From the NCBI GenBank assembly GCA_003222675.1, contig QHWT01000047.1:62069-126068 (forward strand): a DNA stretch of 64,000 bases, given 5' to 3'. Positions within the stretch are counted from its first letter, which is position 1. Each line of letters begins with the position of its first letter. This DNA is from Acidobacteriota bacterium (GTDB lineage: Bacteria > Acidobacteriota > Vicinamibacteria > Vicinamibacterales > 2-12-FULL-66-21). Position numbers and translations under genes: made by a program. The notes beneath the pieces are model-generated. The model did no database searches and was not told where the DNA came from. It was given only the letters and a program-made list of their open reading frames with translations. Shown here in pieces: positions 1 to 64,000 of the stretch.

Positions 1-16
1 ACCGGGCCTACAGGTC

Positions 17-622
17 CTATTGTTCGACCTTCAAGTGACATCCCGACAATGCCGACAATCCCCGCTGCCGGAGATCATCCACCAACTTCGCGCACGTTTC
101 CGGCCTCGCCTTCTCGTGCCAGTGCTCGTTGTTCACCATCACCACCGGCGCGCGGTCGCATGCGCCCAGGCATTCAAACTCCAGCAGCGTGAACATCCCA
201 GAAGGATCGGTCTCGCCGATGCCGATGCCGAGCTTCTCGCTCAACGTCTCGGTAACGCGCTCGGCGCCCGCGAGCGCGCACGACAACGTCCGGCACACCT
301 GCAGCACGTACTTGCCCACGGGCGCTTTGAAGAACATCACGTAGTAGGTCGCGACGTCCTCGACTTCCGCAGGCGTGATCCGCAGGAACTCGGCGACGTG
401 CCGCATCGCGCTCGCGGTGATGTACTGCTGCTGCTCCTGCACGAGATACAGCGCCGCGAGCACCGCCGACTTGCGCCGCTCCGGTGGGTACTTGCTGCAG
501 ATGTCTTCCAGCTTCGCCGCGCGCTCCGCGGTGAACGCGAACGGCTCGCCGCGCGCCATGAGCGTCCGCTCGGACTTCTGGAAGCCCTCGCTGCCGTACG
601 GCATCAGCGGATGGAAACTCAT
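17..622 (-). CDS. nuoE: NADH-quinone oxidoreductase subunit E (24 kDa, thioredoxin-like 2Fe-2S)
   Basis: 201-aa ORF with CRTLSCALAGAERV and ECLGACDRAPVVMVN cysteine motifs; overlaps nuoD by 4 nt. Confidence 0.93.
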   Translation of the reverse strand: MSFHPLMPYGSEGFQKSERTLMARGEPFAFTAERAAKLEDICSKYPPERRKSAVLAALYLVQEQQQYITASAMRHVAEFLRITPAEVEDVATYYVMFFKAPVGKYVLQVCRTLSCALAGAERVTETLSEKLGIGIGETDPSGMFTLLEFECLGACDRAPVVMVNNEHWHEKARPETCAKLVDDLRQRGLSALSGCHLKVEQ

Positions 623-1806
623 CGATCCACGTCTCCCATCACGACATCCGTCGATCCGATCACGGCAATCACGTCCGCGATCATCCCGCCTTCGATCATC
701 TTCGGCACGGCCTGGCAGGCATACAGCCCGGGCGGGCGCGACTTGATCCGGTAGGGCCGGTTCGACCCGTCCGACACAATGTAGAACCCGTGCTCACCGC
801 GCGGCCCTTCGATCGGGACATACGCTTCACCCGGCGGGACGGTGAAGCCCTGCGAGTAGATCAGGAAGTGCTGAATCAGCCCTTCCATCTCGGTATAGAC
901 CTTGTCCTTCGGCGGCGGGACGATGCGGTAGTCCTGGATGTCGAAGACGCCGCGCGGCGTGATCCGCTGGAGGGCCTGCTTCGCGATCCGGACGCTCTGC
1001 CGCATCTCCTCGATGCGTACGAGATAACGATCGTAGACGTCGCCGTGCGTGCGCGTCGGGACGTCGAACTCGTAGGTCTCGTAGCCCAGATAGGGGAACG
1101 CCCTGCGCACGTCGTAGCTGATGCCCACTGCACGCGCGAGCGGGCCGACGAGGCTGTAGGCGATCGTATCTTCCTTGCTGAGGACGCCGACACCGCGGGT
1201 GCGCTTCATCCAGATCTGGTTCTTCGTGAGCAGGTTCTCATACTCGGTCAGCTTCGATGGGAACCGCTCCAGAAACGCGTCGACCGTTTCATGGAAATCC
1301 GGAGGCAGATCCTCGCGCAGACCGCCGATGCGCAGGTAGCTCGGGAACATCCGGAAGCCGGCGAGCATCTCGTTGACGTTCAACAGCAGCTCGCGCTCCC
1401 GGAAGCAGTACATCATCACCGAGACGGCGCCGATTTCGAGCGCGTGCGTGCCCAGCCACACGAGATGGCTGCTGATCCGCTGCAGCTCGGCGATGAGGAC
1501 GCGGATGTGCCTCACACGCTCGGGGATCTTCGACTCGATCCCCATCAGCCGCTCGACCGACAAGATGAATCCGAGCGAGTTGGATTGCGGGCCGAGGTAG
1601 TCCATCCGCTCGACGAGCGGGATCACCTGCTGCCACTTCTTCTGCTCGGCTGTCTTCTCGATGCCGGTGTGAAGGAACCCGATGGTGGCGTCCGCGCTGA
1701 TGACCGTCTCCCCCGACAACTCCAGGATCAGGCGCAGCACACCGTGCGTACTGGGGTGCTGCGGCCCCATGTTGACGGTCATCGTTTCGCTACGAAGTTC
1801 GGGCAT
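619..1806 (-). CDS. nuoD: NADH-quinone oxidoreductase subunit D
   Basis: 395-aa ORF; MGPQHPSTHGVLRL and C-terminal DVVMGDVDR typical of NuoD. Confidence 0.96.
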   Translation of the reverse strand: MPELRSETMTVNMGPQHPSTHGVLRLILELSGETVISADATIGFLHTGIEKTAEQKKWQQVIPLVERMDYLGPQSNSLGFILSVERLMGIESKIPERVRHIRVLIAELQRISSHLVWLGTHALEIGAVSVMMYCFRERELLLNVNEMLAGFRMFPSYLRIGGLREDLPPDFHETVDAFLERFPSKLTEYENLLTKNQIWMKRTRGVGVLSKEDTIAYSLVGPLARAVGISYDVRRAFPYLGYETYEFDVPTRTHGDVYDRYLVRIEEMRQSVRIAKQALQRITPRGVFDIQDYRIVPPPKDKVYTEMEGLIQHFLIYSQGFTVPPGEAYVPIEGPRGEHGFYIVSDGSNRPYRIKSRPPGLYACQAVPKMIEGGMIADVIAVIGSTDVVMGDVDR

Positions 1807-1885
1807 ATCAGTAACAGTTGCCGGTTGTCAGTTGCCAACAAGCTGGTTACCGGCTACTGGCCACCGGCTACTGGCTACTGGCATC
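1807..1885. repeat. Word-repeat element, unit ~(C)CAGTAGC / GGCTACTGGC; supplies the gmhA stop
   Basis: ACCGGCTACTGGCCACCGGCTACTGGCTACTGGC plus degenerate CAGTTGCCGGTTGTCAGTTGCC. Confidence 0.8.
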
Positions 1886-2446
1886 TATCAGCTCGCACAT
1901 GACGTGCAGCAGCGTCCGATGGACTTCCTGCACGCGCGCCGTGTTCTGATCGGGCACGTTGACGTGGATCTCGGCGGCGGCGCCCACCGATCCGCCGTCG
2001 CGCCCCGTCAGTGCGATCGTTCTCAGGCCCCGCTCGCGCGCGACCTGCAGCGCGGTGAAGACGTTCGGCGACTCGCCGCTCGTGGAGATCCCAAGCGCAA
2101 TGTCCCCGGCCTGGCCCAGCGCTTCGATCTGACGCGCGAATACGTGTTTGTACGAGTAGTCGTTCGCGATACTCGTCAGGATCGCCGTGTCGGCCGTCAG
2201 CGCGATCGCCGGCAGCCCCGCGCGCTCCCGCATGAACCGCCCGACCAGCTCCGCCGCCAGGTGCTGCGCATCGGCGGCGCTGCCGCCGTTGCCGAACACC
2301 AGCAGTTTCCGTCGCGCCGCCAGCGCCTCGTTGATAGCGTGGGCGGCCATCAGCGCCGGCCCCAGGTTCCGTCGCACGCGATCGTGCAGCGCGATCGTCG
2401 CCGCGAATGCCGCGTCGGCGAGCGGTGCGCCGTCGCGCGCGGCCAC
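1868..2446 (-). CDS. gmhA: SIS-domain phosphoheptose isomerase-like protein
   Basis: 192-aa ORF; LLVFGNGGSAADAQHLAAELVGRF and GISTSGESPNV motifs; apparent GTG start just after nuoC stop. Confidence 0.88.
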   Translation of the reverse strand: MAARDGAPLADAAFAATIALHDRVRRNLGPALMAAHAINEALAARRKLLVFGNGGSAADAQHLAAELVGRFMRERAGLPAIALTADTAILTSIANDYSYKHVFARQIEALGQAGDIALGISTSGESPNVFTALQVARERGLRTIALTGRDGGSVGAAAEIHVNVPDQNTARVQEVHRTLLHVMCELIDASSQ

Positions 2447-2447
2447 G

Positions 2448-3017
2448 TCAGTCCTGCCGCGCCCGGTCGCGGTCCGCCTGGAGGTTCGCCACGAATTCTT
2501 CCGGCGTGAGCTGCAGCGGCTCGTAGACCTTCGGCGTCATCGAGATCTGGACGGGGTAATCCTTGCGCGCCGGGAACCCCTCCCAGTCGTCCGGCATGAG
2601 CAGCCGCCGCATATCCGGGTGTCCGTCGAACTCGATGCCGAAGAGATCCCACACCTCACGCTCCGCCCAGTTCATCGCCGGCCATACACCCGACAGCGTC
2701 GGCAGCCGCGGATCGTTGCCCGGCACCCGGACCTTGACGCGCAGGCGCTTCGCCGTGTCGCCGAACCCCGGCACGCCGAGCGACGCCATGTGGAGCACCA
2801 CCTCGAAGCGCGGCTCGCGCGGCAGGTAGTCGACCGCCGTCATGTCGGGGACGAACGCAAAGCGGAGCGACGGCGTGTCGCGCAGCGCGCGACAGACGTC
2901 GACGAGGTGTTCACGCGCGATGTAGATGGCGGGCATGCCGTCAGCGGCGGGCGCCGGTTCGACCGATCCGTCGGGGATGGCGCCTCTGAGCGCTTCGATG
3001 ATGGCGTTCGTGTCCAT
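2448..3017 (-). CDS. nuoC: NADH-quinone oxidoreductase subunit C
   Basis: 189-aa ORF; NWAEREVWDLFGIEFDGHPDMRRLLMPDDWEGFPARKDYP. Confidence 0.95.
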   Translation of the reverse strand: MDTNAIIEALRGAIPDGSVEPAPAADGMPAIYIAREHLVDVCRALRDTPSLRFAFVPDMTAVDYLPREPRFEVVLHMASLGVPGFGDTAKRLRVKVRVPGNDPRLPTLSGVWPAMNWAEREVWDLFGIEFDGHPDMRRLLMPDDWEGFPARKDYPVQISMTPKVYEPLQLTPEEFVANLQADRDRARQD

Positions 3018-3112
3018 AGGCTTCAGGCTTCAGGCTTCAGGCTTCGGAGGCCTCGGGCTGCCGGGCCCCGGCCTGGACGGCCCTGAAGCCTGGAGCCTGA
3101 CGCCCGAGCCGT
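3018..3112. repeat. Palindromic word-repeat element, unit CTTCAGG / CCTGAAG
   Basis: CTTCAGGCTTCAGGCTTCAGGCTTCGG ... GGCCCTGAAGCCTGGAGCCTGACG between nuoC and nuoB. Confidence 0.85.
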
Positions 3113-3114
3113 CG

Positions 3115-3582
3115 TCATGCCGTCAGCTTCATCTGGTCGATCTTTTTCTGTAGCTGGACGATCCCGTAGATGAGCGATTCGGGGCGTGGCGGGCAGCCAG
3201 GCACGAACACGTCTACCGGAACGATTTGATCGACGCCCTGCACGAGCGCGTAGTTGTCGAACACGCCGCCGATCGACGCGCAGGCTCCCATTGAAATGAC
3301 GTATTTGGGTTCCGGCATCTGGTCGTAGATGCGGCGCAGGACCGGCGCCATCTTCCGCGACAACCGGCCCGCGACGATCATCAGATCCGACTGGCGCGGC
3401 GAGCCGCGGAAGACTTCGGCGCCGAAGCGCGCGATGTCGTAGCGCGACGCGCTCATCGCCATCATCTCGATCGCGCAGCACGCGAGGCCGAAGGTGACGG
3501 GCCAGATCGACGATCGGCGCGCCCAGTTCGCCATCTTCTCGACGGTGGTGGTCAGGACGGGAATATCGGGAAAATCAGCCAT
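3115..3582 (-). CDS. nuoB: NADH-quinone oxidoreductase subunit B
   Basis: Start [23 protein letters not shown] set inside the longer [15 protein letters not shown] and GCPPRPE motifs. Confidence 0.95.
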
Positions 3583-3584
3583 AA

Positions 3585-3950
3585 CTAATCGCGGTCGCGT
3601 CCCCAGTCGAGCACGCCCTTGCGCCACACGTACACGTAGCCGGACAGCAGGATCGCGAAGAACACGATCAACTGCATGAAGCCGACCCATCGCAGCTCGC
3701 GCAGCGCCATCGCCCATGGGTAGAGAAACGCGACTTCGATGTCGAACAGCAGGAAGATCATCGCCACGAGGTAGAACTTGACGGGGTGCCGTTCCCGCGC
3801 GTCGCCCACTGGCGGCATCCCGCACTCGTACGGCGCGAGCTTCTCTGGCGTGGGATGCTTCGGGCCAATCAGCTTCGACGCGCCGATGTTGAAGGCAGCG
3901 AAGCCGGTTGCGAAGCCGAGCATAATAAGGATAGGAACCCAGTCGTGCAT
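3585..3950 (-). CDS. nuoA: NADH-quinone oxidoreductase subunit A
   Basis: 121-aa [43 protein letters not shown]. Confidence 0.95.
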
Positions 3951-4027
3951 CTGTTCTCAGGGCGTCAGTCCGCTTGTGAATATTTTCTCAACCGCTCAAC
4001 CCCGGATGCTATCACAATCGGTTCGCG

Positions 4028-5519
4028 ATGCGAGTAGCGTGGTTCAGTCCAGTGCCGCCCGTGCGTTCGGGAATCGCGGGACGGAGTGCTGAGCTTATCG
4101 AAGCGCTCCGACAGCGTGGAACCGCGATCGATGTGTATGTGGAGTCGCCGCCGCTGGTGCGAGCTCGGACAGCAGCAGCTTCGGTGGACCATGTCGCCGC
4201 GGTGCCGATCCGCGATGTGCACTCCGCGCACGATTTCGTCTGGCGACATCGGCAGCACCCGTACGATCTGACGGTCTTCCAGTTCGGCAATTCGTCGCAC
4301 CACGACTATGTGTGGCCGTATGCATTGAGGTATCCCGGCCTGGTCGTCTTGCACGACACGCATCTGCACCATGCGCGCGCGGCACTGCTGCTGCGCGAGA
4401 AGCGCGTGGCGGAGTATCGCGCCGAGTTCACCTGGAACCACCCGCACGCAAGCCCCGATCTCGCGGAAATTGCGATCGCCGGTTTCGACAGCTCCCTCTA
4501 TTACGAATGGCCGATGGTGCGGGCGCTCGTCGAGACGTCACGGGTGGTGGCGGTGCACGGCGAGGGAGCACGGACCGAACTCCTTCAATCGCTCAATCAC
4601 CACATCACGAAATCAGCAGATCAGATCGTGTCCATCCGCCTGGGTGAAGGTGAAGTGCTGAGCGATGAGGCGGCCGAAGCATCACGGCACCGCGTGCGCG
4701 GCGCGCTTGGACTTGCGGACGATACGATCGTCTTCGGTATTTTCGGGGGATTGACTCCGGAGAAGCGCATCCCCCAGGCGCTCGCCGCGCTCAAAGCCGT
4801 GCTGCCGCACGCGCCCGACGCGCGGCTGCTGCTCGCAGGAGCGCCTGCCGATCACTATGATGTCCGTGCCGACATCGCCGCGCAGGGCATCGAGAATCGC
4901 GTCGTCATCACCGGTTACCTTGCGCCGGACGCGCGAAACCTCCGGACCCTGGCTCCGTGCTCTCGCCGCAGCCCGCGCGACGGTCATCACGGATCTCGTC
5001 CACCACGCGGACGTCCCGTCGCTCGATCCGAGGACGTGGGGGGTGAATGTCTGCGGGACGCGGAACGCGGGACGCGGGGCGCGAGGAGAAAACGAAGTCG
5101 CAAATCCATCCATCAGCGCCTCACCAGCGCGGGATTCCGCATCCCGCACCCCGCACCCGGATTCCGCATCCCGCACCCCACACCCCGCATCCCGACTGGC
5201 AGAACGCGAAGCGGTCAGCGTAGCGATCGACATCCTCGACGAAGATCACTCGCTGCGCCTGGCGATGCGGCGGCTCGCGACCGATGCCGGCCTGCGGGCG
5301 GCGCTGGGGCGCGCGGCACGGGCGTGGTGGCAGCGTGAGCATTCAGTCGAGGCGATGGTGGATGACTATCTGTGGGCGATGGCGCGCGCGGTCGAACAGA
5401 CTGCGCCGCGCATCGAGGTACCGGCCCATCTGCGCGATGACGGCGATCGCGCGCTGCGGGAACTGATCGAGCCGTTCGCCGTCGCGCCGGCGCTCTCCAG
5501 CGACCGCCTTCTGAGGTAG
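4028..5519 (+). pseudogene. GT4-like glycosyltransferase split across two frames (probable deletion/frameshift near 4925-4950)
   Basis: N-terminal frame MRVAWFSPVPPVRSGIAGRSAELI...VVITGYLAPDA; C-terminal frame ETSGPWLRALAAARATVITDLVHHADVPSLDPRTW...VSVAIDILDEDHSLRLAMRRLATDA. Confidence 0.75.
5041..5207. repeat. Palindromic word-repeat element inside glycosyltransferase ORF, unit CGCATCCCGCACCC / GCGGGACGCGGAAC
   Basis: GCGGGACGCGGAACGCGGGACGCGGGGCGCGAGG ... GGATTCCGCATCCCGCACCCCGCACCCGGATTCCGCATCCCGCACCCCACACCCCGCATCCCG. Confidence 0.85.
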
Positions 5520-5522
5520 ACT

Positions 5523-5723
5523 TTGACCATTACGCTGAACGGAGAACCGTTCTCCGTCCCCGGCCCTCTCACGATCACGGATCTTCTCGTCCGGCTCGAG
5601 ATCGACCCGCGCCGGGTCGCCGTCGAGCGCAACATCGTGGTGGTCAAACGCGCGGCCTACGACACCACGCGGATAGTCGAGGGGGACGAGATCGAGATCG
5701 TCAATTTCGTGGGCGGAGGCTGA
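5523..5723 (+). CDS. thiS: Sulfur carrier protein ThiS
   Basis: 66-aa beta-grasp-like ORF ending VNFVGGG, directly before thiG. Confidence 0.9.
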   Translation: MTITLNGEPFSVPGPLTITDLLVRLEIDPRRVAVERNIVVVKRAAYDTTRIVEGDEIEIVNFVGGG

Positions 5724-5800
5724 TCTTTTCACTCAGAGGGCACGGAGGCCACTGAGTTGTTGTTATTGTTCTTGTTTTCCGTGGCCTCGGCGGCCTCTGA
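5724..5800. repeat. Palindromic element between thiS and thiG
   Basis: TCACTCAGAGGGCACGGAGGCCACTGAG ... CCGTGGCCTCGGCGGCCTCTGAGTGA. Confidence 0.85.
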
Positions 5801-6604
5801 GTGAAGCGTATGACTCCCGATCCCTTCGTAATCTCCGGCCGCACCTTCACCTCCCGTCTCCTCATCGGCACCGGCAAGTACCCGTCGCATCAAATCATGG
5901 CGGCGGCGCACGAGGCATCGGGAGCCGAGGTGGTCACCGTCGCGGTGCGCCGCGTCAACATCACGGACCGCAGCAAGGAATCGCTGCTGGACCACATCGA
6001 TCGGACGCGCTATTTCGTTCTGCCGAACACCGCTGCCTGCTATACCGCGGAAGACGCCATCCGTACAGCGCGGCTCGCGCGCGAGGCGGGACTGTCGCAT
6101 TGGGTCAAACTCGAAGTGATCGGCGACGAGAAGACGTTGTTTCCCGACAACGAAGCGCTCCTCGAGGCGACGCGCGTGCTCGTGAAGGAAGGCTTCGTCG
6201 TGCTGCCCTACACCAACGACGATCCGGTAGTGTGCCGCAAGCTCGAAGACGCTGGCGCCGCGGCCGTCATGCCGCTCGGCGCGCCGATCGGGTCCGGCCT
6301 CGGGATCCAGAATCCGAACAATATCCGGATCATCAGGGAGCAAGCGGGCGTCCCCGTGATTGTCGACGCGGGGGTCGGTACGGCGTCCGACGCGACAGTC
6401 GCGATGGAGCTTGGCGCGGACGCCGTGCTGATGAATACCGCGATCGCGCTCGCCCGGGATCCGGTCGCGATGGCGCACGCGATGCGCCTCGGCGTCGAAG
6501 CCGGCCGCCTCGCGTATCGCGCAGGGCGCATTGCGCGCAAAGCGTACGCGTCGGCGAGCAGTCCGCTGGATGGGACGATCGCGCCGGCGGTGGCGCGCGC
6601 GTGA
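5801..6604 (+). CDS. thiG: Thiazole synthase
   Basis: 267-aa [61 protein letters not shown]. Confidence 0.96.
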
Positions 6605-6948
6605 TCAGCAGGTGCTCAGAGTCCGCTTGTCACGCACGAACCGCACGCGGAGGCGCACAGGCGCAGAGGGTGCGCGGAGAAGACAACTGAAGACGCGGCT
6701 GCACATGGCGCATTCGCCGCCGCGCTTCGCGCGGCTGGAGGTCACGCGAGACTGCGAATACAAGCGCCACGTGAAATTTCCACCGCTTGCATTCGTATCT
6801 CGGGTGAACTCCGTAACGCCCGCCGGAGGCGGGCGCTGGCGAATGCGCGGCGCGCAGCCTTCTCGGCGCGCTCTGCATCTCCTGTATTTCTCTGCGTGAG
6901 ATCGTCTTCTCCGCGCGGCCGATACCTCGGCTCGACACAGCTCTGTCG
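6605..6948. repeat. Non-coding spacer with long-loop palindromic CACAGG/CAGAGG-type element
   Basis: Left GCGGAGGCGCACAGGCGCAGAGGGTGCGCGGAGAAGA; right CTCTGCATCTCCTGTATTTCTCTGCGTGAGATCGTCTTCTCCGCGC. Confidence 0.7.
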
Positions 6949-8400
6949 ATGATTCACGAGCGCCTCGAAGACACGCTGCGACGCCTGAAAGAGGAGCGCG
7001 ACGAGGCAGATCGGCGCTACAACGACGCGCTGACCGCGCTCGACCAGGCCGTCACGCGTGTGCCGGACCTGCCGCATCCGCCGCCCGGCTACGACGAACA
7101 CCAGATCACCCCGCTCAACCAGTCGTGGGACGTGTCCACGCCCCCTGCGACCGGCGGCGTCAAGGGCCGGGTCGCCGCGCTCGTGTGGCGCCTGATGGCG
7201 CCGAGCTTTCGCAAGCAGACCGCGTTCAACTCGCATCTCGTCGATCATTTGAACCGCAACGTCGCCGCGCATCGTGAAAGCACGCGTGCGATGGACTCGA
7301 TGATTGCGCTCGTGCGCGAGCAGCTGTCGGCGCTGGTCGCCTTCGAGGCGCGCCTGATTCAGTACCTGCAGCAGGTGACCGCGTACATCGACACGAAGGA
7401 TCGCGCGACGGGCGGGCAGACCCTGATTGTCAACGCTGCGGTCAACGGGGTGGCCGACGAACTCGCGAAACGGTGGGAGTCGATGGTCGCGCGGGAGCAG
7501 CGCTTCGATGCGAAGGTATCAGCGCTCAACGCGTCGCACGACGAACTGCGCACGCTCGTCGGTGTCTCACAGCAGGCGGCGCTCGCGATGAAACGGGAAC
7601 TGGAACGATTGGTTGCTGGCGGGGTTGTTCACCCCTTTCCGCCGCGGCGCGTTGCTCATCCCGACGCGCCCGACCTGCCGCCTTCGCATGAAGCTTCGGC
7701 GTTCGCACCGACGCTTGACGCCTACAAATACGTCGGCTTCGAGGATCAATTCCGCGGATCGCAGGACGTCATTCGCCAGCGGCTGGAAAGCTATCTGCCA
7801 TTCTTCGACGGTGCGTCCGACGTGCTCGACGCCGGATGCGGACGCGGCGAGTTCCTCGACCTCCTGAAGGCGCGCGGGATCGTCGCGCGCGGACTTGATC
7901 TCAATCACGAGATGGTCGAGGTCTGCCGCGCGCGCGGCCTCGACGTCACCGAAGCTGACGTCGTATCGTACCTTGAAGGCGTGCCGGACGGATCGCTTGG
8001 CGGCTTGTTCGCTGCGCAGGTGGTCGAGCACCTTCAGCCAGCCTATCTCCTCAGGGTTCTCGAGCTTGCCCACCACAAGCTTGGTCCCGGCGCTCCCATC
8101 GTCCTTGAAACGCTGAACCCGGCGTGCTGGGTGGCATTCTTCGAGAGCTTCATCCGCGACATCACGCACGTGTGGCCGCTCCATCCGGAGACGCTGCGGT
8201 ATCTCGTGCTCGCGAGCGGCTTCCCCCGCGCGCAGATCGAGTTCCGCTCGCCGGTACCGCAGCAGGACAAGCTGCAGCCGATCGCGGCACCACCCGATTC
8301 CCCCCTCTCGGATCTCGTCGAGACGTTCAACGCGAACGTCGAGAAATTGAACGCGCGCATGTTCACGTATCTCGACTACGCCATCGTCGGAAAACGTTGA
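6949..8400 (+). CDS. Class I SAM-dependent methyltransferase with N-terminal coiled-coil-like region
   Basis: 483-aa ORF; VLDAGCGRGEFLDLLKARGI; start MIHERLEDTLRRLKEERDEADRRY. Confidence 0.85.
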   Translation: MIHERLEDTLRRLKEERDEADRRYNDALTALDQAVTRVPDLPHPPPGYDEHQITPLNQSWDVSTPPATGGVKGRVAALVWRLMAPSFRKQTAFNSHLVDHLNRNVAAHRESTRAMDSMIALVREQLSALVAFEARLIQYLQQVTAYIDTKDRATGGQTLIVNAAVNGVADELAKRWESMVAREQRFDAKVSALNASHDELRTLVGVSQQAALAMKRELERLVAGGVVHPFPPRRVAHPDAPDLPPSHEASAFAPTLDAYKYVGFEDQFRGSQDVIRQRLESYLPFFDGASDVLDAGCGRGEFLDLLKARGIVARGLDLNHEMVEVCRARGLDVTEADVVSYLEGVPDGSLGGLFAAQVVEHLQPAYLLRVLELAHHKLGPGAPIVLETLNPACWVAFFESFIRDITHVWPLHPETLRYLVLASGFPRAQIEFRSPVPQQDKLQPIAAPPDSPLSDLVETFNANVEKLNARMFTYLDYAIVGKR

Positions 8401-8404
8401 CGCC

Positions 8405-10762
8405 GTGCGGCTCAGTGCGGCGTCGGCCCTGCTTGCAATTGCCGTGTTCAGCGCGACTGTCTCCCCGGCCGATCTCGGTCCGTTCGGCGCGCGCTGGGAG
8501 GTGACGACGGACAAGGAGAGGCCAGAGCGGCTTGTGCCGGATGAGCACTCCGATGCCCTCATCATCCATCCTGAAGCGACGCTGACCTACTATGCGAGCC
8601 GTCCAGGCCCTCCGGCTCACGTAACCTTTCACGTGCGCCCTCCAATGGCGGCGGAACCTCTCGAACTCCAGATCAACGCGCACAACTCAAAACGGCTACA
8701 GGTATCGATCGACGGCGGTCCTGGCTCACCGGTCGAACAAGACCTGCCCCAGGGCCGCTTGATCTGGATTGACGTTCCGCTGCCTCCAGCGCTCCGGAGT
8801 GAGACGCGCTTCGACGTTACCGTCACGCTCGAAGGAGCCGACGGCCGGCCGACGACGTTGTATGGGCTGCGGCTTGGAGCGCCGCTTCAACAGATGGGCG
8901 GTTTCTGGCGCACTGCGTGGAAGTGCGCGTCGACGCTCGTCCTCTGCGGGATCCTTTTCCTTCTCAGCGCCCGCCTGTTCGCCGGTGCCGCCGCGCGGGA
9001 CTGGCGGAACGTTGCGGCAATGGACGCGGCCGCGCTCTGGCCGCTCACACTCCTCGGCGTGTATCCGATGGTGCGGGGAGCCGTCACCGGCGCGGGCCGG
9101 CTGACGCTGGTGATTGCGCTTCTTGCGTACTGGATCGTTCGGACCGCAGCGCGAACGCCCGTCGTGGATCAGAGCACGACTCCGGACCGCGCGGCCCGCG
9201 CCATCATCCTGTCGTGTTTCGTGTTCGCGACGCTGATGTTCGGCAAGCCGATCGTCAACGGCGATGGCGTTCAGTATTACGCCTATGCGCGGACGACTGT
9301 CGTGGACCACGACCTCCATGTGGCGGACGAGTATCGCGATGGTCTGACGCGTTTTCTGAGCTCTGGGCCGCTGTTAGGAACGACTCCGCGCGGGTACGAC
9401 TATGCCTTTGCTCCGGTGGGCGCGGCGGTGTTCTGGCTGGCGCCGATGTGGGCGAGCCATGCGATTGGCGCGGCACTCAGACTGGCGGGCATTCCTGCGA
9501 GCATGGACGGCTACTCTGAGCGATATCTGTTTGCGGTCGCCGCGACGAGCTGGCTGATGATGTTTGCGGGCTTGTTGTGCTGTTACCAGCTCCTGGTGCA
9601 GTACTTCGATCGTCGGTCGAGTCTCCTGGCGGTGCTGTGCGGGTTGTTCGCGTCGCCGCTTTTTCCCAACGCGTACGAACTCCCGATGTTCGTGCATGCT
9701 GTAGATTTTGCGATGAGCAGTCTGTTCGCGTGCGCGATGCTCGTTGCGGCAGCTCGCGAAACCGAACGCGAGTGGCTCGCCGCAGGGGTCATCGGCGGAA
9801 TGCTCGTCGCGATCCGGCAGCAGAACGCAGCGTTCCTCGTACTGCCCGCGATTCTCCTCGTGCGGATGCTCGTTTCCGGGCGGCGTCGCGCGTGGGGCAT
9901 TCTTCGGCTGGCCGGGATCGGCAGCGCCGGATTCGTGCTTGGCTTCCTCCCGCAGATTGCCATGAACCTTGCGCTGTTCGGCCGGCCGATCGTGTTTCAT
10001 CCCATTTACCTGCCCTCCACGCGCTGGCCTCCCGCGCTGTGGCGCGATCTGTTTTCTGCGCGGCAGGGACTCTTCTTCTGGACTCCGCTGATGCTGGTCG
10101 CGGTGGCGGGGCTCGTTTGCGCGGTATGGGATCGCCGGCACCGCTCGTGGGCATCCATCGCGCTGCTCGCCGTGTGCGTTCAGGTGGTGCTGGTCGGAAT
10201 CGTCCCGTACGGGCCCAACTTGATCGGGCAGCGATATCTCGTGAATTGCACGCCGTACTTCATTCTCGGCCTCGCCGCCGCTTTCGAATTCCTGGGAAGG
10301 CGACTGCGATCGGAGGCGCTGGCTCGCGCGCTCGTCTATCCGCTCATCGTCGGTGCAATCGTCTGGAACATCGGCCTCGATACGCTTGTCGTGCGGGGTC
10401 TCATCGACCGCTGGGGCGCCGTCGCAGCAGCCGAGATCCTGACCAAAGTGATGGCCGTAGCCCCGCTGCATCTGGGGGATCACCTGCTGGGGCTTTCCAT
10501 CAACCAGCCATCATTTTCCGTGTTCGTGCATCTTGGATACGGCCTGAACGGCGATGGATCGGCGCTGCTGCGCGCAGCGGCGGCGGTGTTCGTCCTGATG
10601 GCATCCGCCGCGTGGATGACGCGTCAGGCTTCGCGCTGGTGGGACCACGGCCCCGTTGAGGGCGTCCCGCGGGCGGCGCTCGTTCTTCCGATACTGCTGA
10701 CCGTGAGCGCGGCCGTCACATGGTTGTATCTTGGATGGCATCCCGGCACACACGCGCCGTAG
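8405..10762 (+). CDS. Large polytopic membrane protein, glycosyltransferase-like (GT39/ArnT-like appearance)
   Basis: 785-aa ORF with signal-like N-terminus and many hydrophobic segments; sits between methyltransferase and GT2 genes. Confidence 0.65.
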   Translation: MRLSAASALLAIAVFSATVSPADLGPFGARWEVTTDKERPERLVPDEHSDALIIHPEATLTYYASRPGPPAHVTFHVRPPMAAEPLELQINAHNSKRLQVSIDGGPGSPVEQDLPQGRLIWIDVPLPPALRSETRFDVTVTLEGADGRPTTLYGLRLGAPLQQMGGFWRTAWKCASTLVLCGILFLLSARLFAGAAARDWRNVAAMDAAALWPLTLLGVYPMVRGAVTGAGRLTLVIALLAYWIVRTAARTPVVDQSTTPDRAARAIILSCFVFATLMFGKPIVNGDGVQYYAYARTTVVDHDLHVADEYRDGLTRFLSSGPLLGTTPRGYDYAFAPVGAAVFWLAPMWASHAIGAALRLAGIPASMDGYSERYLFAVAATSWLMMFAGLLCCYQLLVQYFDRRSSLLAVLCGLFASPLFPNAYELPMFVHAVDFAMSSLFACAMLVAAARETEREWLAAGVIGGMLVAIRQQNAAFLVLPAILLVRMLVSGRRRAWGILRLAGIGSAGFVLGFLPQIAMNLALFGRPIVFHPIYLPSTRWPPALWRDLFSARQGLFFWTPLMLVAVAGLVCAVWDRRHRSWASIALLAVCVQVVLVGIVPYGPNLIGQRYLVNCTPYFILGLAAAFEFLGRRLRSEALARALVYPLIVGAIVWNIGLDTLVVRGLIDRWGAVAAAEILTKVMAVAPLHLGDHLLGLSINQPSFSVFVHLGYGLNGDGSALLRAAAAVFVLMASAAWMTRQASRWWDHGPVEGVPRAALVLPILLTVSAAVTWLYLGWHPGTHAP

Positions 10763-10774
10763 GCGTACTTTCAC

Positions 10775-11509
10775 GTGATCCGATCATCGTCCCGTATTCT
10801 CGTCGTAGTACCTGCGTACAATGAAGAGGCGACAATCGCGTCCGTCGTCCAGCGGCTGCGCGAGGCAGTGCCGGAGTTCGATCTTCTCGTCGTGAACGAT
10901 GGATCCAGCGATCGGACCGGCGCGATCCTGGCGGAGCTTGGAGTGCGGACTGCGACGCACCCGTGCAACATCGGCTACGGCCGGAGCATTCAGACGGCGA
11001 TCAAGTACGCGCTTCGATATGGCTACCGCGCGCTCATCACACACGACGCGGACGGCCAGCACCGGCCCGAAGTGCTGAAGGGGTTCGTGGAGGATTTCCG
11101 CCGGCGAGAATGCGATCTGTTGATCGGCTCTCGATTCGTGGCGACCGGGCGCGTACACGGAGGAACATTGACGCGCCGGCTCGGCATGCGCGCCTTTTCG
11201 ATGCTGTTGAAGATGGCGACCGGACGGCGCGTATACGACACTTCGTCAGGACTGCGCGCCCTCAGCTCTCGAGCCTGCCGTATCCTCGCCGAGCGTCCCT
11301 TCGTGGATTTTCACGCGGAGGCGATTGCCTATTTGACGTTGGCCGGGTGCACTGTGGGCGAATACCCAGTGACGGTCGACGAGCGACGTCATGGCACGTC
11401 GATGTATTCGGCGCTGGCCGCCGTGAAGTACCCCGTGAAGAATCTCATCCTGATTGTCCTCGCGGTGCTCGACGCGAGGCTGCACCCGCCCGACGAACAT
11501 GACGATTGA
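10775..11509 (+). CDS. Glycosyltransferase family 2
   Basis: 244-aa ORF; VVPAYNEEATIASVVQRL, LVVNDGSSDRTGAIL, THDADGQHRPE. Confidence 0.92.
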   Translation: MIRSSSRILVVVPAYNEEATIASVVQRLREAVPEFDLLVVNDGSSDRTGAILAELGVRTATHPCNIGYGRSIQTAIKYALRYGYRALITHDADGQHRPEVLKGFVEDFRRRECDLLIGSRFVATGRVHGGTLTRRLGMRAFSMLLKMATGRRVYDTSSGLRALSSRACRILAERPFVDFHAEAIAYLTLAGCTVGEYPVTVDERRHGTSMYSALAAVKYPVKNLILIVLAVLDARLHPPDEHDD

Positions 11510-11861
11510 AGCTCGTTTGCTGATTGACCTGTCCGGCCTTGCCGGTCTCGCGTGGATTCTGGCTCTCGTGCGCGCCAGGCGACTGTATGTCGGGTATGCC
11601 GCGATTTTTCTGATCATCATCGCCGGCGCGATGGCGGCGGCATCGATTCCCGGTGCATCGGCGGCGGCGGCCCGCGTGGCGGCCCCCTTCGGCACCGGAA
11701 CGATCGCGGCCGGCATATTGATAGCGCTGCTGATTTATCTCTGCCATCAGATCACCTTGGTTGCCGATCGCGTGAATGCCGTCGCCCAGGAGATCGCGAT
11801 TCGATCCGCAGGCGCCCCTGAAGGCGCGTCCCCGGATCCAACACCGCAAGCGGGCCATTGA
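11499..11861 (+). CDS. DUF2304-like small membrane protein
   Basis: Start MTIEARLLIDLSGLAGLAWILALVRARRL; three hydrophobic segments; overlaps the GT2 gene, a common GT2-DUF2304 arrangement. Confidence 0.7.
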   Translation: MTIEARLLIDLSGLAGLAWILALVRARRLYVGYAAIFLIIIAGAMAAASIPGASAAAARVAAPFGTGTIAAGILIALLIYLCHQITLVADRVNAVAQEIAIRSAGAPEGASPDPTPQAGH

Positions 11862-12697
11862 GCGTGCCCGAGGGGACGATCCTGCCGTCGTGCCGGCTGT
11901 GCGGCGGCCCCGGCACCGTCTGGTTCGAGCGGCCTCGGCAGGTGCTGCGGTGCCAGAGTTGCACCGCGCTTTATGCGAGTACCGACCAACGCGTTCAGGA
12001 GTTTACCGAGGCGTACTACCGCGGCGGTGTGTACAGCGATTACCTGGCCGATGAACCTGCCATCCGACGAACGGCGGCTGCACGGCTCCGAAGGCTCGAG
12101 CGTCGCGTCGCTGGCCGAACGCTCCTGGACGTCGGGTGCGCTACCGGATTTTTCCTCGAGGCCGCGCGGGCGCGAGCGTGGACGGCAACAGGGGTGGACG
12201 TCTCGCGTTACGCGACGGATGTCGCGCGTGGTCGCGGCTGCGATGCGTTGACGGGATCCATCGATCAGGCCGTGCCTTCCGGCCGCCGCTTTGCCGTCGT
12301 GACCTTGTGGGACACCATCGAGCATCTCGACGACGTGAAGGCGACCTTAGCCGTCGCCAGGGAATTGCTCTTGCCCGGCGGCATCCTCGCGTTGAGCACG
12401 GGAGATGCCGGCAGCGTGTTCGCGCGGGCGACCGGCGCGCACTGGCGGCTCTTGCAGGATCCGACGCATCGGGTTTTCTTCACTGAACAAGCGCTGCGTC
12501 GCCTGCTGGAGCGCGTCGGCTTTCGTGTAGCGGAGGTGTCGCGCCGGGGAAAATGGGTCAGCACCGCGATGATTCTTCACCACAGCAGCATCGGCGCTGC
12601 CGCGCATCTTGCGCGATGGTGCGTTCGCGCACGCGTCAATCCGATGGTCTACGTCAATCTCGGGGACGTGATGACGGTGATCTCGGTTCCGGCTTGA
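11858..12697 (+). CDS. Class I SAM-dependent methyltransferase with N-terminal zinc-finger-like motif
   Basis: 279-aa ORF; CRLCGGPGT...LRCQSC and TLLDVGCATGFFLEAARARAW. Confidence 0.87.
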   Translation: MSVPEGTILPSCRLCGGPGTVWFERPRQVLRCQSCTALYASTDQRVQEFTEAYYRGGVYSDYLADEPAIRRTAAARLRRLERRVAGRTLLDVGCATGFFLEAARARAWTATGVDVSRYATDVARGRGCDALTGSIDQAVPSGRRFAVVTLWDTIEHLDDVKATLAVARELLLPGGILALSTGDAGSVFARATGAHWRLLQDPTHRVFFTEQALRRLLERVGFRVAEVSRRGKWVSTAMILHHSSIGAAAHLARWCVRARVNPMVYVNLGDVMTVISVPA

Positions 12698-12703
12698 TAC
12701 CGT

Positions 12704-15190
12704 CTACGCTGTGGCATCCGATCTCTCTGCAAATGACGAACGCGGATCGAGCCGCGCAGCAAGTACACGGAGAGACTGAAGGCACACAGCCGCTGCAACG
12801 TAACACACCACTCCCGTCCAGAACGCGGCCGAAATGGACCACGCGAGGGCGATGCAGATGGCAAGAACGGAAGCGAGCACTGACGTCGCTCCGTTGAGTC
12901 CCCACAGCCATGGGAGAAGTCCGGCCGCGCGACCGCGCGTCGCCTTGATCCCCAGCGGGAAAGCCATCCCCATCAAAATACCGGGTGCGCTCAGCACCGC
13001 TACTGCAACCGCGATCCGGATCGCCGTTGATGAAGCCTGAGACAGCCGGAGCAACGCCGGCGTCACGAGACCGAACGCTGTAAGAACGGCCACCAGGATC
13101 CACAGTCGGCGCACGCCTTCCACATCAGACCGACCTGGCGGGATCCAGGCCGTCAGGTAGCTGCCAAGGCCGCTCGAGACCAGCAATGCGAAGAGGACGA
13201 CCGTCAAACCGTATGTCGGGTGACCAAGAAGGATCATCAGACGCTGCATCTGCGAGATTTCTATCAGCATGAAACCCAGTCCCAATGCTGCAAAATAGCC
13301 GAGCAGCGGTTCCGCACCCAGCAACGCACGCCGGTCGCCCCGCAGCCACAACGGCACCGCGATACAGAGCGCCGTCAGAAGAATGACTGTCATGAGCAGC
13401 ACGGCAAGCACGAAGACCGCCTTCATGTTGTGTGACTGCTTGCCGTAATCAAGTAAGCGCCAGTTCAAGACGTCGCGTAGCCGCAGCATGTTGAAGAAGA
13501 AGGGGCTGTCGTCGGTCGGTGCGCCGATCTTGACCGGATACGACGCCGTGACCTGACGTTCACGCGCGGGATCGAGCAGATCGACGAGAAGCGGGTCGTT
13601 GCTGTTCTGCGGCGTGATGACGATATCAAACCCAAACTCCCGGCTCCGCTCCTCGATCACCTCGCGGTCGTGCGGCGTAAAGGGGCTCCGGCTGACCAGG
13701 AGCGTTCCCACGCCATCGGGTAGTTCGGGCTTGTTCGCCAACTGCATGTTGCGCACGATGACGACGTGGTCCCGCGGGCGCTCGACACCTATGCGGCGGA
13801 GCGCCTCCGTTGCCAGCGTCGCCAGCCGGTACACCTCCGCGGGTCCGTTACGGAAGTACCACCGCGAGACGGAAAGCAACCCCTCGTCGCTGAGGCGCTG
13901 AAGAAAAATCGTCCAGGCCTCGGTCGTGTAGAGAGAGTTCTCGCTCAGCACAAATGCGCCCGCCGCAGTGGCAGCCCAGGTATCTATCAGCGAGATCTGG
14001 ATGACATCGTAGTTGCGTTGCTGACGCGCGATGTAGCTGCGCGCCTCGTCATTGACAAATGTCACATCCGGCCGTCGATCGAGATGACCTGTGAAATCGC
14101 CGAACCGGCCGTTGACCGTCCGCAAGATGTCCTTGTTGATTTCGACGGCCGTCACGTGGCGCGCGCCGAAGAGCAGCGCTGAAAGAACATCGCGACCACC
14201 GCCCGCCCCGACGACGAGCACGTCCGGCTTCTGCCGCAGGTAATAGCCGATGTTCGTTACGTCGTAACGAAGGTGGGCCAACTTATCGAGGCTATCGTCC
14301 AGGCCGGTCATCACCGTGCCAGCGCTCACATCGATGTCCATCTGAAGCTGACGGACGCGCAGGTCCGCAGGCATCTTGGTACTCAGTCCCCAGCCGCTCG
14401 GCGTGACCGGTTCGTCGGGATCTCCGTTGACACGAACGCGCGAGTACGAGTTCCACTTCTCGTACAGCGGCCTGGCCTCAAAGCTGCCGCGGATGTAGAG
14501 AATTCGAAAAACAGGAAATCCCTTCAGAACAAAGACGAGATTGACGGCCGTCCAGGCTGCCAGGAGGACCACGCTTGCGGCTGCGATTCCTCTGAGCACG
14601 CGAGTGCCGGAATCGATCGACAGCATCAGCGCGCCAACAGACGCGAGGCACGCGACCACGAGCACCGCCGTCGGACCGTCGGTGCTGCCGATGACGGGAA
14701 CGATCAGCAGGCAGCCGAGCGCCGCGCCACCGAGGTCCGCGGCGTACAACTGGCTGGCGCGAGCCGGAAATCTCGTGATGGCCACCGCAATCGCAATGCC
14801 GCTCGCAACGAACGGCACGGCAATCACCGCGTAGGTGAATAGAAAGCTGTAAACACCAATGACGGAAGGGTGAACGCGGAACGGAATGCTCAGTTGCGTG
14901 AGGAAGCTGAGCACGATCGCGATCGGAAAACTTGCGGCGCTCGCCGCCAGATCGCGGCGTGCAGTGTCGGGTCGAAAGACCTCCGGAAACAGATACACGA
15001 TCAGAGCGCCGACCGTCATACCAAACATCGCGAGCGAAATCGCCACGAATGCGAAGTGATAGAACATCGTGACGCTGAAGATGCGCGTCAGCAGCACCTC
15101 GTACATCAGCGTCGAGAGCGCAATGAAAAATACGCCGGCGTACGTTCGTGTGCTGACCTTCTGCTCGAGAGCCGCAGTGGGATACGACAT
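12704..15190 (-). CDS. Membrane-fused spermidine synthase-like protein
   Basis: 828-aa ORF: N-terminal TM helices (STLMYEVLLTRIFSVTMFYHFAF), central DVLVVGAGGGRDVLSALLFGARHVTAVEIN, C-terminal TM region. Confidence 0.82.
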   Translation of the reverse strand: MSYPTAALEQKVSTRTYAGVFFIALSTLMYEVLLTRIFSVTMFYHFAFVAISLAMFGMTVGALIVYLFPEVFRPDTARRDLAASAASFPIAIVLSFLTQLSIPFRVHPSVIGVYSFLFTYAVIAVPFVASGIAIAVAITRFPARASQLYAADLGGAALGCLLIVPVIGSTDGPTAVLVVACLASVGALMLSIDSGTRVLRGIAAASVVLLAAWTAVNLVFVLKGFPVFRILYIRGSFEARPLYEKWNSYSRVRVNGDPDEPVTPSGWGLSTKMPADLRVRQLQMDIDVSAGTVMTGLDDSLDKLAHLRYDVTNIGYYLRQKPDVLVVGAGGGRDVLSALLFGARHVTAVEINKDILRTVNGRFGDFTGHLDRRPDVTFVNDEARSYIARQQRNYDVIQISLIDTWAATAAGAFVLSENSLYTTEAWTIFLQRLSDEGLLSVSRWYFRNGPAEVYRLATLATEALRRIGVERPRDHVVIVRNMQLANKPELPDGVGTLLVSRSPFTPHDREVIEERSREFGFDIVITPQNSNDPLLVDLLDPARERQVTASYPVKIGAPTDDSPFFFNMLRLRDVLNWRLLDYGKQSHNMKAVFVLAVLLMTVILLTALCIAVPLWLRGDRRALLGAEPLLGYFAALGLGFMLIEISQMQRLMILLGHPTYGLTVVLFALLVSSGLGSYLTAWIPPGRSDVEGVRRLWILVAVLTAFGLVTPALLRLSQASSTAIRIAVAVAVLSAPGILMGMAFPLGIKATRGRAAGLLPWLWGLNGATSVLASVLAICIALAWSISAAFWTGVVCYVAAAVCLQSLRVLAARLDPRSSFAERSDATA

Positions 15191-15239
15191 GTCCGAATGG
15201 AGGGAGGAAAGCTTGTATCATACGTGACGCGGAGGTCGG

Positions 15240-16400
15240 GTGTCGATACGATCATGGATACTGATGGCGCCTCTCGTCATGCAGGCTGCGGCGCCGCCAC
15301 AGAATCAGGCCTCGTCCATTGTGCGGTTGATTGCCGAAGGCTGGACGCAGCTTGCAGCGGGAGACGCGGGCGAAGCGGCCGCACGTGGCGAACGCGCACT
15401 CCGCCTCGATCCGGTCAATCATCACGCGATCGATCTGGTCCTTGCCGCGTACGCAACGAATCGACAGGACACGCGCGCGTTGGATGCTTACGAACGCTGG
15501 CTGTCAGGATCCGTCGATGAGGACACCTCACTGCTGCGCAGCGTGGCGACCGCGTACTTGAATGCATTCGCGGCGAATGCCGACCCGCGTCTCTCTCTGC
15601 CCGCGCTTGCGGCGCTCGCAGCCAGCGGCGACACCGCTGCGCTCGCCGAACTGCGAAAACGGGCGGCGGCTGGAACGGCGCCGCCCGAAATCGATGCGGA
15701 GCTCGCACAGCACGGCGATGCGGATGCGCTTCAGCGGCTTCAGTCCGAGGTGACGTCCGGAAACCGCGCGGACAAGACGGCGTCCATCAACGCGCTCAAG
15801 AGCGTCGGTGGGCGCGAGACGCATGGCATCATCGCGCAAGCGCTTCACGATCCGACGCCCCCATCGCGAATCGCGGCCGCCACAGCACTCGCCGATCTCG
15901 GCGCAACGGATCAACTCCCAACGCTGCACGACGCCTTGTCGGATCCGGACCCTCGTGTCCGCGGAATGGTACAGATCGCACTCGCCCGGCTCCGCGACCC
16001 GCAAGCGGGAACGTCCGTTCAGGAACTCCTCTCCAGCCCTGTCGGCGAGATACGGCTGGTTGCAGTCAAGACGATGGCGCAGGAAGCTCCCCAGGGCCCG
16101 TGGACCGCGACGGCAGAAGCGCTTCTCCAGGATGACGACGCGCTGGTCCGCATCGATGCGGCACGACTACTGCTAGAGCACGACGTCCCGAGCGCCGGTG
16201 CCGCGCGGGAGACCTTACGCGCGGCACTCGCCGATCCAACGCCAGGCGTCAGGAGCCGCGCCGCCGAGGCCGTACGAATGTTGGTGACATCTGGCGAACG
16301 GATGGAGCCGAAAATACTTCGTTCCCTGCTCCGCGATCGCCTCCTCGAAGTCAGGTTGGAAGCGGCGCGCGCGTTGATGCGTTCTGGGACGCCTCGGTGA
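15240..16400 (+). CDS. HEAT-repeat domain protein
   Basis: 386-aa ORF with repeated alpha-helical units such as DPTPPSRIAAATALADLGATDQLPTL and DPDPRVRGMVQIALARL. Confidence 0.78.
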   Translation: MSIRSWILMAPLVMQAAAPPQNQASSIVRLIAEGWTQLAAGDAGEAAARGERALRLDPVNHHAIDLVLAAYATNRQDTRALDAYERWLSGSVDEDTSLLRSVATAYLNAFAANADPRLSLPALAALAASGDTAALAELRKRAAAGTAPPEIDAELAQHGDADALQRLQSEVTSGNRADKTASINALKSVGGRETHGIIAQALHDPTPPSRIAAATALADLGATDQLPTLHDALSDPDPRVRGMVQIALARLRDPQAGTSVQELLSSPVGEIRLVAVKTMAQEAPQGPWTATAEALLQDDDALVRIDAARLLLEHDVPSAGAARETLRAALADPTPGVRSRAAEAVRMLVTSGERMEPKILRSLLRDRLLEVRLEAARALMRSGTPR

Positions 16401-16408
16401 GGGCAGCC

Positions 16409-16444
16409 GAATTCAGCTTTACGGAAGAATTCAGCTTTACAGAA
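16409..16444 (+). repeat. Perfect-to-near-perfect 18-bp tandem duplication (GAATTCAGCTTTAC[G/A]GAA x2)
   Basis: Direct reading of 16409-16426 and 16427-16444; one mismatch. Confidence 0.95.
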
Positions 16445-16452
16445 GAAAAGGT

Positions 16453-18666
16453 ATGACTTACCCTATCGGCGCCCCCCTGCCGATCCGATACGTCTCCCGA
16501 AGGCCTGCGGCTCAAATTTCGAGGATGGTTTTGATGTCCCTGAACCACTGTACGCGGGTGGCCCTTATGGGCTTCGCTGTTTTAGCGCTGGGGCCTGCCT
16601 CAGCCCTTGGCCAGGCCGGGAGGGCGGGCGGAACGTTCAGCCTCGGCGGATCGACGTCTCCTGTAGAGAAACCGGACATTGCTTACGATTCTGTCAACGA
16701 CCGCTACTTGCAGGTCGCGGGGAAGGGATTCATCGAGGCGCACCTGCTGAACGCCGTTGGATCGATCATCGGCACCTTCAGGGTGAACCAGAGTCTCAAT
16801 TATGTACAGGCTCCCCGTGTCGCATTCGGCGCCAACGTCACACGGAACGGCGGCTACCTCGTGACATGGCACGAGACGGTCGCGAATACGTTTGGGCAAC
16901 TCCGCGGCCGCATTTTCAACGGCGATGGGACCGCCGTTACCAACGACTTCGACATTGCGACGAGCGCCACTTCGTTGGCGACATCGACCGATTGGACGAT
17001 GCCCGGTGACATTGCATATTCGTCACGGAGCGGCGTCTTTTTGGTCACGTGGGCCGGCAACAAGTTTTCCACGGCGGACGTGTTCTTCCAGCGGATCAAT
17101 GTGGTGGGCACGCTGCTGGGGAGGAACACGCTGGTTTCAGCTGGCGACGCCCTCTTCGATCACGATCCATCGGTGGCTTACAACCCCGACCGTGACGAGT
17201 TCTACATCGCCTATGGCGTCTACACCGATGCGGGGAGATTCGGCTGGTCGGCGGGCCGGCGCGTACAGGCTGAAACAGGAGCGTGGGTCGGTGCTGCGCA
17301 GCAGTTCCCTCCGAGTGCTGTTACGTACGTCACAGCCACGACGTACAACGCCGCGGTTCATCAATGGCTGATCAGCTGGTCGACCGGATCCACGACCGTC
17401 TCCGGCATTTCGCTGGACGTGGACGGAAATCCTCTTTCTGCTACGACGGCGCTGTCCACGTTCTTTGGCGCCTACGATGCTTTAGATCTGGAGTACAACC
17501 CGCCCTCCGGCTCCTCATTGCTCGTCACGCACGGGAGCGCGCCGCGGAATTGGGAAGATGCGGCGGTCTGGATCAAGTCCGACGGCACGCCGTACGACAA
17601 TGGCTTCTTCGTGACGAACACGGCTGATGTGCGTGCGCTGCGGGGAAATCCAGTAAACGACGACGGGAACTTCAATCCGCGCGTCACCGCCAGCACTGCC
17701 GAGAAGAAATGGCTCGTGGTGACGTCGAGCGTGTTTGCCGCAACGAACGCGCAGTTCGTGTCCACAGACGCGGCCGCTGGATCGGGCGGGGGCACCACGA
17801 CTCCAACTCCAACTCCACCGCCGCCGGCACCACCACCGCCACCTCCTCCGCCTCCACCTACAGGCGGCGTGACGGCTGCAATCACTGCCGCGAAAGCGGA
17901 CTTCAGCGGCGACCGCAAGCCGGATCTGATCTGGGAGCGTGACGACGGCTATCTGTCGGCGTGGAAGATGTCCGGGACCACATTGGTGGAGGCGGTGTCG
18001 CTCAACCCGGGACGCGTCTCCGATCCGGACTGGCGCATTGTCGGAACGGGCGACCTGGATGGCGACGGGAGACCGGAAATCATCTGGCAGCACATGACCA
18101 ACGGTTCGCTCAGCGCGTGGTTCATGAGCGGCACCGCAGTGAAGGACGTCATGTCCTTGAATCCAGCCAGCGTGTCATCGAACGATTGGCGAATCGTCGC
18201 CATCTCCGACATGAACGGCGATGGGAAGGCTGACCTGATCTGGCAGCACACGGACGGCTGGCTCGCGATCTGGTTCATGAACGGCGTCAATGTGGTCAGC
18301 GATACGCTGATGAACCCGTCGCAGGTCGGCGGCGGGAAATGGCGAATCGTGGGCGCCGCCGACATGAATGGCGACGGCAAGAACGATCTGATCTGGCAGC
18401 ACGCCGACGGCTGGCTGTGCGCCTGGTACATGAACGGCGCGACGCTCGTCGATGCCGTGTATCTGAGTCCGAAGTTCATCGCGGGGTCCGACTGGAAAAT
18501 CAAAGGCGTCATCGACATCAACGGCGACGGGAAGCCCGATTTGATTTGGCAGCACACTGAAGGCTGGCTCAGTGCGTGGTTGATGAACGGGGTGTCGCTG
18601 ACGGATGCGGTCTACCTCGATCCTTCGAGGGTGAACCCGGTTTGGACGGTGGTCGGGCCTCGGTAA
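16453..18666 (+). CDS. Secreted protein with C-terminal five-unit VCBS/FG-GAP-like repeat module (true start probably 16453 or a downstream ATG near 16534)
   Basis: Signal-like segment ALMGFAVLALGPASALGQA; Pro-rich linker PTPTPPPPAPPPPPPPPPPTGG; five units of the type DMNGDGKADLIWQHTDGWLAIWFMNG... Confidence 0.85.
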   Translation: MTYPIGAPLPIRYVSRRPAAQISRMVLMSLNHCTRVALMGFAVLALGPASALGQAGRAGGTFSLGGSTSPVEKPDIAYDSVNDRYLQVAGKGFIEAHLLNAVGSIIGTFRVNQSLNYVQAPRVAFGANVTRNGGYLVTWHETVANTFGQLRGRIFNGDGTAVTNDFDIATSATSLATSTDWTMPGDIAYSSRSGVFLVTWAGNKFSTADVFFQRINVVGTLLGRNTLVSAGDALFDHDPSVAYNPDRDEFYIAYGVYTDAGRFGWSAGRRVQAETGAWVGAAQQFPPSAVTYVTATTYNAAVHQWLISWSTGSTTVSGISLDVDGNPLSATTALSTFFGAYDALDLEYNPPSGSSLLVTHGSAPRNWEDAAVWIKSDGTPYDNGFFVTNTADVRALRGNPVNDDGNFNPRVTASTAEKKWLVVTSSVFAATNAQFVSTDAAAGSGGGTTTPTPTPPPPAPPPPPPPPPPTGGVTAAITAAKADFSGDRKPDLIWERDDGYLSAWKMSGTTLVEAVSLNPGRVSDPDWRIVGTGDLDGDGRPEIIWQHMTNGSLSAWFMSGTAVKDVMSLNPASVSSNDWRIVAISDMNGDGKADLIWQHTDGWLAIWFMNGVNVVSDTLMNPSQVGGGKWRIVGAADMNGDGKNDLIWQHADGWLCAWYMNGATLVDAVYLSPKFIAGSDWKIKGVIDINGDGKPDLIWQHTEGWLSAWLMNGVSLTDAVYLDPSRVNPVWTVVGPR

Positions 18667-18676
18667 GCGCCGCCAC

Positions 18677-20408
18677 TCAGCTTCGCGGAATTTGTTCGAG
18701 GCTGTAACGGAACAACGACACGGCGACTCGGTGAGCATGGCAATGTTGGGCCAACTCATCGAGTCGCTCTTCTTCAATCCCCCGCACGCACACGATCACC
18801 TGATCGATCAGCCCGCCTGCCACGTACTCCAGGAGCTCGTCGTATCCGCCGAGCACTGCGTGGCCGCGAACGCGTCCGCCGAGCGCCCGCGGAGCGTCTG
18901 AGGCGAAGCCCACCATTCGCACCTGCCCGCCGCGCTGCGCGAGCAGCTCGTGCGCCACCAGCTGTTCGTCCGGGTCCGCGCCGTAGATGATGATCCTCGC
19001 GCCCGACACACGCCGCCGGATGTACTCGGTGATCAGCCGGAAGGACGCGCGCGAACCCATCAGCAGCAGCATCAGCAGCGCCGCATAGATGCAGCCCGAT
19101 GATGACCACTGCGGTGCCGAGGGCGACCCCTTTGGCAAACACCACCGCATCCATCAATCCGAAGTAGCGCCACATCCCGCGATAGGCTCCCACCAGGAAC
19201 AACGATGCGAGCTGCACGGCGATCACGACGGGGAGCGTCCGGAGAAACGTTGGGAAGAACGTCGAAAAAATGGCTGCCTCGAACCGCAGACGGTATGCCG
19301 CGTAGTAGGCGACGCACACGAGGCAGAAGTCCAGGGCGACTTCCGCGAACCGCCGCTTGTGCATGAAATCGATGATGACGGGCGTCATCGCGGCGGGCCG
19401 CGGCTCCGTCTCGTCGTAGACGCGCACCCGCGCCAGGTAGACGGCGAAAATCACGAGCGCGAGCACGAACGTGGCCGCCATCATGCCGGCCCAGTCGACT
19501 CCGAGCCAGCGGACCGACGCGCCGATTAATCCCGCGATGGCCGCGAGCGTCCAGAGGACGACGACGGCGGAGAACTCGGACAAGCCCATCGCGACCAGCC
19601 GGTGCGATGAGTGATCGCGCCCTCCCTGCGCCGGACTGCGTCCCGAGAGCAGTCGCAGCACCGTGACGAGCGTCGTATCGAAAATGGGAATCAGCAGCAC
19701 GAGCACCGGCGCGGCGATGATCGAGAGAAGCCCCGACGAGGCCGCGCCGGATCCGGACGTGTCGACCGCGACCGTGGCCAGGGTGAGCCCGATGAATAGG
19801 CTGCCCGTGTCCCCCATGAAAATGCTGGCGGGCGGCCTGTTGAACACGAGGAAGGCTGTCATCGCTCCAACCATCGCGACGAGCAGTTCGCGCTCGGCGA
19901 GCGTCGCGTCGGTCCCGGTGTTCAGCGCCAGCAGCAGCGCCATGGCCGATATGACGCCAACACCGGCGCAGAGTCCGTCCATGTTGTCGAGCAGGTTGAG
20001 CGCGTTCGTGATGCCCACGATCCAGACCAGGGTGAGGATCGCATCGAGGGTCAACGACCGCGTCCAGTGCAGCCGGTAGCCCGCATAGACGAACACGGCG
20101 GCGACGACGATCTCCGCAACCAGCTTCGTCGACGACTTCAACCCAACCACATCGTCAACCAGGCCGAGCACGGCGATGGCCGCGCCGCCAGCGAGAACGA
20201 GGCGCAGCGCTCCCGCGGGTGACGCGACGAGGCCGTCCAGGATCACCACGGCTGCGATCGCCACGCCGCCGAGAAGAGGCGTCGGCTTCTTGTGCCAGCG
20301 ATCCTCCTTTGGCCTCGCCACGCACCCGGTCTTCGCCGCGACGCGCTTCAGGAGGGGAATGAGCGCGAGCGCCCCGAGAAACGGCAGCACGAAATGCAGC
20401 AGCATCAT
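18677..20408 (-). pseudogene. WecA/MraY-like phospho-sugar transferase fused to FlaA1/CapD-like N-terminal membrane + nucleotide-binding region, interrupted by a frameshift near 19080-19100
   Basis: MMLLHFVLPFLGALALIPLLKRVAAKTG...NLLDNMDGLCAG...IFMGDTGSLFIGL in one frame; YAALLMLLLMGSRASFRLITEYIRRRVSGARIIIYGADPDEQL in the next. Confidence 0.72.
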
Positions 20409-21310
20409 GGCCGCGGGCCGTCCGACGCCGTCCGGTCGTTGAGCAGCAGGAGCGCGCGCATGCGCAGCGTCAGCCCCGCATAGACGAGAGGCCGCGCGAG
20501 GCGCAGTGCCGCGCCCGCATGCTTCGTGAAGTATCGATAGGCGCTGCGATGAAACGCGACAATCGAGGCGGGACTCGACCGGCTGCTGCGTCCGCACAGA
20601 TGCGTGACCGATGCGAGCGGGCAATACACCGTGCGCCAGCCTGCCCGTTTGAGCCGGAAGCACAGGTCAGCGTCTTCCCAGTACAGAAAAAAGCCTTCGT
20701 CCATCCCGCTGACGGCGACGAACGCGTCGCGCCGGACCATCATCGATGCGCCCGACACCCAGTCGACGTCAACGGGCGCGGTGACGCCCGGCCGGGTCAG
20801 CACGTTCATGCGGCTGAGAGGGTTCCCGGGGAAAAAGCGCGTGAGCCAGCTCGCCCTCCCCGCAATGGATGTCGTGAAGCCGGGGAACCGCCGCGCCGAT
20901 CCCTGGATGCTGCCGTCCCGATCGCGGACGAGCGATCCCGCGACGGCGACATCGAGGTGCGCGTCCATCCAGTCGATGAGAGTCCGGCACGCATCCGGCT
21001 CCGCCACCGCGTCGGGATTGAGGAGCCACAGATACGCTCCGCGTGCGAGCGCCGCGCCACGATTGATCCCGGCGGCGAAGCCAGGATTCGTCGCAATCGG
21101 CACGAGATGTACTGCGGGAAATCGCCGGGATACGGCCGTAGCGGCGTCCGCGTCGCTATCGTGATCCACCAGGATGATCTCGATCGACGATAGCGTCTGC
21201 CGCGCGAGCGACTCGAGACACGCCGTCAGCTCCGGATAGGCGTGATAGTTCACGATGATGACGGACGCCGTGACGTGCGGTGCGTTCAGCTCACCCGCGC
21301 CGATAGACAT
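20405..21310 (-). CDS. Glycosyltransferase family 2
   Basis: Start MSIGAGELNAPHVTASVIIVNYHAYPELTACLESL; LLNPDAVAEPDACRTLIDW; GFFLYWEDADLCFRLKRAGW. Confidence 0.9.
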   Translation of the reverse strand: MSIGAGELNAPHVTASVIIVNYHAYPELTACLESLARQTLSSIEIILVDHDSDADAATAVSRRFPAVHLVPIATNPGFAAGINRGAALARGAYLWLLNPDAVAEPDACRTLIDWMDAHLDVAVAGSLVRDRDGSIQGSARRFPGFTTSIAGRASWLTRFFPGNPLSRMNVLTRPGVTAPVDVDWVSGASMMVRRDAFVAVSGMDEGFFLYWEDADLCFRLKRAGWRTVYCPLASVTHLCGRSSRSSPASIVAFHRSAYRYFTKHAGAALRLARPLVYAGLTLRMRALLLLNDRTASDGPRP

Positions 21311-22427
21311 CGTGGGCCTTCTGATAGCTCTCGCGCGTGAGAGCCGCGGTGGTATCCCAGGAAAAATCCCGCGCGCGATCACGGGCGCGTGTCTTCAGTT
21401 CGAGCTGCCGGCCCGTGTCTTCCAGCAGCCGCTCGATGGCGTCGGCGATCTGCGGCATATCCAGCGGGTCGATCAGCTCCGCGGCAGCTCCGGCCACTTC
21501 ACGCATCGACGACACACCCGACGTGATCGTGGGCACGCCGCACGACAGCGCCTCCAGTACGGGGATTCCGAATCCTTCGTACAGCGATGGGTAGACGAAC
21601 ACGCGCGCGCCCGCATATAACGCGGGGAGATCCGCTTCAGGCACGTACCCGGGCAAACGAACGCGGCCGGCCAGCGGCCGCAGTGCCGCATCGAGCTCCG
21701 CGCGGTGCCATCCGGGAGCGCCCGCGAGCACGAGCGCAGGCGTCGATGGACGACGCGCCGTGAGTATCCCATACGCCTGCAGCAGCCGCGGAAGGTTCTT
21801 CCGTGGCTCCAGTCGGCCGACGTACAGAACGTAATCCGCCGGCAGATCGTACCGCCGGCGCACGTCGGCAATGGCGGCCGGATCAATGTCTTCGCGGTAC
21901 GCGGGAGAAACGGCAAGCGGCGTGACGTCGATGCGGTCGCCCGGGATCCCGAGCCATCGTTCAATGTCCTGCTTCGTGCTCTCCGAGATCGCGATCAGGC
22001 GGTCGGCGCGTCTCGCGCTCGCCGGAATCATTGCGCGGAAAAACAATCGTTTGATGAACGTGTGATGCTCCGGCAGCGCAAAGAACGTCATGTCCATCAC
22101 GCCGACAACCGAAGCACACGGCAACGGCGCGAGCGGCCGCGTGTAGTGGGGAGAGTGCAGCACATCGAGGCGGAGCCGCGCCGCGAGCCGCGGAAGCGCC
22201 GACTGCTCCCAGGCGAGGCGGATGGGACGGCTCGGCAGCCGGATGCCGATGGTGGTGAATCTGGGTGCGAGGCGTCGAAGCTCCTGCGCGTGTTCGCGGC
22301 GTGCGAGCAGCCAGTACTCATTCTCGAAGTCGATGCGCTGCAAGGCGCCAACGAGCTCGACCAGATAAAACGCGACTCCCCCTTTGAGGCGCGGCAGCGC
22401 CGTGAGATCTATTCCGACTCGGACCAT
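21291..22427 (-). CDS. Glycosyltransferase family 4
   Basis: 378-aa ORF; VLYVGRLEPRKNLPRLLQAYGIL and VYPSLYEGFGIPVLEALSCGVPTITS. Confidence 0.95.
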   Translation of the reverse strand: MVRVGIDLTALPRLKGGVAFYLVELVGALQRIDFENEYWLLARREHAQELRRLAPRFTTIGIRLPSRPIRLAWEQSALPRLAARLRLDVLHSPHYTRPLAPLPCASVVGVMDMTFFALPEHHTFIKRLFFRAMIPASARRADRLIAISESTKQDIERWLGIPGDRIDVTPLAVSPAYREDIDPAAIADVRRRYDLPADYVLYVGRLEPRKNLPRLLQAYGILTARRPSTPALVLAGAPGWHRAELDAALRPLAGRVRLPGYVPEADLPALYAGARVFVYPSLYEGFGIPVLEALSCGVPTITSGVSSMREVAGAAAELIDPLDMPQIADAIERLLEDTGRQLELKTRARDRARDFSWDTTAALTRESYQKAHDVYRRG

Positions 22428-23755
22428 TCGAGTCTGCCGACTTCTACCACGGTTTCAAGCGCGGACCCAAACGCGAGCACGAACCAGAGAAATGACATGT
22501 TGTACGCGGGACTGCCGACCCAGTACACCGCAATCATCACGAATCCCATCAACGCTGCCGCCGCGAGCGTGCGCTGCTCCGCCGAACGGGAGCGCTGAAA
22601 GGCCGCACAGATCCGGCGGCCCACTTCGAGCAGATACCCGGAGAACGCAAGCGTCCCGATGACTCCGGTCGTGACGATCACAATCAGCAGAAAGCTGTAG
22701 AGGCGCGAGAAACCGACGTCCGGTTCTCCCTCGACGACAAACAGATACCGATCGACGAGTGCCGGCACGGATCCCGGGCCCACACCCACGATCGGATGAT
22801 CTCCCACCATTCGCAGACCGGTCACCTGGGCCGAGAGGCGTTCAATAGCCGAATGGTCGCGCAAGAGCGCGAGTCGGCGCTCGTCGAGCAGCACGGGCCA
22901 GATCGTCAGCGCGATCGTGACGGCGACCGTGACCGGGACGATCCAGCCGACGTTGCGGCCGCGGCGCAGCAGCAGCCACGCGAACATTCCGGCGGCCAGC
23001 GGCGGAATGGCGGCGCGCGAGAACGTCAGCACGAGACCGACGGCAATCAGAAGGGACTCGAGAATCCATCGCGCGCGGGCCCGTTGCAGAATTCGCGCAA
23101 AAGAGAACGCCAGCGCGAGCGCCAGGTACCCTGCCCAGAAGGTCGGCTCGGGCGCAGAGCCGTAGGCACGTGGCAGCGCAATCCAGCTGCCGCCGCCGTG
23201 CCAGTTCAACGTATGCGCCTTGAAGTACAGATTGGAGGTCCGGAGCCATTCCGCATACGGCCATCCATAGACGACGGATGCGACCTGATAGACGGAGAGC
23301 AGTGCCCCGACGCACCCTGTCGCGATGAATGCGTCCCGCAGCCGGATCAGACGCGCGGTCGTCTGCATCTGCAGCGCGGCCATGAGCACCACGTAATGCG
23401 CTCCCATGTACACGACATTGGCAAGCTGCATCACGTTCGCGGCGAAGAGCGCGCTATCCTGCGAGCGCAAAAACGCCCAGCCCGCGGATACGCCGGCGAT
23501 GAAGAGCCAACCGGCGAGAAACGGAAGCGCGCCATCGGTGCGGATGTAGCGTGCGAGGACGCCGGGAGCGGAGGCCACCAACACCGCCAGCACCGCCACG
23601 GTGATGTAGGGGAGAACGACAGACTTGCCCGCGAGCTGAAAGACTTCGAGATCCATCAGCGGCAGAGAGACGACAACGACGATCAACGCGCGATACAGGC
23701 GGGTTGCGGTCGCCTCATCGACGGCCAGGCGATCAGGCTCCAGTTCCGCTGCCAT
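22409..23755 (-). CDS. O-antigen ligase/polymerase-like membrane protein
   Basis: 448-aa polytopic ORF; MVGDHPIVGVGPGSVPALVDRYL motif typical of the WaaL/Wzy-like family. Confidence 0.82.
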   Translation of the reverse strand: MAAELEPDRLAVDEATATRLYRALIVVVVSLPLMDLEVFQLAGKSVVLPYITVAVLAVLVASAPGVLARYIRTDGALPFLAGWLFIAGVSAGWAFLRSQDSALFAANVMQLANVVYMGAHYVVLMAALQMQTTARLIRLRDAFIATGCVGALLSVYQVASVVYGWPYAEWLRTSNLYFKAHTLNWHGGGSWIALPRAYGSAPEPTFWAGYLALALAFSFARILQRARARWILESLLIAVGLVLTFSRAAIPPLAAGMFAWLLLRRGRNVGWIVPVTVAVTIALTIWPVLLDERRLALLRDHSAIERLSAQVTGLRMVGDHPIVGVGPGSVPALVDRYLFVVEGEPDVGFSRLYSFLLIVIVTTGVIGTLAFSGYLLEVGRRICAAFQRSRSAEQRTLAAAALMGFVMIAVYWVGSPAYNMSFLWFVLAFGSALETVVEVGRLEWSESE

Positions 23756-24665
23756 GTGCCACGGTGCCGTTCATTGGACCCATTCGGCCGCGCGCAAAAT
23801 CAACGAGGCCGCGCAGCATCCAGGCAGGCCGCTGGAAGTCGCCGGTGGCGATCCACTTCAGCAGGTTCGCGGCACGCGTGACGGAGAAATACAGCAGGAA
23901 CACGGCGTATCGCGGCCACGACGGCGCGTGTTTGCCCATGAAGTACGGGCGATTGCGGCTCGAATAGTAGACAGATATCGGAGACAGGGAGACGGGACCG
24001 GTCGCGCCCCGTTCGTAATGCCGCAGCCGCGCCGCCGGATTGAGAACACACCGGAATCCCGCGCGACGCGCGCGCACGATGAAGTCGGTGTCGTCGTAAT
24101 ACATGAAGTACGCAGCATCCATGACGCCGATTGCGCCGAAGACCTCCCGCGGCACCAGCAGACAGCACGTATCGGCATTGTCGATCTCCCGCGCGCCGCG
24201 CCGTGCTTCCATGACACCGCCAAAAAATGGCTCGCGCAGGCGGCCCAGCGTCCAGTCGAGCGCACCGGCATGGGAGTTGGACCGACCGGAGTCGTCCCAG
24301 ACCAGGGTGTAGCCGCTCACCAGCACGCCCGGCACTGCAACCGCGAGGAGCTCCTCGAGCATGCGCGCGTCGGGAAGCGTGTCGTAATTCATCAGCAGCA
24401 CGAATCGGTGCCCCCGGTCCAGACAATAAGCGATGCCCGCGTTGTTGCCGCCGGCGACGCCAAGGTTCGTGGCCTGTCGCAGAAGCGTCATGGAGGGAAA
24501 TTCACGGCAGGCTTCCTCCGCCGAGCCATCCGTCGACGCGTTGTCCACGAGAATGACTTCGAAGTCGGTTACGGTCCCCGCATGAAGGGCGCGCAGGCAG
24601 TCGTTCAGGAATCGACTGCCGTTGTAGTTGACCAGCACGATGCCAACCGATGCGTCAGTGGTCAT
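23733..24665 (-). CDS. Glycosyltransferase family 2
   Basis: 310-aa ORF; IVLVNYNGSRFLNDCLRALHAG, LVDNASTDGSAEEACREFPSM, FMYYDDTDFIVRARRAGF. Confidence 0.92.
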   Translation of the reverse strand: MTTDASVGIVLVNYNGSRFLNDCLRALHAGTVTDFEVILVDNASTDGSAEEACREFPSMTLLRQATNLGVAGGNNAGIAYCLDRGHRFVLLMNYDTLPDARMLEELLAVAVPGVLVSGYTLVWDDSGRSNSHAGALDWTLGRLREPFFGGVMEARRGAREIDNADTCCLLVPREVFGAIGVMDAAYFMYYDDTDFIVRARRAGFRCVLNPAARLRHYERGATGPVSLSPISVYYSSRNRPYFMGKHAPSWPRYAVFLLYFSVTRAANLLKWIATGDFQRPAWMLRGLVDFARGRMGPMNGTVAHGSGTGA

Positions 24666-25794
24666 GCGCAGACCTCAGCAGGTTCATCGCGGCAAGCTCG
24701 CGATTGGCACTCTGCTCGGACGCGCCGGACACGGGCTCGGCACCGGCCCATTCCAGAAATTCTCGAACGCCGGATGCCAAGGGGACCTCGGGCCGATAGC
24801 CGAGGGCCAACGCCGCGTGGTGAAGATCTGCGACCGAATGGCGCACATCGCCGACACGATAGTCCCCTACGATCACGGGCGGCTCTGAACGCCCGGCAAC
24901 CGTGACGATCAGATCGGCAAGTTCCTTGATGATGGTCCTCGTGCCCGCGCCGACGTTGACCACGTCGAACCCGCTCAGCGGCGCATCGAACGCACGCACG
25001 ACCGCCGACGTCACATCGTCCACGTGCACGAAGTCGCGGCTTTCCTGCCCGTCCTCGAACACGCGCGGCGCGTCGCCGCGGCGCACCGCGTTGAAGAAGT
25101 GCGTCAGGATCCCGGTATACGGATTCGACAAGGACTGTCCGGCGCCGTAAACGTTCTGAAATCGCAAGGCGAACACGGGCACGCCGGTCGCCACACTGAA
25201 GTTGAACGCGAGGAGTTCCTGCGACAGTTTCGTCGTGCCGTATACCGATACGGGCGCCGTCCGGCTGCTCTCGTCGGTCGGAACGGACTGGATCGGTCCG
25301 CCGCAGGACGGACACGGCGGATCCCACTCTCCGCGGCTCAGACGTTCGGGCTCACGCGATGGCGGAAAGACGGGCCCGCAGTTCGCGCACGTATATCGCC
25401 CCTCACCATAGACCGCGCGGGAAGATGCGACGATGACGCGGCGGCAGCGTGATTCGCGCTGCAAGGCCTCGAAGACGCGCGCCGTGCCGGACACGTTCAC
25501 GTCGGTATAGCGGTGCATCGCATACATCGATTGACCGGTACCGGTCTCGGCCGCGAGGTGGACGACGAGATCCGCTGAATGCGCAGCCTGCTTGACTGCA
25601 TCGGCGTCGCGAACATCGGCGAGGCGGAGGTCGCATTCTGCGGAGATCCAGCCGGGCAGCACCGGGTTTGCGCCATGCACCTGCGCGACGAGCGCATCCA
25701 GAATCCGGACGTGCCAGCCCGCGGCGAGCGCCCGGCGAGCGAGCCGGCGGCCGATGAACCCGGCGCCGCCGGTAATCAGGATCGTGTCAGGCAT
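24655..25794 (-). CDS. NAD-dependent sugar-nucleotide epimerase/dehydratase with zinc-ribbon insertion
   Basis: 379-aa SDR; ILITGGAGFIGRRLARRAL; insertion YTCANCGPVFPPSREPERLSRGEWDPPCPSCGG. Confidence 0.9.
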   Translation of the reverse strand: MPDTILITGGAGFIGRRLARRALAAGWHVRILDALVAQVHGANPVLPGWISAECDLRLADVRDADAVKQAAHSADLVVHLAAETGTGQSMYAMHRYTDVNVSGTARVFEALQRESRCRRVIVASSRAVYGEGRYTCANCGPVFPPSREPERLSRGEWDPPCPSCGGPIQSVPTDESSRTAPVSVYGTTKLSQELLAFNFSVATGVPVFALRFQNVYGAGQSLSNPYTGILTHFFNAVRRGDAPRVFEDGQESRDFVHVDDVTSAVVRAFDAPLSGFDVVNVGAGTRTIIKELADLIVTVAGRSEPPVIVGDYRVGDVRHSVADLHHAALALGYRPEVPLASGVREFLEWAGAEPVSGASEQSANRELAAMNLLRSAHDH

Positions 25795-25800
25795 CTCACA

Positions 25801-26775
25801 TCACTTGCGCAGCCGGTAATACTGCACGACGCCGAAGTACTTGAGAAAGGTGCGCGACAGGAGATCGCGCTGCAACAGGTTCAGCGCGCGGCGGAGGCCG
25901 TGGTCAAACACCAGCCAGGGCACCAGCAGCGCCTTCCGCAGGGCCATCCACAGGTCGCTGCCGCGAAAATCCGCCACGGTAAGGCCCGCGGCGGCCAATT
26001 GACGCCGGACGGTAAACGGGGTCTGGAAGTGCTCCAGTTCTTCGGAGTGGTCCGCGTACGTCCATCGCTCACGGCCGCCATGGTGCACGCGATCGAAAAT
26101 CAATTTGAAGACGCCGACGGGATTGAAGTAATTCGGCGTGCTGAGGACAACGTCCCCTCCAGGCGCCAGCGCCCGCCGGAGCTCGGACAGGCATGCCGCG
26201 ACGTCCGGCAGATGTTCGATGACTTCGGTGATGACCACCTTTTCGAACTTGTCGCTCTGGAGGGGCAGCGACATCGCGTCGCCGACAACGAATAAAGCGT
26301 TGTCGATTGAGACGGCGCGGCGCTGCGCTTCACGGACCGCCGCGGCTGAAAAATCGATTCCAATGACCGCGCGCGCGCCTGACGGCAGGAGATGCTCGAA
26401 GGCAAACTGCCCCTGCGAGCAGCCCACGTCGAGGACGGCGCGACCGCGCACATCTCCGAGCATCCGCCGGGTGATGCGGAACACCGCTGGCAGCGACGTG
26501 CCGCCGGTCGTCACCTCGTAACGCGCACGCAGCCGGTCGGCGACTTCATCCCTGCCACTCGGCAGCAACACCAGAACATCATCGACGAGGGGGTACTCTG
26601 TTCCGCAGCCTGCGCAGACAACGTCGCGCGTTCCGGGATAGAGAACCGCGCGGCACGAGGGACAGGCGAGATACTCCGCGACCAATCGGCGCTTCGCCTC
26701 CGACAGTCCTCCCACCGGGACGGCTTCAGACACGTCGCCAGATTGCACGGAAGTAGGTCCGCTGGAACTGCTCAT
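25801..26775 (-). CDS. Class I SAM methyltransferase with Trm112-like zinc-binding region
   Basis: LACPSCRAVLYPGTRDVVCAGCGTEYPLVDDVLVLLP followed by AVLDVGCSQGQFAFEHLL; internal start MSSSSGPTSV preferred. Confidence 0.87.
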   Translation of the reverse strand: MSSSSGPTSVQSGDVSEAVPVGGLSEAKRRLVAEYLACPSCRAVLYPGTRDVVCAGCGTEYPLVDDVLVLLPSGRDEVADRLRARYEVTTGGTSLPAVFRITRRMLGDVRGRAVLDVGCSQGQFAFEHLLPSGARAVIGIDFSAAAVREAQRRAVSIDNALFVVGDAMSLPLQSDKFEKVVITEVIEHLPDVAACLSELRRALAPGGDVVLSTPNYFNPVGVFKLIFDRVHHGGRERWTYADHSEELEHFQTPFTVRRQLAAAGLTVADFRGSDLWMALRKALLVPWLVFDHGLRRALNLLQRDLLSRTFLKYFGVVQYYRLRK

Positions 26776-27583
26776 ATCGAAAGCGGGAACACCAGTGATT
26801 GTCGAGCCACGAGACCAGGCTGGTCTCGTGGGCATTATATCGGCTGGCCTCCGCGAGGCCGAAGCCGTGCGGCATCAGTCGCTGCGAGATTGCGGACATG
26901 CTGATCCCGTCGCGGTGATAGTGAAAGTCGGCGAACGTCGTATCCTGAGCCTCCCACTCGCGATGAAGAGTGGAATCCATTCTGGTATGGCGCAGGAGCC
27001 GATCGAGACCGCGCGGAATGATGGACCAGACCCGCCGCAGCGCGAACGAGCTCCTCGTCATTTCGGTCCGATGGGCCGGTTCGTGCACCAGGTATAGAAA
27101 GCCGCCAGGCGTGATTCGCTGCGCGAGCGCTTCTAACGTCTCGAGGTAGTCAGCGAGGTGATGCGCCACCGAACTCATCGAAACAATCTCGAACTCGCCG
27201 GCGTTGCTGGCGAGGAACCCTTCGATATCACGCTGATGCACGCGATAGCGGCCGCGCCAGGCCGGCACTCGTTCGAGCTTCGAACGAAGCACGTCGAGCA
27301 TTTCCGCGGACATATCCACGCCGTCGACTGTCGCGCCTTCCTCGAGGAATTGCACCGTGAGATTGCCTGTGCCGCAGCCGAGATCGAGGACGCGGCGTGG
27401 CGCTTCGGCGGCAAACGCGTGCACCATGCGACGAATATCCTTCGTCTGCAGCCGCTGCTCGAAGCTGTTGCGCATGTGCGGGTGCACGGTGTCGTACACG
27501 CGCGCCGTCATGCGGTGAAGCTGCAGGTTATCCGACAGAATGCGATCGCGTTCAGCCGCGGATGCCGTGCCCGTCGCCTTCAT
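26726..27583 (-). CDS. Class I SAM methyltransferase
   Basis: Start MKATGTASAAERDRIL; RVLDLGCGTGNLTVQFLEEGATVDGVDMS. Confidence 0.87.
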   Translation of the reverse strand: MKATGTASAAERDRILSDNLQLHRMTARVYDTVHPHMRNSFEQRLQTKDIRRMVHAFAAEAPRRVLDLGCGTGNLTVQFLEEGATVDGVDMSAEMLDVLRSKLERVPAWRGRYRVHQRDIEGFLASNAGEFEIVSMSSVAHHLADYLETLEALAQRITPGGFLYLVHEPAHRTEMTRSSFALRRVWSIIPRGLDRLLRHTRMDSTLHREWEAQDTTFADFHYHRDGISMSAISQRLMPHGFGLAEASRYNAHETSLVSWLDNHWCSRFRYEQFQRTYFRAIWRRV

Positions 27584-27596
27584 GTGCCAGATCCGA

Positions 27597-29060
27597 TCAA
27601 CCGCGTGTGGCCGCGACGGCCGATCCCGTCTCGGCCTGAGCAGGCATCCTAGAATCACGTCCGTTCGCAACGCCGGCGCCGGCCATGCCGAGCAAGGCCG
27701 CGCCCACACGCTCGCCTGACTTGCCGTCGACGCGGAAACACTGCTCGCTCACCAGCTGCGCGCGCGATTCGCGATCGAGGGCGGGGTTTTCCAGGTAGGC
27801 GTTGATGCGCTCGATGAGCTCCGTCTCGCTCGTCGCGACCCGGACGCCCCCAGTGCGCACCAGGTTCGCGTAATGCGTGAAGCCATAGACGCGCAGAACG
27901 GAGTCGGCCGGGTCGGGGCGACCGTAGCCGTCGAATCCGATATTGACGATCGGCGTGTCGACGATCGCGCTGTCGATGGTGAGCGTCGAGCCGGCATTCA
28001 GGGTGACATCTGAAAAACGCATCAGCGAGGCCAGATGGCGCATGTCGCGCTCCGAGACGTCCCACATCAGCGAGGCCGATTTCATCGCCGGAACGTCAAG
28101 GTGGACATGCGGGTACTTGCGGGCGATCTCGCGAAAGCGCTCCAGGTTCTCGGTGTGCGCGGTCCCCGCGCTGACCACCTGCGGGTGCACGCGAACGAGG
28201 ATCTGGACCGCACAGCGGAACCGTCCCTCGACCGCTGCGCGCGCCAGGATTTCCGCGATATCGCCGTTGTATGGAAACAACCAGGGCGTCACGGTTCCAA
28301 ACGTAATGAGCTTTCTCGAGGGATCGAGGCCAAGCTGACGAAAGAACTGGTCGCGCGAGCCAGGCTCGACCGGCCACGCATACACGTCGAAGTGCGAAAC
28401 GCCCGTGACGTGGACGCGGGAGGCCGGATAATCATGGAACTCGATCGCCTCGCGCTTCATGATGTCGTTCCACACGATCAATTCATCGGGCACGGCCGCC
28501 ATGTGGCCTTTCGAGGTCAGATTGTCCCAGCTGAGCACCACACACGCCGTGCGGACGCGAAAGCGCCGCGCGGCGCGCAGCAGGTGCGCATCCGCGGCAA
28601 TGCTTCCGGGGGTCCCTGTAACGACGAGCGACGGCGCGTACCGCGCGAACAGAGGATCGTAATGACGGCCCGGGAAGAGCAGCGCCTCGAGCCGCATCCA
28701 GGCGCGACGAGCAAAGCGTACGCGTCCGAAGATGGCGTTCAGCGCCCGCACCGCAACGTATCTGGGACGGCGGCTGCGATGAAAGCGCTCGTTTAGCGCA
28801 TGAATCGTGCGGTTCAGCCGCAGGTTCGCGAGCACGTACCGGCGAAATGCCGCCATCGCGTCCTCGAGCCGTCCCGTCTGCATGACCAGCGGCTCGATGA
28901 ACACGCCTGGCCCGCTGAACTCGCGCCGGAAGTACTCGTCGTTGTGATTCGGAGTCAGGATGACGATCGTCGCGCCGCCGCCGCGCACGGTTTTGAAGAC
29001 GTCAGTGCGCAAGAGATCGCGCGCCTGGAACCCGTGCGTAATGGAGAAGAAGATCGTCAT
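27597..29060 (-). CDS. Surface-carbohydrate biosynthesis protein (GTB / CDP-glycerol-transferase-like)
   Basis: Start MTIFFSITHGFQARDLLRTDVFKTV; YVAVRALN...DIMKREAIEFHDYPASRVHVTGVSHFDVYAW; SDVTLNAGSTLTIDSAIVDTPIVNIGFDG. Confidence 0.7.
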   Translation of the reverse strand: MTIFFSITHGFQARDLLRTDVFKTVRGGGATIVILTPNHNDEYFRREFSGPGVFIEPLVMQTGRLEDAMAAFRRYVLANLRLNRTIHALNERFHRSRRPRYVAVRALNAIFGRVRFARRAWMRLEALLFPGRHYDPLFARYAPSLVVTGTPGSIAADAHLLRAARRFRVRTACVVLSWDNLTSKGHMAAVPDELIVWNDIMKREAIEFHDYPASRVHVTGVSHFDVYAWPVEPGSRDQFFRQLGLDPSRKLITFGTVTPWLFPYNGDIAEILARAAVEGRFRCAVQILVRVHPQVVSAGTAHTENLERFREIARKYPHVHLDVPAMKSASLMWDVSERDMRHLASLMRFSDVTLNAGSTLTIDSAIVDTPIVNIGFDGYGRPDPADSVLRVYGFTHYANLVRTGGVRVATSETELIERINAYLENPALDRESRAQLVSEQCFRVDGKSGERVGAALLGMAGAGVANGRDSRMPAQAETGSAVAATRG

Positions 29061-30433
29061 CACCGGCCGGCCCCTGCGGCCGATCGCCGCAACGTCGCGG
29101 CGCCGGCCAGCCGCAGTTCGCGAATCACGTCGGGCACCCGCCGCGCGACGCGGACCGCATCGCGGCCGCTGTAGCGGCACAGTCGCATCAGCGCAACCAG
29201 GGAGACGACCGAAATCACAGCGCCAGTGATCAATCCGGCGGTCGCGGCGCCCACGATCCCGGCCTTTCGCGCCAGCACCCAGACGAGCACCGGTCCGAGC
29301 ACGCCCGACACGGTCACGATGCGGCTCGTCAGAGCGGGCCGTCCACGCATGTTGAAGACGGTCCAGCACAGGCCGGCAATCGAGAGGAAGAGGGTGCTCG
29401 CATACAGAATGGTTGCCGGCAGCGGGAGGTTCGCATACGCGCGCCCGTACATCCATGGCAGCGCCACTGGAAACACAAGGGCAGCCCCGAGAATCAGCAG
29501 AATCGAAACGAGTGCCTGGAGAAAGAGACTGCCGATCACGAGGTCGCCATCGTGCCGACCCGCGCGCGCGCGATCGACGAGCAGGTTCTGGAAAATGCCT
29601 GTGTATGTGCGCAACGGCATCAGCCCGAACTCACGAAAGCTGATGGCGACCGCATACGCTCCAACGTCGCCACGCGGCAGCAGCAGCGTCACCAGCAGCA
29701 AATCGACGCGCCCGCTGAGCAGTTTCATGATTTCCGCCCATTTGATCCGGAGTCCGTAGCTGTAACATTCCCGCGCCGTCACGCCCTCCGGGCTGTCGGC
29801 GCCGATCCGGCGCAGATATGAGAGTTGCACGACCACGATCGCGACCTGCGCAAGCGCGACGCCGGCGATGAACCCCCGCCACGACGGGCCCTTCACCGCG
29901 TAAACCATCGTCACAGCAGCCAGCTGCAATGCTGTCATCGCGTTCGTGAAGGATACGTACGCGGCATAGCGGCCGCGCGCGAGAATGATGACGGGCAGCA
30001 CGTTGGCGGCGGTGCCGCCGACCAGCAACACCACGACCATCGCCGAAAACCAGGGAGGTGCGAGCGCCTCCCGCACCGATGGACGAAACAGCGGCGCCGC
30101 CAGCACCACGACCACCGCCACGGCGACCGAGAACAACAGGTGGCGCGCCAGGATCCGCACCAGCGTCGGCACCGAGCCCGGCCGATGCCTGGCGTAATAC
30201 GCGAAGGCGTTGGCCAGCCCGAGATCGTTCAGCTGCGCGATGAGCAGCGCCGCAACGCTGACCGTCGCATAATTCGCGAGGCTCTCCGGGCCGAGCAGAC
30301 GCGCGATGACAATGCTGAGCGCAAAGCTCAGTGCGATGGATGCGATGGTGCCGGAAGCCATGATCCCCAGCTTCCGGCTCAGTCCAACGGACCAGTGCTG
30401 TGCGCCGCCGCTGATTGTCGTTTGAAGAGTCAA
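29060..30433 (-). CDS. Polysaccharide flippase (Wzx/MATE-like)
   Basis: KLGIMASGTIASIALSFALSIVIARLLGPESLANYATVSVAALLIAQLNDLGL and many TM segments; possible TTG start overlapping the preceding stop (TTGA). Confidence 0.82.
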   Translation of the reverse strand: MTLQTTISGGAQHWSVGLSRKLGIMASGTIASIALSFALSIVIARLLGPESLANYATVSVAALLIAQLNDLGLANAFAYYARHRPGSVPTLVRILARHLLFSVAVAVVVVLAAPLFRPSVREALAPPWFSAMVVVLLVGGTAANVLPVIILARGRYAAYVSFTNAMTALQLAAVTMVYAVKGPSWRGFIAGVALAQVAIVVVQLSYLRRIGADSPEGVTARECYSYGLRIKWAEIMKLLSGRVDLLLVTLLLPRGDVGAYAVAISFREFGLMPLRTYTGIFQNLLVDRARAGRHDGDLVIGSLFLQALVSILLILGAALVFPVALPWMYGRAYANLPLPATILYASTLFLSIAGLCWTVFNMRGRPALTSRIVTVSGVLGPVLVWVLARKAGIVGAATAGLITGAVISVVSLVALMRLCRYSGRDAVRVARRVPDVIRELRLAGAATLRRSAAGAGR

Positions 30434-31035
30434 CCGAGTGCCTTGCCGTCCATGACGGTCAGCGGCGACGCCTGGCCCAACACTCTGGCGGGAACACCCG
30501 CAACCACTGCGCCATCGGGAATCGATTGCGTGACCACACTGTTGGCCCCGACTACACAATTGCTTCCGAGCGTCACTCCCGGGAGGATGCACACGTTGAT
30601 GCCGAGCCAGCTGCCGTCGCCGATGTGAACCGGTCGCGGCACATCAGCACCTTGATGCATCACGGGCCGGCCTGGGTCGCTGAAGCGGTGCCCGTGATCC
30701 GAGATGTAGCAACGGGCGGCAATCAACACGTCTCGACCCACCGTCACTTCACGAGCGACGGCGATCACTGCATCGGATCCAATGCGGGATCCTGCGCCGA
30801 CAGTGAGTCGCCCGTCGGGCGTGGTCGTAAATACAGCTCGGCGCTGCACGACAACGCCAGGCCCGAGCGTGACGCGGTCGGCGCCTTCGATCATGAACCC
30901 GGACTCGATGTAGACCCCACGGAATGCATGCGTCAGCCGAAAGAACCATCCGGCGAGCCGGCGTCTGACAAAGAGCAGATGCATGCGCAGGACGTACCCG
31001 GCGCCGGCGCTCCGCGCGTTGGAGAGCGCCGTCAC
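30430..31035 (-). CDS. Left-handed beta-helix acyltransferase
   Basis: 201-aa ORF with hexapeptide repeats; DVLIAARCYISDHGHRF...GDGSWLGINVCILPGVTLGSNCVVGANSVVTQSIPDGAVVAGVPARVLG. Confidence 0.92.
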   Translation of the reverse strand: MTALSNARSAGAGYVLRMHLLFVRRRLAGWFFRLTHAFRGVYIESGFMIEGADRVTLGPGVVVQRRAVFTTTPDGRLTVGAGSRIGSDAVIAVAREVTVGRDVLIAARCYISDHGHRFSDPGRPVMHQGADVPRPVHIGDGSWLGINVCILPGVTLGSNCVVGANSVVTQSIPDGAVVAGVPARVLGQASPLTVMDGKALG

Positions 31036-31038
31036 GCG

Positions 31039-31893
31039 CTACTCCAGTCCGAGCGCGTAGCGCTGCAGCGGTGTCCAGTCGGCCGCAGGCGCGAGCGCGC
31101 GCCAGTTGCTTTCGCGCGGACGATAGCCGAACCCCGAATCGAAAAACGCGACGTACGCGAGACGAGGGCGCTCACATCGGCTGCCGAGGTGATAGCAATT
31201 CTCGGAATCGACGACCCAGGTCGTGGCCGCGGGGCCCGTCAGCGCCGCGGCTTTGTCAAGCGATGCATACCGACCAACCTGTTCATCGTCCAGATAATGA
31301 GGAAGATATTCGGGAACTTTGCGCGACTCTTCTTTTGACAGCATCGTCAACGGGCCGTTCGCGGGCTCTACGTCGGTCGCGTAGACGAACACCTTGATAA
31401 TCGCGAGATCACGACGATCGCGATGCCACAGCTGGCTGGCCATTGGACCAGCACCCATCGGCTTGGAGTAGAGCAACTCGACAGAGTTCAGGAAGGGCGC
31501 GCACCGCAGATAGGCGGCGACCAGTTTGAGCAACTGTTCGTCGAGCGCGAACCGCAGGAACACGGAAGCGGGCGTACGGTCCGCCGCTGAGAGCAGCTGC
31601 GAGAAGAAGGGCTTGTTTCCTCGCTGAGGAAGGGCCTCTGCTTCGGCCAGCTTTCGTCGAGAGGCATCAACGAGCTCGCGCACCAGGATCGGGCTGCCGT
31701 CAAACTGCACGAAACCTGTCTCATCGAGCGCGGCGAGGTATGGCGACTGCGCGCCATCGAGTCGTTCCGCGGCGCGTCTTCGCGCGGAGAATTCATGACG
31801 GTCGCGAAGAATACGGAATGGCCGCGACGATCGATCCATGTGGCGTCGCACGAGATCGCGCGCGAGCGTTTTGACGGAAGTGACTGACGGCAT
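31039..31893 (-). CDS. Phytanoyl-CoA dioxygenase-like protein
   Basis: 284-aa ORF; MASQLWHRDRRDLAIIKVFVYATDVEPANGPLTML. Confidence 0.75.
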   Translation of the reverse strand: MPSVTSVKTLARDLVRRHMDRSSRPFRILRDRHEFSARRRAAERLDGAQSPYLAALDETGFVQFDGSPILVRELVDASRRKLAEAEALPQRGNKPFFSQLLSAADRTPASVFLRFALDEQLLKLVAAYLRCAPFLNSVELLYSKPMGAGPMASQLWHRDRRDLAIIKVFVYATDVEPANGPLTMLSKEESRKVPEYLPHYLDDEQVGRYASLDKAAALTGPAATTWVVDSENCYHLGSRCERPRLAYVAFFDSGFGYRPRESNWRALAPAADWTPLQRYALGLE

Positions 31894-31899
31894 CGGTGA

Positions 31900-33393
31900 T
31901 TACATCGCTCCGAAATTGGGCCGTGCCGAGCGCGGCGTCAACGCGAAGAGCATCAGCGCGAGCACCGCGCCGGCGAGTCCGATGGCCGTGGCCACCGCAA
32001 CGTTGAGCAAGACGCGCGGCGTCACCGGACCGAGGGGCACGACGGGCGGATCCGCTACCTGGATGTTGACGCTCCGGCTCATCACATCCTTGCGCGCAGA
32101 CTCGAACCGCAACACCAGATCCCTGTATACCTGCGACGAGAGCTCGTACTCGAGCTGCAGCTTCTCCTGCTTCAGCTCCGCATCGTACAGACGCGGAAGC
32201 AGGTCGCGCGTTGCCTCACGACGCAGGATATTGCGCTGTGCCTCGAGGGCAGACACCTTCGTCCGGCCAGTTGCCGCCTGATAGTCGAGGACTTCGTACA
32301 CCGGATCGATATAGGGCTCCACCAGCGGCAATCCGAGCGGCGTGCTTTCTTCCGGCGGCTTCGACTCGACCGCATCCGGCACCGACGGCCTTCGCCTGGG
32401 AAGCGGAGAATTCATCCGAGAATCGGTATCACGACTGGCGGCGCGATTGCTCTCACGATTCGTCCCAGGAGTGGTCTGAGGATTAGTCTGAGGAACGGCT
32501 CTCTCCCGACTGTCGCGGCCCTCATCAAGGCGCGTCGTCAACTGTTCCGATGGTGGAGCAGGGGATGGCGGTGGCCGCCTCACCGTTTCCGCCTGCCGCC
32601 GGGCGTCCTCGAGCAGCGGACCTTCACCAACGGTCAGACGCGGTGCGGCCAACTGGCGGGACCGCGTTGCCAACTGTCGCTCGGCGACCGTTACGCGCGA
32701 CTGCTCAGCGGCCAGGTCGGCCTCGATTTCGACGCCCAACGCGCGCTGCGCGAGCGCCGTCTGTGCGTCCTTGCGCAGCCGGTCGACTTGAGCGATCTGC
32801 TGATACGTCAAGAGATCACGCCCCGCCTTGTCCATCGACCGACGCGCCTCCTCCATCTGCTTCTTGATGAGGCCGCCCGTCAGCGCGATCGTGTTCTCAA
32901 CACTCAGTCGCTGATTCAAGTCGATCCCCGACTGCACCAGGGTGGTGAGCGCCTGGGGCGCGATCAACGGCGAGGCGAGCCGAAGGCTCACCCGCAAAAA
33001 CATCGTGTCGCGGATTTGCGAGATCTGAAGCCGTTCGCGTACGAGGATCTCGGGCGTCAGGCGTTCGGGATCGCCGTCCAGGTGAAACTGTCCAATGACG
33101 GTCTCGGCGACGCGGCGGTTCTCCAGAAGCGTGCGCGCGTTGGTCACCGCAGACATCTGGGCTCCGGGCGTGGGTTCGGACGCAGACACGACCAGCGTCG
33201 CGCTCGCCTCGTACAGTTTCGGCTGCGCGATCGACCACGCCAACCCCGCGATGAAGCACACGAGCGCCGCGCCGGCGATGATCCGCCAGCAACGGATGAG
33301 GATGTCGACGACCGTCAGATCCGAGGAGGCGCGTGACACGACGCGAGTCTCGTGCGACGCGCGCGCGTCGGTCGTCAGTGCCGGAAGGTTCAC
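31900..33393 (-). CDS. Wzz-like chain-length determinant protein
   Basis: 497-aa ORF; N-terminal TM, coiled region, C-terminal VADPPVVPLGPVTPRVLLNVAVATAIGLAGAVLALMLFAL. Confidence 0.85.
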   Translation of the reverse strand: MNLPALTTDARASHETRVVSRASSDLTVVDILIRCWRIIAGAALVCFIAGLAWSIAQPKLYEASATLVVSASEPTPGAQMSAVTNARTLLENRRVAETVIGQFHLDGDPERLTPEILVRERLQISQIRDTMFLRVSLRLASPLIAPQALTTLVQSGIDLNQRLSVENTIALTGGLIKKQMEEARRSMDKAGRDLLTYQQIAQVDRLRKDAQTALAQRALGVEIEADLAAEQSRVTVAERQLATRSRQLAAPRLTVGEGPLLEDARRQAETVRRPPPSPAPPSEQLTTRLDEGRDSRERAVPQTNPQTTPGTNRESNRAASRDTDSRMNSPLPRRRPSVPDAVESKPPEESTPLGLPLVEPYIDPVYEVLDYQAATGRTKVSALEAQRNILRREATRDLLPRLYDAELKQEKLQLEYELSSQVYRDLVLRFESARKDVMSRSVNIQVADPPVVPLGPVTPRVLLNVAVATAIGLAGAVLALMLFALTPRSARPNFGAM

Positions 33394-33431
33394 GTGTACT
33401 TGAAAGCTGTAACCCGTTGACGAGCGGTGAA

Positions 33432-33461
33432 ATTATATCGAACCGTTCAGAAGACCGTCAA
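33432..33461 (-). promoter_or_regulatory. Candidate sigma70 promoter for the wzz-led operon: TTGACG-N18-TATAAT
   Basis: Reverse complement of 33432-33461 reads TTGACG GTCTTCTGAACGGTTCGA TATAAT, ~40 nt upstream of the wzz-like start. Confidence 0.7.
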
Positions 33462-33477
33462 TGCAATCGGCGCCCGA

Positions 33478-34359
33478 TCAGCTGAGATACGCGTAGAGGT
33501 AATCCGCGCGTCCCTCGTGCTCGAGCGCGAGGCGCCAATGGGAATCGAAGCGTCTGTCGAGTAACGCGCTTCGCTCGTCTCCCAGGGGCCGCCCTTCGGT
33601 GAGCCAGCCCACGAAGTTCGAGAAGCCGAAGCGATGGCGATAGACGATGTCGCAGCTTTGAAACCCGGCGCGCGCCGCGGCACGGCGCAACGATCGATCT
33701 TCGAAATAAAAACGGTGCACCACGCGGTAGAAGAACTGGCGGTACGGTTCACAACCCGCCGCGAGCAGAATGTCGCCGCGATTGGGTGTGCTGATGAGCG
33801 CCGTGCCTCCGGGCGCCAGCAGTCCGTGGATGCCGTGAAGCAGCGACACGGGATCGGCGACGTGCTCGATGACGCTGAAACACACCACGAGATCCATGCG
33901 GCCGCCCCACGCTTCGCTGGCGCTCGCCACGTCGGGGAACACGCGATGACCGCGACCGATGAGCGACGCGTGATAACTTCGTGCCGGCTCGATGGCGATC
34001 GTCTCTTCAGCGTACCCTGCCAGGCCGTCGAGGAAGGAACCTCCGCCGCACCCGACATCGGCGATGCGCTTGTGCCGCACCGTCAGACGCTGCAGCAGAG
34101 GAAACTGGCGGAACTGCTCGTGATCGTGGCGTTCGAAGAAATGCTCGATGTCGGGTTGCTCGCCGACATCGGATCGATACGTGCCTTCGGCATAGTACTC
34201 CTCCGGTGGCTGCGCGGGCTCGACCAGCACTTCGACGAAACAGGCTCCGCACCGCCGCACTCGACCCGGCCGCTGGCGACCAAACACGCCGTCGCGGATT
34301 GGCCCGTCGTAGGCGTGGCTCCAGTCTGATTCGCCGCAGATCGCGCAGGCATCGCTCAT
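33478..34359 (-). CDS. Class I SAM methyltransferase with N-terminal zinc-binding motif
   Basis: CAICGESDWSHAYDG...RRCGACFVEVL and RIADVGCGGGSFLDGLAGY. Confidence 0.86.
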   Translation of the reverse strand: MSDACAICGESDWSHAYDGPIRDGVFGRQRPGRVRRCGACFVEVLVEPAQPPEEYYAEGTYRSDVGEQPDIEHFFERHDHEQFRQFPLLQRLTVRHKRIADVGCGGGSFLDGLAGYAEETIAIEPARSYHASLIGRGHRVFPDVASASEAWGGRMDLVVCFSVIEHVADPVSLLHGIHGLLAPGGTALISTPNRGDILLAAGCEPYRQFFYRVVHRFYFEDRSLRRAAARAGFQSCDIVYRHRFGFSNFVGWLTEGRPLGDERSALLDRRFDSHWRLALEHEGRADYLYAYLS

Positions 34360-35069
34360 CTCGCCTCACTGCGTCGCATCACCGACTCGACGTCCGCGAA
34401 GTCTGCGATTGTATCGATGCTGACGAATTCGCCGTCGAGCACCAGCGCGGTTGCGCGCTCTGGCAGAAGCGTCCGGTAATCGAGAATGGTCCTGCGCGTG
34501 AAGGCATAGGCGATGCCGTTGCGGTGATATACCGGCGTGAGCTGCTGGCGCGCAATGATTCCCTGTCCGCGCGGATCGACGAGCCGAAGCTGCCCGGCCT
34601 CGCTCATCGTGAGCTGCTTGAACGGGTGGTATTTCAGCGGGGTGGCGGAGACCGTCCAGACCGCGTCCCAGCCGCCGTCGATCAGCCGCTCAATCGTCTG
34701 ATGCACGTGTTCTACTCGCCTCAACGGTGACGTCGGCTGAAGCATCACTACGACATCGTACTGCACGCCCGCCAACCGCTCCGTTTCCTGCAGCGCGTGC
34801 GCGAGAACGTCCCAGTCACCGATGCGGTCGCCCGAGATCTCGGCAGGGCGTAGAAAGGGAACCTCCAGTCCGGCCGCGCGGGCGATGTCCGCGATCCGTG
34901 GTTCGTCCGTGGACACGACCGCTTTGTCGAACCAGCCGCAGGCGCGGATCACGTCCGCGGCGTGTGCGACCAGGGGCTTTCCGGCGAGCGGATGAATGTT
35001 CTTGAGCGGCACGCCCTTGCTGCCGCCGCGCGCCGGCACGACCGCGAGGAGCGTCTGGCCGCTCAGCAT
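34356..35069 (-). CDS. Acylneuraminate cytidylyltransferase family (NeuA/PseF-like)
   Basis: 237-aa ORF; LLAVVPARGGSKGVPLKNIHPLAGKPLVAHAADVIR; MLQPTSPLRRVEHVHQTIERLI. Confidence 0.9.
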   Translation of the reverse strand: MLSGQTLLAVVPARGGSKGVPLKNIHPLAGKPLVAHAADVIRACGWFDKAVVSTDEPRIADIARAAGLEVPFLRPAEISGDRIGDWDVLAHALQETERLAGVQYDVVVMLQPTSPLRRVEHVHQTIERLIDGGWDAVWTVSATPLKYHPFKQLTMSEAGQLRLVDPRGQGIIARQQLTPVYHRNGIAYAFTRRTILDYRTLLPERATALVLDGEFVSIDTIADFADVESVMRRSEAR

Positions 35070-35719
35070 TGCACAGCCGCTCGCGCGATGTAGCGGGACA
35101 GATCACGCAGGGAATCGAGCAATTCGGCGTCCTGCTCGAAATCTGCGCCGGCGCTCTGAACGCCGACGAAATGGCATCCTGCCGCCCGGGCTGCGTCGCG
35201 ATCCGACAGGCGATCGCCGACGAACAGAATTCGTCCGGGGTCGATGCGCTCGGCAGACGCGATTCTCGCGAGAATCTCCACTTTCGTCCGCGGCCGTCCG
35301 TACACGCCGCGAAAGAGCGCCGTCCATCCCCTCTGATCCACGTAGCTCCGCAGCGTCTCCTCCGGCGTCGCGGAATTCACATACAACGGATAACGAGCGG
35401 CCAGCTGCGCCAACGTCTCCGACGCGTGATCCGTTTCCGCGCACTGCGGCAGCAGCGCGTCGCAGCGCTCGCTGTACGCTTGAACCGAGCGCGCCACGAT
35501 CGTCGCGTGCTCCGCGCCGGGCAGCTTCAACGTTCGGACGATGGCATCGATGATGTCGGCGCGATCGCCCGGCCCGCCCGCCAGACATCGGTCAATTGTT
35601 GCGGAGGACACCGGCAGCGCGCGAAGTGCATAGTCGTAGGCTGCGCGCTTGATCGCGTTCGACTGCACCAGCACGCCATCGAAGTCGAACACGACGCACG
35701 CGACAGAGAATGCGCTCAC
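35063..35719 (-). CDS. HAD-family hydrolase
   Basis: GTG start VSAFSVACVVFDFDGVLVQSNAIKRAAYDYALRAL; VNSATPEETLRSYV; ILFVGDRLSDRDAARAAG. Confidence 0.86.
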   Translation of the reverse strand: MSAFSVACVVFDFDGVLVQSNAIKRAAYDYALRALPVSSATIDRCLAGGPGDRADIIDAIVRTLKLPGAEHATIVARSVQAYSERCDALLPQCAETDHASETLAQLAARYPLYVNSATPEETLRSYVDQRGWTALFRGVYGRPRTKVEILARIASAERIDPGRILFVGDRLSDRDAARAAGCHFVGVQSAGADFEQDAELLDSLRDLSRYIARAAVQC

Positions 35720-36477
35720 GAGGCGGGCACCAGGCCAAGGCGCGTCTGCACCAACGTGAAAAACTCTCCGCCCGCGTGACCAGCCGGCATGCTCAGAAAC
35801 CGACCCATCGCTTCCGCGTAAAAAAGCTGATGTCCCAGCCGGGGCAGCGCTTCGTCGATCGCTCGCGTGGCACCAGGCCATTTGGGGGCCCGGTACTCGT
35901 CGTAGACGATCGCGCCGTGAACGCGTGGACCGAGGAACTGAAGGCAGTCGCGATAACTTTCATAAAGATCCACGTCGAGATTCAGCAGGGCGATTCCGCG
36001 CGGATTGTCCGCGCCCCGCAGCGTGCGCGAGAAGAAGCCGGGCACGAGCGTCACCTGTTCGCTGAAAAATTCCTGCAGCTCGCCGTATCGAAAATGTTCC
36101 GCCACGTGCATGAGCGACGTGTCCGCCCACAGATCTCCGGCGACAGGACGACGGTCTGACGTGTCGGCTGCCGTGGGCGGCGGAAACCCTTCAAAGGAAT
36201 CGAAGCCATACAAGCGGCGGGTCGAGCGCCGAGCGGCCATGAAGTAGCCGAGCATGTACAGGGTGAGGCCGCGTCCGACGCCGCATTCAACCACGTCCCC
36301 TGCAATGTGCGCTTCGTCGATTGACCTTAGGAGCGCCTCGAAGCCGACGAGCTTCTCGACGTATCCGCGGTAATACAGCGGCGGATAGTACTGAGCCAGG
36401 TACCGGGATGCTCGCCGCGCAGGCCGTGTCAGTGCAAAACCGCTGCGGCGGATCAGAGTGCGGATGAAGGCGCGCAT
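35716..36477 (-). CDS. TylF/MycF-like O-methyltransferase
   Basis: 253-aa ORF; VVECGVGRGLTLYMLGYFMAARRSTRRLYGFDSFEGFPPPT; LLNLDVDLYESYRDCLQFLGPRV. Confidence 0.86.
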   Translation of the reverse strand: MRAFIRTLIRRSGFALTRPARRASRYLAQYYPPLYYRGYVEKLVGFEALLRSIDEAHIAGDVVECGVGRGLTLYMLGYFMAARRSTRRLYGFDSFEGFPPPTAADTSDRRPVAGDLWADTSLMHVAEHFRYGELQEFFSEQVTLVPGFFSRTLRGADNPRGIALLNLDVDLYESYRDCLQFLGPRVHGAIVYDEYRAPKWPGATRAIDEALPRLGHQLFYAEAMGRFLSMPAGHAGGEFFTLVQTRLGLVPAS

Positions 36478-36480
36478 CGA

Positions 36481-37998
36481 TCAAATCTGATAGCGGCCCC
36501 ATTGGTTGACGACCGTCTTCCTTGCTGAGCCCCGCTGATTAATGGTCTTGTCCTCGTAGTACGAGTCGTTGGCAAAGTGCGTCGTCGAGATCTCCTCGAA
36601 GATGACGCCAGTGTCGGTCCAGAACTCGTGCCAGACACCCTGCTGAATCAGTTGAATATCTCCGGGGTACAGCGTGCGGCGACGCCCCTCCACAACCATC
36701 TCGAGCACGCCGTGAAGGACCTGGAATGTCTCTTCTTTTCGCTTGTGATAGTGCGACGGGTGGCGCTGTCCCGGCAGCTGGATAACCAGCTTCTTGCAGT
36801 AGCTCCGGTTCACGCACGTCACCATCAGGATTCCGACTTCAGGAAAGCGGCCGATGCCGTAGTGATGCGAGAACTCGGTTTCGAACTCCGTCGGCAGAGC
36901 AATGCGCGCCTCGTTGAGCATCGCTTTGGCCGTATGGATTGCCGTGAACAGGACCTGCTTGTCAGGTTCTTCCGGAAAGTCGACATTCGATCTGAGTACC
37001 GGCGTGTCCTTGTCCAGCGGCTCGGCGAGCGAGAGCCCCTCCTTGAACTCTCCCGCACTGAGCTGGCCGGTCTCGCACGGCATCGCGAAGTAGACGTCGT
37101 CACGTTCGAGCACGACGCCGGCCTTTAACGACCGACGCGCGTACACGCCTCTCCACAGCGATTGAAGCGCGACGGTTTCCTCTTCCGGCGCAGACGGCCT
37201 GTCGATGGCGCCGCAAATCGCGCGCGCCTTCAACGCCGCTTTGATCCAGCGATCGATCTGGTCGGGTGTCGATGAATACGCGTTCAACTTGAACTCCTCC
37301 GTCTCGATACCGACGTGGCGCTCGAGAATGCGCGCCCCTTTCGCAATCGCCACCAGAACCGGATCGGAGTCGTCCGGCCGTTCGTGTGTCGAGAATCCGA
37401 TGACCGTCCCCGGGTAGCGTCGGCACAGGGCGCCGATCTGGTTCAGTTGCAGGTGTTCGTCCGGCGTCGGATAGATCGACACGCAATGCATGATCGCGAA
37501 GTGCGTCCGCCGATGCTCGAAGAAGCTGACCAGATCGTCGATTTGCTTCGCCGACAGACCGCCGGTCGAGAAGATCACGGGGCGGTTCGCGTCTGCGATG
37601 CGTTCGAGCAGAGGCCAGTCCGTCGCCGAGCTGCTCGCCACTTTCAGGATCTCGATCTCGAGACGGGCGCAGAGTTCGACCGACGCTTCGTCGAACGGCG
37701 TGGCCATCGGCATCAGGCCGTTCTCGCGGACCGCGTGTATCAGCTGCGCGAACTCCGCCTCGCCAAGGCGCGTGGACAGGAACCGGCCCACGTGCTTGTT
37801 GACGGACGCGCCGCGATGCGCCGGATGAATGAAGGTGTCGAGCTCGCGAAACTGGAACTTGAGGGCGGCGCGAACGCCATTGGCGCTCGCCACCTGCGCG
37901 AGCTCGCGAATGATCCGCAAGCCGTGGGTCACACTCCCCTGGTGATTGTTCGCCAGATCGAATACGAACAAATCCTCGAGCGAGAGTTTGCTAGACAT
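36481..37998 (-). CDS. NeuB-family sialic/nonulosonic-acid synthase fused to SAF-like and C-terminal cupin domains
   Basis: 505-aa ORF; FVFDLANNHQGSVTHGLRII, MHCVSIYPTPDEHLQLNQI, GFSTHERPDD, ARILERHVGI; cupin HPSHYHKRKEETFQVLHGVLEMVVEGRRRTLYPGDIQLIQQGVWHEF. Confidence 0.9.
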   Translation of the reverse strand: MSSKLSLEDLFVFDLANNHQGSVTHGLRIIRELAQVASANGVRAALKFQFRELDTFIHPAHRGASVNKHVGRFLSTRLGEAEFAQLIHAVRENGLMPMATPFDEASVELCARLEIEILKVASSSATDWPLLERIADANRPVIFSTGGLSAKQIDDLVSFFEHRRTHFAIMHCVSIYPTPDEHLQLNQIGALCRRYPGTVIGFSTHERPDDSDPVLVAIAKGARILERHVGIETEEFKLNAYSSTPDQIDRWIKAALKARAICGAIDRPSAPEEETVALQSLWRGVYARRSLKAGVVLERDDVYFAMPCETGQLSAGEFKEGLSLAEPLDKDTPVLRSNVDFPEEPDKQVLFTAIHTAKAMLNEARIALPTEFETEFSHHYGIGRFPEVGILMVTCVNRSYCKKLVIQLPGQRHPSHYHKRKEETFQVLHGVLEMVVEGRRRTLYPGDIQLIQQGVWHEFWTDTGVIFEEISTTHFANDSYYEDKTINQRGSARKTVVNQWGRYQI

Positions 37999-39052
37999 GC
38001 TGCTGCGATCGGATCGGCGCGCCGTCTCCGCCCTCGGGCGGAGCGAGATCGAGGGTGATGCGCGTGCCCAGTCGCGCGGTTTCGTGCGCGGCGCGGATCA
38101 ACCGCTGCGTCTCCAGGCCATGCCTCAAGTCGATCGGTGACGGGACACCGTCGCGGCAACACCGTTCGATGTGCCGGAGCTCGTCAATGAAGTCGTCGGG
38201 ACGGGTCTTGTGAATGATCCGGACGTCGTCCTCCTGATCCGGCCGCCGGAGAATGACGGCATCCGCTCCGGGTTTGCAGCCCAGTTCCGCGGGCAGCGTC
38301 ACCACATCCTGCACAACACGCCCGAGCAGACCGCTCTCCGTCCGCAGCAGCAGCAGGCACAGCCGATCGTAGGCAGCGCCGTCCGACGTCGATATGTAAT
38401 CCATGGCGGCCTGGACCTGGCGGACTCGTCCGGCGCCGGCGGCTTCAGCAAAAAACTGCCAGAGGTTCATCGCGTGCGAGTGCTCCCCCGCTGCACCGCC
38501 TCCTGCTTCCGAGAATCCCAGGTAGCTGTCGGCTGGCCCTGCAAGCCACGGGTGCGCCCGGAAAATTCCCGCCCAGTGCTCACGAAACTCTACGTCGATC
38601 GTGAGCGGACGGCCGACAACGCCGGCCGCGAGCTCACGTGCGATCATCTGCGCTGCGCGACCCACGACGTGGTCGTACCCGACGAACACCCGCGTTGCGG
38701 AGTCCGCCGCGCGCGCCGCGAGCTGTTCAACCGTGGCGGCGGGCGGCGCGAGAGGCTTCTCGATGAGAATCGCCACCGGAGACTCGCTGAGCGCGGCGAG
38801 CGCCAATGGGACGTGCGAGTCGGGCGGCGTGCCGATGATAACGAGATCGAAATGACCCTGCGCCCGATCCGGCGATAGTTGCGTGATCGCCTCGTCCCAG
38901 GCGCCGTACCGAGAGGGATACAAGTCCCGCCTCATCCGCTCTAACGCCGCCTCGCTGACGTCTGTGACGGTGACCGACCACCCGAGCTGGCGGGCGGCAT
39001 GCGCGTGGTGTGTGCCTATCGAACCGGCACCAACGATCCTTACTGTGTTCAC
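37991..39052 (-). CDS. Gfo/Idh/MocA-family oxidoreductase
   Basis: GTG start VNTVRIVGAGSIGTHHAHAARQLGWSVTVTDVSE; AILIEKPLAPP. Confidence 0.87.
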   Translation of the reverse strand: MNTVRIVGAGSIGTHHAHAARQLGWSVTVTDVSEAALERMRRDLYPSRYGAWDEAITQLSPDRAQGHFDLVIIGTPPDSHVPLALAALSESPVAILIEKPLAPPAATVEQLAARAADSATRVFVGYDHVVGRAAQMIARELAAGVVGRPLTIDVEFREHWAGIFRAHPWLAGPADSYLGFSEAGGGAAGEHSHAMNLWQFFAEAAGAGRVRQVQAAMDYISTSDGAAYDRLCLLLLRTESGLLGRVVQDVVTLPAELGCKPGADAVILRRPDQEDDVRIIHKTRPDDFIDELRHIERCCRDGVPSPIDLRHGLETQRLIRAAHETARLGTRITLDLAPPEGGDGAPIRSQQHV

Positions 39053-39078
39053 GAAGGCCTTCCGGCGGCCGCGTGGGA

Positions 39079-40071
<993 letters not shown>

Positions 40072-40110
40072 TCAGGAAAAGCTCGTCCGGACGTGTCGGG
40101 TAAGGCGTTC

Positions 40111-40139
40111 ATTGTAGAAAACCCGAGGATCCCGGTCAA
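40111..40139 (-). promoter_or_regulatory. Candidate sigma70 promoter upstream of gmd-led operon: TTGACC-N17-TACAAT
   Basis: Reverse complement of 40111-40139 reads TTGACC GGGATCCTCGGGTTTTC TACAAT, ~42 nt upstream of the gmd start. Confidence 0.7.
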
Positions 40140-40333
40140 GGAATGCGCCGTCTCGCCACTACGATTCAGTGCTGAAGAGTACGCAATCCAGTGCTTCTCC
40201 GGCGATGTCGCTGCAGCATCGCCTCAGCATTTTTGGGAACCCCGTTACCACATCTCGACAGCCAAACAGCAATACGCCTGGGTACGCGTGTTGCTCAACC
40301 GTTTCGGCGCGGATGATCTGGAGGGGAAATGAT

Positions 40334-43270
40334 ATGAAAGCGGCACTCACCGGCCTTCGAGTGATCGCGCTCAGCGCAGTCACACTGGCGGTCGCAACCA
40401 ATGCGTCGGCGCAACAAGTCAATCTGGCGGACGCTGATCCAGTAGCGAAGGGAGCTGCTGGCGAGCGTGCGGGTGTGTATCTGGATCAGGGCTCGCTGGG
40501 CGGTGCAGACAGCCGCAAGGATCTGATCATCGGTGCTCCGGGATCAGCGGCGACGCCGGGCACGGTGTACGTGCTGTTCGGAGGTCCCGTTCCGGTCGGA
40601 CAGTTCGATCTCAGCGCCAGAGCCAATGTCGTCGTTCACGGACTGACCGCCGGCGATCAATTCGGCCGCAGCACCGCTGCGGGCAACGTCCTGAACGTCG
40701 AAGGCACCAGCCTTCGAAATCTTGTCGTCGGAGCTCCTGGCGCGCACGGCGGTCGCGGATCGGTTTACCTGTTCTCCGCGGGTTTCCCGACCCGCACCGC
40801 CACCGCGGCAGACGCGGTGTTGGAGATTGTTGGCGCGCCCGGCGACGCGCTCGGAACGGCGCTCGCGACAGCCGACCTGAACGGCGATGGTCATCGCGAC
40901 ATCGTTGTTGGCGCAGCTGGAACGAACCGCGTCTACGCGGTTTACTGGACCCCGGCGATGGGTGGTGTGCGCGATCTTTCCGTCCAGCCCGCAGACCTGA
41001 CGATGAGCGGCCGCGCCGTCGGTGACGTACTCGTCGCCGGAGATCTGACCGGTGATGGACTCGGCGACATCGTCATCGGATCGCCGACGAACAATCAGGT
41101 CTACTTCCTTGCCGGGCGCCCCGGCGGCGGCTTTGCCGCATCCATCAACTTGGCAACTGACTCGGACGCAATCTTCTCTGGCGCCAACGGAAATGACCGT
41201 GCCGGCGCCGCTCTCGCCATACTCAATCTCGACGGTGATAGGAACCCGGACGGCACCGAGCGGTTCGATCTCGCGATCGGCGCGCCGGGTGGTGACGGTC
41301 CGTCCGAATCGCGCACAGACTCCGGCGAGGTGTACATCATCTGGGGCGGCGGCCCAATCGGCAGTCGCAGCCTCACGAACGCTGACGTCACGATCTACGG
41401 CACCGTCGCCGGCGCGGCGCTCGGCAGCCAGATTTCGGGAGGGGACGTCAATCGCGACAACCCCGATGATCTCGTGACACTCGCACCCAACGCGGCACCC
41501 GGAGGGGAGCTGGATGTCTACTATGGCCGCGCCCGATCGAAAATCGGCTCGGCACGTCCCGACGGGCGGCGGGAGGTCGATCTCGCCGCGGCGGGACAAC
41601 TGAATCGGCGCGTTCTTGGAGACAGCACCATCGGACCGATTGGGACGTCGAGCGTCTTCGAGATCACGGGCGAGGGATCGCGCGACATCATCGCGAGCGT
41701 CCCGTCAGCGAATGCGAACAGCGGCCGCGTGTTCTACAGCATCTCCCCGAGACTGCGGGTGACGCCGGGCTCGCTGACGGTGTTCGTCAACCGCGGGACC
41801 CGCCTGACCGAGTCGCTGCAGATCACAAATCCGACGACGATTCCCGTCACGTGGGCGGGTTCCACGGATACAACGTGGAGCAACGTCGGCCCGCTCACCG
41901 GGACGACAACCGTGCTTGCGCCTTCGCGTCTCGACGTGAGTGTCGACGCCTCGACGCTCTCACCAGGCCAGACAACTACGAACGTGTTCGTCAAGTCCAC
42001 CAGCGCTGACGTGGCGATCACCGTCAGGATTCCGGTGACGGTGACGGTGACGGGTTCGCAGATCACGATCGACACCCCGGCGGCGAGCGCACATGTCCCG
42101 TCCGCGTTCACCATCGCCGGATGGGCGCTCGACACGACGTCGGCGAGCGGGACGGGTGTCGACGCGATACTGGTCTACGCCGATCCGAATCCGGGCTCCG
42201 GGGCGGCGCGCCAGTTCCTGGGCGCCGCGACATATGGCGTGTCGCGGCCCGACGTCGCAGGCGTGTTCGGCAGCCGCTTCCAGAACGCAGGCTTCTCGTA
42301 CAGCGCTAGCGGCCTTCTCCCTGGGCCGTATCGACTGCTGGTGTTCGCGCGAAATACCACGAGCGGCACTTTCAACGCCCTGCGTGAGGTACTGGTAACG
42401 GTCGACGGCGTCACGCCGCCACCGCCGCCCCCACCGCCGCCCCCACCGCCGCCCCCACCGCCGCCTCCGCCTCCGCCAACGCACAATCCTGCTGACTTCG
42501 ATGGCGACGGGCGCATGGACTTGATCTGGCAGCATGGAGCGCTCGGCTGGATCTCGGCGTGGGAGATGAACGGCGCAACGCTCAAGGATGCGGTCCTTCT
42601 GAGCCCGTCGCGCGTGATGGATCCGAATTGGGTCATCGTCGCGAGCGGCGACTTCAATGGCGATGGCAAACCGGATCTCGTCTGGCAGCATCGCGCGCTC
42701 GGCCTGATATCGGTCTGGTTCATGAACGGGACGACGCTCATTGACGCCGTGCTCGTCAATCCCTCGCGAGTAGCCGATGTCAACTGGTGGATCGTCGGCG
42801 CAGGAGACATGAACGGCGATGGCAAGACCGATCTGATTTGGCAGCATCAGACGAAAGGACTCTTGTCAGTGTGGTTCATGAATGGAACGACGCTCATTGA
42901 CGCCGCGTTGCTGTCGCCGTCAACGGTGCCGGATCCGAATTGGAAGGTTGTTGGCGTCGCAGACATGAACGGCGACGGCAAACCGGACCTCGTGTGGCAA
43001 CACATTGCGGCCGGCTGGCTCTCGGCGTGGTACATGAACGGTATCAACCTCATCGATGCCGTCCTGCTGACACCAAGTAGAGTGCCGCCCGTCTGGCGCA
43101 TCAAGGCAGTGGGAGACCTCGATGGTGACGGCAAGCCCGATTTGATCTGGCAGCACCAGGACGGCTGGGTTTCTGCGTGGTTCATGAACGGGCCAACGCT
43201 GCTGGACGCGGTGCTCCTGAATCCCAATCGCGTCGCCGATCCAAATTGGCGCATCGTGAGTCCCCGTTAG
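40334..43270 (+). CDS. Secreted integrin-like FG-GAP protein with polyproline linker and C-terminal five-unit repeat module
   Basis: Start MKAALTGLRVIALSAVTLAVATNASAQQ (signal peptide-like); FG-GAP units such as DLNGDGHRDIVVGAAG; ~20-Pro tract; five DxNGDGKxDLIWQH units. Confidence 0.88.
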   Translation: MKAALTGLRVIALSAVTLAVATNASAQQVNLADADPVAKGAAGERAGVYLDQGSLGGADSRKDLIIGAPGSAATPGTVYVLFGGPVPVGQFDLSARANVVVHGLTAGDQFGRSTAAGNVLNVEGTSLRNLVVGAPGAHGGRGSVYLFSAGFPTRTATAADAVLEIVGAPGDALGTALATADLNGDGHRDIVVGAAGTNRVYAVYWTPAMGGVRDLSVQPADLTMSGRAVGDVLVAGDLTGDGLGDIVIGSPTNNQVYFLAGRPGGGFAASINLATDSDAIFSGANGNDRAGAALAILNLDGDRNPDGTERFDLAIGAPGGDGPSESRTDSGEVYIIWGGGPIGSRSLTNADVTIYGTVAGAALGSQISGGDVNRDNPDDLVTLAPNAAPGGELDVYYGRARSKIGSARPDGRREVDLAAAGQLNRRVLGDSTIGPIGTSSVFEITGEGSRDIIASVPSANANSGRVFYSISPRLRVTPGSLTVFVNRGTRLTESLQITNPTTIPVTWAGSTDTTWSNVGPLTGTTTVLAPSRLDVSVDASTLSPGQTTTNVFVKSTSADVAITVRIPVTVTVTGSQITIDTPAASAHVPSAFTIAGWALDTTSASGTGVDAILVYADPNPGSGAARQFLGAATYGVSRPDVAGVFGSRFQNAGFSYSASGLLPGPYRLLVFARNTTSGTFNALREVLVTVDGVTPPPPPPPPPPPPPPPPPPPPPTHNPADFDGDGRMDLIWQHGALGWISAWEMNGATLKDAVLLSPSRVMDPNWVIVASGDFNGDGKPDLVWQHRALGLISVWFMNGTTLIDAVLVNPSRVADVNWWIVGAGDMNGDGKTDLIWQHQTKGLLSVWFMNGTTLIDAALLSPSTVPDPNWKVVGVADMNGDGKPDLVWQHIAAGWLSAWYMNGINLIDAVLLTPSRVPPVWRIKAVGDLDGDGKPDLIWQHQDGWVSAWFMNGPTLLDAVLLNPNRVADPNWRIVSPR
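42412..42478 (+). repeat. CCGCC/CCCCCA microsatellite encoding polyproline linker
   Basis: Direct reading: CCGCCACCGCCGCCCCCACCGCCGCCCCCACCG... in frame with the CDS. Confidence 0.9.
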
Positions 43271-43286
43271 GCCGCGTTCGCTCGGA

Positions 43287-43319
43287 ATGGGGGGGCCTTG
43301 GTGGCACCCCCCACTTTTT
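43287..43319 (+). terminator. Rho-independent terminator
   Basis: GGGGGGGCC TTGGT GGCACCCCCC followed by ACTTTTTG, directly downstream of the 40334-43270 CDS. Confidence 0.85.
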
Positions 43320-43471
43320 GTAATCACTCGCGCGGATTTGTGTTTCACTGAAGTCCGGCAGGAAGACGTGGCGCAGCCCGGAAGCTTTTTCTGAACACTC
43401 CGGCGCCTCACGGATTGCCACGCATGGCACTGCACTTGCGTTGGCACGGCGCACCCCTCCGAGGTCTGACC

Positions 43472-44560
43472 ATGCGCTGTTCACTCCGGATTCTTTGGGT
43501 GCTCGTTTTCGTGTGCTGTCTCGCCCAGCCATGTCTCGCTGGTCCGACGACGCTCGTGTGGGCTCCCAGTCCGGATAGCACGGTGACGGGCTATATCGTC
43601 AGCGTCGGCACTTCTCCTGGTGTCTACACGCAGACTTTCGACGTCGGTCCAACAACAACGTGGGTGCCGCCGGCTCTCTCGCCCGCTCAGACGTATTATT
43701 TTTCGGTCCAGGCCTACGACCAGTTCGGAACTCGCAGCGACTACTCGAACAGTGTCATCCTTCCGGCGAATGCGCGGCTGGTGCCGGACTTCGGCACCGA
43801 CGGGACAGCCGACATCGTGTGGCAGCATCCGCAAGGATGGCTGTCCGTGTGGCACATGCAGAAGGAGCAGCTCGGCTCCGCGGTGCTGCTGCAACCGGCG
43901 CAGGTCACCGATCCCAACTGGCAGGTGGTCGCCATCGCGGATATCGACGGCGATGGCAAAACGGACCTGATCTGGCGCCATCAGACATCGGGATTGATCG
44001 CGGCGTGGCTCATGAACGGTACCGTCCTGCAGCGCGATGTGCTGCTGACACCGTCAACCGTGAGCGATCCGCGCTGGAAGATTGTCGCCACGGCAGACAT
44101 GGACAACGACGGCCACGTCGACTTGATTTGGCAGCACGATGGCGGAACGGTGGCCGCGTGGCTGATGAACGGAACGGTTCTGAAAGACTCCGTGCTGCTG
44201 TCTCCATCGTCGGTCCCGGCCGGCACGTGGCGCATCGTCGGCGCTGCTGATCTCGATCAGGACGGCAAGGCGGACCTGTTGTGGCAGCATCCGGACGGAT
44301 GGCTCGCGGCCTGGCTGATGGATGGCGTCGTCATGCGGGACTCGCCGCTGCTCAATCCTCAAAAAGTCGGCGGCGGCACGAGCTGGGCGATCCGTGGTGT
44401 CGCGGATTTCAATCAGGACGGCCGGCCCGACCTGCTCTGGCAGCATGTCGATGGATGGATTTCCATCTGGTACATGGACGGTCTGTCTCTCGTCGATGCT
44501 GTGTTGGTGAATCCCTCGCGCGTGCCGCCCGGGACGTGGAAGATCGTCGGTCCCCGCTAG
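43472..44560 (+). CDS. Secreted FnIII-like protein with C-terminal five-unit repeat module
   Basis: Start MRCSLRILWVLVFVCCLAQPCLAGPTTLVWAPSPDSTVTGYIVSVGTSPG; FnIII-like YYFSVQAYDQFGTRSDYSN; five DxDGDGKTDLIWRH-type units. Confidence 0.87.
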   Translation: MRCSLRILWVLVFVCCLAQPCLAGPTTLVWAPSPDSTVTGYIVSVGTSPGVYTQTFDVGPTTTWVPPALSPAQTYYFSVQAYDQFGTRSDYSNSVILPANARLVPDFGTDGTADIVWQHPQGWLSVWHMQKEQLGSAVLLQPAQVTDPNWQVVAIADIDGDGKTDLIWRHQTSGLIAAWLMNGTVLQRDVLLTPSTVSDPRWKIVATADMDNDGHVDLIWQHDGGTVAAWLMNGTVLKDSVLLSPSSVPAGTWRIVGAADLDQDGKADLLWQHPDGWLAAWLMDGVVMRDSPLLNPQKVGGGTSWAIRGVADFNQDGRPDLLWQHVDGWISIWYMDGLSLVDAVLVNPSRVPPGTWKIVGPR

Positions 44561-44817
44561 CCTCCACCGGCGATGCGGTACTATGGACCGCATCCTGCCG
44601 ATGCACTCCGTTGGTTTCTGCAAACTCCCTGGCGGCGGTGGCATAGACGATCGTCGCGGTAGCTGCCCGGATTCCGTTTCAGGTGGCGCTCCGCCCGCCC
44701 GTCAGTCCAGTCTGGATTCGGTTCTCTCTATTTCTCGCGCTCTGCGCGGCCTTCAATTTTCCTGGGACACGAAGCAGCTTCTGACCCGGGAGCAGTCACG
44801 CGTTATCATTTCGATGT

Positions 44818-46863
44818 GTGCCTTTATTCCCGGCGCGTTCATCTGTCTTCGACAGTGAACACGCAACGGTGATTGTTCCGCGCGATCGAATCCGACACCT
44901 TGTGGCGGCGGCCGGGTGGATCACCGTCATCCTGCCACTGGCGGTCGTGCTCCTGTCCGCCGGCCTCTCGCCAGCGAGCAACTGGACGGTGCGGACGACG
45001 CTTGCCGGATTTTGCATCCTGGCAATCGTCCGACCGGATGCTGCCCTTCTCGTCACTACCGCGCTCGTCGGTTTCGGGATCATCCTGTCTCACCTCGCCG
45101 GCGTTCCACTCCTGCGTGTCACGGAGGTCCTCGTCGTCGCGTCCCTTGCCGGATGTTGCGTCAGGGCGCTTCCGCACGGCACTCCCTTCCGGCATGCGCT
45201 AACAGACTGGATCTCCGTACCGATCGTGTTGTTCGTGATTACTGCCGTCGCGTCCACCGTGGTGTGGCTGCGGGTCTACCAGTTTGAAACGGGATACGCA
45301 TCGGCATATGTCCAGGCGCTCCTGCACCTCGTCAGCCGCGACTACTTCGTCCAACCCGGCGATTTCGCGGTGCTGGTCTCGACCGCCGTCATTCTCGAAG
45401 GGCTCGCGCTGTACGTCGTCGTCGCGGCGCTTTGCCAGGTGGACGCCACGTTCTTCGAGCGAGCGCTGCGCATGCTGACCGCGGGCGGCGCCGGCCTCGC
45501 AGTGATGAGCGCGGTTCGGCTGGCGGAAATCCTGCTTCGCAATCCGGGCGCCATCGGGGCCATGCGCGCCACCTCCTACGGGATCCGCATCTCTCCGCAG
45601 ATACCTGACTACATCGCTGCTGGGTCGTACTTCGCGCTCTGCTGGCTGGTGGCACTGGGCATCGCCATGGCGCCGTCCCGAAGCCGGCTGGTCTGGCTGG
45701 CGGCGGGTGTGCCTCTGATGGCTGCGCTTTACCTCACGGGGTCACGGTCGGTCATTGCTGCCGCTCTCGTAGGCCTCGTGGCCCTGGTACTTATCGTTGT
45801 GCGGCAGAGGGCCGCCGCGGCTCGAGGTGTCGTCGCCTTTGCCGTCCTCGCGGTGTTGGTCATGCTCCTCAGTTACCAGTGGATGATCGGCCGCGATGTC
45901 GCAGGAGAGATGGCGCGGCGATCGTTGACAGTGCGCATCGAGCTGGTCCGAACGGGGTTGCGTGTCATCGCAACACGACCGCTGTTCGGCGTTGGCATCG
46001 ATCGATTCTATGTCCTGGCCGGAGACCTCGCGTCGCCCGAGCTGCACGCCCTGTGGGCAGGGCGCATGCACCCACACAACGATTTCCTCCGCTTCGGCGG
46101 GGAGCTGGGCCTCGTCGGCCTCGGATTGTTTCTGTGGATCCTGACTGCGGCGGGCAGACGAATCTTGGAGGCACTCCGGAGGACCCGCGACGCCCGCCTC
46201 GCGGGTCTCGCTGGCGGACTGCTCGCGTTCCTCGTCACGAGCCTCGTTAGCAATCCCCTCATGGTGCCCGAAGTGTCGTACGTGTTCTGGATTGCGCTCG
46301 GGCTGGCAGTCGGGCACTCTGCGAGACTGCAGGCACCGGGTGTCATGTCCGGATCCACCGGGCCACGGAGCCGTGTCTTCCAGTTGCGGTGGCCGATCGC
46401 GGTGCTGCTCGGGGGCTTGCTGGTCTTCTCGATTCCGTCGCGCGCCAGGAAGGAACTCGCGAGCGTAAACCTCAGGGGACTGAGCTACGGCTTCTTCGAA
46501 TGGGGCATGGAGGCGGACGGCACGCCAGCTCGTTGGTCTGGTCCCCGGGCCACACTATTCGTTGACGGAGGCGCCCAGCTGGTAGAAATCCCGTTGAGTG
46601 GCGCAGCACCTTCGAGCCTCCTCCAGCAGGTGGAGGTCCGGGTCGATGGACGGGTGGCGAATCGCATTGCGGTCGGTCCCGAGCGGCAGCGGCTGCGCGC
46701 GCTGCTTCCCGCTGGTGCCTCGACCGGGCCTCACCGCATCGATCTCATAGTCTCCCCGTCCTGGGTGCCCGCCGAGGTGATTCCCGGCAGCCAAGATCGG
46801 CGTGTGCTTGGCGTGAAGGTGGGAGAGATCAAGGTGATCATGACTCCCAACCAGAGTCGCTGA
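44818..46863 (+). CDS. O-antigen ligase-like polytopic protein with C-terminal extracytoplasmic region
   Basis: 681-aa ORF; FGVGIDRFYVLAGDLASPELHALWAGRMHPHNDFLRFGGELGLVGLGLFLWIL. Confidence 0.83.
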   Translation: MPLFPARSSVFDSEHATVIVPRDRIRHLVAAAGWITVILPLAVVLLSAGLSPASNWTVRTTLAGFCILAIVRPDAALLVTTALVGFGIILSHLAGVPLLRVTEVLVVASLAGCCVRALPHGTPFRHALTDWISVPIVLFVITAVASTVVWLRVYQFETGYASAYVQALLHLVSRDYFVQPGDFAVLVSTAVILEGLALYVVVAALCQVDATFFERALRMLTAGGAGLAVMSAVRLAEILLRNPGAIGAMRATSYGIRISPQIPDYIAAGSYFALCWLVALGIAMAPSRSRLVWLAAGVPLMAALYLTGSRSVIAAALVGLVALVLIVVRQRAAAARGVVAFAVLAVLVMLLSYQWMIGRDVAGEMARRSLTVRIELVRTGLRVIATRPLFGVGIDRFYVLAGDLASPELHALWAGRMHPHNDFLRFGGELGLVGLGLFLWILTAAGRRILEALRRTRDARLAGLAGGLLAFLVTSLVSNPLMVPEVSYVFWIALGLAVGHSARLQAPGVMSGSTGPRSRVFQLRWPIAVLLGGLLVFSIPSRARKELASVNLRGLSYGFFEWGMEADGTPARWSGPRATLFVDGGAQLVEIPLSGAAPSSLLQQVEVRVDGRVANRIAVGPERQRLRALLPAGASTGPHRIDLIVSPSWVPAEVIPGSQDRRVLGVKVGEIKVIMTPNQSR

Positions 46864-47147
46864 AGCCCTCAACGAATGTGTTTCTCGGTGCCGGTGAGCG
46901 TGAGCCGGGCGGGGTGCATCGGCCGCCGGAGCTGTCGGTACGGGACACGTCAGGCCGCCTGGATGTGATGGGGGGTAGTCATCGAATCCTCATGAGCACG
47001 ATGTGATCCGTGTGTCGCCGATGATCGATTCATGGGTGAAGGCTGCGCCGCGAATTCAGACACGTTCACGGAAGTCTCCGCTGTTCCTGTCGTAATTTAT
47101 ATCCTTGAATTATCGCATCGCGCTGTCACAGTCGCTGATGGTTACGC

Positions 47148-48245
47148 ATGATTGAACTGGACACTCTCGTAATCGGCGCCGGCGTCGTCGGTCTTGCAGC
47201 TGCCGCCGAGATTGCCCGACGGGGCCATTCCGTCGCGCTGGCGGAACGGCATCCCAAACCCGGAATGGAGACGAGTACGCACAACAGCGGCGTCATCCAC
47301 GCGGGCATCTACTATCCTGCGGGCACGCTCAAAGCGCGGCTCTGTGTCGAAGGTGCGCGGCAGATGTATGAATTCTGCTCCGAGCACTCGGTACCGCATG
47401 AGAAATGCGGCAAGTTCATCGTTGCGACGACGCAGGAGGAAATCAGCACTCTCGAAAAGTTGCTGGCAATGGGGCTCGGCAATGGCGTGACAGGGCTGCA
47501 GATGGTCGACCCGGCGTTCATAAAACGGCGCGAACCCAACGTGCGCGCGGTAGCGGCGATCTGGTCTCCCGAAACGGGCCGTCTCGACGCATCATCGCTC
47601 GTGCTCGCGCTGCGGCGTATTGCGGATGCGCGAGGAGTCATGCTCGTCACGGGGACAACGACACATGGAGGAGAGACCCTGCAGGATGGATTCGACGTGC
47701 GGCTCGGAGACGAGCGAGTCGCGGCGCGGACGGTCGTGAATGCCGCCGGACTCTACGCGGATGAAGTTTCTGCAGCGTTCGGCGGCGAAGAGTTTCAGAT
47801 CTATCCGTGTCGCGGAGAGTACGCGGAACTGCGGCCGTCGAAGCGAAACCTGGTACACGGCCTTGTCTACCCGCTGCCGCACGCCGCGGGACACAGCCTT
47901 GGCGTCCACCTGACGCGAACGCCGACCGGCAACCTGCTCGTAGGTCCGACCGCGCGATACCAGGAACGCAAAGATGACTACGAGACCGACCGATTGCCGC
48001 TCGAAGCGTACGTCGAGTCCACGAGAGCCCTGCTGCCAGGAATTGAGCTCGCGGATCTGCGGTACGGCGGCAGCGGAATCCGGCCGAAGCTGTGCGGACC
48101 AGAGCAGCCGTTTGCAGACTTCCTGATTCGCCCCGACAGACAGGTTCCCCGTCTGATCCACGCAGCGGGGATCGATTCTCCCGGTTTGACCTCGAGCCTC
48201 ACGATTGGCGCGATGGTTGCCGGCCTGGTGCAGGAGATTTTGTGA
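47148..48245 (+). CDS. lhgO: L-2-hydroxyglutarate oxidase-like FAD-dependent oxidoreductase
   Basis: 365-aa [67 protein letters not shown]. Confidence 0.88.
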
Positions 48246-48349
48246 TGGGCTGATTCGATTTGGTGATTCCGCCGCACGCGCCAACACGCGTGTCATTAAA
48301 ATCACGGCCGGTAGCCGGTGCGAAGCCGGATCACTAAAGTACCCGATGA

Positions 48350-49189
48350 CTACATCGTCACATCCAGATATCGCCGCAGAGCATCGTCCCAGCGCGGCAT
48401 GACGAAGCCGGCGCTCGCGAGCCGCGCATTCGATAACGCGCAGTATTGCGGCCGCTTTGCGCGCATAGGCACATCTGCGACGCGCACGGGAACGAGCTCG
48501 GCCTGGAGGCCCAGAATCCGCGCGGCCTCCTGCGCCAGCGCGTGCCACGTCGTCGCGCCGCTGTTGACGGCGTGATAGATGCCGTGCGGCGCGCGCGTGG
48601 TCAGTAGCATCCACGTGGCCTCGGCGACGTCGACCACGTAACTGGGACTCACCGTGCGATCGACGAATACAGGCGACGGTGTGCCCTCCCGCATCGCCGC
48701 CACAATCCGATCGATGCTGCTGCGCCGGCGCGCTCCCCCGAACAGACTCTCGACGCGCAGCACGTAATGCGCGGGCGCGTCCGCGGCAAACCATTCACCG
48801 AGCAGCTTCGACACTGCATAGACGCTCTGCGGCCGTGGCGGGTCTTCTTCGGTGTACGGGTTCAACGCCGTCCCATCGAACACGAAGTCGGAACTGTAGT
48901 GCACGAGCGTCGCACCGCTGGCAGCCGCGGCACGCGCGAGCGCGAGCACGCCGAAGCTGTTGCCCCGGAGCGCATCCATCGCGCCATCCTCCGCGCCATC
49001 GACGTCGTTGTATGCGGCGCAGTTGATGAGGACGTCGGGCCGCTCCGACGACACCACGCGCGTCACGGCGGCAGCATCGGCGATATCGAGCGTTGCATGG
49101 GTGAAGGGATGCACGTCGGCACGCGACGAGAACACCTCGGTGATGGTCGCGCCGAGCTGCCCTCCGGCGCCTGTGACCAGGATTCGCAT
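48350..49189 (-). CDS. rfbD: dTDP-4-dehydrorhamnose reductase-like (SDR) protein
   Basis: 279-aa ORF; MRILVTGAGGQLGATITEVF; VLINCAAYNDVDGAEDGAMDALRGNSFGVLALARAAAASGATLVHYSSDFVFDG. Confidence 0.88.
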   Translation of the reverse strand: MRILVTGAGGQLGATITEVFSSRADVHPFTHATLDIADAAAVTRVVSSERPDVLINCAAYNDVDGAEDGAMDALRGNSFGVLALARAAAASGATLVHYSSDFVFDGTALNPYTEEDPPRPQSVYAVSKLLGEWFAADAPAHYVLRVESLFGGARRRSSIDRIVAAMREGTPSPVFVDRTVSPSYVVDVAEATWMLLTTRAPHGIYHAVNSGATTWHALAQEAARILGLQAELVPVRVADVPMRAKRPQYCALSNARLASAGFVMPRWDDALRRYLDVTM

Positions 49190-49193
49190 CGAT

Positions 49194-50381
49194 CTAAGAC
49201 ATCGCGCTGCGGATGACGTCGACCACGAGGCGCTGCTGCTCTTCCGTCAGTTCGCTGTAGATCGGCAGCGCGAGCGTCTCGGCCGCCGCCGCCTCCGCCC
49301 GGGGGAAATCGCCGGCGTGATGTCCCAGCGGCGCGAAGCACTCCTGCAAATGGAACGGGACAGGATAATAAATCTCAGTACCGATGCCCGCCGCCCCGAG
49401 TCGCGCACGCAAGCTGTCGCGGCGCGCAACTCGGATCGCATATTGATTGAAAATGTGCTCGCGATCGGCGGGGCATGTTGGCAGTAGAACGGTATCGGTC
49501 AGTCCCGCAGCCATGAACAATCGTTGATATCGCTCGGCATTTCGCCGGCGCATCGCGCTCCATTCCGCCAGGTGCGGCAACTTGACGCGCAGCACCGCGG
49601 CCTGCAGCGCATCGAGGCGGAAGTTGCCGCCGACGCGCTTGTGGAGATATTTCCCGCCTACGCCGCTTTGCGGCTTCGGCGCGGCCTCGCCGCCCTCCCC
49701 GCCGGACTCAGCGGGCGCGGAGGCGGGCAGCTCGGCGCCGTGGTTGCGCAGCAACCGCATCTCGTGCGCCAGCGCGTCGTCGTTCGTGGTGACGAACCCG
49801 CCGTCGCCGAACGCGCCGAGATTCTTGCTCGGAAAGAACGAGAAGCACCCGATCGTGCCCATCGACCCCGCCTGACGTCGCTGGTAGGTCGCGCCGATTG
49901 CCTGCGCGGCATCCTCGATGACGGCTATTCCGGCGCGCCGCGCGTCCTCGAGAATCGGATCCATGTCGGCGCAGAGGCCGTACAGGTGCACCGGAATCAC
50001 CGCGCGCGTCTTCGGCGTGAACGCGGCTGCCGCTGCCGCAGGATCCATATTGAACGTGACCGGATCGATGTCGACGAGCTTCGGTGTCGCGCCGAGCCGG
50101 ACGATGCATCCTGCAGTCGCAAAGAAGGAAAATGTGGACGTGACGACCTCGTCGCCCGGACCGATGCCGAGCGCCATCATTGCAACAAGTAAGGCGTCGG
50201 TGCCGGACGACACGCCGATCGCGTGGCGAACACCCACATAGTCGGCGAGCTCGCGCTCGAGCCCGTCGACTTCAGGTCCACCGATGAAACGCTGACTGTC
50301 GCAGACGCGAGTAATGGCGGCAAGCAGATCGGCGCGCAGCGGCGCGTACTGTCCCTGGAGATCGAGCAGCGGAACGAGCAT
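49194..50381 (-). CDS. DegT/DnrJ/EryC1/StrS sugar aminotransferase
   Basis: 395-aa ORF; ALLVAMMALGIGPGDEVVTSTFSFFATAG; VIEDAAQAIGATYQRRQAGSMGTIGCFSFFPSKNLGAFGDGGFVTTND. Confidence 0.95.
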   Translation of the reverse strand: MLVPLLDLQGQYAPLRADLLAAITRVCDSQRFIGGPEVDGLERELADYVGVRHAIGVSSGTDALLVAMMALGIGPGDEVVTSTFSFFATAGCIVRLGATPKLVDIDPVTFNMDPAAAAAAFTPKTRAVIPVHLYGLCADMDPILEDARRAGIAVIEDAAQAIGATYQRRQAGSMGTIGCFSFFPSKNLGAFGDGGFVTTNDDALAHEMRLLRNHGAELPASAPAESGGEGGEAAPKPQSGVGGKYLHKRVGGNFRLDALQAAVLRVKLPHLAEWSAMRRRNAERYQRLFMAAGLTDTVLLPTCPADREHIFNQYAIRVARRDSLRARLGAAGIGTEIYYPVPFHLQECFAPLGHHAGDFPRAEAAAAETLALPIYSELTEEQQRLVVDVIRSAMS

Positions 50382-50394
50382 CCTATGGACCCTT

Positions 50395-50641
50395 AGAGGG
50401 TTCTTCCAGGTTCCACGGGTTCCACAGGTTCTCGAGTTCTGGTTCCCGGCGTTCTAGCGTTCTAGGTTCCACGTCGTTCTACGTTCCACGCGTTCTAGGT
50501 TCCATAAAGCGTTCCCGGTTCACCATAGGCGTTCTCGGTTTCACGGTCCAGAACAACTGGAACCCAGAGCAGCTGGAACCCAGAACACTTGGAATCAGAA
50601 CGATTGGAACCTGAGGAACCCGGGAACTCTGGGAACCCTGT
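50395..50641. repeat. Large palindromic word-repeat element, unit GTTCCAcg/GTTCTAgg versus GGAACCcaga
   Basis: ~145 nt of GTTCC/GTTCT words followed by ~95 nt of GGAACC/AGAAC words, reverse-complementary at the word level. Confidence 0.9.
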
Positions 50642-50651
50642 CACACCGCGC

Positions 50652-51191
50652 TCACCGCATCACGATCTCGGGGGCGCCCCAGAGCGGCAGGTCGTTGCGC
50701 GCGTCCGGACCCTGCCCCGGCGCGCTCTCGCGCGTGTTGAAGAGAATTTCCATGTCCTGTCCCGCGTAGGCCGACAAGTCGACCATCACCGGAATCCACC
50801 GCCGCTCCGAAGGGTTCTTGAACGGATTCACCGTTTGCGTGAAGAGATCTTCGTACGCCCGGCCATCCGAGACACCGACGTAGAAGTACACGCCATTCCC
50901 TTCCTTCTCCCATGCTTCCGGCTTCAGGCCCAACGCCACCTTGAGCCATCCATCGTTCGGGACACGCACGTGAAAGTGCAGGCGGCCATTCGGGGGCGCC
51001 GAGATCGCGCGCTTCCTCTCGCTGCCCAGCGTGACCTCCTCCAGCGCGAACGGCTTGCCATCCTTCTGCGCCTGATCGTACTGCGTGAGGAGATCGATTG
51101 GATGACCACGATCGCGGTGGAACAGCCACCAGCCGGCGATGATGACGACGAGGATGACGATGGCGGTGAAGACCGCGCGATTCCCCTTCAT
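50652..51191 (-). CDS. Hypothetical membrane-anchored extracytoplasmic protein
   Basis: 179-aa ORF; N-terminal TM RAVFTAIVILVVIIAGWWLF, then a soluble domain. Confidence 0.65.
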   Translation of the reverse strand: MKGNRAVFTAIVILVVIIAGWWLFHRDRGHPIDLLTQYDQAQKDGKPFALEEVTLGSERKRAISAPPNGRLHFHVRVPNDGWLKVALGLKPEAWEKEGNGVYFYVGVSDGRAYEDLFTQTVNPFKNPSERRWIPVMVDLSAYAGQDMEILFNTRESAPGQGPDARNDLPLWGAPEIVMR

Positions 51192-51232
51192 GGCGCCTCA
51201 ACTGCCTCCACAAAAGGGCCAATCTACCACAG

Positions 51233-51706
51233 TCAGCGCCTTCGTTCCTTCACCGCAGCGCGCGTTTCGCGCTCCGTTTCACGGCGCTTGATGGTCTCGC
51301 GCTTGTCGTGCGCCTTCTTGCCCTTCGCCAGGCTGATAGCTACTTTCACGCGGCCGTTCTTCAGATACATCCGCATTGGCACGATCGTCATGCCGCGTTC
51401 GGTGGTCTTGCCAATCAGCTTCCGGATCTCCTGCCGGTGCAGCAACAGCTTGCGCCGGCGCGTCGGATCGTGATCGCTGTACCCGCGATTGCGATACGCG
51501 CTGATGTGCACGTTGTAGATCCACACTTCGCCCGCTTCGATCCGCGCGAAGCTGTCGCGCAGGTTGGCCCCTCCTTCGCGGATCGACTTCACCTCGGTGC
51601 CGAGCAGCGCGATCCCTGCCTCGAACGTCTCGAGCAGGTGGTAGTCATGGTGCGCTTTCCGGTTCTCCGCGATGACCTTTTGCGCCTGCTCGCGCTCGGT
51701 TTTCAT
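51233..51706 (-). CDS. smpB: SsrA-binding protein
   Basis: 157-aa ORF; VIAENRKAHHDYHLLETFEAGIALLGTEVKSIREGGANLRDSFARIE; basic C-terminus. Confidence 0.96.
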   Translation of the reverse strand: MKTEREQAQKVIAENRKAHHDYHLLETFEAGIALLGTEVKSIREGGANLRDSFARIEAGEVWIYNVHISAYRNRGYSDHDPTRRRKLLLHRQEIRKLIGKTTERGMTIVPMRMYLKNGRVKVAISLAKGKKAHDKRETIKRRETERETRAAVKERRR

Positions 51707-51829
51707 GAATCAATCTCGATCGGCGACTGTCGACTGCAGACCGCACGAATCACAGATTTGCGATCGCGGATTGACGAATGCTCTTCAATCATCAATGACT
51801 CATCTGCGGTCGCCATCGCTAATCTCATC
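51707..51829. repeat. Word-repeat spacer element (GCGATCGCGGATTGACGAATG / ATCAATGACTCATCTGCGGTCGCC)
   Basis: Degenerate inverted similarity between left and right halves of the smpB downstream-gene spacer. Confidence 0.6.
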
Positions 51830-53500
51830 TCATTCTCTCCGCCAGTGTTGAATGACGAATCGTCCTTTGTGCTCGACCTTCGTGAGGCGCAGCGGCGGCA
51901 GCGCGACGGACGGCGTATCGCCGCGCGCGACGAGCACGAGTCCCGAGACGCGCTGCTCCTCCATCTTCGCACCGAGCTGGCTCGCGCCGGGCGGCGTATC
52001 CGCCAGGAAGATGATCTTGCGGAAATAGAGCGGCATGAGCAACTGCGCCGTGAACATGTCGTCCGACACGACGATCCGCTCCGGTGCGGATGCCACCGCC
52101 GAGACCGCAGACGCGTCGTCCCGATTCCTGGCGACGTATGCCGGAACGGTGCCGCACATGTGAATGGCGGCCGTCATCGCGACGAGCAGGACGCCGATGT
52201 GGCCGATCCACCGGTCCGTCCGCGCGGCGGCACCGAGGTAGTCGCGAATTGAGGCGATCGACGCCACCGTGAGCATCGGGAACAGGGGCAGCAGCAGCCG
52301 CGGTCCGAGCGACTTTCCGCCAGTCGTGTCGACGCCTGCGTACGCCAGCGCCACGTACGCGAGCGTCGTGAGGAGCACCGCGCCGCGCATCCATCCTGAT
52401 CGTTCGACGCCTGACGGACCCGGCAGGAGCGCGAATATGAAGTAGGGCGAGACGCGCTGCATGCCGGCGAGCCATTTCGGCGCCGTCACGACCTCGTGCA
52501 GGTCGATTGCTGCGAGCGCCACAACCGCAATCAGCCAGGCCAGGATACCAATCGAGGTCCCGCGTGCACGCCACCACAGCAACGCGGCCGCCAGGCCGCC
52601 GGCGTATAGCGCAATCACGGTGCTGTTGCCGTACCCGAGCAGCCAGTACTGAATCACCGTCTCGTAGCGCTCACGCATGGTGAACGGCGCCAATGACGGC
52701 AGATCGGCGCCCGGTTCGCTTCCAATCCACGATCCCTGCAGCAGGTGCACCGCATGCCGCAGGTGCGCCGCCGGCGGACGGCCGAACCACGAGACGTCCA
52801 CCCATGCGGCCGCGATCACGACCGCCACCGTCGCGACGATCGCTCGAGCCAACGGCTGCCATCTTCGCGCGCGCAGCCAGAGAACGATCAGGAGTCCAGG
52901 CGTCAGCAGGAGCACTTCGTCACGCTGGATCGCGCCGACACCGAGCAGCGCTCCTGCGAAAAGCGCTGCCTTTGGCCCGCTGAGGCGCATCGCACAAACA
53001 AACGCCGCGGCGCCGCACGCGACCGCCGGCGCGTGCTCGAAACCGCTGATCGCGTAGAACCACAACGGACCGGCGAGGCCGATCGCGAGCAACACGTACG
53101 GACCGAGCCCCGGCTCCGCCATTTTCGCGGTCGCATAGATGATCGCCAGGCCCGCGAGCAGCGTGACCACGATCATTCCACGAACGCCTCCAACCGTGAC
53201 CGCCGCCGCCTGGATCGCGGCGGACGCGGTGGGAAAGATGGCCTGAGTTTCATTTCCGACAGCCAGCACAAACGGCGGGCGCAGGGGGAAGAAGCGGCGA
53301 TCGGGATCGAGGAACGCGCCCGGATAAGGAATGTCGAGCGAGGTGAAATGGTGCGCTGCGAGCGCCCGCGCCTGCACGAACTTTACGCCAATGTCGCCGG
53401 AATACACCGCATGAGGCGACAGGATCCCCAGGCCGAGCACCGCGTAGAAGATCACGATTCCGCCGAAAATCAGGCGGGTGCTTCTCCACTCATGCCTCAT
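51830..53500 (-). CDS. Polytopic membrane protein, glycosyltransferase-like/hypothetical
   Basis: 556-aa ORF with many hydrophobic segments and a large extracytoplasmic loop. Confidence 0.65.
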   Translation of the reverse strand: MRHEWRSTRLIFGGIVIFYAVLGLGILSPHAVYSGDIGVKFVQARALAAHHFTSLDIPYPGAFLDPDRRFFPLRPPFVLAVGNETQAIFPTASAAIQAAAVTVGGVRGMIVVTLLAGLAIIYATAKMAEPGLGPYVLLAIGLAGPLWFYAISGFEHAPAVACGAAAFVCAMRLSGPKAALFAGALLGVGAIQRDEVLLLTPGLLIVLWLRARRWQPLARAIVATVAVVIAAAWVDVSWFGRPPAAHLRHAVHLLQGSWIGSEPGADLPSLAPFTMRERYETVIQYWLLGYGNSTVIALYAGGLAAALLWWRARGTSIGILAWLIAVVALAAIDLHEVVTAPKWLAGMQRVSPYFIFALLPGPSGVERSGWMRGAVLLTTLAYVALAYAGVDTTGGKSLGPRLLLPLFPMLTVASIASIRDYLGAAARTDRWIGHIGVLLVAMTAAIHMCGTVPAYVARNRDDASAVSAVASAPERIVVSDDMFTAQLLMPLYFRKIIFLADTPPGASQLGAKMEEQRVSGLVLVARGDTPSVALPPLRLTKVEHKGRFVIQHWRRE

Positions 53501-53570
53501 GGCTCAGGGCTGATGGCGGCTCATGGTTGACGTTTCACGGTTGACGGCTGACAGCTGACGCCTTCCCCTA
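53501..53570. repeat. Single-arm word-repeat, unit ~GGTTGACG/GGCTGACA/GGCTCATG
   Basis: CTCATGCCTCATGGCTCAGGGCTGATGGCGGCTCATGGTTGACGTTTCACGGTTGACGGCTGACAGCTGACGCC. Confidence 0.75.
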
Positions 53571-54476
53571 CGCCTTACGACTTATAACTCCAGTCGCCAG
53601 CCTCGCCGCCAGTCGAACGGCCTCGACCAGGCTGGAGTGATCGGCGCGTCCGCGGCCGGCAATGTCGAACGCGGTGCCGTGATCGACCGACGTGCGCACG
53701 ATCGGCAGGCCGAGCGTCACGTTCACCGCGCGACCAAATGCCAGCAGCTTCACGGGAATCAAACCCTGGTCGTGATAACAGGCGATCACCGCGTCGAACT
53801 CGCCGCGCGACGCGCGAACGAAGATCGTGTCGGCGGGCCAGGGCCCCGTGACGTCGATGCCGCGGCCGCGACACTCGTCGATGGCGGGGCGGAGGACTGT
53901 CTCTTCTTCAGCGCCGATGACGCCGTGCTCACCCGCGTGAGGATTGAGTCCAGCTACGGCGAGCGATGGCGTCGCATAGCCAAACCGCGGAAGTTCCCTC
54001 GCGGTCAGATCGATCACTGATGCGAGCAGATCGCGCGTCAGCAGGCGCGGCACGTCTTTCAGCGGCACGTGGATCGTGGCGAGCACCACGCGCAGCGCGT
54101 CCGCGTAGAACATCATCGCAACGCGCGACGCGCCGGTCAGATGGGCCAGGAGATCGGTATGTCCTTTCCACGGCAGTCCCGCGAGCGCGAACGCTTCCTT
54201 GTTGACCGGCGCAGTCGCAATCGCGTCGACTGCGCCGCTCTGCGCGTCCCGCGCAGCGGCGAGAATCGCGTCGTACGCGGCGCGGCCGGCGTCCGCCGAC
54301 AGCACGCCCGGCGCGAACGGTTTCAGCTCGTGATCTTCATGTGGCCCGTAGAGAACGGGTTCGCACACGTCGAGCACGCGCGGATCTGCCGCGGCCTTCG
54401 CGGCAATCTCCGGCCCAATGCCCGCAGGGTCGCCTACCGTGATCGCTATGCGCGGTTTCACGCCGCTGGAAGACAT
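53568..54476 (-). CDS. pdxA: 4-hydroxythreonine-4-phosphate dehydrogenase
   Basis: 302-aa ORF; RIAITVGDPAGIGPEIAAKAAADPRV; AGLNPHAGEHGVIGAEEE; CYHDQGLIPVKLLAFGRAVNVTLGLPIVRTSVDHGTAFDIAG. Confidence 0.95.
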   Translation of the reverse strand: MSSSGVKPRIAITVGDPAGIGPEIAAKAAADPRVLDVCEPVLYGPHEDHELKPFAPGVLSADAGRAAYDAILAAARDAQSGAVDAIATAPVNKEAFALAGLPWKGHTDLLAHLTGASRVAMMFYADALRVVLATIHVPLKDVPRLLTRDLLASVIDLTARELPRFGYATPSLAVAGLNPHAGEHGVIGAEEETVLRPAIDECRGRGIDVTGPWPADTIFVRASRGEFDAVIACYHDQGLIPVKLLAFGRAVNVTLGLPIVRTSVDHGTAFDIAGRGRADHSSLVEAVRLAARLATGVISRKA

Positions 54477-54609
54477 CGGACAGAGAAATCAGAAGTTAGC
54501 CACAGAAGAACACGGAACAACACAGCCAATACGGCAACACACTGCAACCAGATAAACGATCTGTATTACAAGACCAGTCTGTGTTTCGTCTTTTTTTCTG
54601 GGGCCGACA
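54477..54609. repeat. Palindromic ACACGGAACAACACAG / CTGTGTTTCGTC element between ricT and pdxA
   Basis: GCCACAGAAGAACACGGAACAACACAG ... CAGTCTGTGTTTCGTCTTTTTTTCTGG. Confidence 0.75.
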
Positions 54610-55416
54610 TCAGTGGTGGCCGCACGAGCCGCAGCCCCCGCCTGTCGCACAACTGCCGCAGCCGGTCGGATTCGAGCAGTCGCCGTGGTCGGCGCAGCCG
54701 GCGTGCTTGACGCCGTTGCCGTTGGGGAGCTCGTAACGCAGGCAGCACTTCAGCCGTCCGCACATCCCGGAGAGCTTCGATGGATTCAGGCTGAGCTGCT
54801 GCTGTTTCGCCATTTTGATGGACACCGGCTCGAAACTTTTCAGCCAGGTCGTGCAGCACAGCGGGCGTCCGCACGGACCGTAGCCGCCCAGCATCTTGGC
54901 CTCATCACGCACGCCGATCTGCCGCATCTCGATCCGCGTGTGGAAGTGCGCGGCAAGATCGCGAACGAGCTCGCGAAAATCCACGCGCGATTCCGACGTG
55001 TAATAAAAAATGATACGCGAACCGTCGAGCATGTGCTCGACGCGCGTCAGCTTCATCGGCAGGGCGCGCTCGCGGATCTTCAGTTGCGCGACCCGCTTCG
55101 CCTCCTGTTCGCGCTGATCCTGCTTCAGTTTCTGGAGGATGTCCTCGCGCGTGGCGCGCCGGACCACGACGTTCTGCGAGTCGTTCGCAGGCTGCCGGCG
55201 TTCGGATAACGCGGTCGGGATCCTGGTCATCGTCGCGACCGCAAGTCCGTCGGGGGTCTCGACGACCAGCGCATCACCCGCCGCCGGTGCCGCAGGCGCG
55301 GCCGTCGGGTGAGGATCGTCGGCGTCGAAGGCGAGATCCGGCAGCAGGAAGGAGTAGGTGCGCCCCGCCGGAGAGAACTTCACGCTCACGAACGGGCGTC
55401 GCAGCCCCTCGCTCAT
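54610..55416 (-). CDS. ricT: RicT/PSP1 family regulator with Cys/Gly/His-rich C-terminal tail
   Basis: 268-aa ORF; MKLTRVEHMLDGSRIIFYYTSESRVDFRELVRDLA; GPCGRPLCC; KLSGMCGRLKCCLRYE. Confidence 0.92.
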   Translation of the reverse strand: MSEGLRRPFVSVKFSPAGRTYSFLLPDLAFDADDPHPTAAPAAPAAGDALVVETPDGLAVATMTRIPTALSERRQPANDSQNVVVRRATREDILQKLKQDQREQEAKRVAQLKIRERALPMKLTRVEHMLDGSRIIFYYTSESRVDFRELVRDLAAHFHTRIEMRQIGVRDEAKMLGGYGPCGRPLCCTTWLKSFEPVSIKMAKQQQLSLNPSKLSGMCGRLKCCLRYELPNGNGVKHAGCADHGDCSNPTGCGSCATGGGCGSCGHH

Positions 55417-55454
55417 GCAGCACCCCTATATATACGGCCGCTCTATCCAGGCGA

Positions 55455-56459
55455 TCAGATCTGAAGGGCGACCCAGTCCGCGACGATCTTGGGACTGGCG
55501 TTGCGGTCCAGCGCCGACAGCGCAGTATCGACGGCCGAAAACGCGCGGAGCGCGCGATCGTCATCAAACGACCGGAGCAGCGACTGGAGCTGCGGCTTCA
55601 GGTCGGCGTTGGCGAGCGCGCTATCATCTGCGCGGGAAAGCAGGACGGCAAGATCTCTCAGCAGTGATGAGACCGCGCGCAGCCGGCGCGCGAGATCGCC
55701 CCTGTCGCTGGCGCCGCCGGCCAGCATCTTTGCACCATCGAGCCGGCGCCTCGGATCGGCGCTGGCGGCGGCCGTCTGCAGCAGGCGCGCGGCGGCCTCG
55801 CGGGATGCAACGATCTCGTCGGCTCCGCCATCGATCGCCCGGCCAATGCTGCCGTCCGACGCGGCCGCGGCGGCACGCGCCTCCTCCGACGCCATGCCGT
55901 GTTCGCGCATCAGGACGTCGGCGACGTCTGCCGGCGCGAGCGGGCCGAACCGCAGCTGCTGACAGCGGGATCGAACCGTGGGCAGCAGGAGATCCGGCCG
56001 GGCGGTCACGAGCACGAAGACCGACGCCGCGGGCGGCTCTTCGAGCGTTTTCAGCAGCGCGTTCTGCGCGGCTTGAACGAGCGTGTCCGCCTCGTCGACG
56101 ATCACGACGCGCTTTCGTCCTTCGAACGGACGATACGCCGCGCGATCGATGGCCTCGCGCACTTGATCGATACCGATCGACCCGGTGTCGGCCGGTTCGA
56201 TGAACAGCACGTCTGCGTGCACGCCTCGGACAATGCGCCGGCAGGCGGCGCACTCTCCGCAGCCGCTTACGCCAGAATCCTCCGGCCACGGGATCGGTCG
56301 TTCGCAGTTCAGCGCCTGCGCGAGCGCGACGGCGGCCATCCGCTTCCCGATCCCGTCAGGCCCCGAGAAGATCAGGCTGGGCGGCAGCGAACCGAGCGCC
56401 GTGGCCCGCGCCAGCAGCGCGAGCAGCGACCGATGACCCGTCATCGCGCGAAAAGTCAT
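55455..56459 (-). CDS. holB: DNA polymerase III subunit delta'
   Basis: Start MTFRAMTGHRSLLALLARATALGSLPPSLIFSGPDGIGKRMAAVALAQALNC; RVVIVDEADTLVQAAQNALLKTLEEPPA. Confidence 0.9.
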   Translation of the reverse strand: MTFRAMTGHRSLLALLARATALGSLPPSLIFSGPDGIGKRMAAVALAQALNCERPIPWPEDSGVSGCGECAACRRIVRGVHADVLFIEPADTGSIGIDQVREAIDRAAYRPFEGRKRVVIVDEADTLVQAAQNALLKTLEEPPAASVFVLVTARPDLLLPTVRSRCQQLRFGPLAPADVADVLMREHGMASEEARAAAAASDGSIGRAIDGGADEIVASREAAARLLQTAAASADPRRRLDGAKMLAGGASDRGDLARRLRAVSSLLRDLAVLLSRADDSALANADLKPQLQSLLRSFDDDRALRAFSAVDTALSALDRNASPKIVADWVALQI

Positions 56460-56464
56460 GAAAA

Positions 56465-56705
56465 ACCGTGGAGATCGTATCACGAGGGGGATTGGGGGAT
56501 TTCGTAATTTGGTGATTTTGCAATTTGGTGAGTTGGTGGATCTGGCTGGCATGCGCCACCGCGCCTGCTCTTAACAACGCGAGATCATGGCGTTTTGGTC
56601 GATGTTTCAATTTGGTAATTGATTGATCTCGTTTGCAGGCGCCTCCGATGTGCATTTCAGCGCCAAATCACTAATTCACCAGATCATGGAATCACGAAAT
56701 CATCC
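56465..56705. repeat. Palindromic word-repeat element, unit AATTTGGTGATTT / AAATCACTAATTCACC
   Basis: GGGGGATTTCGTAATTTGGTGATTTTGCAATTTGGTGAGTTGGTGG ... CGCCAAATCACTAATTCACCAGATCATGGAATCACGAAATCATCCACC between PBP1A and holB. Confidence 0.87.
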
Positions 56706-59078
56706 ACCGCCAGGTTTCTTGGGAGGCTTCTCGTCCTTCTTTTTTTTCTCTCTATCGTCTCCGCCGCCAAAGATGCGCGACCAGAATCCGCGTTTCTTCC
56801 TCTGCGGCTGCTCGACCGCGCCCGTGCTGCCGCTGGTTGTCGGTTCCTCCGACACGGCGGCGGTGCTGCCGCTGGTGCTGGTGGGCGGCGGCGGTGGGAG
56901 GGCGGCCTGCTCCGCCGAGACGGGCGCACCCACCTGCACGCCGGCGGCGCCGGCGAGCGCATCGATGAGATTCTGTTCGTGGAGCGGGCATACCGTCGTA
57001 GGCTGCGCGCCCTTGACGAAGTAGTCGGTGTAGATCATCGAGCGCGTCTCGATATTGCCGTCGCGATCCGTCACCATGACGTTGCTGCAGCCGGTGTTCG
57101 GCAGCTTGCCCGACATGCGGCACACGTTGACGCCGATCACGCTCGCCGGGCGCTCGAACCAATCCGGCTTGTCCCCCTTCGTCGCGCTCTTCATGAACGA
57201 CGACCAGATCGGGACGGCGAGATCGCCGGCGTATCCATTCGGCACGATCGTCTTCGGCTGATCGAATCCGAGCCAGACGCCCGTGACGAGATGCGGCGTG
57301 AATCCGACGAACCACGCGTCGACAAAATCATTGGTCGTGCCGGTCTTCCCGGCCGCCGGCAGCGTGAAGCCGGACTGCCGAGCCTTGTAGGCCGTGCCCG
57401 CGTTGATGACGTCGGCGAGCATACTCGACATGAGGAACGCGGTGCTCTCGCTGATTGCCCGCTGCGATTTGCCGGGATCGACGAAGAGCACCCTGCCATC
57501 GCTGTCCTCGACGCGCCGGATGAACACCGGCGCGTGCACGAGACCGGCGTCGGCGAACGAGCCATACGCCGCGGTGAGCGACAGCAGCGTCACGTCACCC
57601 GCGCCGAGCGCAAGCGAGGGAACGCTTGGCGGTGTGCCGACGTTCAACTTCTGCGCGTACGACACCGCCTCTGGAATCCCGACCTGATTCAGCAGCTGTA
57701 CCGCCGCGCGATTGCTCGACATGCGCAACGCGCTCCGCAGCGTCATCGAGCTCGCCGTCGAGTGCTCGTCCTCCGGCACCCAGTCTCCCTGCGCCGTCAG
57801 CGTGGGATCGTTGAGATTTGTGATCAGCGACGCGGGCGAGAACCCCTGCTCGAGCGCCGCGGCATAGACGAACGGCTTGAACGCCGAGCCCGCCTGGCGC
57901 TTCGCCTGCGTCGCGCGATTGAACCGGCTCTGCGCGAAATCCCTGCCGCCGACCAGCGCGCGCACGGCGCCCGTCGTCGGATCCATCGCGACGAGCGCTC
58001 CCTGCAGGTAATCGGACGATTGCTTTGCGTTGCCGGCCATCCGTCGAGGGTGCGGATAGGCGCGGCGATTTTCGATCGATTCGAGGCCGTCCTCGATCAT
58101 CTTCTCCGCCGCCTGCTGCAACGGCGTATCGAGCGTCGTGTAGACCGTCAACCCGCCCTGCGCGATTCGCGGCCATCCGAATCGCTCGACGAGCTCCTTG
58201 CGTATCTGTTCCTTGAAGTACAGCCCGAAGGTTTCCCGCATTTCGAGCGCATTCGTGAGCTCGACATCCGCCGCCTTGGCGTGTTCGTACTGCTGCCGAT
58301 CGATCGCTCCGGACGACACCATCGTCTGCAGCACGATGTTGCGGCGCGCAACCGCGCGTTCGAGGTTCGCGGTTGGCGCATAACTCGATGGTGATTGAAT
58401 GAGGCCGGCGAGGAGAGCGGCTTCGTCAACGGTGAGCTTGCTGGCCGGCTTTCCGAAGTACCCGCGCGAAGCTGCTTCAACGCCGTAGAACCCGTCGCCG
58501 AAATACACCTTGTTCAGATACAGCTCGAGGATCTCGTCCTTCGTATACTCGTGCTCGATGTGCGCGGCGAGCACGACCTCTTTCAGTTTGCGCCGCAGCG
58601 TCTTGTCGCGGCTGAGGAAACTCTGGCGCGCGAGCTGCTGCGTGATCGTGCTGCCCCCCTCGGCGCGGCGCCGTTCGTGGACGTTGCGGACGAAGGCGGC
58701 GGCCACGCGGACGAAGTCGACGCCGCTGTGCTCGTAGAAGCGCTGGTCCTCGACGGACACGACCGCTTTGATGAGGTTTGGCGAGATGTCCTTGAGCGCA
58801 ACCTCGATCCGCTGCTCCTTGAAGATCGTGAACACGGGTGTATCGAGCGCGTCCACGATCGTCGTCGCCTGGGCCATCTCCCCTAGCCCCCGAATCGCAG
58901 TGCGATCGGGCAGGCCGGCAGTTATGTCGTAGGCAAACCAGACGAACGCGGCGGCACCGACCAGGAGGATGAACGCAATCGCAACGATCGCCGATGCGAA
59001 GAAACGCGGTTTTCCCCCCAACCACGCGCGCCCGGAACTCAACAATGGTAAGCTCGACAGGCGGGGACGACCGGACAT
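56700..59078 (-). CDS. Penicillin-binding protein 1A (transglycosylase/transpeptidase)
   Basis: VVSVEDQRFYEHSGVDFVRVAAAF, GGSTITQQLARQSFL, AGSAFKPFVYAAALEQG, GKTGTTNDFVDAWFVGF. Confidence 0.95.
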   Translation of the reverse strand: MSGRPRLSSLPLLSSGRAWLGGKPRFFASAIVAIAFILLVGAAAFVWFAYDITAGLPDRTAIRGLGEMAQATTIVDALDTPVFTIFKEQRIEVALKDISPNLIKAVVSVEDQRFYEHSGVDFVRVAAAFVRNVHERRRAEGGSTITQQLARQSFLSRDKTLRRKLKEVVLAAHIEHEYTKDEILELYLNKVYFGDGFYGVEAASRGYFGKPASKLTVDEAALLAGLIQSPSSYAPTANLERAVARRNIVLQTMVSSGAIDRQQYEHAKAADVELTNALEMRETFGLYFKEQIRKELVERFGWPRIAQGGLTVYTTLDTPLQQAAEKMIEDGLESIENRRAYPHPRRMAGNAKQSSDYLQGALVAMDPTTGAVRALVGGRDFAQSRFNRATQAKRQAGSAFKPFVYAAALEQGFSPASLITNLNDPTLTAQGDWVPEDEHSTASSMTLRSALRMSSNRAAVQLLNQVGIPEAVSYAQKLNVGTPPSVPSLALGAGDVTLLSLTAAYGSFADAGLVHAPVFIRRVEDSDGRVLFVDPGKSQRAISESTAFLMSSMLADVINAGTAYKARQSGFTLPAAGKTGTTNDFVDAWFVGFTPHLVTGVWLGFDQPKTIVPNGYAGDLAVPIWSSFMKSATKGDKPDWFERPASVIGVNVCRMSGKLPNTGCSNVMVTDRDGNIETRSMIYTDYFVKGAQPTTVCPLHEQNLIDALAGAAGVQVGAPVSAEQAALPPPPPTSTSGSTAAVSEEPTTSGSTGAVEQPQRKKRGFWSRIFGGGDDREKKKKDEKPPKKPGGG

Positions 59079-59153
59079 CTGAAATGATCGTCGCAAGATG
59101 TGGGCCGGGCTCTCCGTACACTCCCACTGTATGATCCGACCGGAGAATTCACG

Positions 59154-61316
59154 ATGAAAAACCACTCAGGCGCGTGTCTGATCGCGGCGCCGCTCATGGC
59201 GGCGTTGCTCGTACCGGCAGCCCTGGCGCAGGTCGGCAGCGTGGCCGTGCAGCCGCCGGTCGCAAAGAAAGTACCTCACGAAACGCCGATCCACGGACGC
59301 ACGCTCAACGACGATTACTTCTGGCTCCGCGAGAAATCCAATCCCGAGGTCATCAAATATCTCGAGTCCGAGAATGCCTACACCGACGAGGTGATGGCGC
59401 CAACGAAGAGCCTGCAGGAGAACCTTTATAAAGAGATGCTCGGTCGAATCAAGCAGACCGATCTCAGCGTACCAACGCGGATCGGCGAGTACTTTTATTA
59501 CTCCCGCACTGAAGAAGGCAAACAGTATCCCTATCGGTGCCGGCGCAAAGGCAGCATGAACGGCACCGAAGAGATCCTTCTGGATCTCAACAAGCTCGCC
59601 GAAGGACATTCATTCCTCGGCCTCGGAGCATTTAACGTCAGCGACGATGGAAATCTGCTCGCGTATTCGACCGACACGACCGGCTACCGTCAGTACACGC
59701 TGCACGTCAAAGACCTGCGCACGGGGAAGACCTTGAAGGAAGCGATCGAGCGGACCGGCTCGATCGTGTGGGCCACCGATGACAAGACCCTCTTCTACAC
59801 CATCGAAGACGCCGTCTCGAAGCGATCGAACCAGTTCTACCGCCATGTCGTCGGGAGCGAGGAAAACGAGCTCCTCTACGACGAGAAGGACCCGCTCTTC
59901 GATCTCGGGGCGGGACGCTCGCTCGACAAGAAGATGATCTTCCTCATGTCGTACGCGAAGACGTCACGCGAGGCGCGCTATCTGCCGGCGGACAACCCGA
60001 CCGGCGAGCTCAAGATCGTGCTCCCGCGGCAGGAGGGTCACGAGTACGATGTCGACTATTACGATGGGCTCGTCTACATCACCACAAACAAGAAGGCGAA
60101 GAACTTCCGGGTCGTGACCGCCCCGATTGCCGATCCGTCCGAGGCGAACTGGAAGCCGTTCATCGATCACAACCCCGCGGTGAAGATCGACGGCCTGTCG
60201 TTCTTCGCCAATCACCTGGTGGTATCCGAGCGGGAAGGCGGCCTGGACTACCTGCGCGTCATCGACATGAAGACCGCGGCGTCGCATCGCATCGCGACGT
60301 CCGAGCCGGACTACACGCTGTCACTCGGGTTCAATCCCGAGTTCGACACGACAAGAGTGCGGTTCATCTACCAGTCGATGGTCACGCCTTCGTCGACATT
60401 CGAGTACGACCTGAACACAAAGCAGCGCACCCTGCTCAAGCAGCAGGAAGTGCTCGGCGGCTACGATCCCACGCAGTACCAGGCGCGCCGCGTGTGGGCC
60501 GTGGCGCGCGACGGCACGAAGGTGCCGATCTCGGTGGTATCGAAGAAGGGCGTGAAGCTCGATGGCAAGGCGCCGCTGCTGCTCACCGCGTATGGATCGT
60601 ACGGCGCATCGCTGTCGCCGACGTTCTCGTCGGGTCGATTGAGCCTGCTCGATCGCGGCGTCATCTACGCGCTGGCCTATATCCGCGGCGGCGGAGAGCT
60701 CGGCGAGGACTGGCGCGAGCAGGGGCGCATGATGAAGAAGATGAACACGTTCAATGACTTCATCGATTGCGCCGAATACCTGGTCAAGAACAAGTACACC
60801 TCGTCGGATCGACTGGTGATCCAGGGCGGAAGCGCCGGCGGGCTCCTCGTGGGCGCCGTGGTCAATATGCGTCCCGATCTGTTCAAGGCCGTCGTCGCGC
60901 AGGTGCCGTTCGTCGACGTGATGAACACGATGATGGACGCCACGCTGCCGCTGACGACGAGCGAGTGGATCGAGTGGGGCAACCCGAACAACTTCGAGGA
61001 GTTCGAGTACATGATCAAGTACTCGCCCTACGACAACGTCAAGGCGCAGAAGTACCCGGCGATGCTCGTGCAGGTCTCGCTGAACGACAGCCAGGTGCCG
61101 TACTGGGAAGGGACGAAATTCGCCGCGAAGATCCGGGCGATGAAGACCGATACGAACCCGCTGATCCTGAAGGCCAACATGGGCGCCGGCCACGGCGGCT
61201 CGTCCGGCCGCTACGATGCGCTGCGCGAAACGGCGTTCACCTACGCGTTCGTGCTGTGGCAGATGGGATTAGCCGGCGCGCCGTCGACGACGAATACTCC
61301 CACGCTCGCGAAATGA
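59154..61316 (+). CDS. S9 family peptidase (oligopeptidase B / prolyl oligopeptidase-like)
   Basis: Start MKNHSGACLIAAPLMAALLVPAALAQ; HGRTLNDDYFWLREKSNPEVIKYLESENAYTDEVM; LVIQGGSAGGLLVGAVVNMRPDLFKAVVAQVPFVD. Confidence 0.95.
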   Translation: MKNHSGACLIAAPLMAALLVPAALAQVGSVAVQPPVAKKVPHETPIHGRTLNDDYFWLREKSNPEVIKYLESENAYTDEVMAPTKSLQENLYKEMLGRIKQTDLSVPTRIGEYFYYSRTEEGKQYPYRCRRKGSMNGTEEILLDLNKLAEGHSFLGLGAFNVSDDGNLLAYSTDTTGYRQYTLHVKDLRTGKTLKEAIERTGSIVWATDDKTLFYTIEDAVSKRSNQFYRHVVGSEENELLYDEKDPLFDLGAGRSLDKKMIFLMSYAKTSREARYLPADNPTGELKIVLPRQEGHEYDVDYYDGLVYITTNKKAKNFRVVTAPIADPSEANWKPFIDHNPAVKIDGLSFFANHLVVSEREGGLDYLRVIDMKTAASHRIATSEPDYTLSLGFNPEFDTTRVRFIYQSMVTPSSTFEYDLNTKQRTLLKQQEVLGGYDPTQYQARRVWAVARDGTKVPISVVSKKGVKLDGKAPLLLTAYGSYGASLSPTFSSGRLSLLDRGVIYALAYIRGGGELGEDWREQGRMMKKMNTFNDFIDCAEYLVKNKYTSSDRLVIQGGSAGGLLVGAVVNMRPDLFKAVVAQVPFVDVMNTMMDATLPLTTSEWIEWGNPNNFEEFEYMIKYSPYDNVKAQKYPAMLVQVSLNDSQVPYWEGTKFAAKIRAMKTDTNPLILKANMGAGHGGSSGRYDALRETAFTYAFVLWQMGLAGAPSTTNTPTLAK

Positions 61317-61318
61317 TG

Positions 61319-62330
61319 TGAACAGGAGTTGATGCTCGCGATCCAGACGCCCTGTCCGCTGTCGCACCGCAGAACTATACGGACTGGGCGGCCCAGCAGC
61401 AGGTCTTCGAGAGCATGGCAGCGATCGCGAGCGGCTGGCTCACACTTCGGGAGCCGGGAGCCGAGCCTGAGTCGATCGTGCCGCAGCGCGTCACAACGGG
61501 GTTCTTCGACGTGCTGCGGGTCCGCCCCGCCATCGGACGCACTTTCACCGTGGCAAACGAGGTCGCCGGCCGGAATCGCGTCGCCGTCATCAGCGACGGG
61601 CTGTGGCGGCGCCGCTTCGGCGCCGACCCCGCGATCGTTGGACGCACGATTCCGCTGGAGGACGTCGAAAGCGGCCAGCGCGGGTACCAGGTCATCGGCG
61701 TCATGCCGCCGGACTTCGCGTATCCCGTCGGCGTCACCCGCGCGACCGAGATCTGGCTGCCTTACGTCGTCTCCGCCAATCAGCGCATCCGCGATCCGCA
61801 TCAGCACAGTTACTACCTGCAGGTCATCGCGCGCCTGAGGCCTGGCGTCTCGCTGACCGCGGCGCGGGCGCAGATGGATCAAATCGCAGCGGCGCTCGAA
61901 AAAGCAAACCCGGAGTGGAACAAAGACAGCAAAGCCGGCGTCCGTCCGCTGATCGATCACATCGTAGGATCACGTACGCGTTCGTGGATGCTGATGCTCC
62001 TGGGCGCGGTCGCTATCGTCCTGATGATCGCGTGTGCGAAGGTCGCGAATCTCCTGCTCGCACGCTCGAGCGTGCGCGAGCGCGAAGTCGGCATCCGCGC
62101 TGCGCTGGGCGCGGGACGTTGGCGGCTCATCCGGCAGCTGCTGATCGAGAGCCTCGTATGGCGCAGCGGCGATTCAACATGCTGCTGCTCGGGCTATTCG
62201 GCGTGCTGGGCCTCGTGATTGCTGCCGTCGGGATCTACCGGCTCATGGCCCATGTCGTCTCGCAGCGCACGCGCGAGATCGGCGTCCGTATGGCGCTCGG
62301 CGCCACGGACTCACAATCGAACAGCATTCA
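61319..62330 (+). pseudogene. Truncated, internally deleted MacB/ADOP-type ABC transporter permease
   Basis: No start; reading frame DARDPDALSAVAPQNYTDWAAQQQVFESMAAIA...[15 protein letters not shown]...[37 protein letters not shown], then a frame jump to [46 protein letters not shown]. Confidence 0.88.
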
Positions 62331-62339
62331 CTTGTCACG

Positions 62340-62425
62340 GACGCTCTCACGCCGAGCGCGCCGAGAACACATCGGTTAGGTTTTTATCTCTGCAGTGCAC
62401 TCCGCGCCCTCCCCGTGAAATCGTG
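62340..62425. repeat. Palindromic element at the 3' edge of the ABC-permease pseudogene
   Basis: TCTCACGCCGAGCGCGCCGAGAACAC ... TCTCTGCAGTGCACTCCGCGCCCTCCCCGTGA. Confidence 0.7.
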
Positions 62426-62471
62426 CGCGGACTCTCCTGACTAAGCGTCGCGGTAGCAGTTCTCGGTCGGA

Positions 62472-63917
62472 CTAATACTTCGGCTGCGAGGGATCGATCC
62501 GATCGATCCACGCCAGGATCCCGCCTTTCAGGTTGAACACGTTCTTGAACCCGCGCTCCTGCAGGAGCGCGACAGCCTTCGCGCTGCGGCCGCCCATCTT
62601 GCAATGGACGACGAGTTCGCGTGAGGGATCGAGCTCCCCGGCGCGCGCGGCGACCTGGCCGAGCGGGATCAGCTTCGAGCCTTCGATGCGGCAGATCTGG
62701 TACTCGTTCGGCTCGCGCACGTCGAGCAGGTACACGTCCTCGCCGCGGTCGTAGCGCGCCTTCAATTCCTCCACCGTGATCTCCGGCACCGTCGGCGCGG
62801 CATTGGCGGCTTTTTGTGGCGGGGTGACGCCGCAGAAGGCATCGTAATCGATCAGCGTCTTGATCGTTGGATGATCGCCGCAGACCGGGCAGTCGGGGTC
62901 CCGGCGCAGCTTCAGCTCGCGGAACTTCATCGACAAGGCGTCGTACAGCAGCAGCCGGCCGACGAGCGGCTGCCCTGCGCCAAGAATCAGCTTCACCGCT
63001 TCGGTCGCCTGGATCACGCCGATGATCCCGGGCAGCACACCCAGCACGCCTCCCTCGGCGCAACTCGGGACGAGGCCCGGAGGCGGTGGCTCTGGATAGA
63101 GGCACCGATAGCAGGGTCCATCCGGCACCGCGAACACGGCCGCCTGCCCGTCGAATCGGAAGATGCTGCCGTAAACGTTCGGCTTGCCGAGCAGCACGCA
63201 GGCGTCGTTGACAAGATAGCGGGTCTGGAAATTATCGGTGCCGTCGACGACGAGGTCGTAGTCGCGGAGGATGTCGAGCGCGTTCTTCGATGTCAGCGCC
63301 ACTTCGTGCGTCACGACGTTCAGGCTCGGGTTCATCGCCTGCAGGCGCTCCTTCGATGCCTCGAGCTTCCGCCGTCCCACATCCGGTGCGCCGTAGATGA
63401 TCTGCCGATGCAGGTTGCTCGCGTCGACGGTATCGAAATCGACCAGACCGATCGTGCCGACGCCCGCCGCGGCGAGATACATTGTCGCTGGCGATCCAAG
63501 CCCGCCCGCACCCACGCACAGTACGCGTGCAGCCTTCAGCTTGCGCTGACCCTCGACGCCGACCTCCGGCATGATCAGATGACGGCTGTAGCGCTGGATC
63601 TCATCCCGCGTCAGTTCCGGCGTCTCGCGTTCGACCGTCGTGCTCCCCCCCGCGACGGAGGGGACGATGGTGACGGTGTCTTTCGGCGTGACCGGCGTCG
63701 ATTCCCGCTGCAGGTGACGGATGTCTTCGTCGTTGACGTAGATGTTGACGAAATTCCGGAGCTTGCCTTCGTCGGAGTACAGGTGGCGCCGTAAATCTCC
63801 GTGCTGCGCGATCAGCGCCTTCAACAGATCGCCGATCGTGGCGCCTTCGAGTTCGACGGTGTCGCGGCCGCCGGTGAACGGGCGAAGGGGGGTGGGAATC
63901 AGGATTCGGGTCGCCAT
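62472..63917 (-). CDS. moeB: MoaD/ThiS-like ubiquitin-fold domain + MoeB/ThiF E1-like adenylyltransferase + rhodanese domain fusion
   Basis: 481-aa ORF; N-terminal beta-grasp-like region ending VPSVAGG; RVLCVGAGGLGSPATMYLAAAGVGTIGLVDFDTVDASNLHRQIIYG; rhodanese VYLLDVREPNEYQICRIEGSKLIPLGQ...VVHCKMGGRSAKA. Confidence 0.92.
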   Translation of the reverse strand: MATRILIPTPLRPFTGGRDTVELEGATIGDLLKALIAQHGDLRRHLYSDEGKLRNFVNIYVNDEDIRHLQRESTPVTPKDTVTIVPSVAGGSTTVERETPELTRDEIQRYSRHLIMPEVGVEGQRKLKAARVLCVGAGGLGSPATMYLAAAGVGTIGLVDFDTVDASNLHRQIIYGAPDVGRRKLEASKERLQAMNPSLNVVTHEVALTSKNALDILRDYDLVVDGTDNFQTRYLVNDACVLLGKPNVYGSIFRFDGQAAVFAVPDGPCYRCLYPEPPPPGLVPSCAEGGVLGVLPGIIGVIQATEAVKLILGAGQPLVGRLLLYDALSMKFRELKLRRDPDCPVCGDHPTIKTLIDYDAFCGVTPPQKAANAAPTVPEITVEELKARYDRGEDVYLLDVREPNEYQICRIEGSKLIPLGQVAARAGELDPSRELVVHCKMGGRSAKAVALLQERGFKNVFNLKGGILAWIDRIDPSQPKY

Positions 63918-64000
63918 TGAATCTCCTCGCGCGCGAACGCGACGCGATCGTCGCGCAACCGCCAGCAGGTCACGTCCGCCGGCGCCGCGCGAACCACGGA
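63899..64000 (-). CDS. 3' end of an upstream ORF truncated by the window edge (possible M67/JAMM-type protein, weak)
   Basis: Minus-strand frame ...AAPADVTCWRLRDDRVAFAREEIQWRPES*, overlapping the moeB fusion start. Confidence 0.3.
   Translation of the reverse strand, partial: SVVRAAPADVTCWRLRDDRVAFAREEIQWRPES

Follow-up and report, generated by a model that had tools for sequence, protein, structure and literature searches.

REP sequences and REPINs are dispersed hairpins whose sequence is specific to a lineage, and REPs are not known to contain 7-nt arrays. The GGGNATC heptameric repeats of Xanthomonas and Nostoc are also dispersed, being 89–93% intergenic in Xanthomonas, where many of them form convergent inverted pairs, and their length varies between relatives (Rehm et al. 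2015, PMC4692102). The TAACTGA heptamer repeats of Beggiatoaceae are direct 7-nt repeats, mostly intergenic, whose stop content limits their presence in genes (PMC4679880). Slippage has been proposed to explain the 7-nt preference (cited in PMC4692102 and PMC4679880). Rickettsia palindromic elements (RPE) represent palindromic DNA of similar size situated in frame in unrelated genes (PMC10969869), and in nematomorph mitochondria inverted repeats are retained within translated genes (PMC6649704).

Here, we analyzed a 64,000-nt stretch of acidobacterial DNA (the window) bearing a heptamer array within a glycosyltransferase (GT) gene, along with arrays of this kind in the source genome (G000) and its relatives. 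Their closest known kind is the heptameric inverted repeats of Xanthomonas, while in effect they are RPE-like. As in Xanthomonas, the units are 7 nt long and in tandem, convergent inverted pairs are formed, and the location is mostly intergenic (13 of 110 elements were flagged as intragenic vs. 71% of random positions, gene context being called approximately from codon usage). Unlike in Xanthomonas, GGGNATC is not the word at the GT site, which is GCGGGRY/CCCGCAY; GGGATTC-type words are found in a relative (G016). Moreover, Xanthomonas and Nostoc have one word type, whereas the acidobacterial arrays have many, changing between genera, and also reside in frame within conserved enzymes, where they recur at the same loops. 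With the Beggiatoaceae repeats they share the 7-nt unit, the mostly intergenic location and the relevance of stop content in genes, but the former are direct repeats of a single word with hardly any inverted pairs. The comparison with RPE, drawn in an earlier note on this DNA, suits the in-frame palindromic units in UvrC, RimO, MetH, a helicase and other unrelated genes but not the GT gene that the note cited, which as a whole is frame-broken upstream of the element. In addition, RPE have a family consensus and an encoded peptide, whereas the acidobacterial copies share the 7-nt word alone, and this varies between genera. In the nematomorph case, both arms encode conserved protein, while the arms described here are low-complexity additions, and unlike REP/REPIN with RAYT, the acidobacterial arrays do not appear to require the Y1 transposase (PF01797). 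No report of such arrays in acidobacteria was found in the open-access literature. The apparently new feature is that, across an order, arrays of differing words have repeatedly come to lie in frame at the same loops of conserved enzymes.

The GT gene and its array comprise the following features:

4028–4934, plus strand: N-terminal part of the GT, in the frame of ORF 4028–5338 (ortholog search and alignment)
4918–4936, plus strand: junction of a frame-shifting deletion of ~62 nt (approximate), the CDVxxNLRWPTA segment being gone (25 nt here vs. 84–87 nt in orthologs)
4935–5519, plus strand: C-terminal part of the GT, from ETSGPW to the stop, with the element in a linker, in the frame of ORF 4857–5519 (ortholog alignment)
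5053–5083, plus strand: 5′ arm, a G-rich heptamer array, (GCGGGAC)x4.4 (Tandem Repeats Finder and inverted-repeat scan)
5084–5131, strand not given: inter-arm spacer without period-7 signal (sequence, masking)
5132–5194, plus strand: 3′ arm, a C-rich heptamer array of CCCGCAY-type words with a 27-nt tandem x2, ending in ...GCATCCCG (repeat and inverted-repeat scans)

Within the 3′ arm, the C-rich period-7 array proper spans 5137–5194 and the two 27-nt tandem copies 5132–5185, and the terminus ...GCATCCCG is common to many copies of the class. The two arms are 85–93% complementary over 14–20 nt. The period-7 identity of 0.51 at 5040–5215 (p = 0.0005) and the folding z of −4.25 both exceeded the expectation from codon shuffles, thus bearing out the description of the segment as a palindromic word-repeat element with a G-rich and a C-rich arm.

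Alignment with orthologs, the nearest of which show 63% protein identity, supported an enlarged linker. The distance from RTW to VSVAIDIL is 58 aa in the window (in the frame of ORF 4857–5519) but 9 aa in G008, 10 aa in G005, 14–21 aa in others and 26 aa in G010, so that every parsed ortholog has a shorter linker; therefore, the element and the enlargement are real. The G010 ortholog also has a C-rich heptamer array at this place, while the linkers of 9–21 aa are devoid of arrays. The flanks SLDPRTW and VSVAIDIL had been taken for adjacent core sequence, which does not hold, because in the parsed orthologs a variable linker of 9–26 aa separates them. As judged from these alignments, the element sits in a variable, unconserved linker, enlarged here when compared to element-poor orthologs. 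The in-frame location can be upheld only locally: ORF 4857–5519 is open across the element, but the N-terminal part of the gene lies in ORF 4028–5338. From the start of TGYL to the codon before (T/V/I)SG.W there are 84–87 nt in the parsed family orthologs and 25 nt in the window, so that about 59–62 nt, not a multiple of 3, are missing near 4930, including the conserved CDVxxNLRWPTA motif, and the frame is shifted. This upstream deletion is separate from the element. The GT in the present assembly is probably a pseudogene, an assembly error being a possible source of the frame break, and because of the deletion it is a poor example of a functional in-frame insertion. Nor does the open frame itself carry weight as evidence: three of the six frames are open across the element vs. 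1.9 in shuffles and 2.7 in genome windows, and we rejected it as a sign of selection. None of this implies a dedicated function of the element in the GT.

The GT element is one of many. In a sample of 1.264 Mb of the source genome (a draft of 152 contigs), we counted 133 strong repeats with a period of 7, as well as harmonics at 14, 21 and 28, vs. 0–17 for periods other than multiples of 7; most sampled contigs were picked for holding the CCCGCACCCCGCACC word, so the array densities may be somewhat high. The words are numerous, e.g., GGTTCAC, CCTCGGA, CCCGCAC, AGCTGGA, AACTGGC and CTGAAGC. About nine convincing in-frame intragenic sites remained after inspection by eye, which discarded opposite-strand or unconvincing flags. 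They lie in genes for the GT, UvrC, RimO, a NagA-like deacetylase, an ArnT-like transferase, an EgtB/SUMF1-like protein, an AddA/UvrD-like helicase (two sites) and, less certainly, a HAD-like protein; MetH and a DEAD/DEAH-type helicase, both outside the sample, also carry arrays. The names UvrC, RimO and MetH come from matches to solved structures, the others from reading the sequences. The two in-frame arrays of the AddA/UvrD-like gene (L043, G000:C25, about 62796 and 63596) have different words, CCCGCAC and CCCTCGG. The intragenic words are mostly GCGGGRY and CCTCGGA, which contain no stop codon on either strand. Most same-strand arrays that change the frame begin at the stop codon of the upstream gene and seem to be intergenic, while in at least three cases (C152:32620, C60:226394, C61:81039) the upstream frame runs through the element. 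Many intergenic arrays of the sample start within a few bases of the stop codon of the upstream gene, which may thus be provided by the repeat. The arm order is fixed for each word family in G000 (30 of 30 pairs), and the copies show a preferred terminal phase, such as ...CCCG. A general rule of the G-rich arm coming first was rejected, as the CCAGCT and CCAGTT words run opposite and G018 has the reverse order for AACTGG. Several arrays have one arm only. What the copies share is the 7-nt word; a common spacer body was sought, and slight, edge-like similarity was all that was found.

From genus to genus, a given site is occupied by different words. Between YRKFRI and DDFASM, UvrC has a loop of 4–5 residues in solved homologs and of 6–7 in the parsed genomes outside the order; in relatives, this loop measures 24–243 nt and is often a heptamer array with a word varying by genus: CGAGGGT in G010, GGGATTC in G016, GGGGCTA in G029, GGGAGTC in G027, GGGATCA in G023, GGGCTTC in G012 and GGCTCGT in G008. 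With G000 excluded, the pooled period-7 identity of this loop was 0.468 vs. 0.307 ± 0.009 in codon shuffles, and several UvrC inserts had a folding z below −3. In the uvrC of G009 (L130), the reading frame ends soon after a heptamer array located in this loop, which may reflect disruption of the gene by the array or a fault in the contig. The same pattern is seen in the intergenic rpoA-rplQ spacer, which has a period-7 identity of 0.422 vs. 0.272 ± 0.012 (22 of 30 genomes parsed). In MetH, the stretch up to GERTN has 81 residues in G000 vs. 54–55 in most relatives, or, by a slightly shorter measure, 52–55 residues in 63 of 68 other species; one close named relative is labelled subdivision 6 (gp6). 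AlphaFold models of the C-terminal half of UvrC and of RimO from G000 combined a confident core with an insert in the form of a low-confidence coil, although the gapping of the alignments at the insert lowers the confidence by itself. Since arrays lie repeatedly in frame in the same core-enzyme loops across an acidobacterial order, hairpin DNA that encodes protein may be commoner than has been assumed. The order thus offers a natural system where hairpin-forming 7-nt repeats enter conserved genes repeatedly at identifiable loops, and where ortholog comparison makes testable the dominance of heptamers in bacterial tandem repeats, the origin of paired inverted arrays and the birth of disordered segments.

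The RimO genes of G000, G003, G008, G009 and G010 bear on the origin of the arrays. In each, an array is followed by a host segment (P[VL]TF-like) and then by a complementary array, with an own word each. The left and right arms matched better within a genome (mean score 21) than between genomes (10; p = 0.017 over 120 pairings), the arm ends being set by eye and G000 and G009 having a common word class. The conserved host codons between the arms argue against a single transposed cassette and favour growth in situ with arm-to-arm copying; since, in addition, the copies share little beyond the word, in-situ growth is no less likely than the transposition of a unit.

Taken together, the anatomy, the period-7 excess, the longer linker, the other in-frame copies and the differing words observed at the same sites incline us to regard the GT segment as belonging to a class of heptameric inverted arrays that is spread over the genome and whose members arise in situ, here within a separately broken GT gene. 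The class would consist of two complementary arrays of a 7-nt word flanking a spacer and capable of forming a hairpin. Polymerase slippage would expand short 7-nt repeats, and hairpin-dependent template switching, in which one arm is copied from the other, would create and maintain the complementary array, such that arrays may arise repeatedly at tolerant sites. Within genes they would survive only where the total length keeps the frame, the word is free of stops and the encoded product forms a disordered loop. The period-7 excess, the genus-specific words in the UvrC loop and the rpoA-rplQ spacer, the RimO arms, the dissimilar spacers, the stop-free intragenic words and the coil predicted for the UvrC and RimO inserts support this reading; the fixed arm order and the terminal phase, both explained more simply by the copying of a unit, stand against it, and therefore we hold the slippage/template-switching mechanism with moderate confidence only. 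Indeed, these two features, along with the dispersal of copies across unrelated genes and spacers and the existence of element-free orthologs, are what a mobile palindromic unit (RPE-, MITE- or REPIN-like) copied in the genome and sometimes inserted in frame, as in the GT, would leave. We nevertheless find such a unit rather doubtful in view of the RimO host codons, the change of word at the same site between genera and the hardly shared spacers. Furthermore, PF01797, which is present in G000, was not detected in the array-bearing draft genomes G003 and G029 (93–97% complete), and dependence on Y1/RAYT was not supported.

Maintenance of the arrays for a role in nucleic acids (an RNA or DNA hairpin, G-quadruplex, terminator or processing site), the genic copies being by-products, would agree with the low folding z of the GT element and several UvrC inserts, with the many intergenic arrays beginning at an upstream stop codon, and with the G-quadruplexes formed in vitro by the Xanthomonas heptamers (PMC4692102). 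However, stable folding follows from complementary arms anyway, one-armed arrays exist and the target genes belong to no common class, which makes such a role quite improbable. An artefact of assembly or binning, which the draft state of the assembly and the broken GT frame might suggest, is very hard to reconcile with the recurrence of such arrays across many independent genomes and in conserved genes. Least credible of all is a native, conserved low-complexity part of the GT: the linker does vary in length and G010 has a C-rich heptamer array there too, but the other parsed orthologs have array-free linkers, and the same word class recurs in unrelated genes and spacers. Beyond the in-situ origin that we prefer, one may speculate, though we think it unlikely, that heptameric inverted arrays are actively generated in the order, either by a dedicated enzyme or through a replication habit, which repeatedly writes hairpins with new words into the same loops and spacers; if so, it would make new disordered segments in conserved enzymes.

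The window bears further repeats. At 3014–3100, AGGCTTC is repeated four times (3018–3045), with a complementary stretch downstream, and an array of the GTTCTAG/GTTCCA type at 50407–50640 has mixed periods. A 28-nt inverted repeat (TTCACTCAGAGGGCACGGAGGCCACTGA...) at 5728–5805, which separates the thiS-like from the thiG-like gene, is without a period-7 array and probably belongs to another hairpin class.
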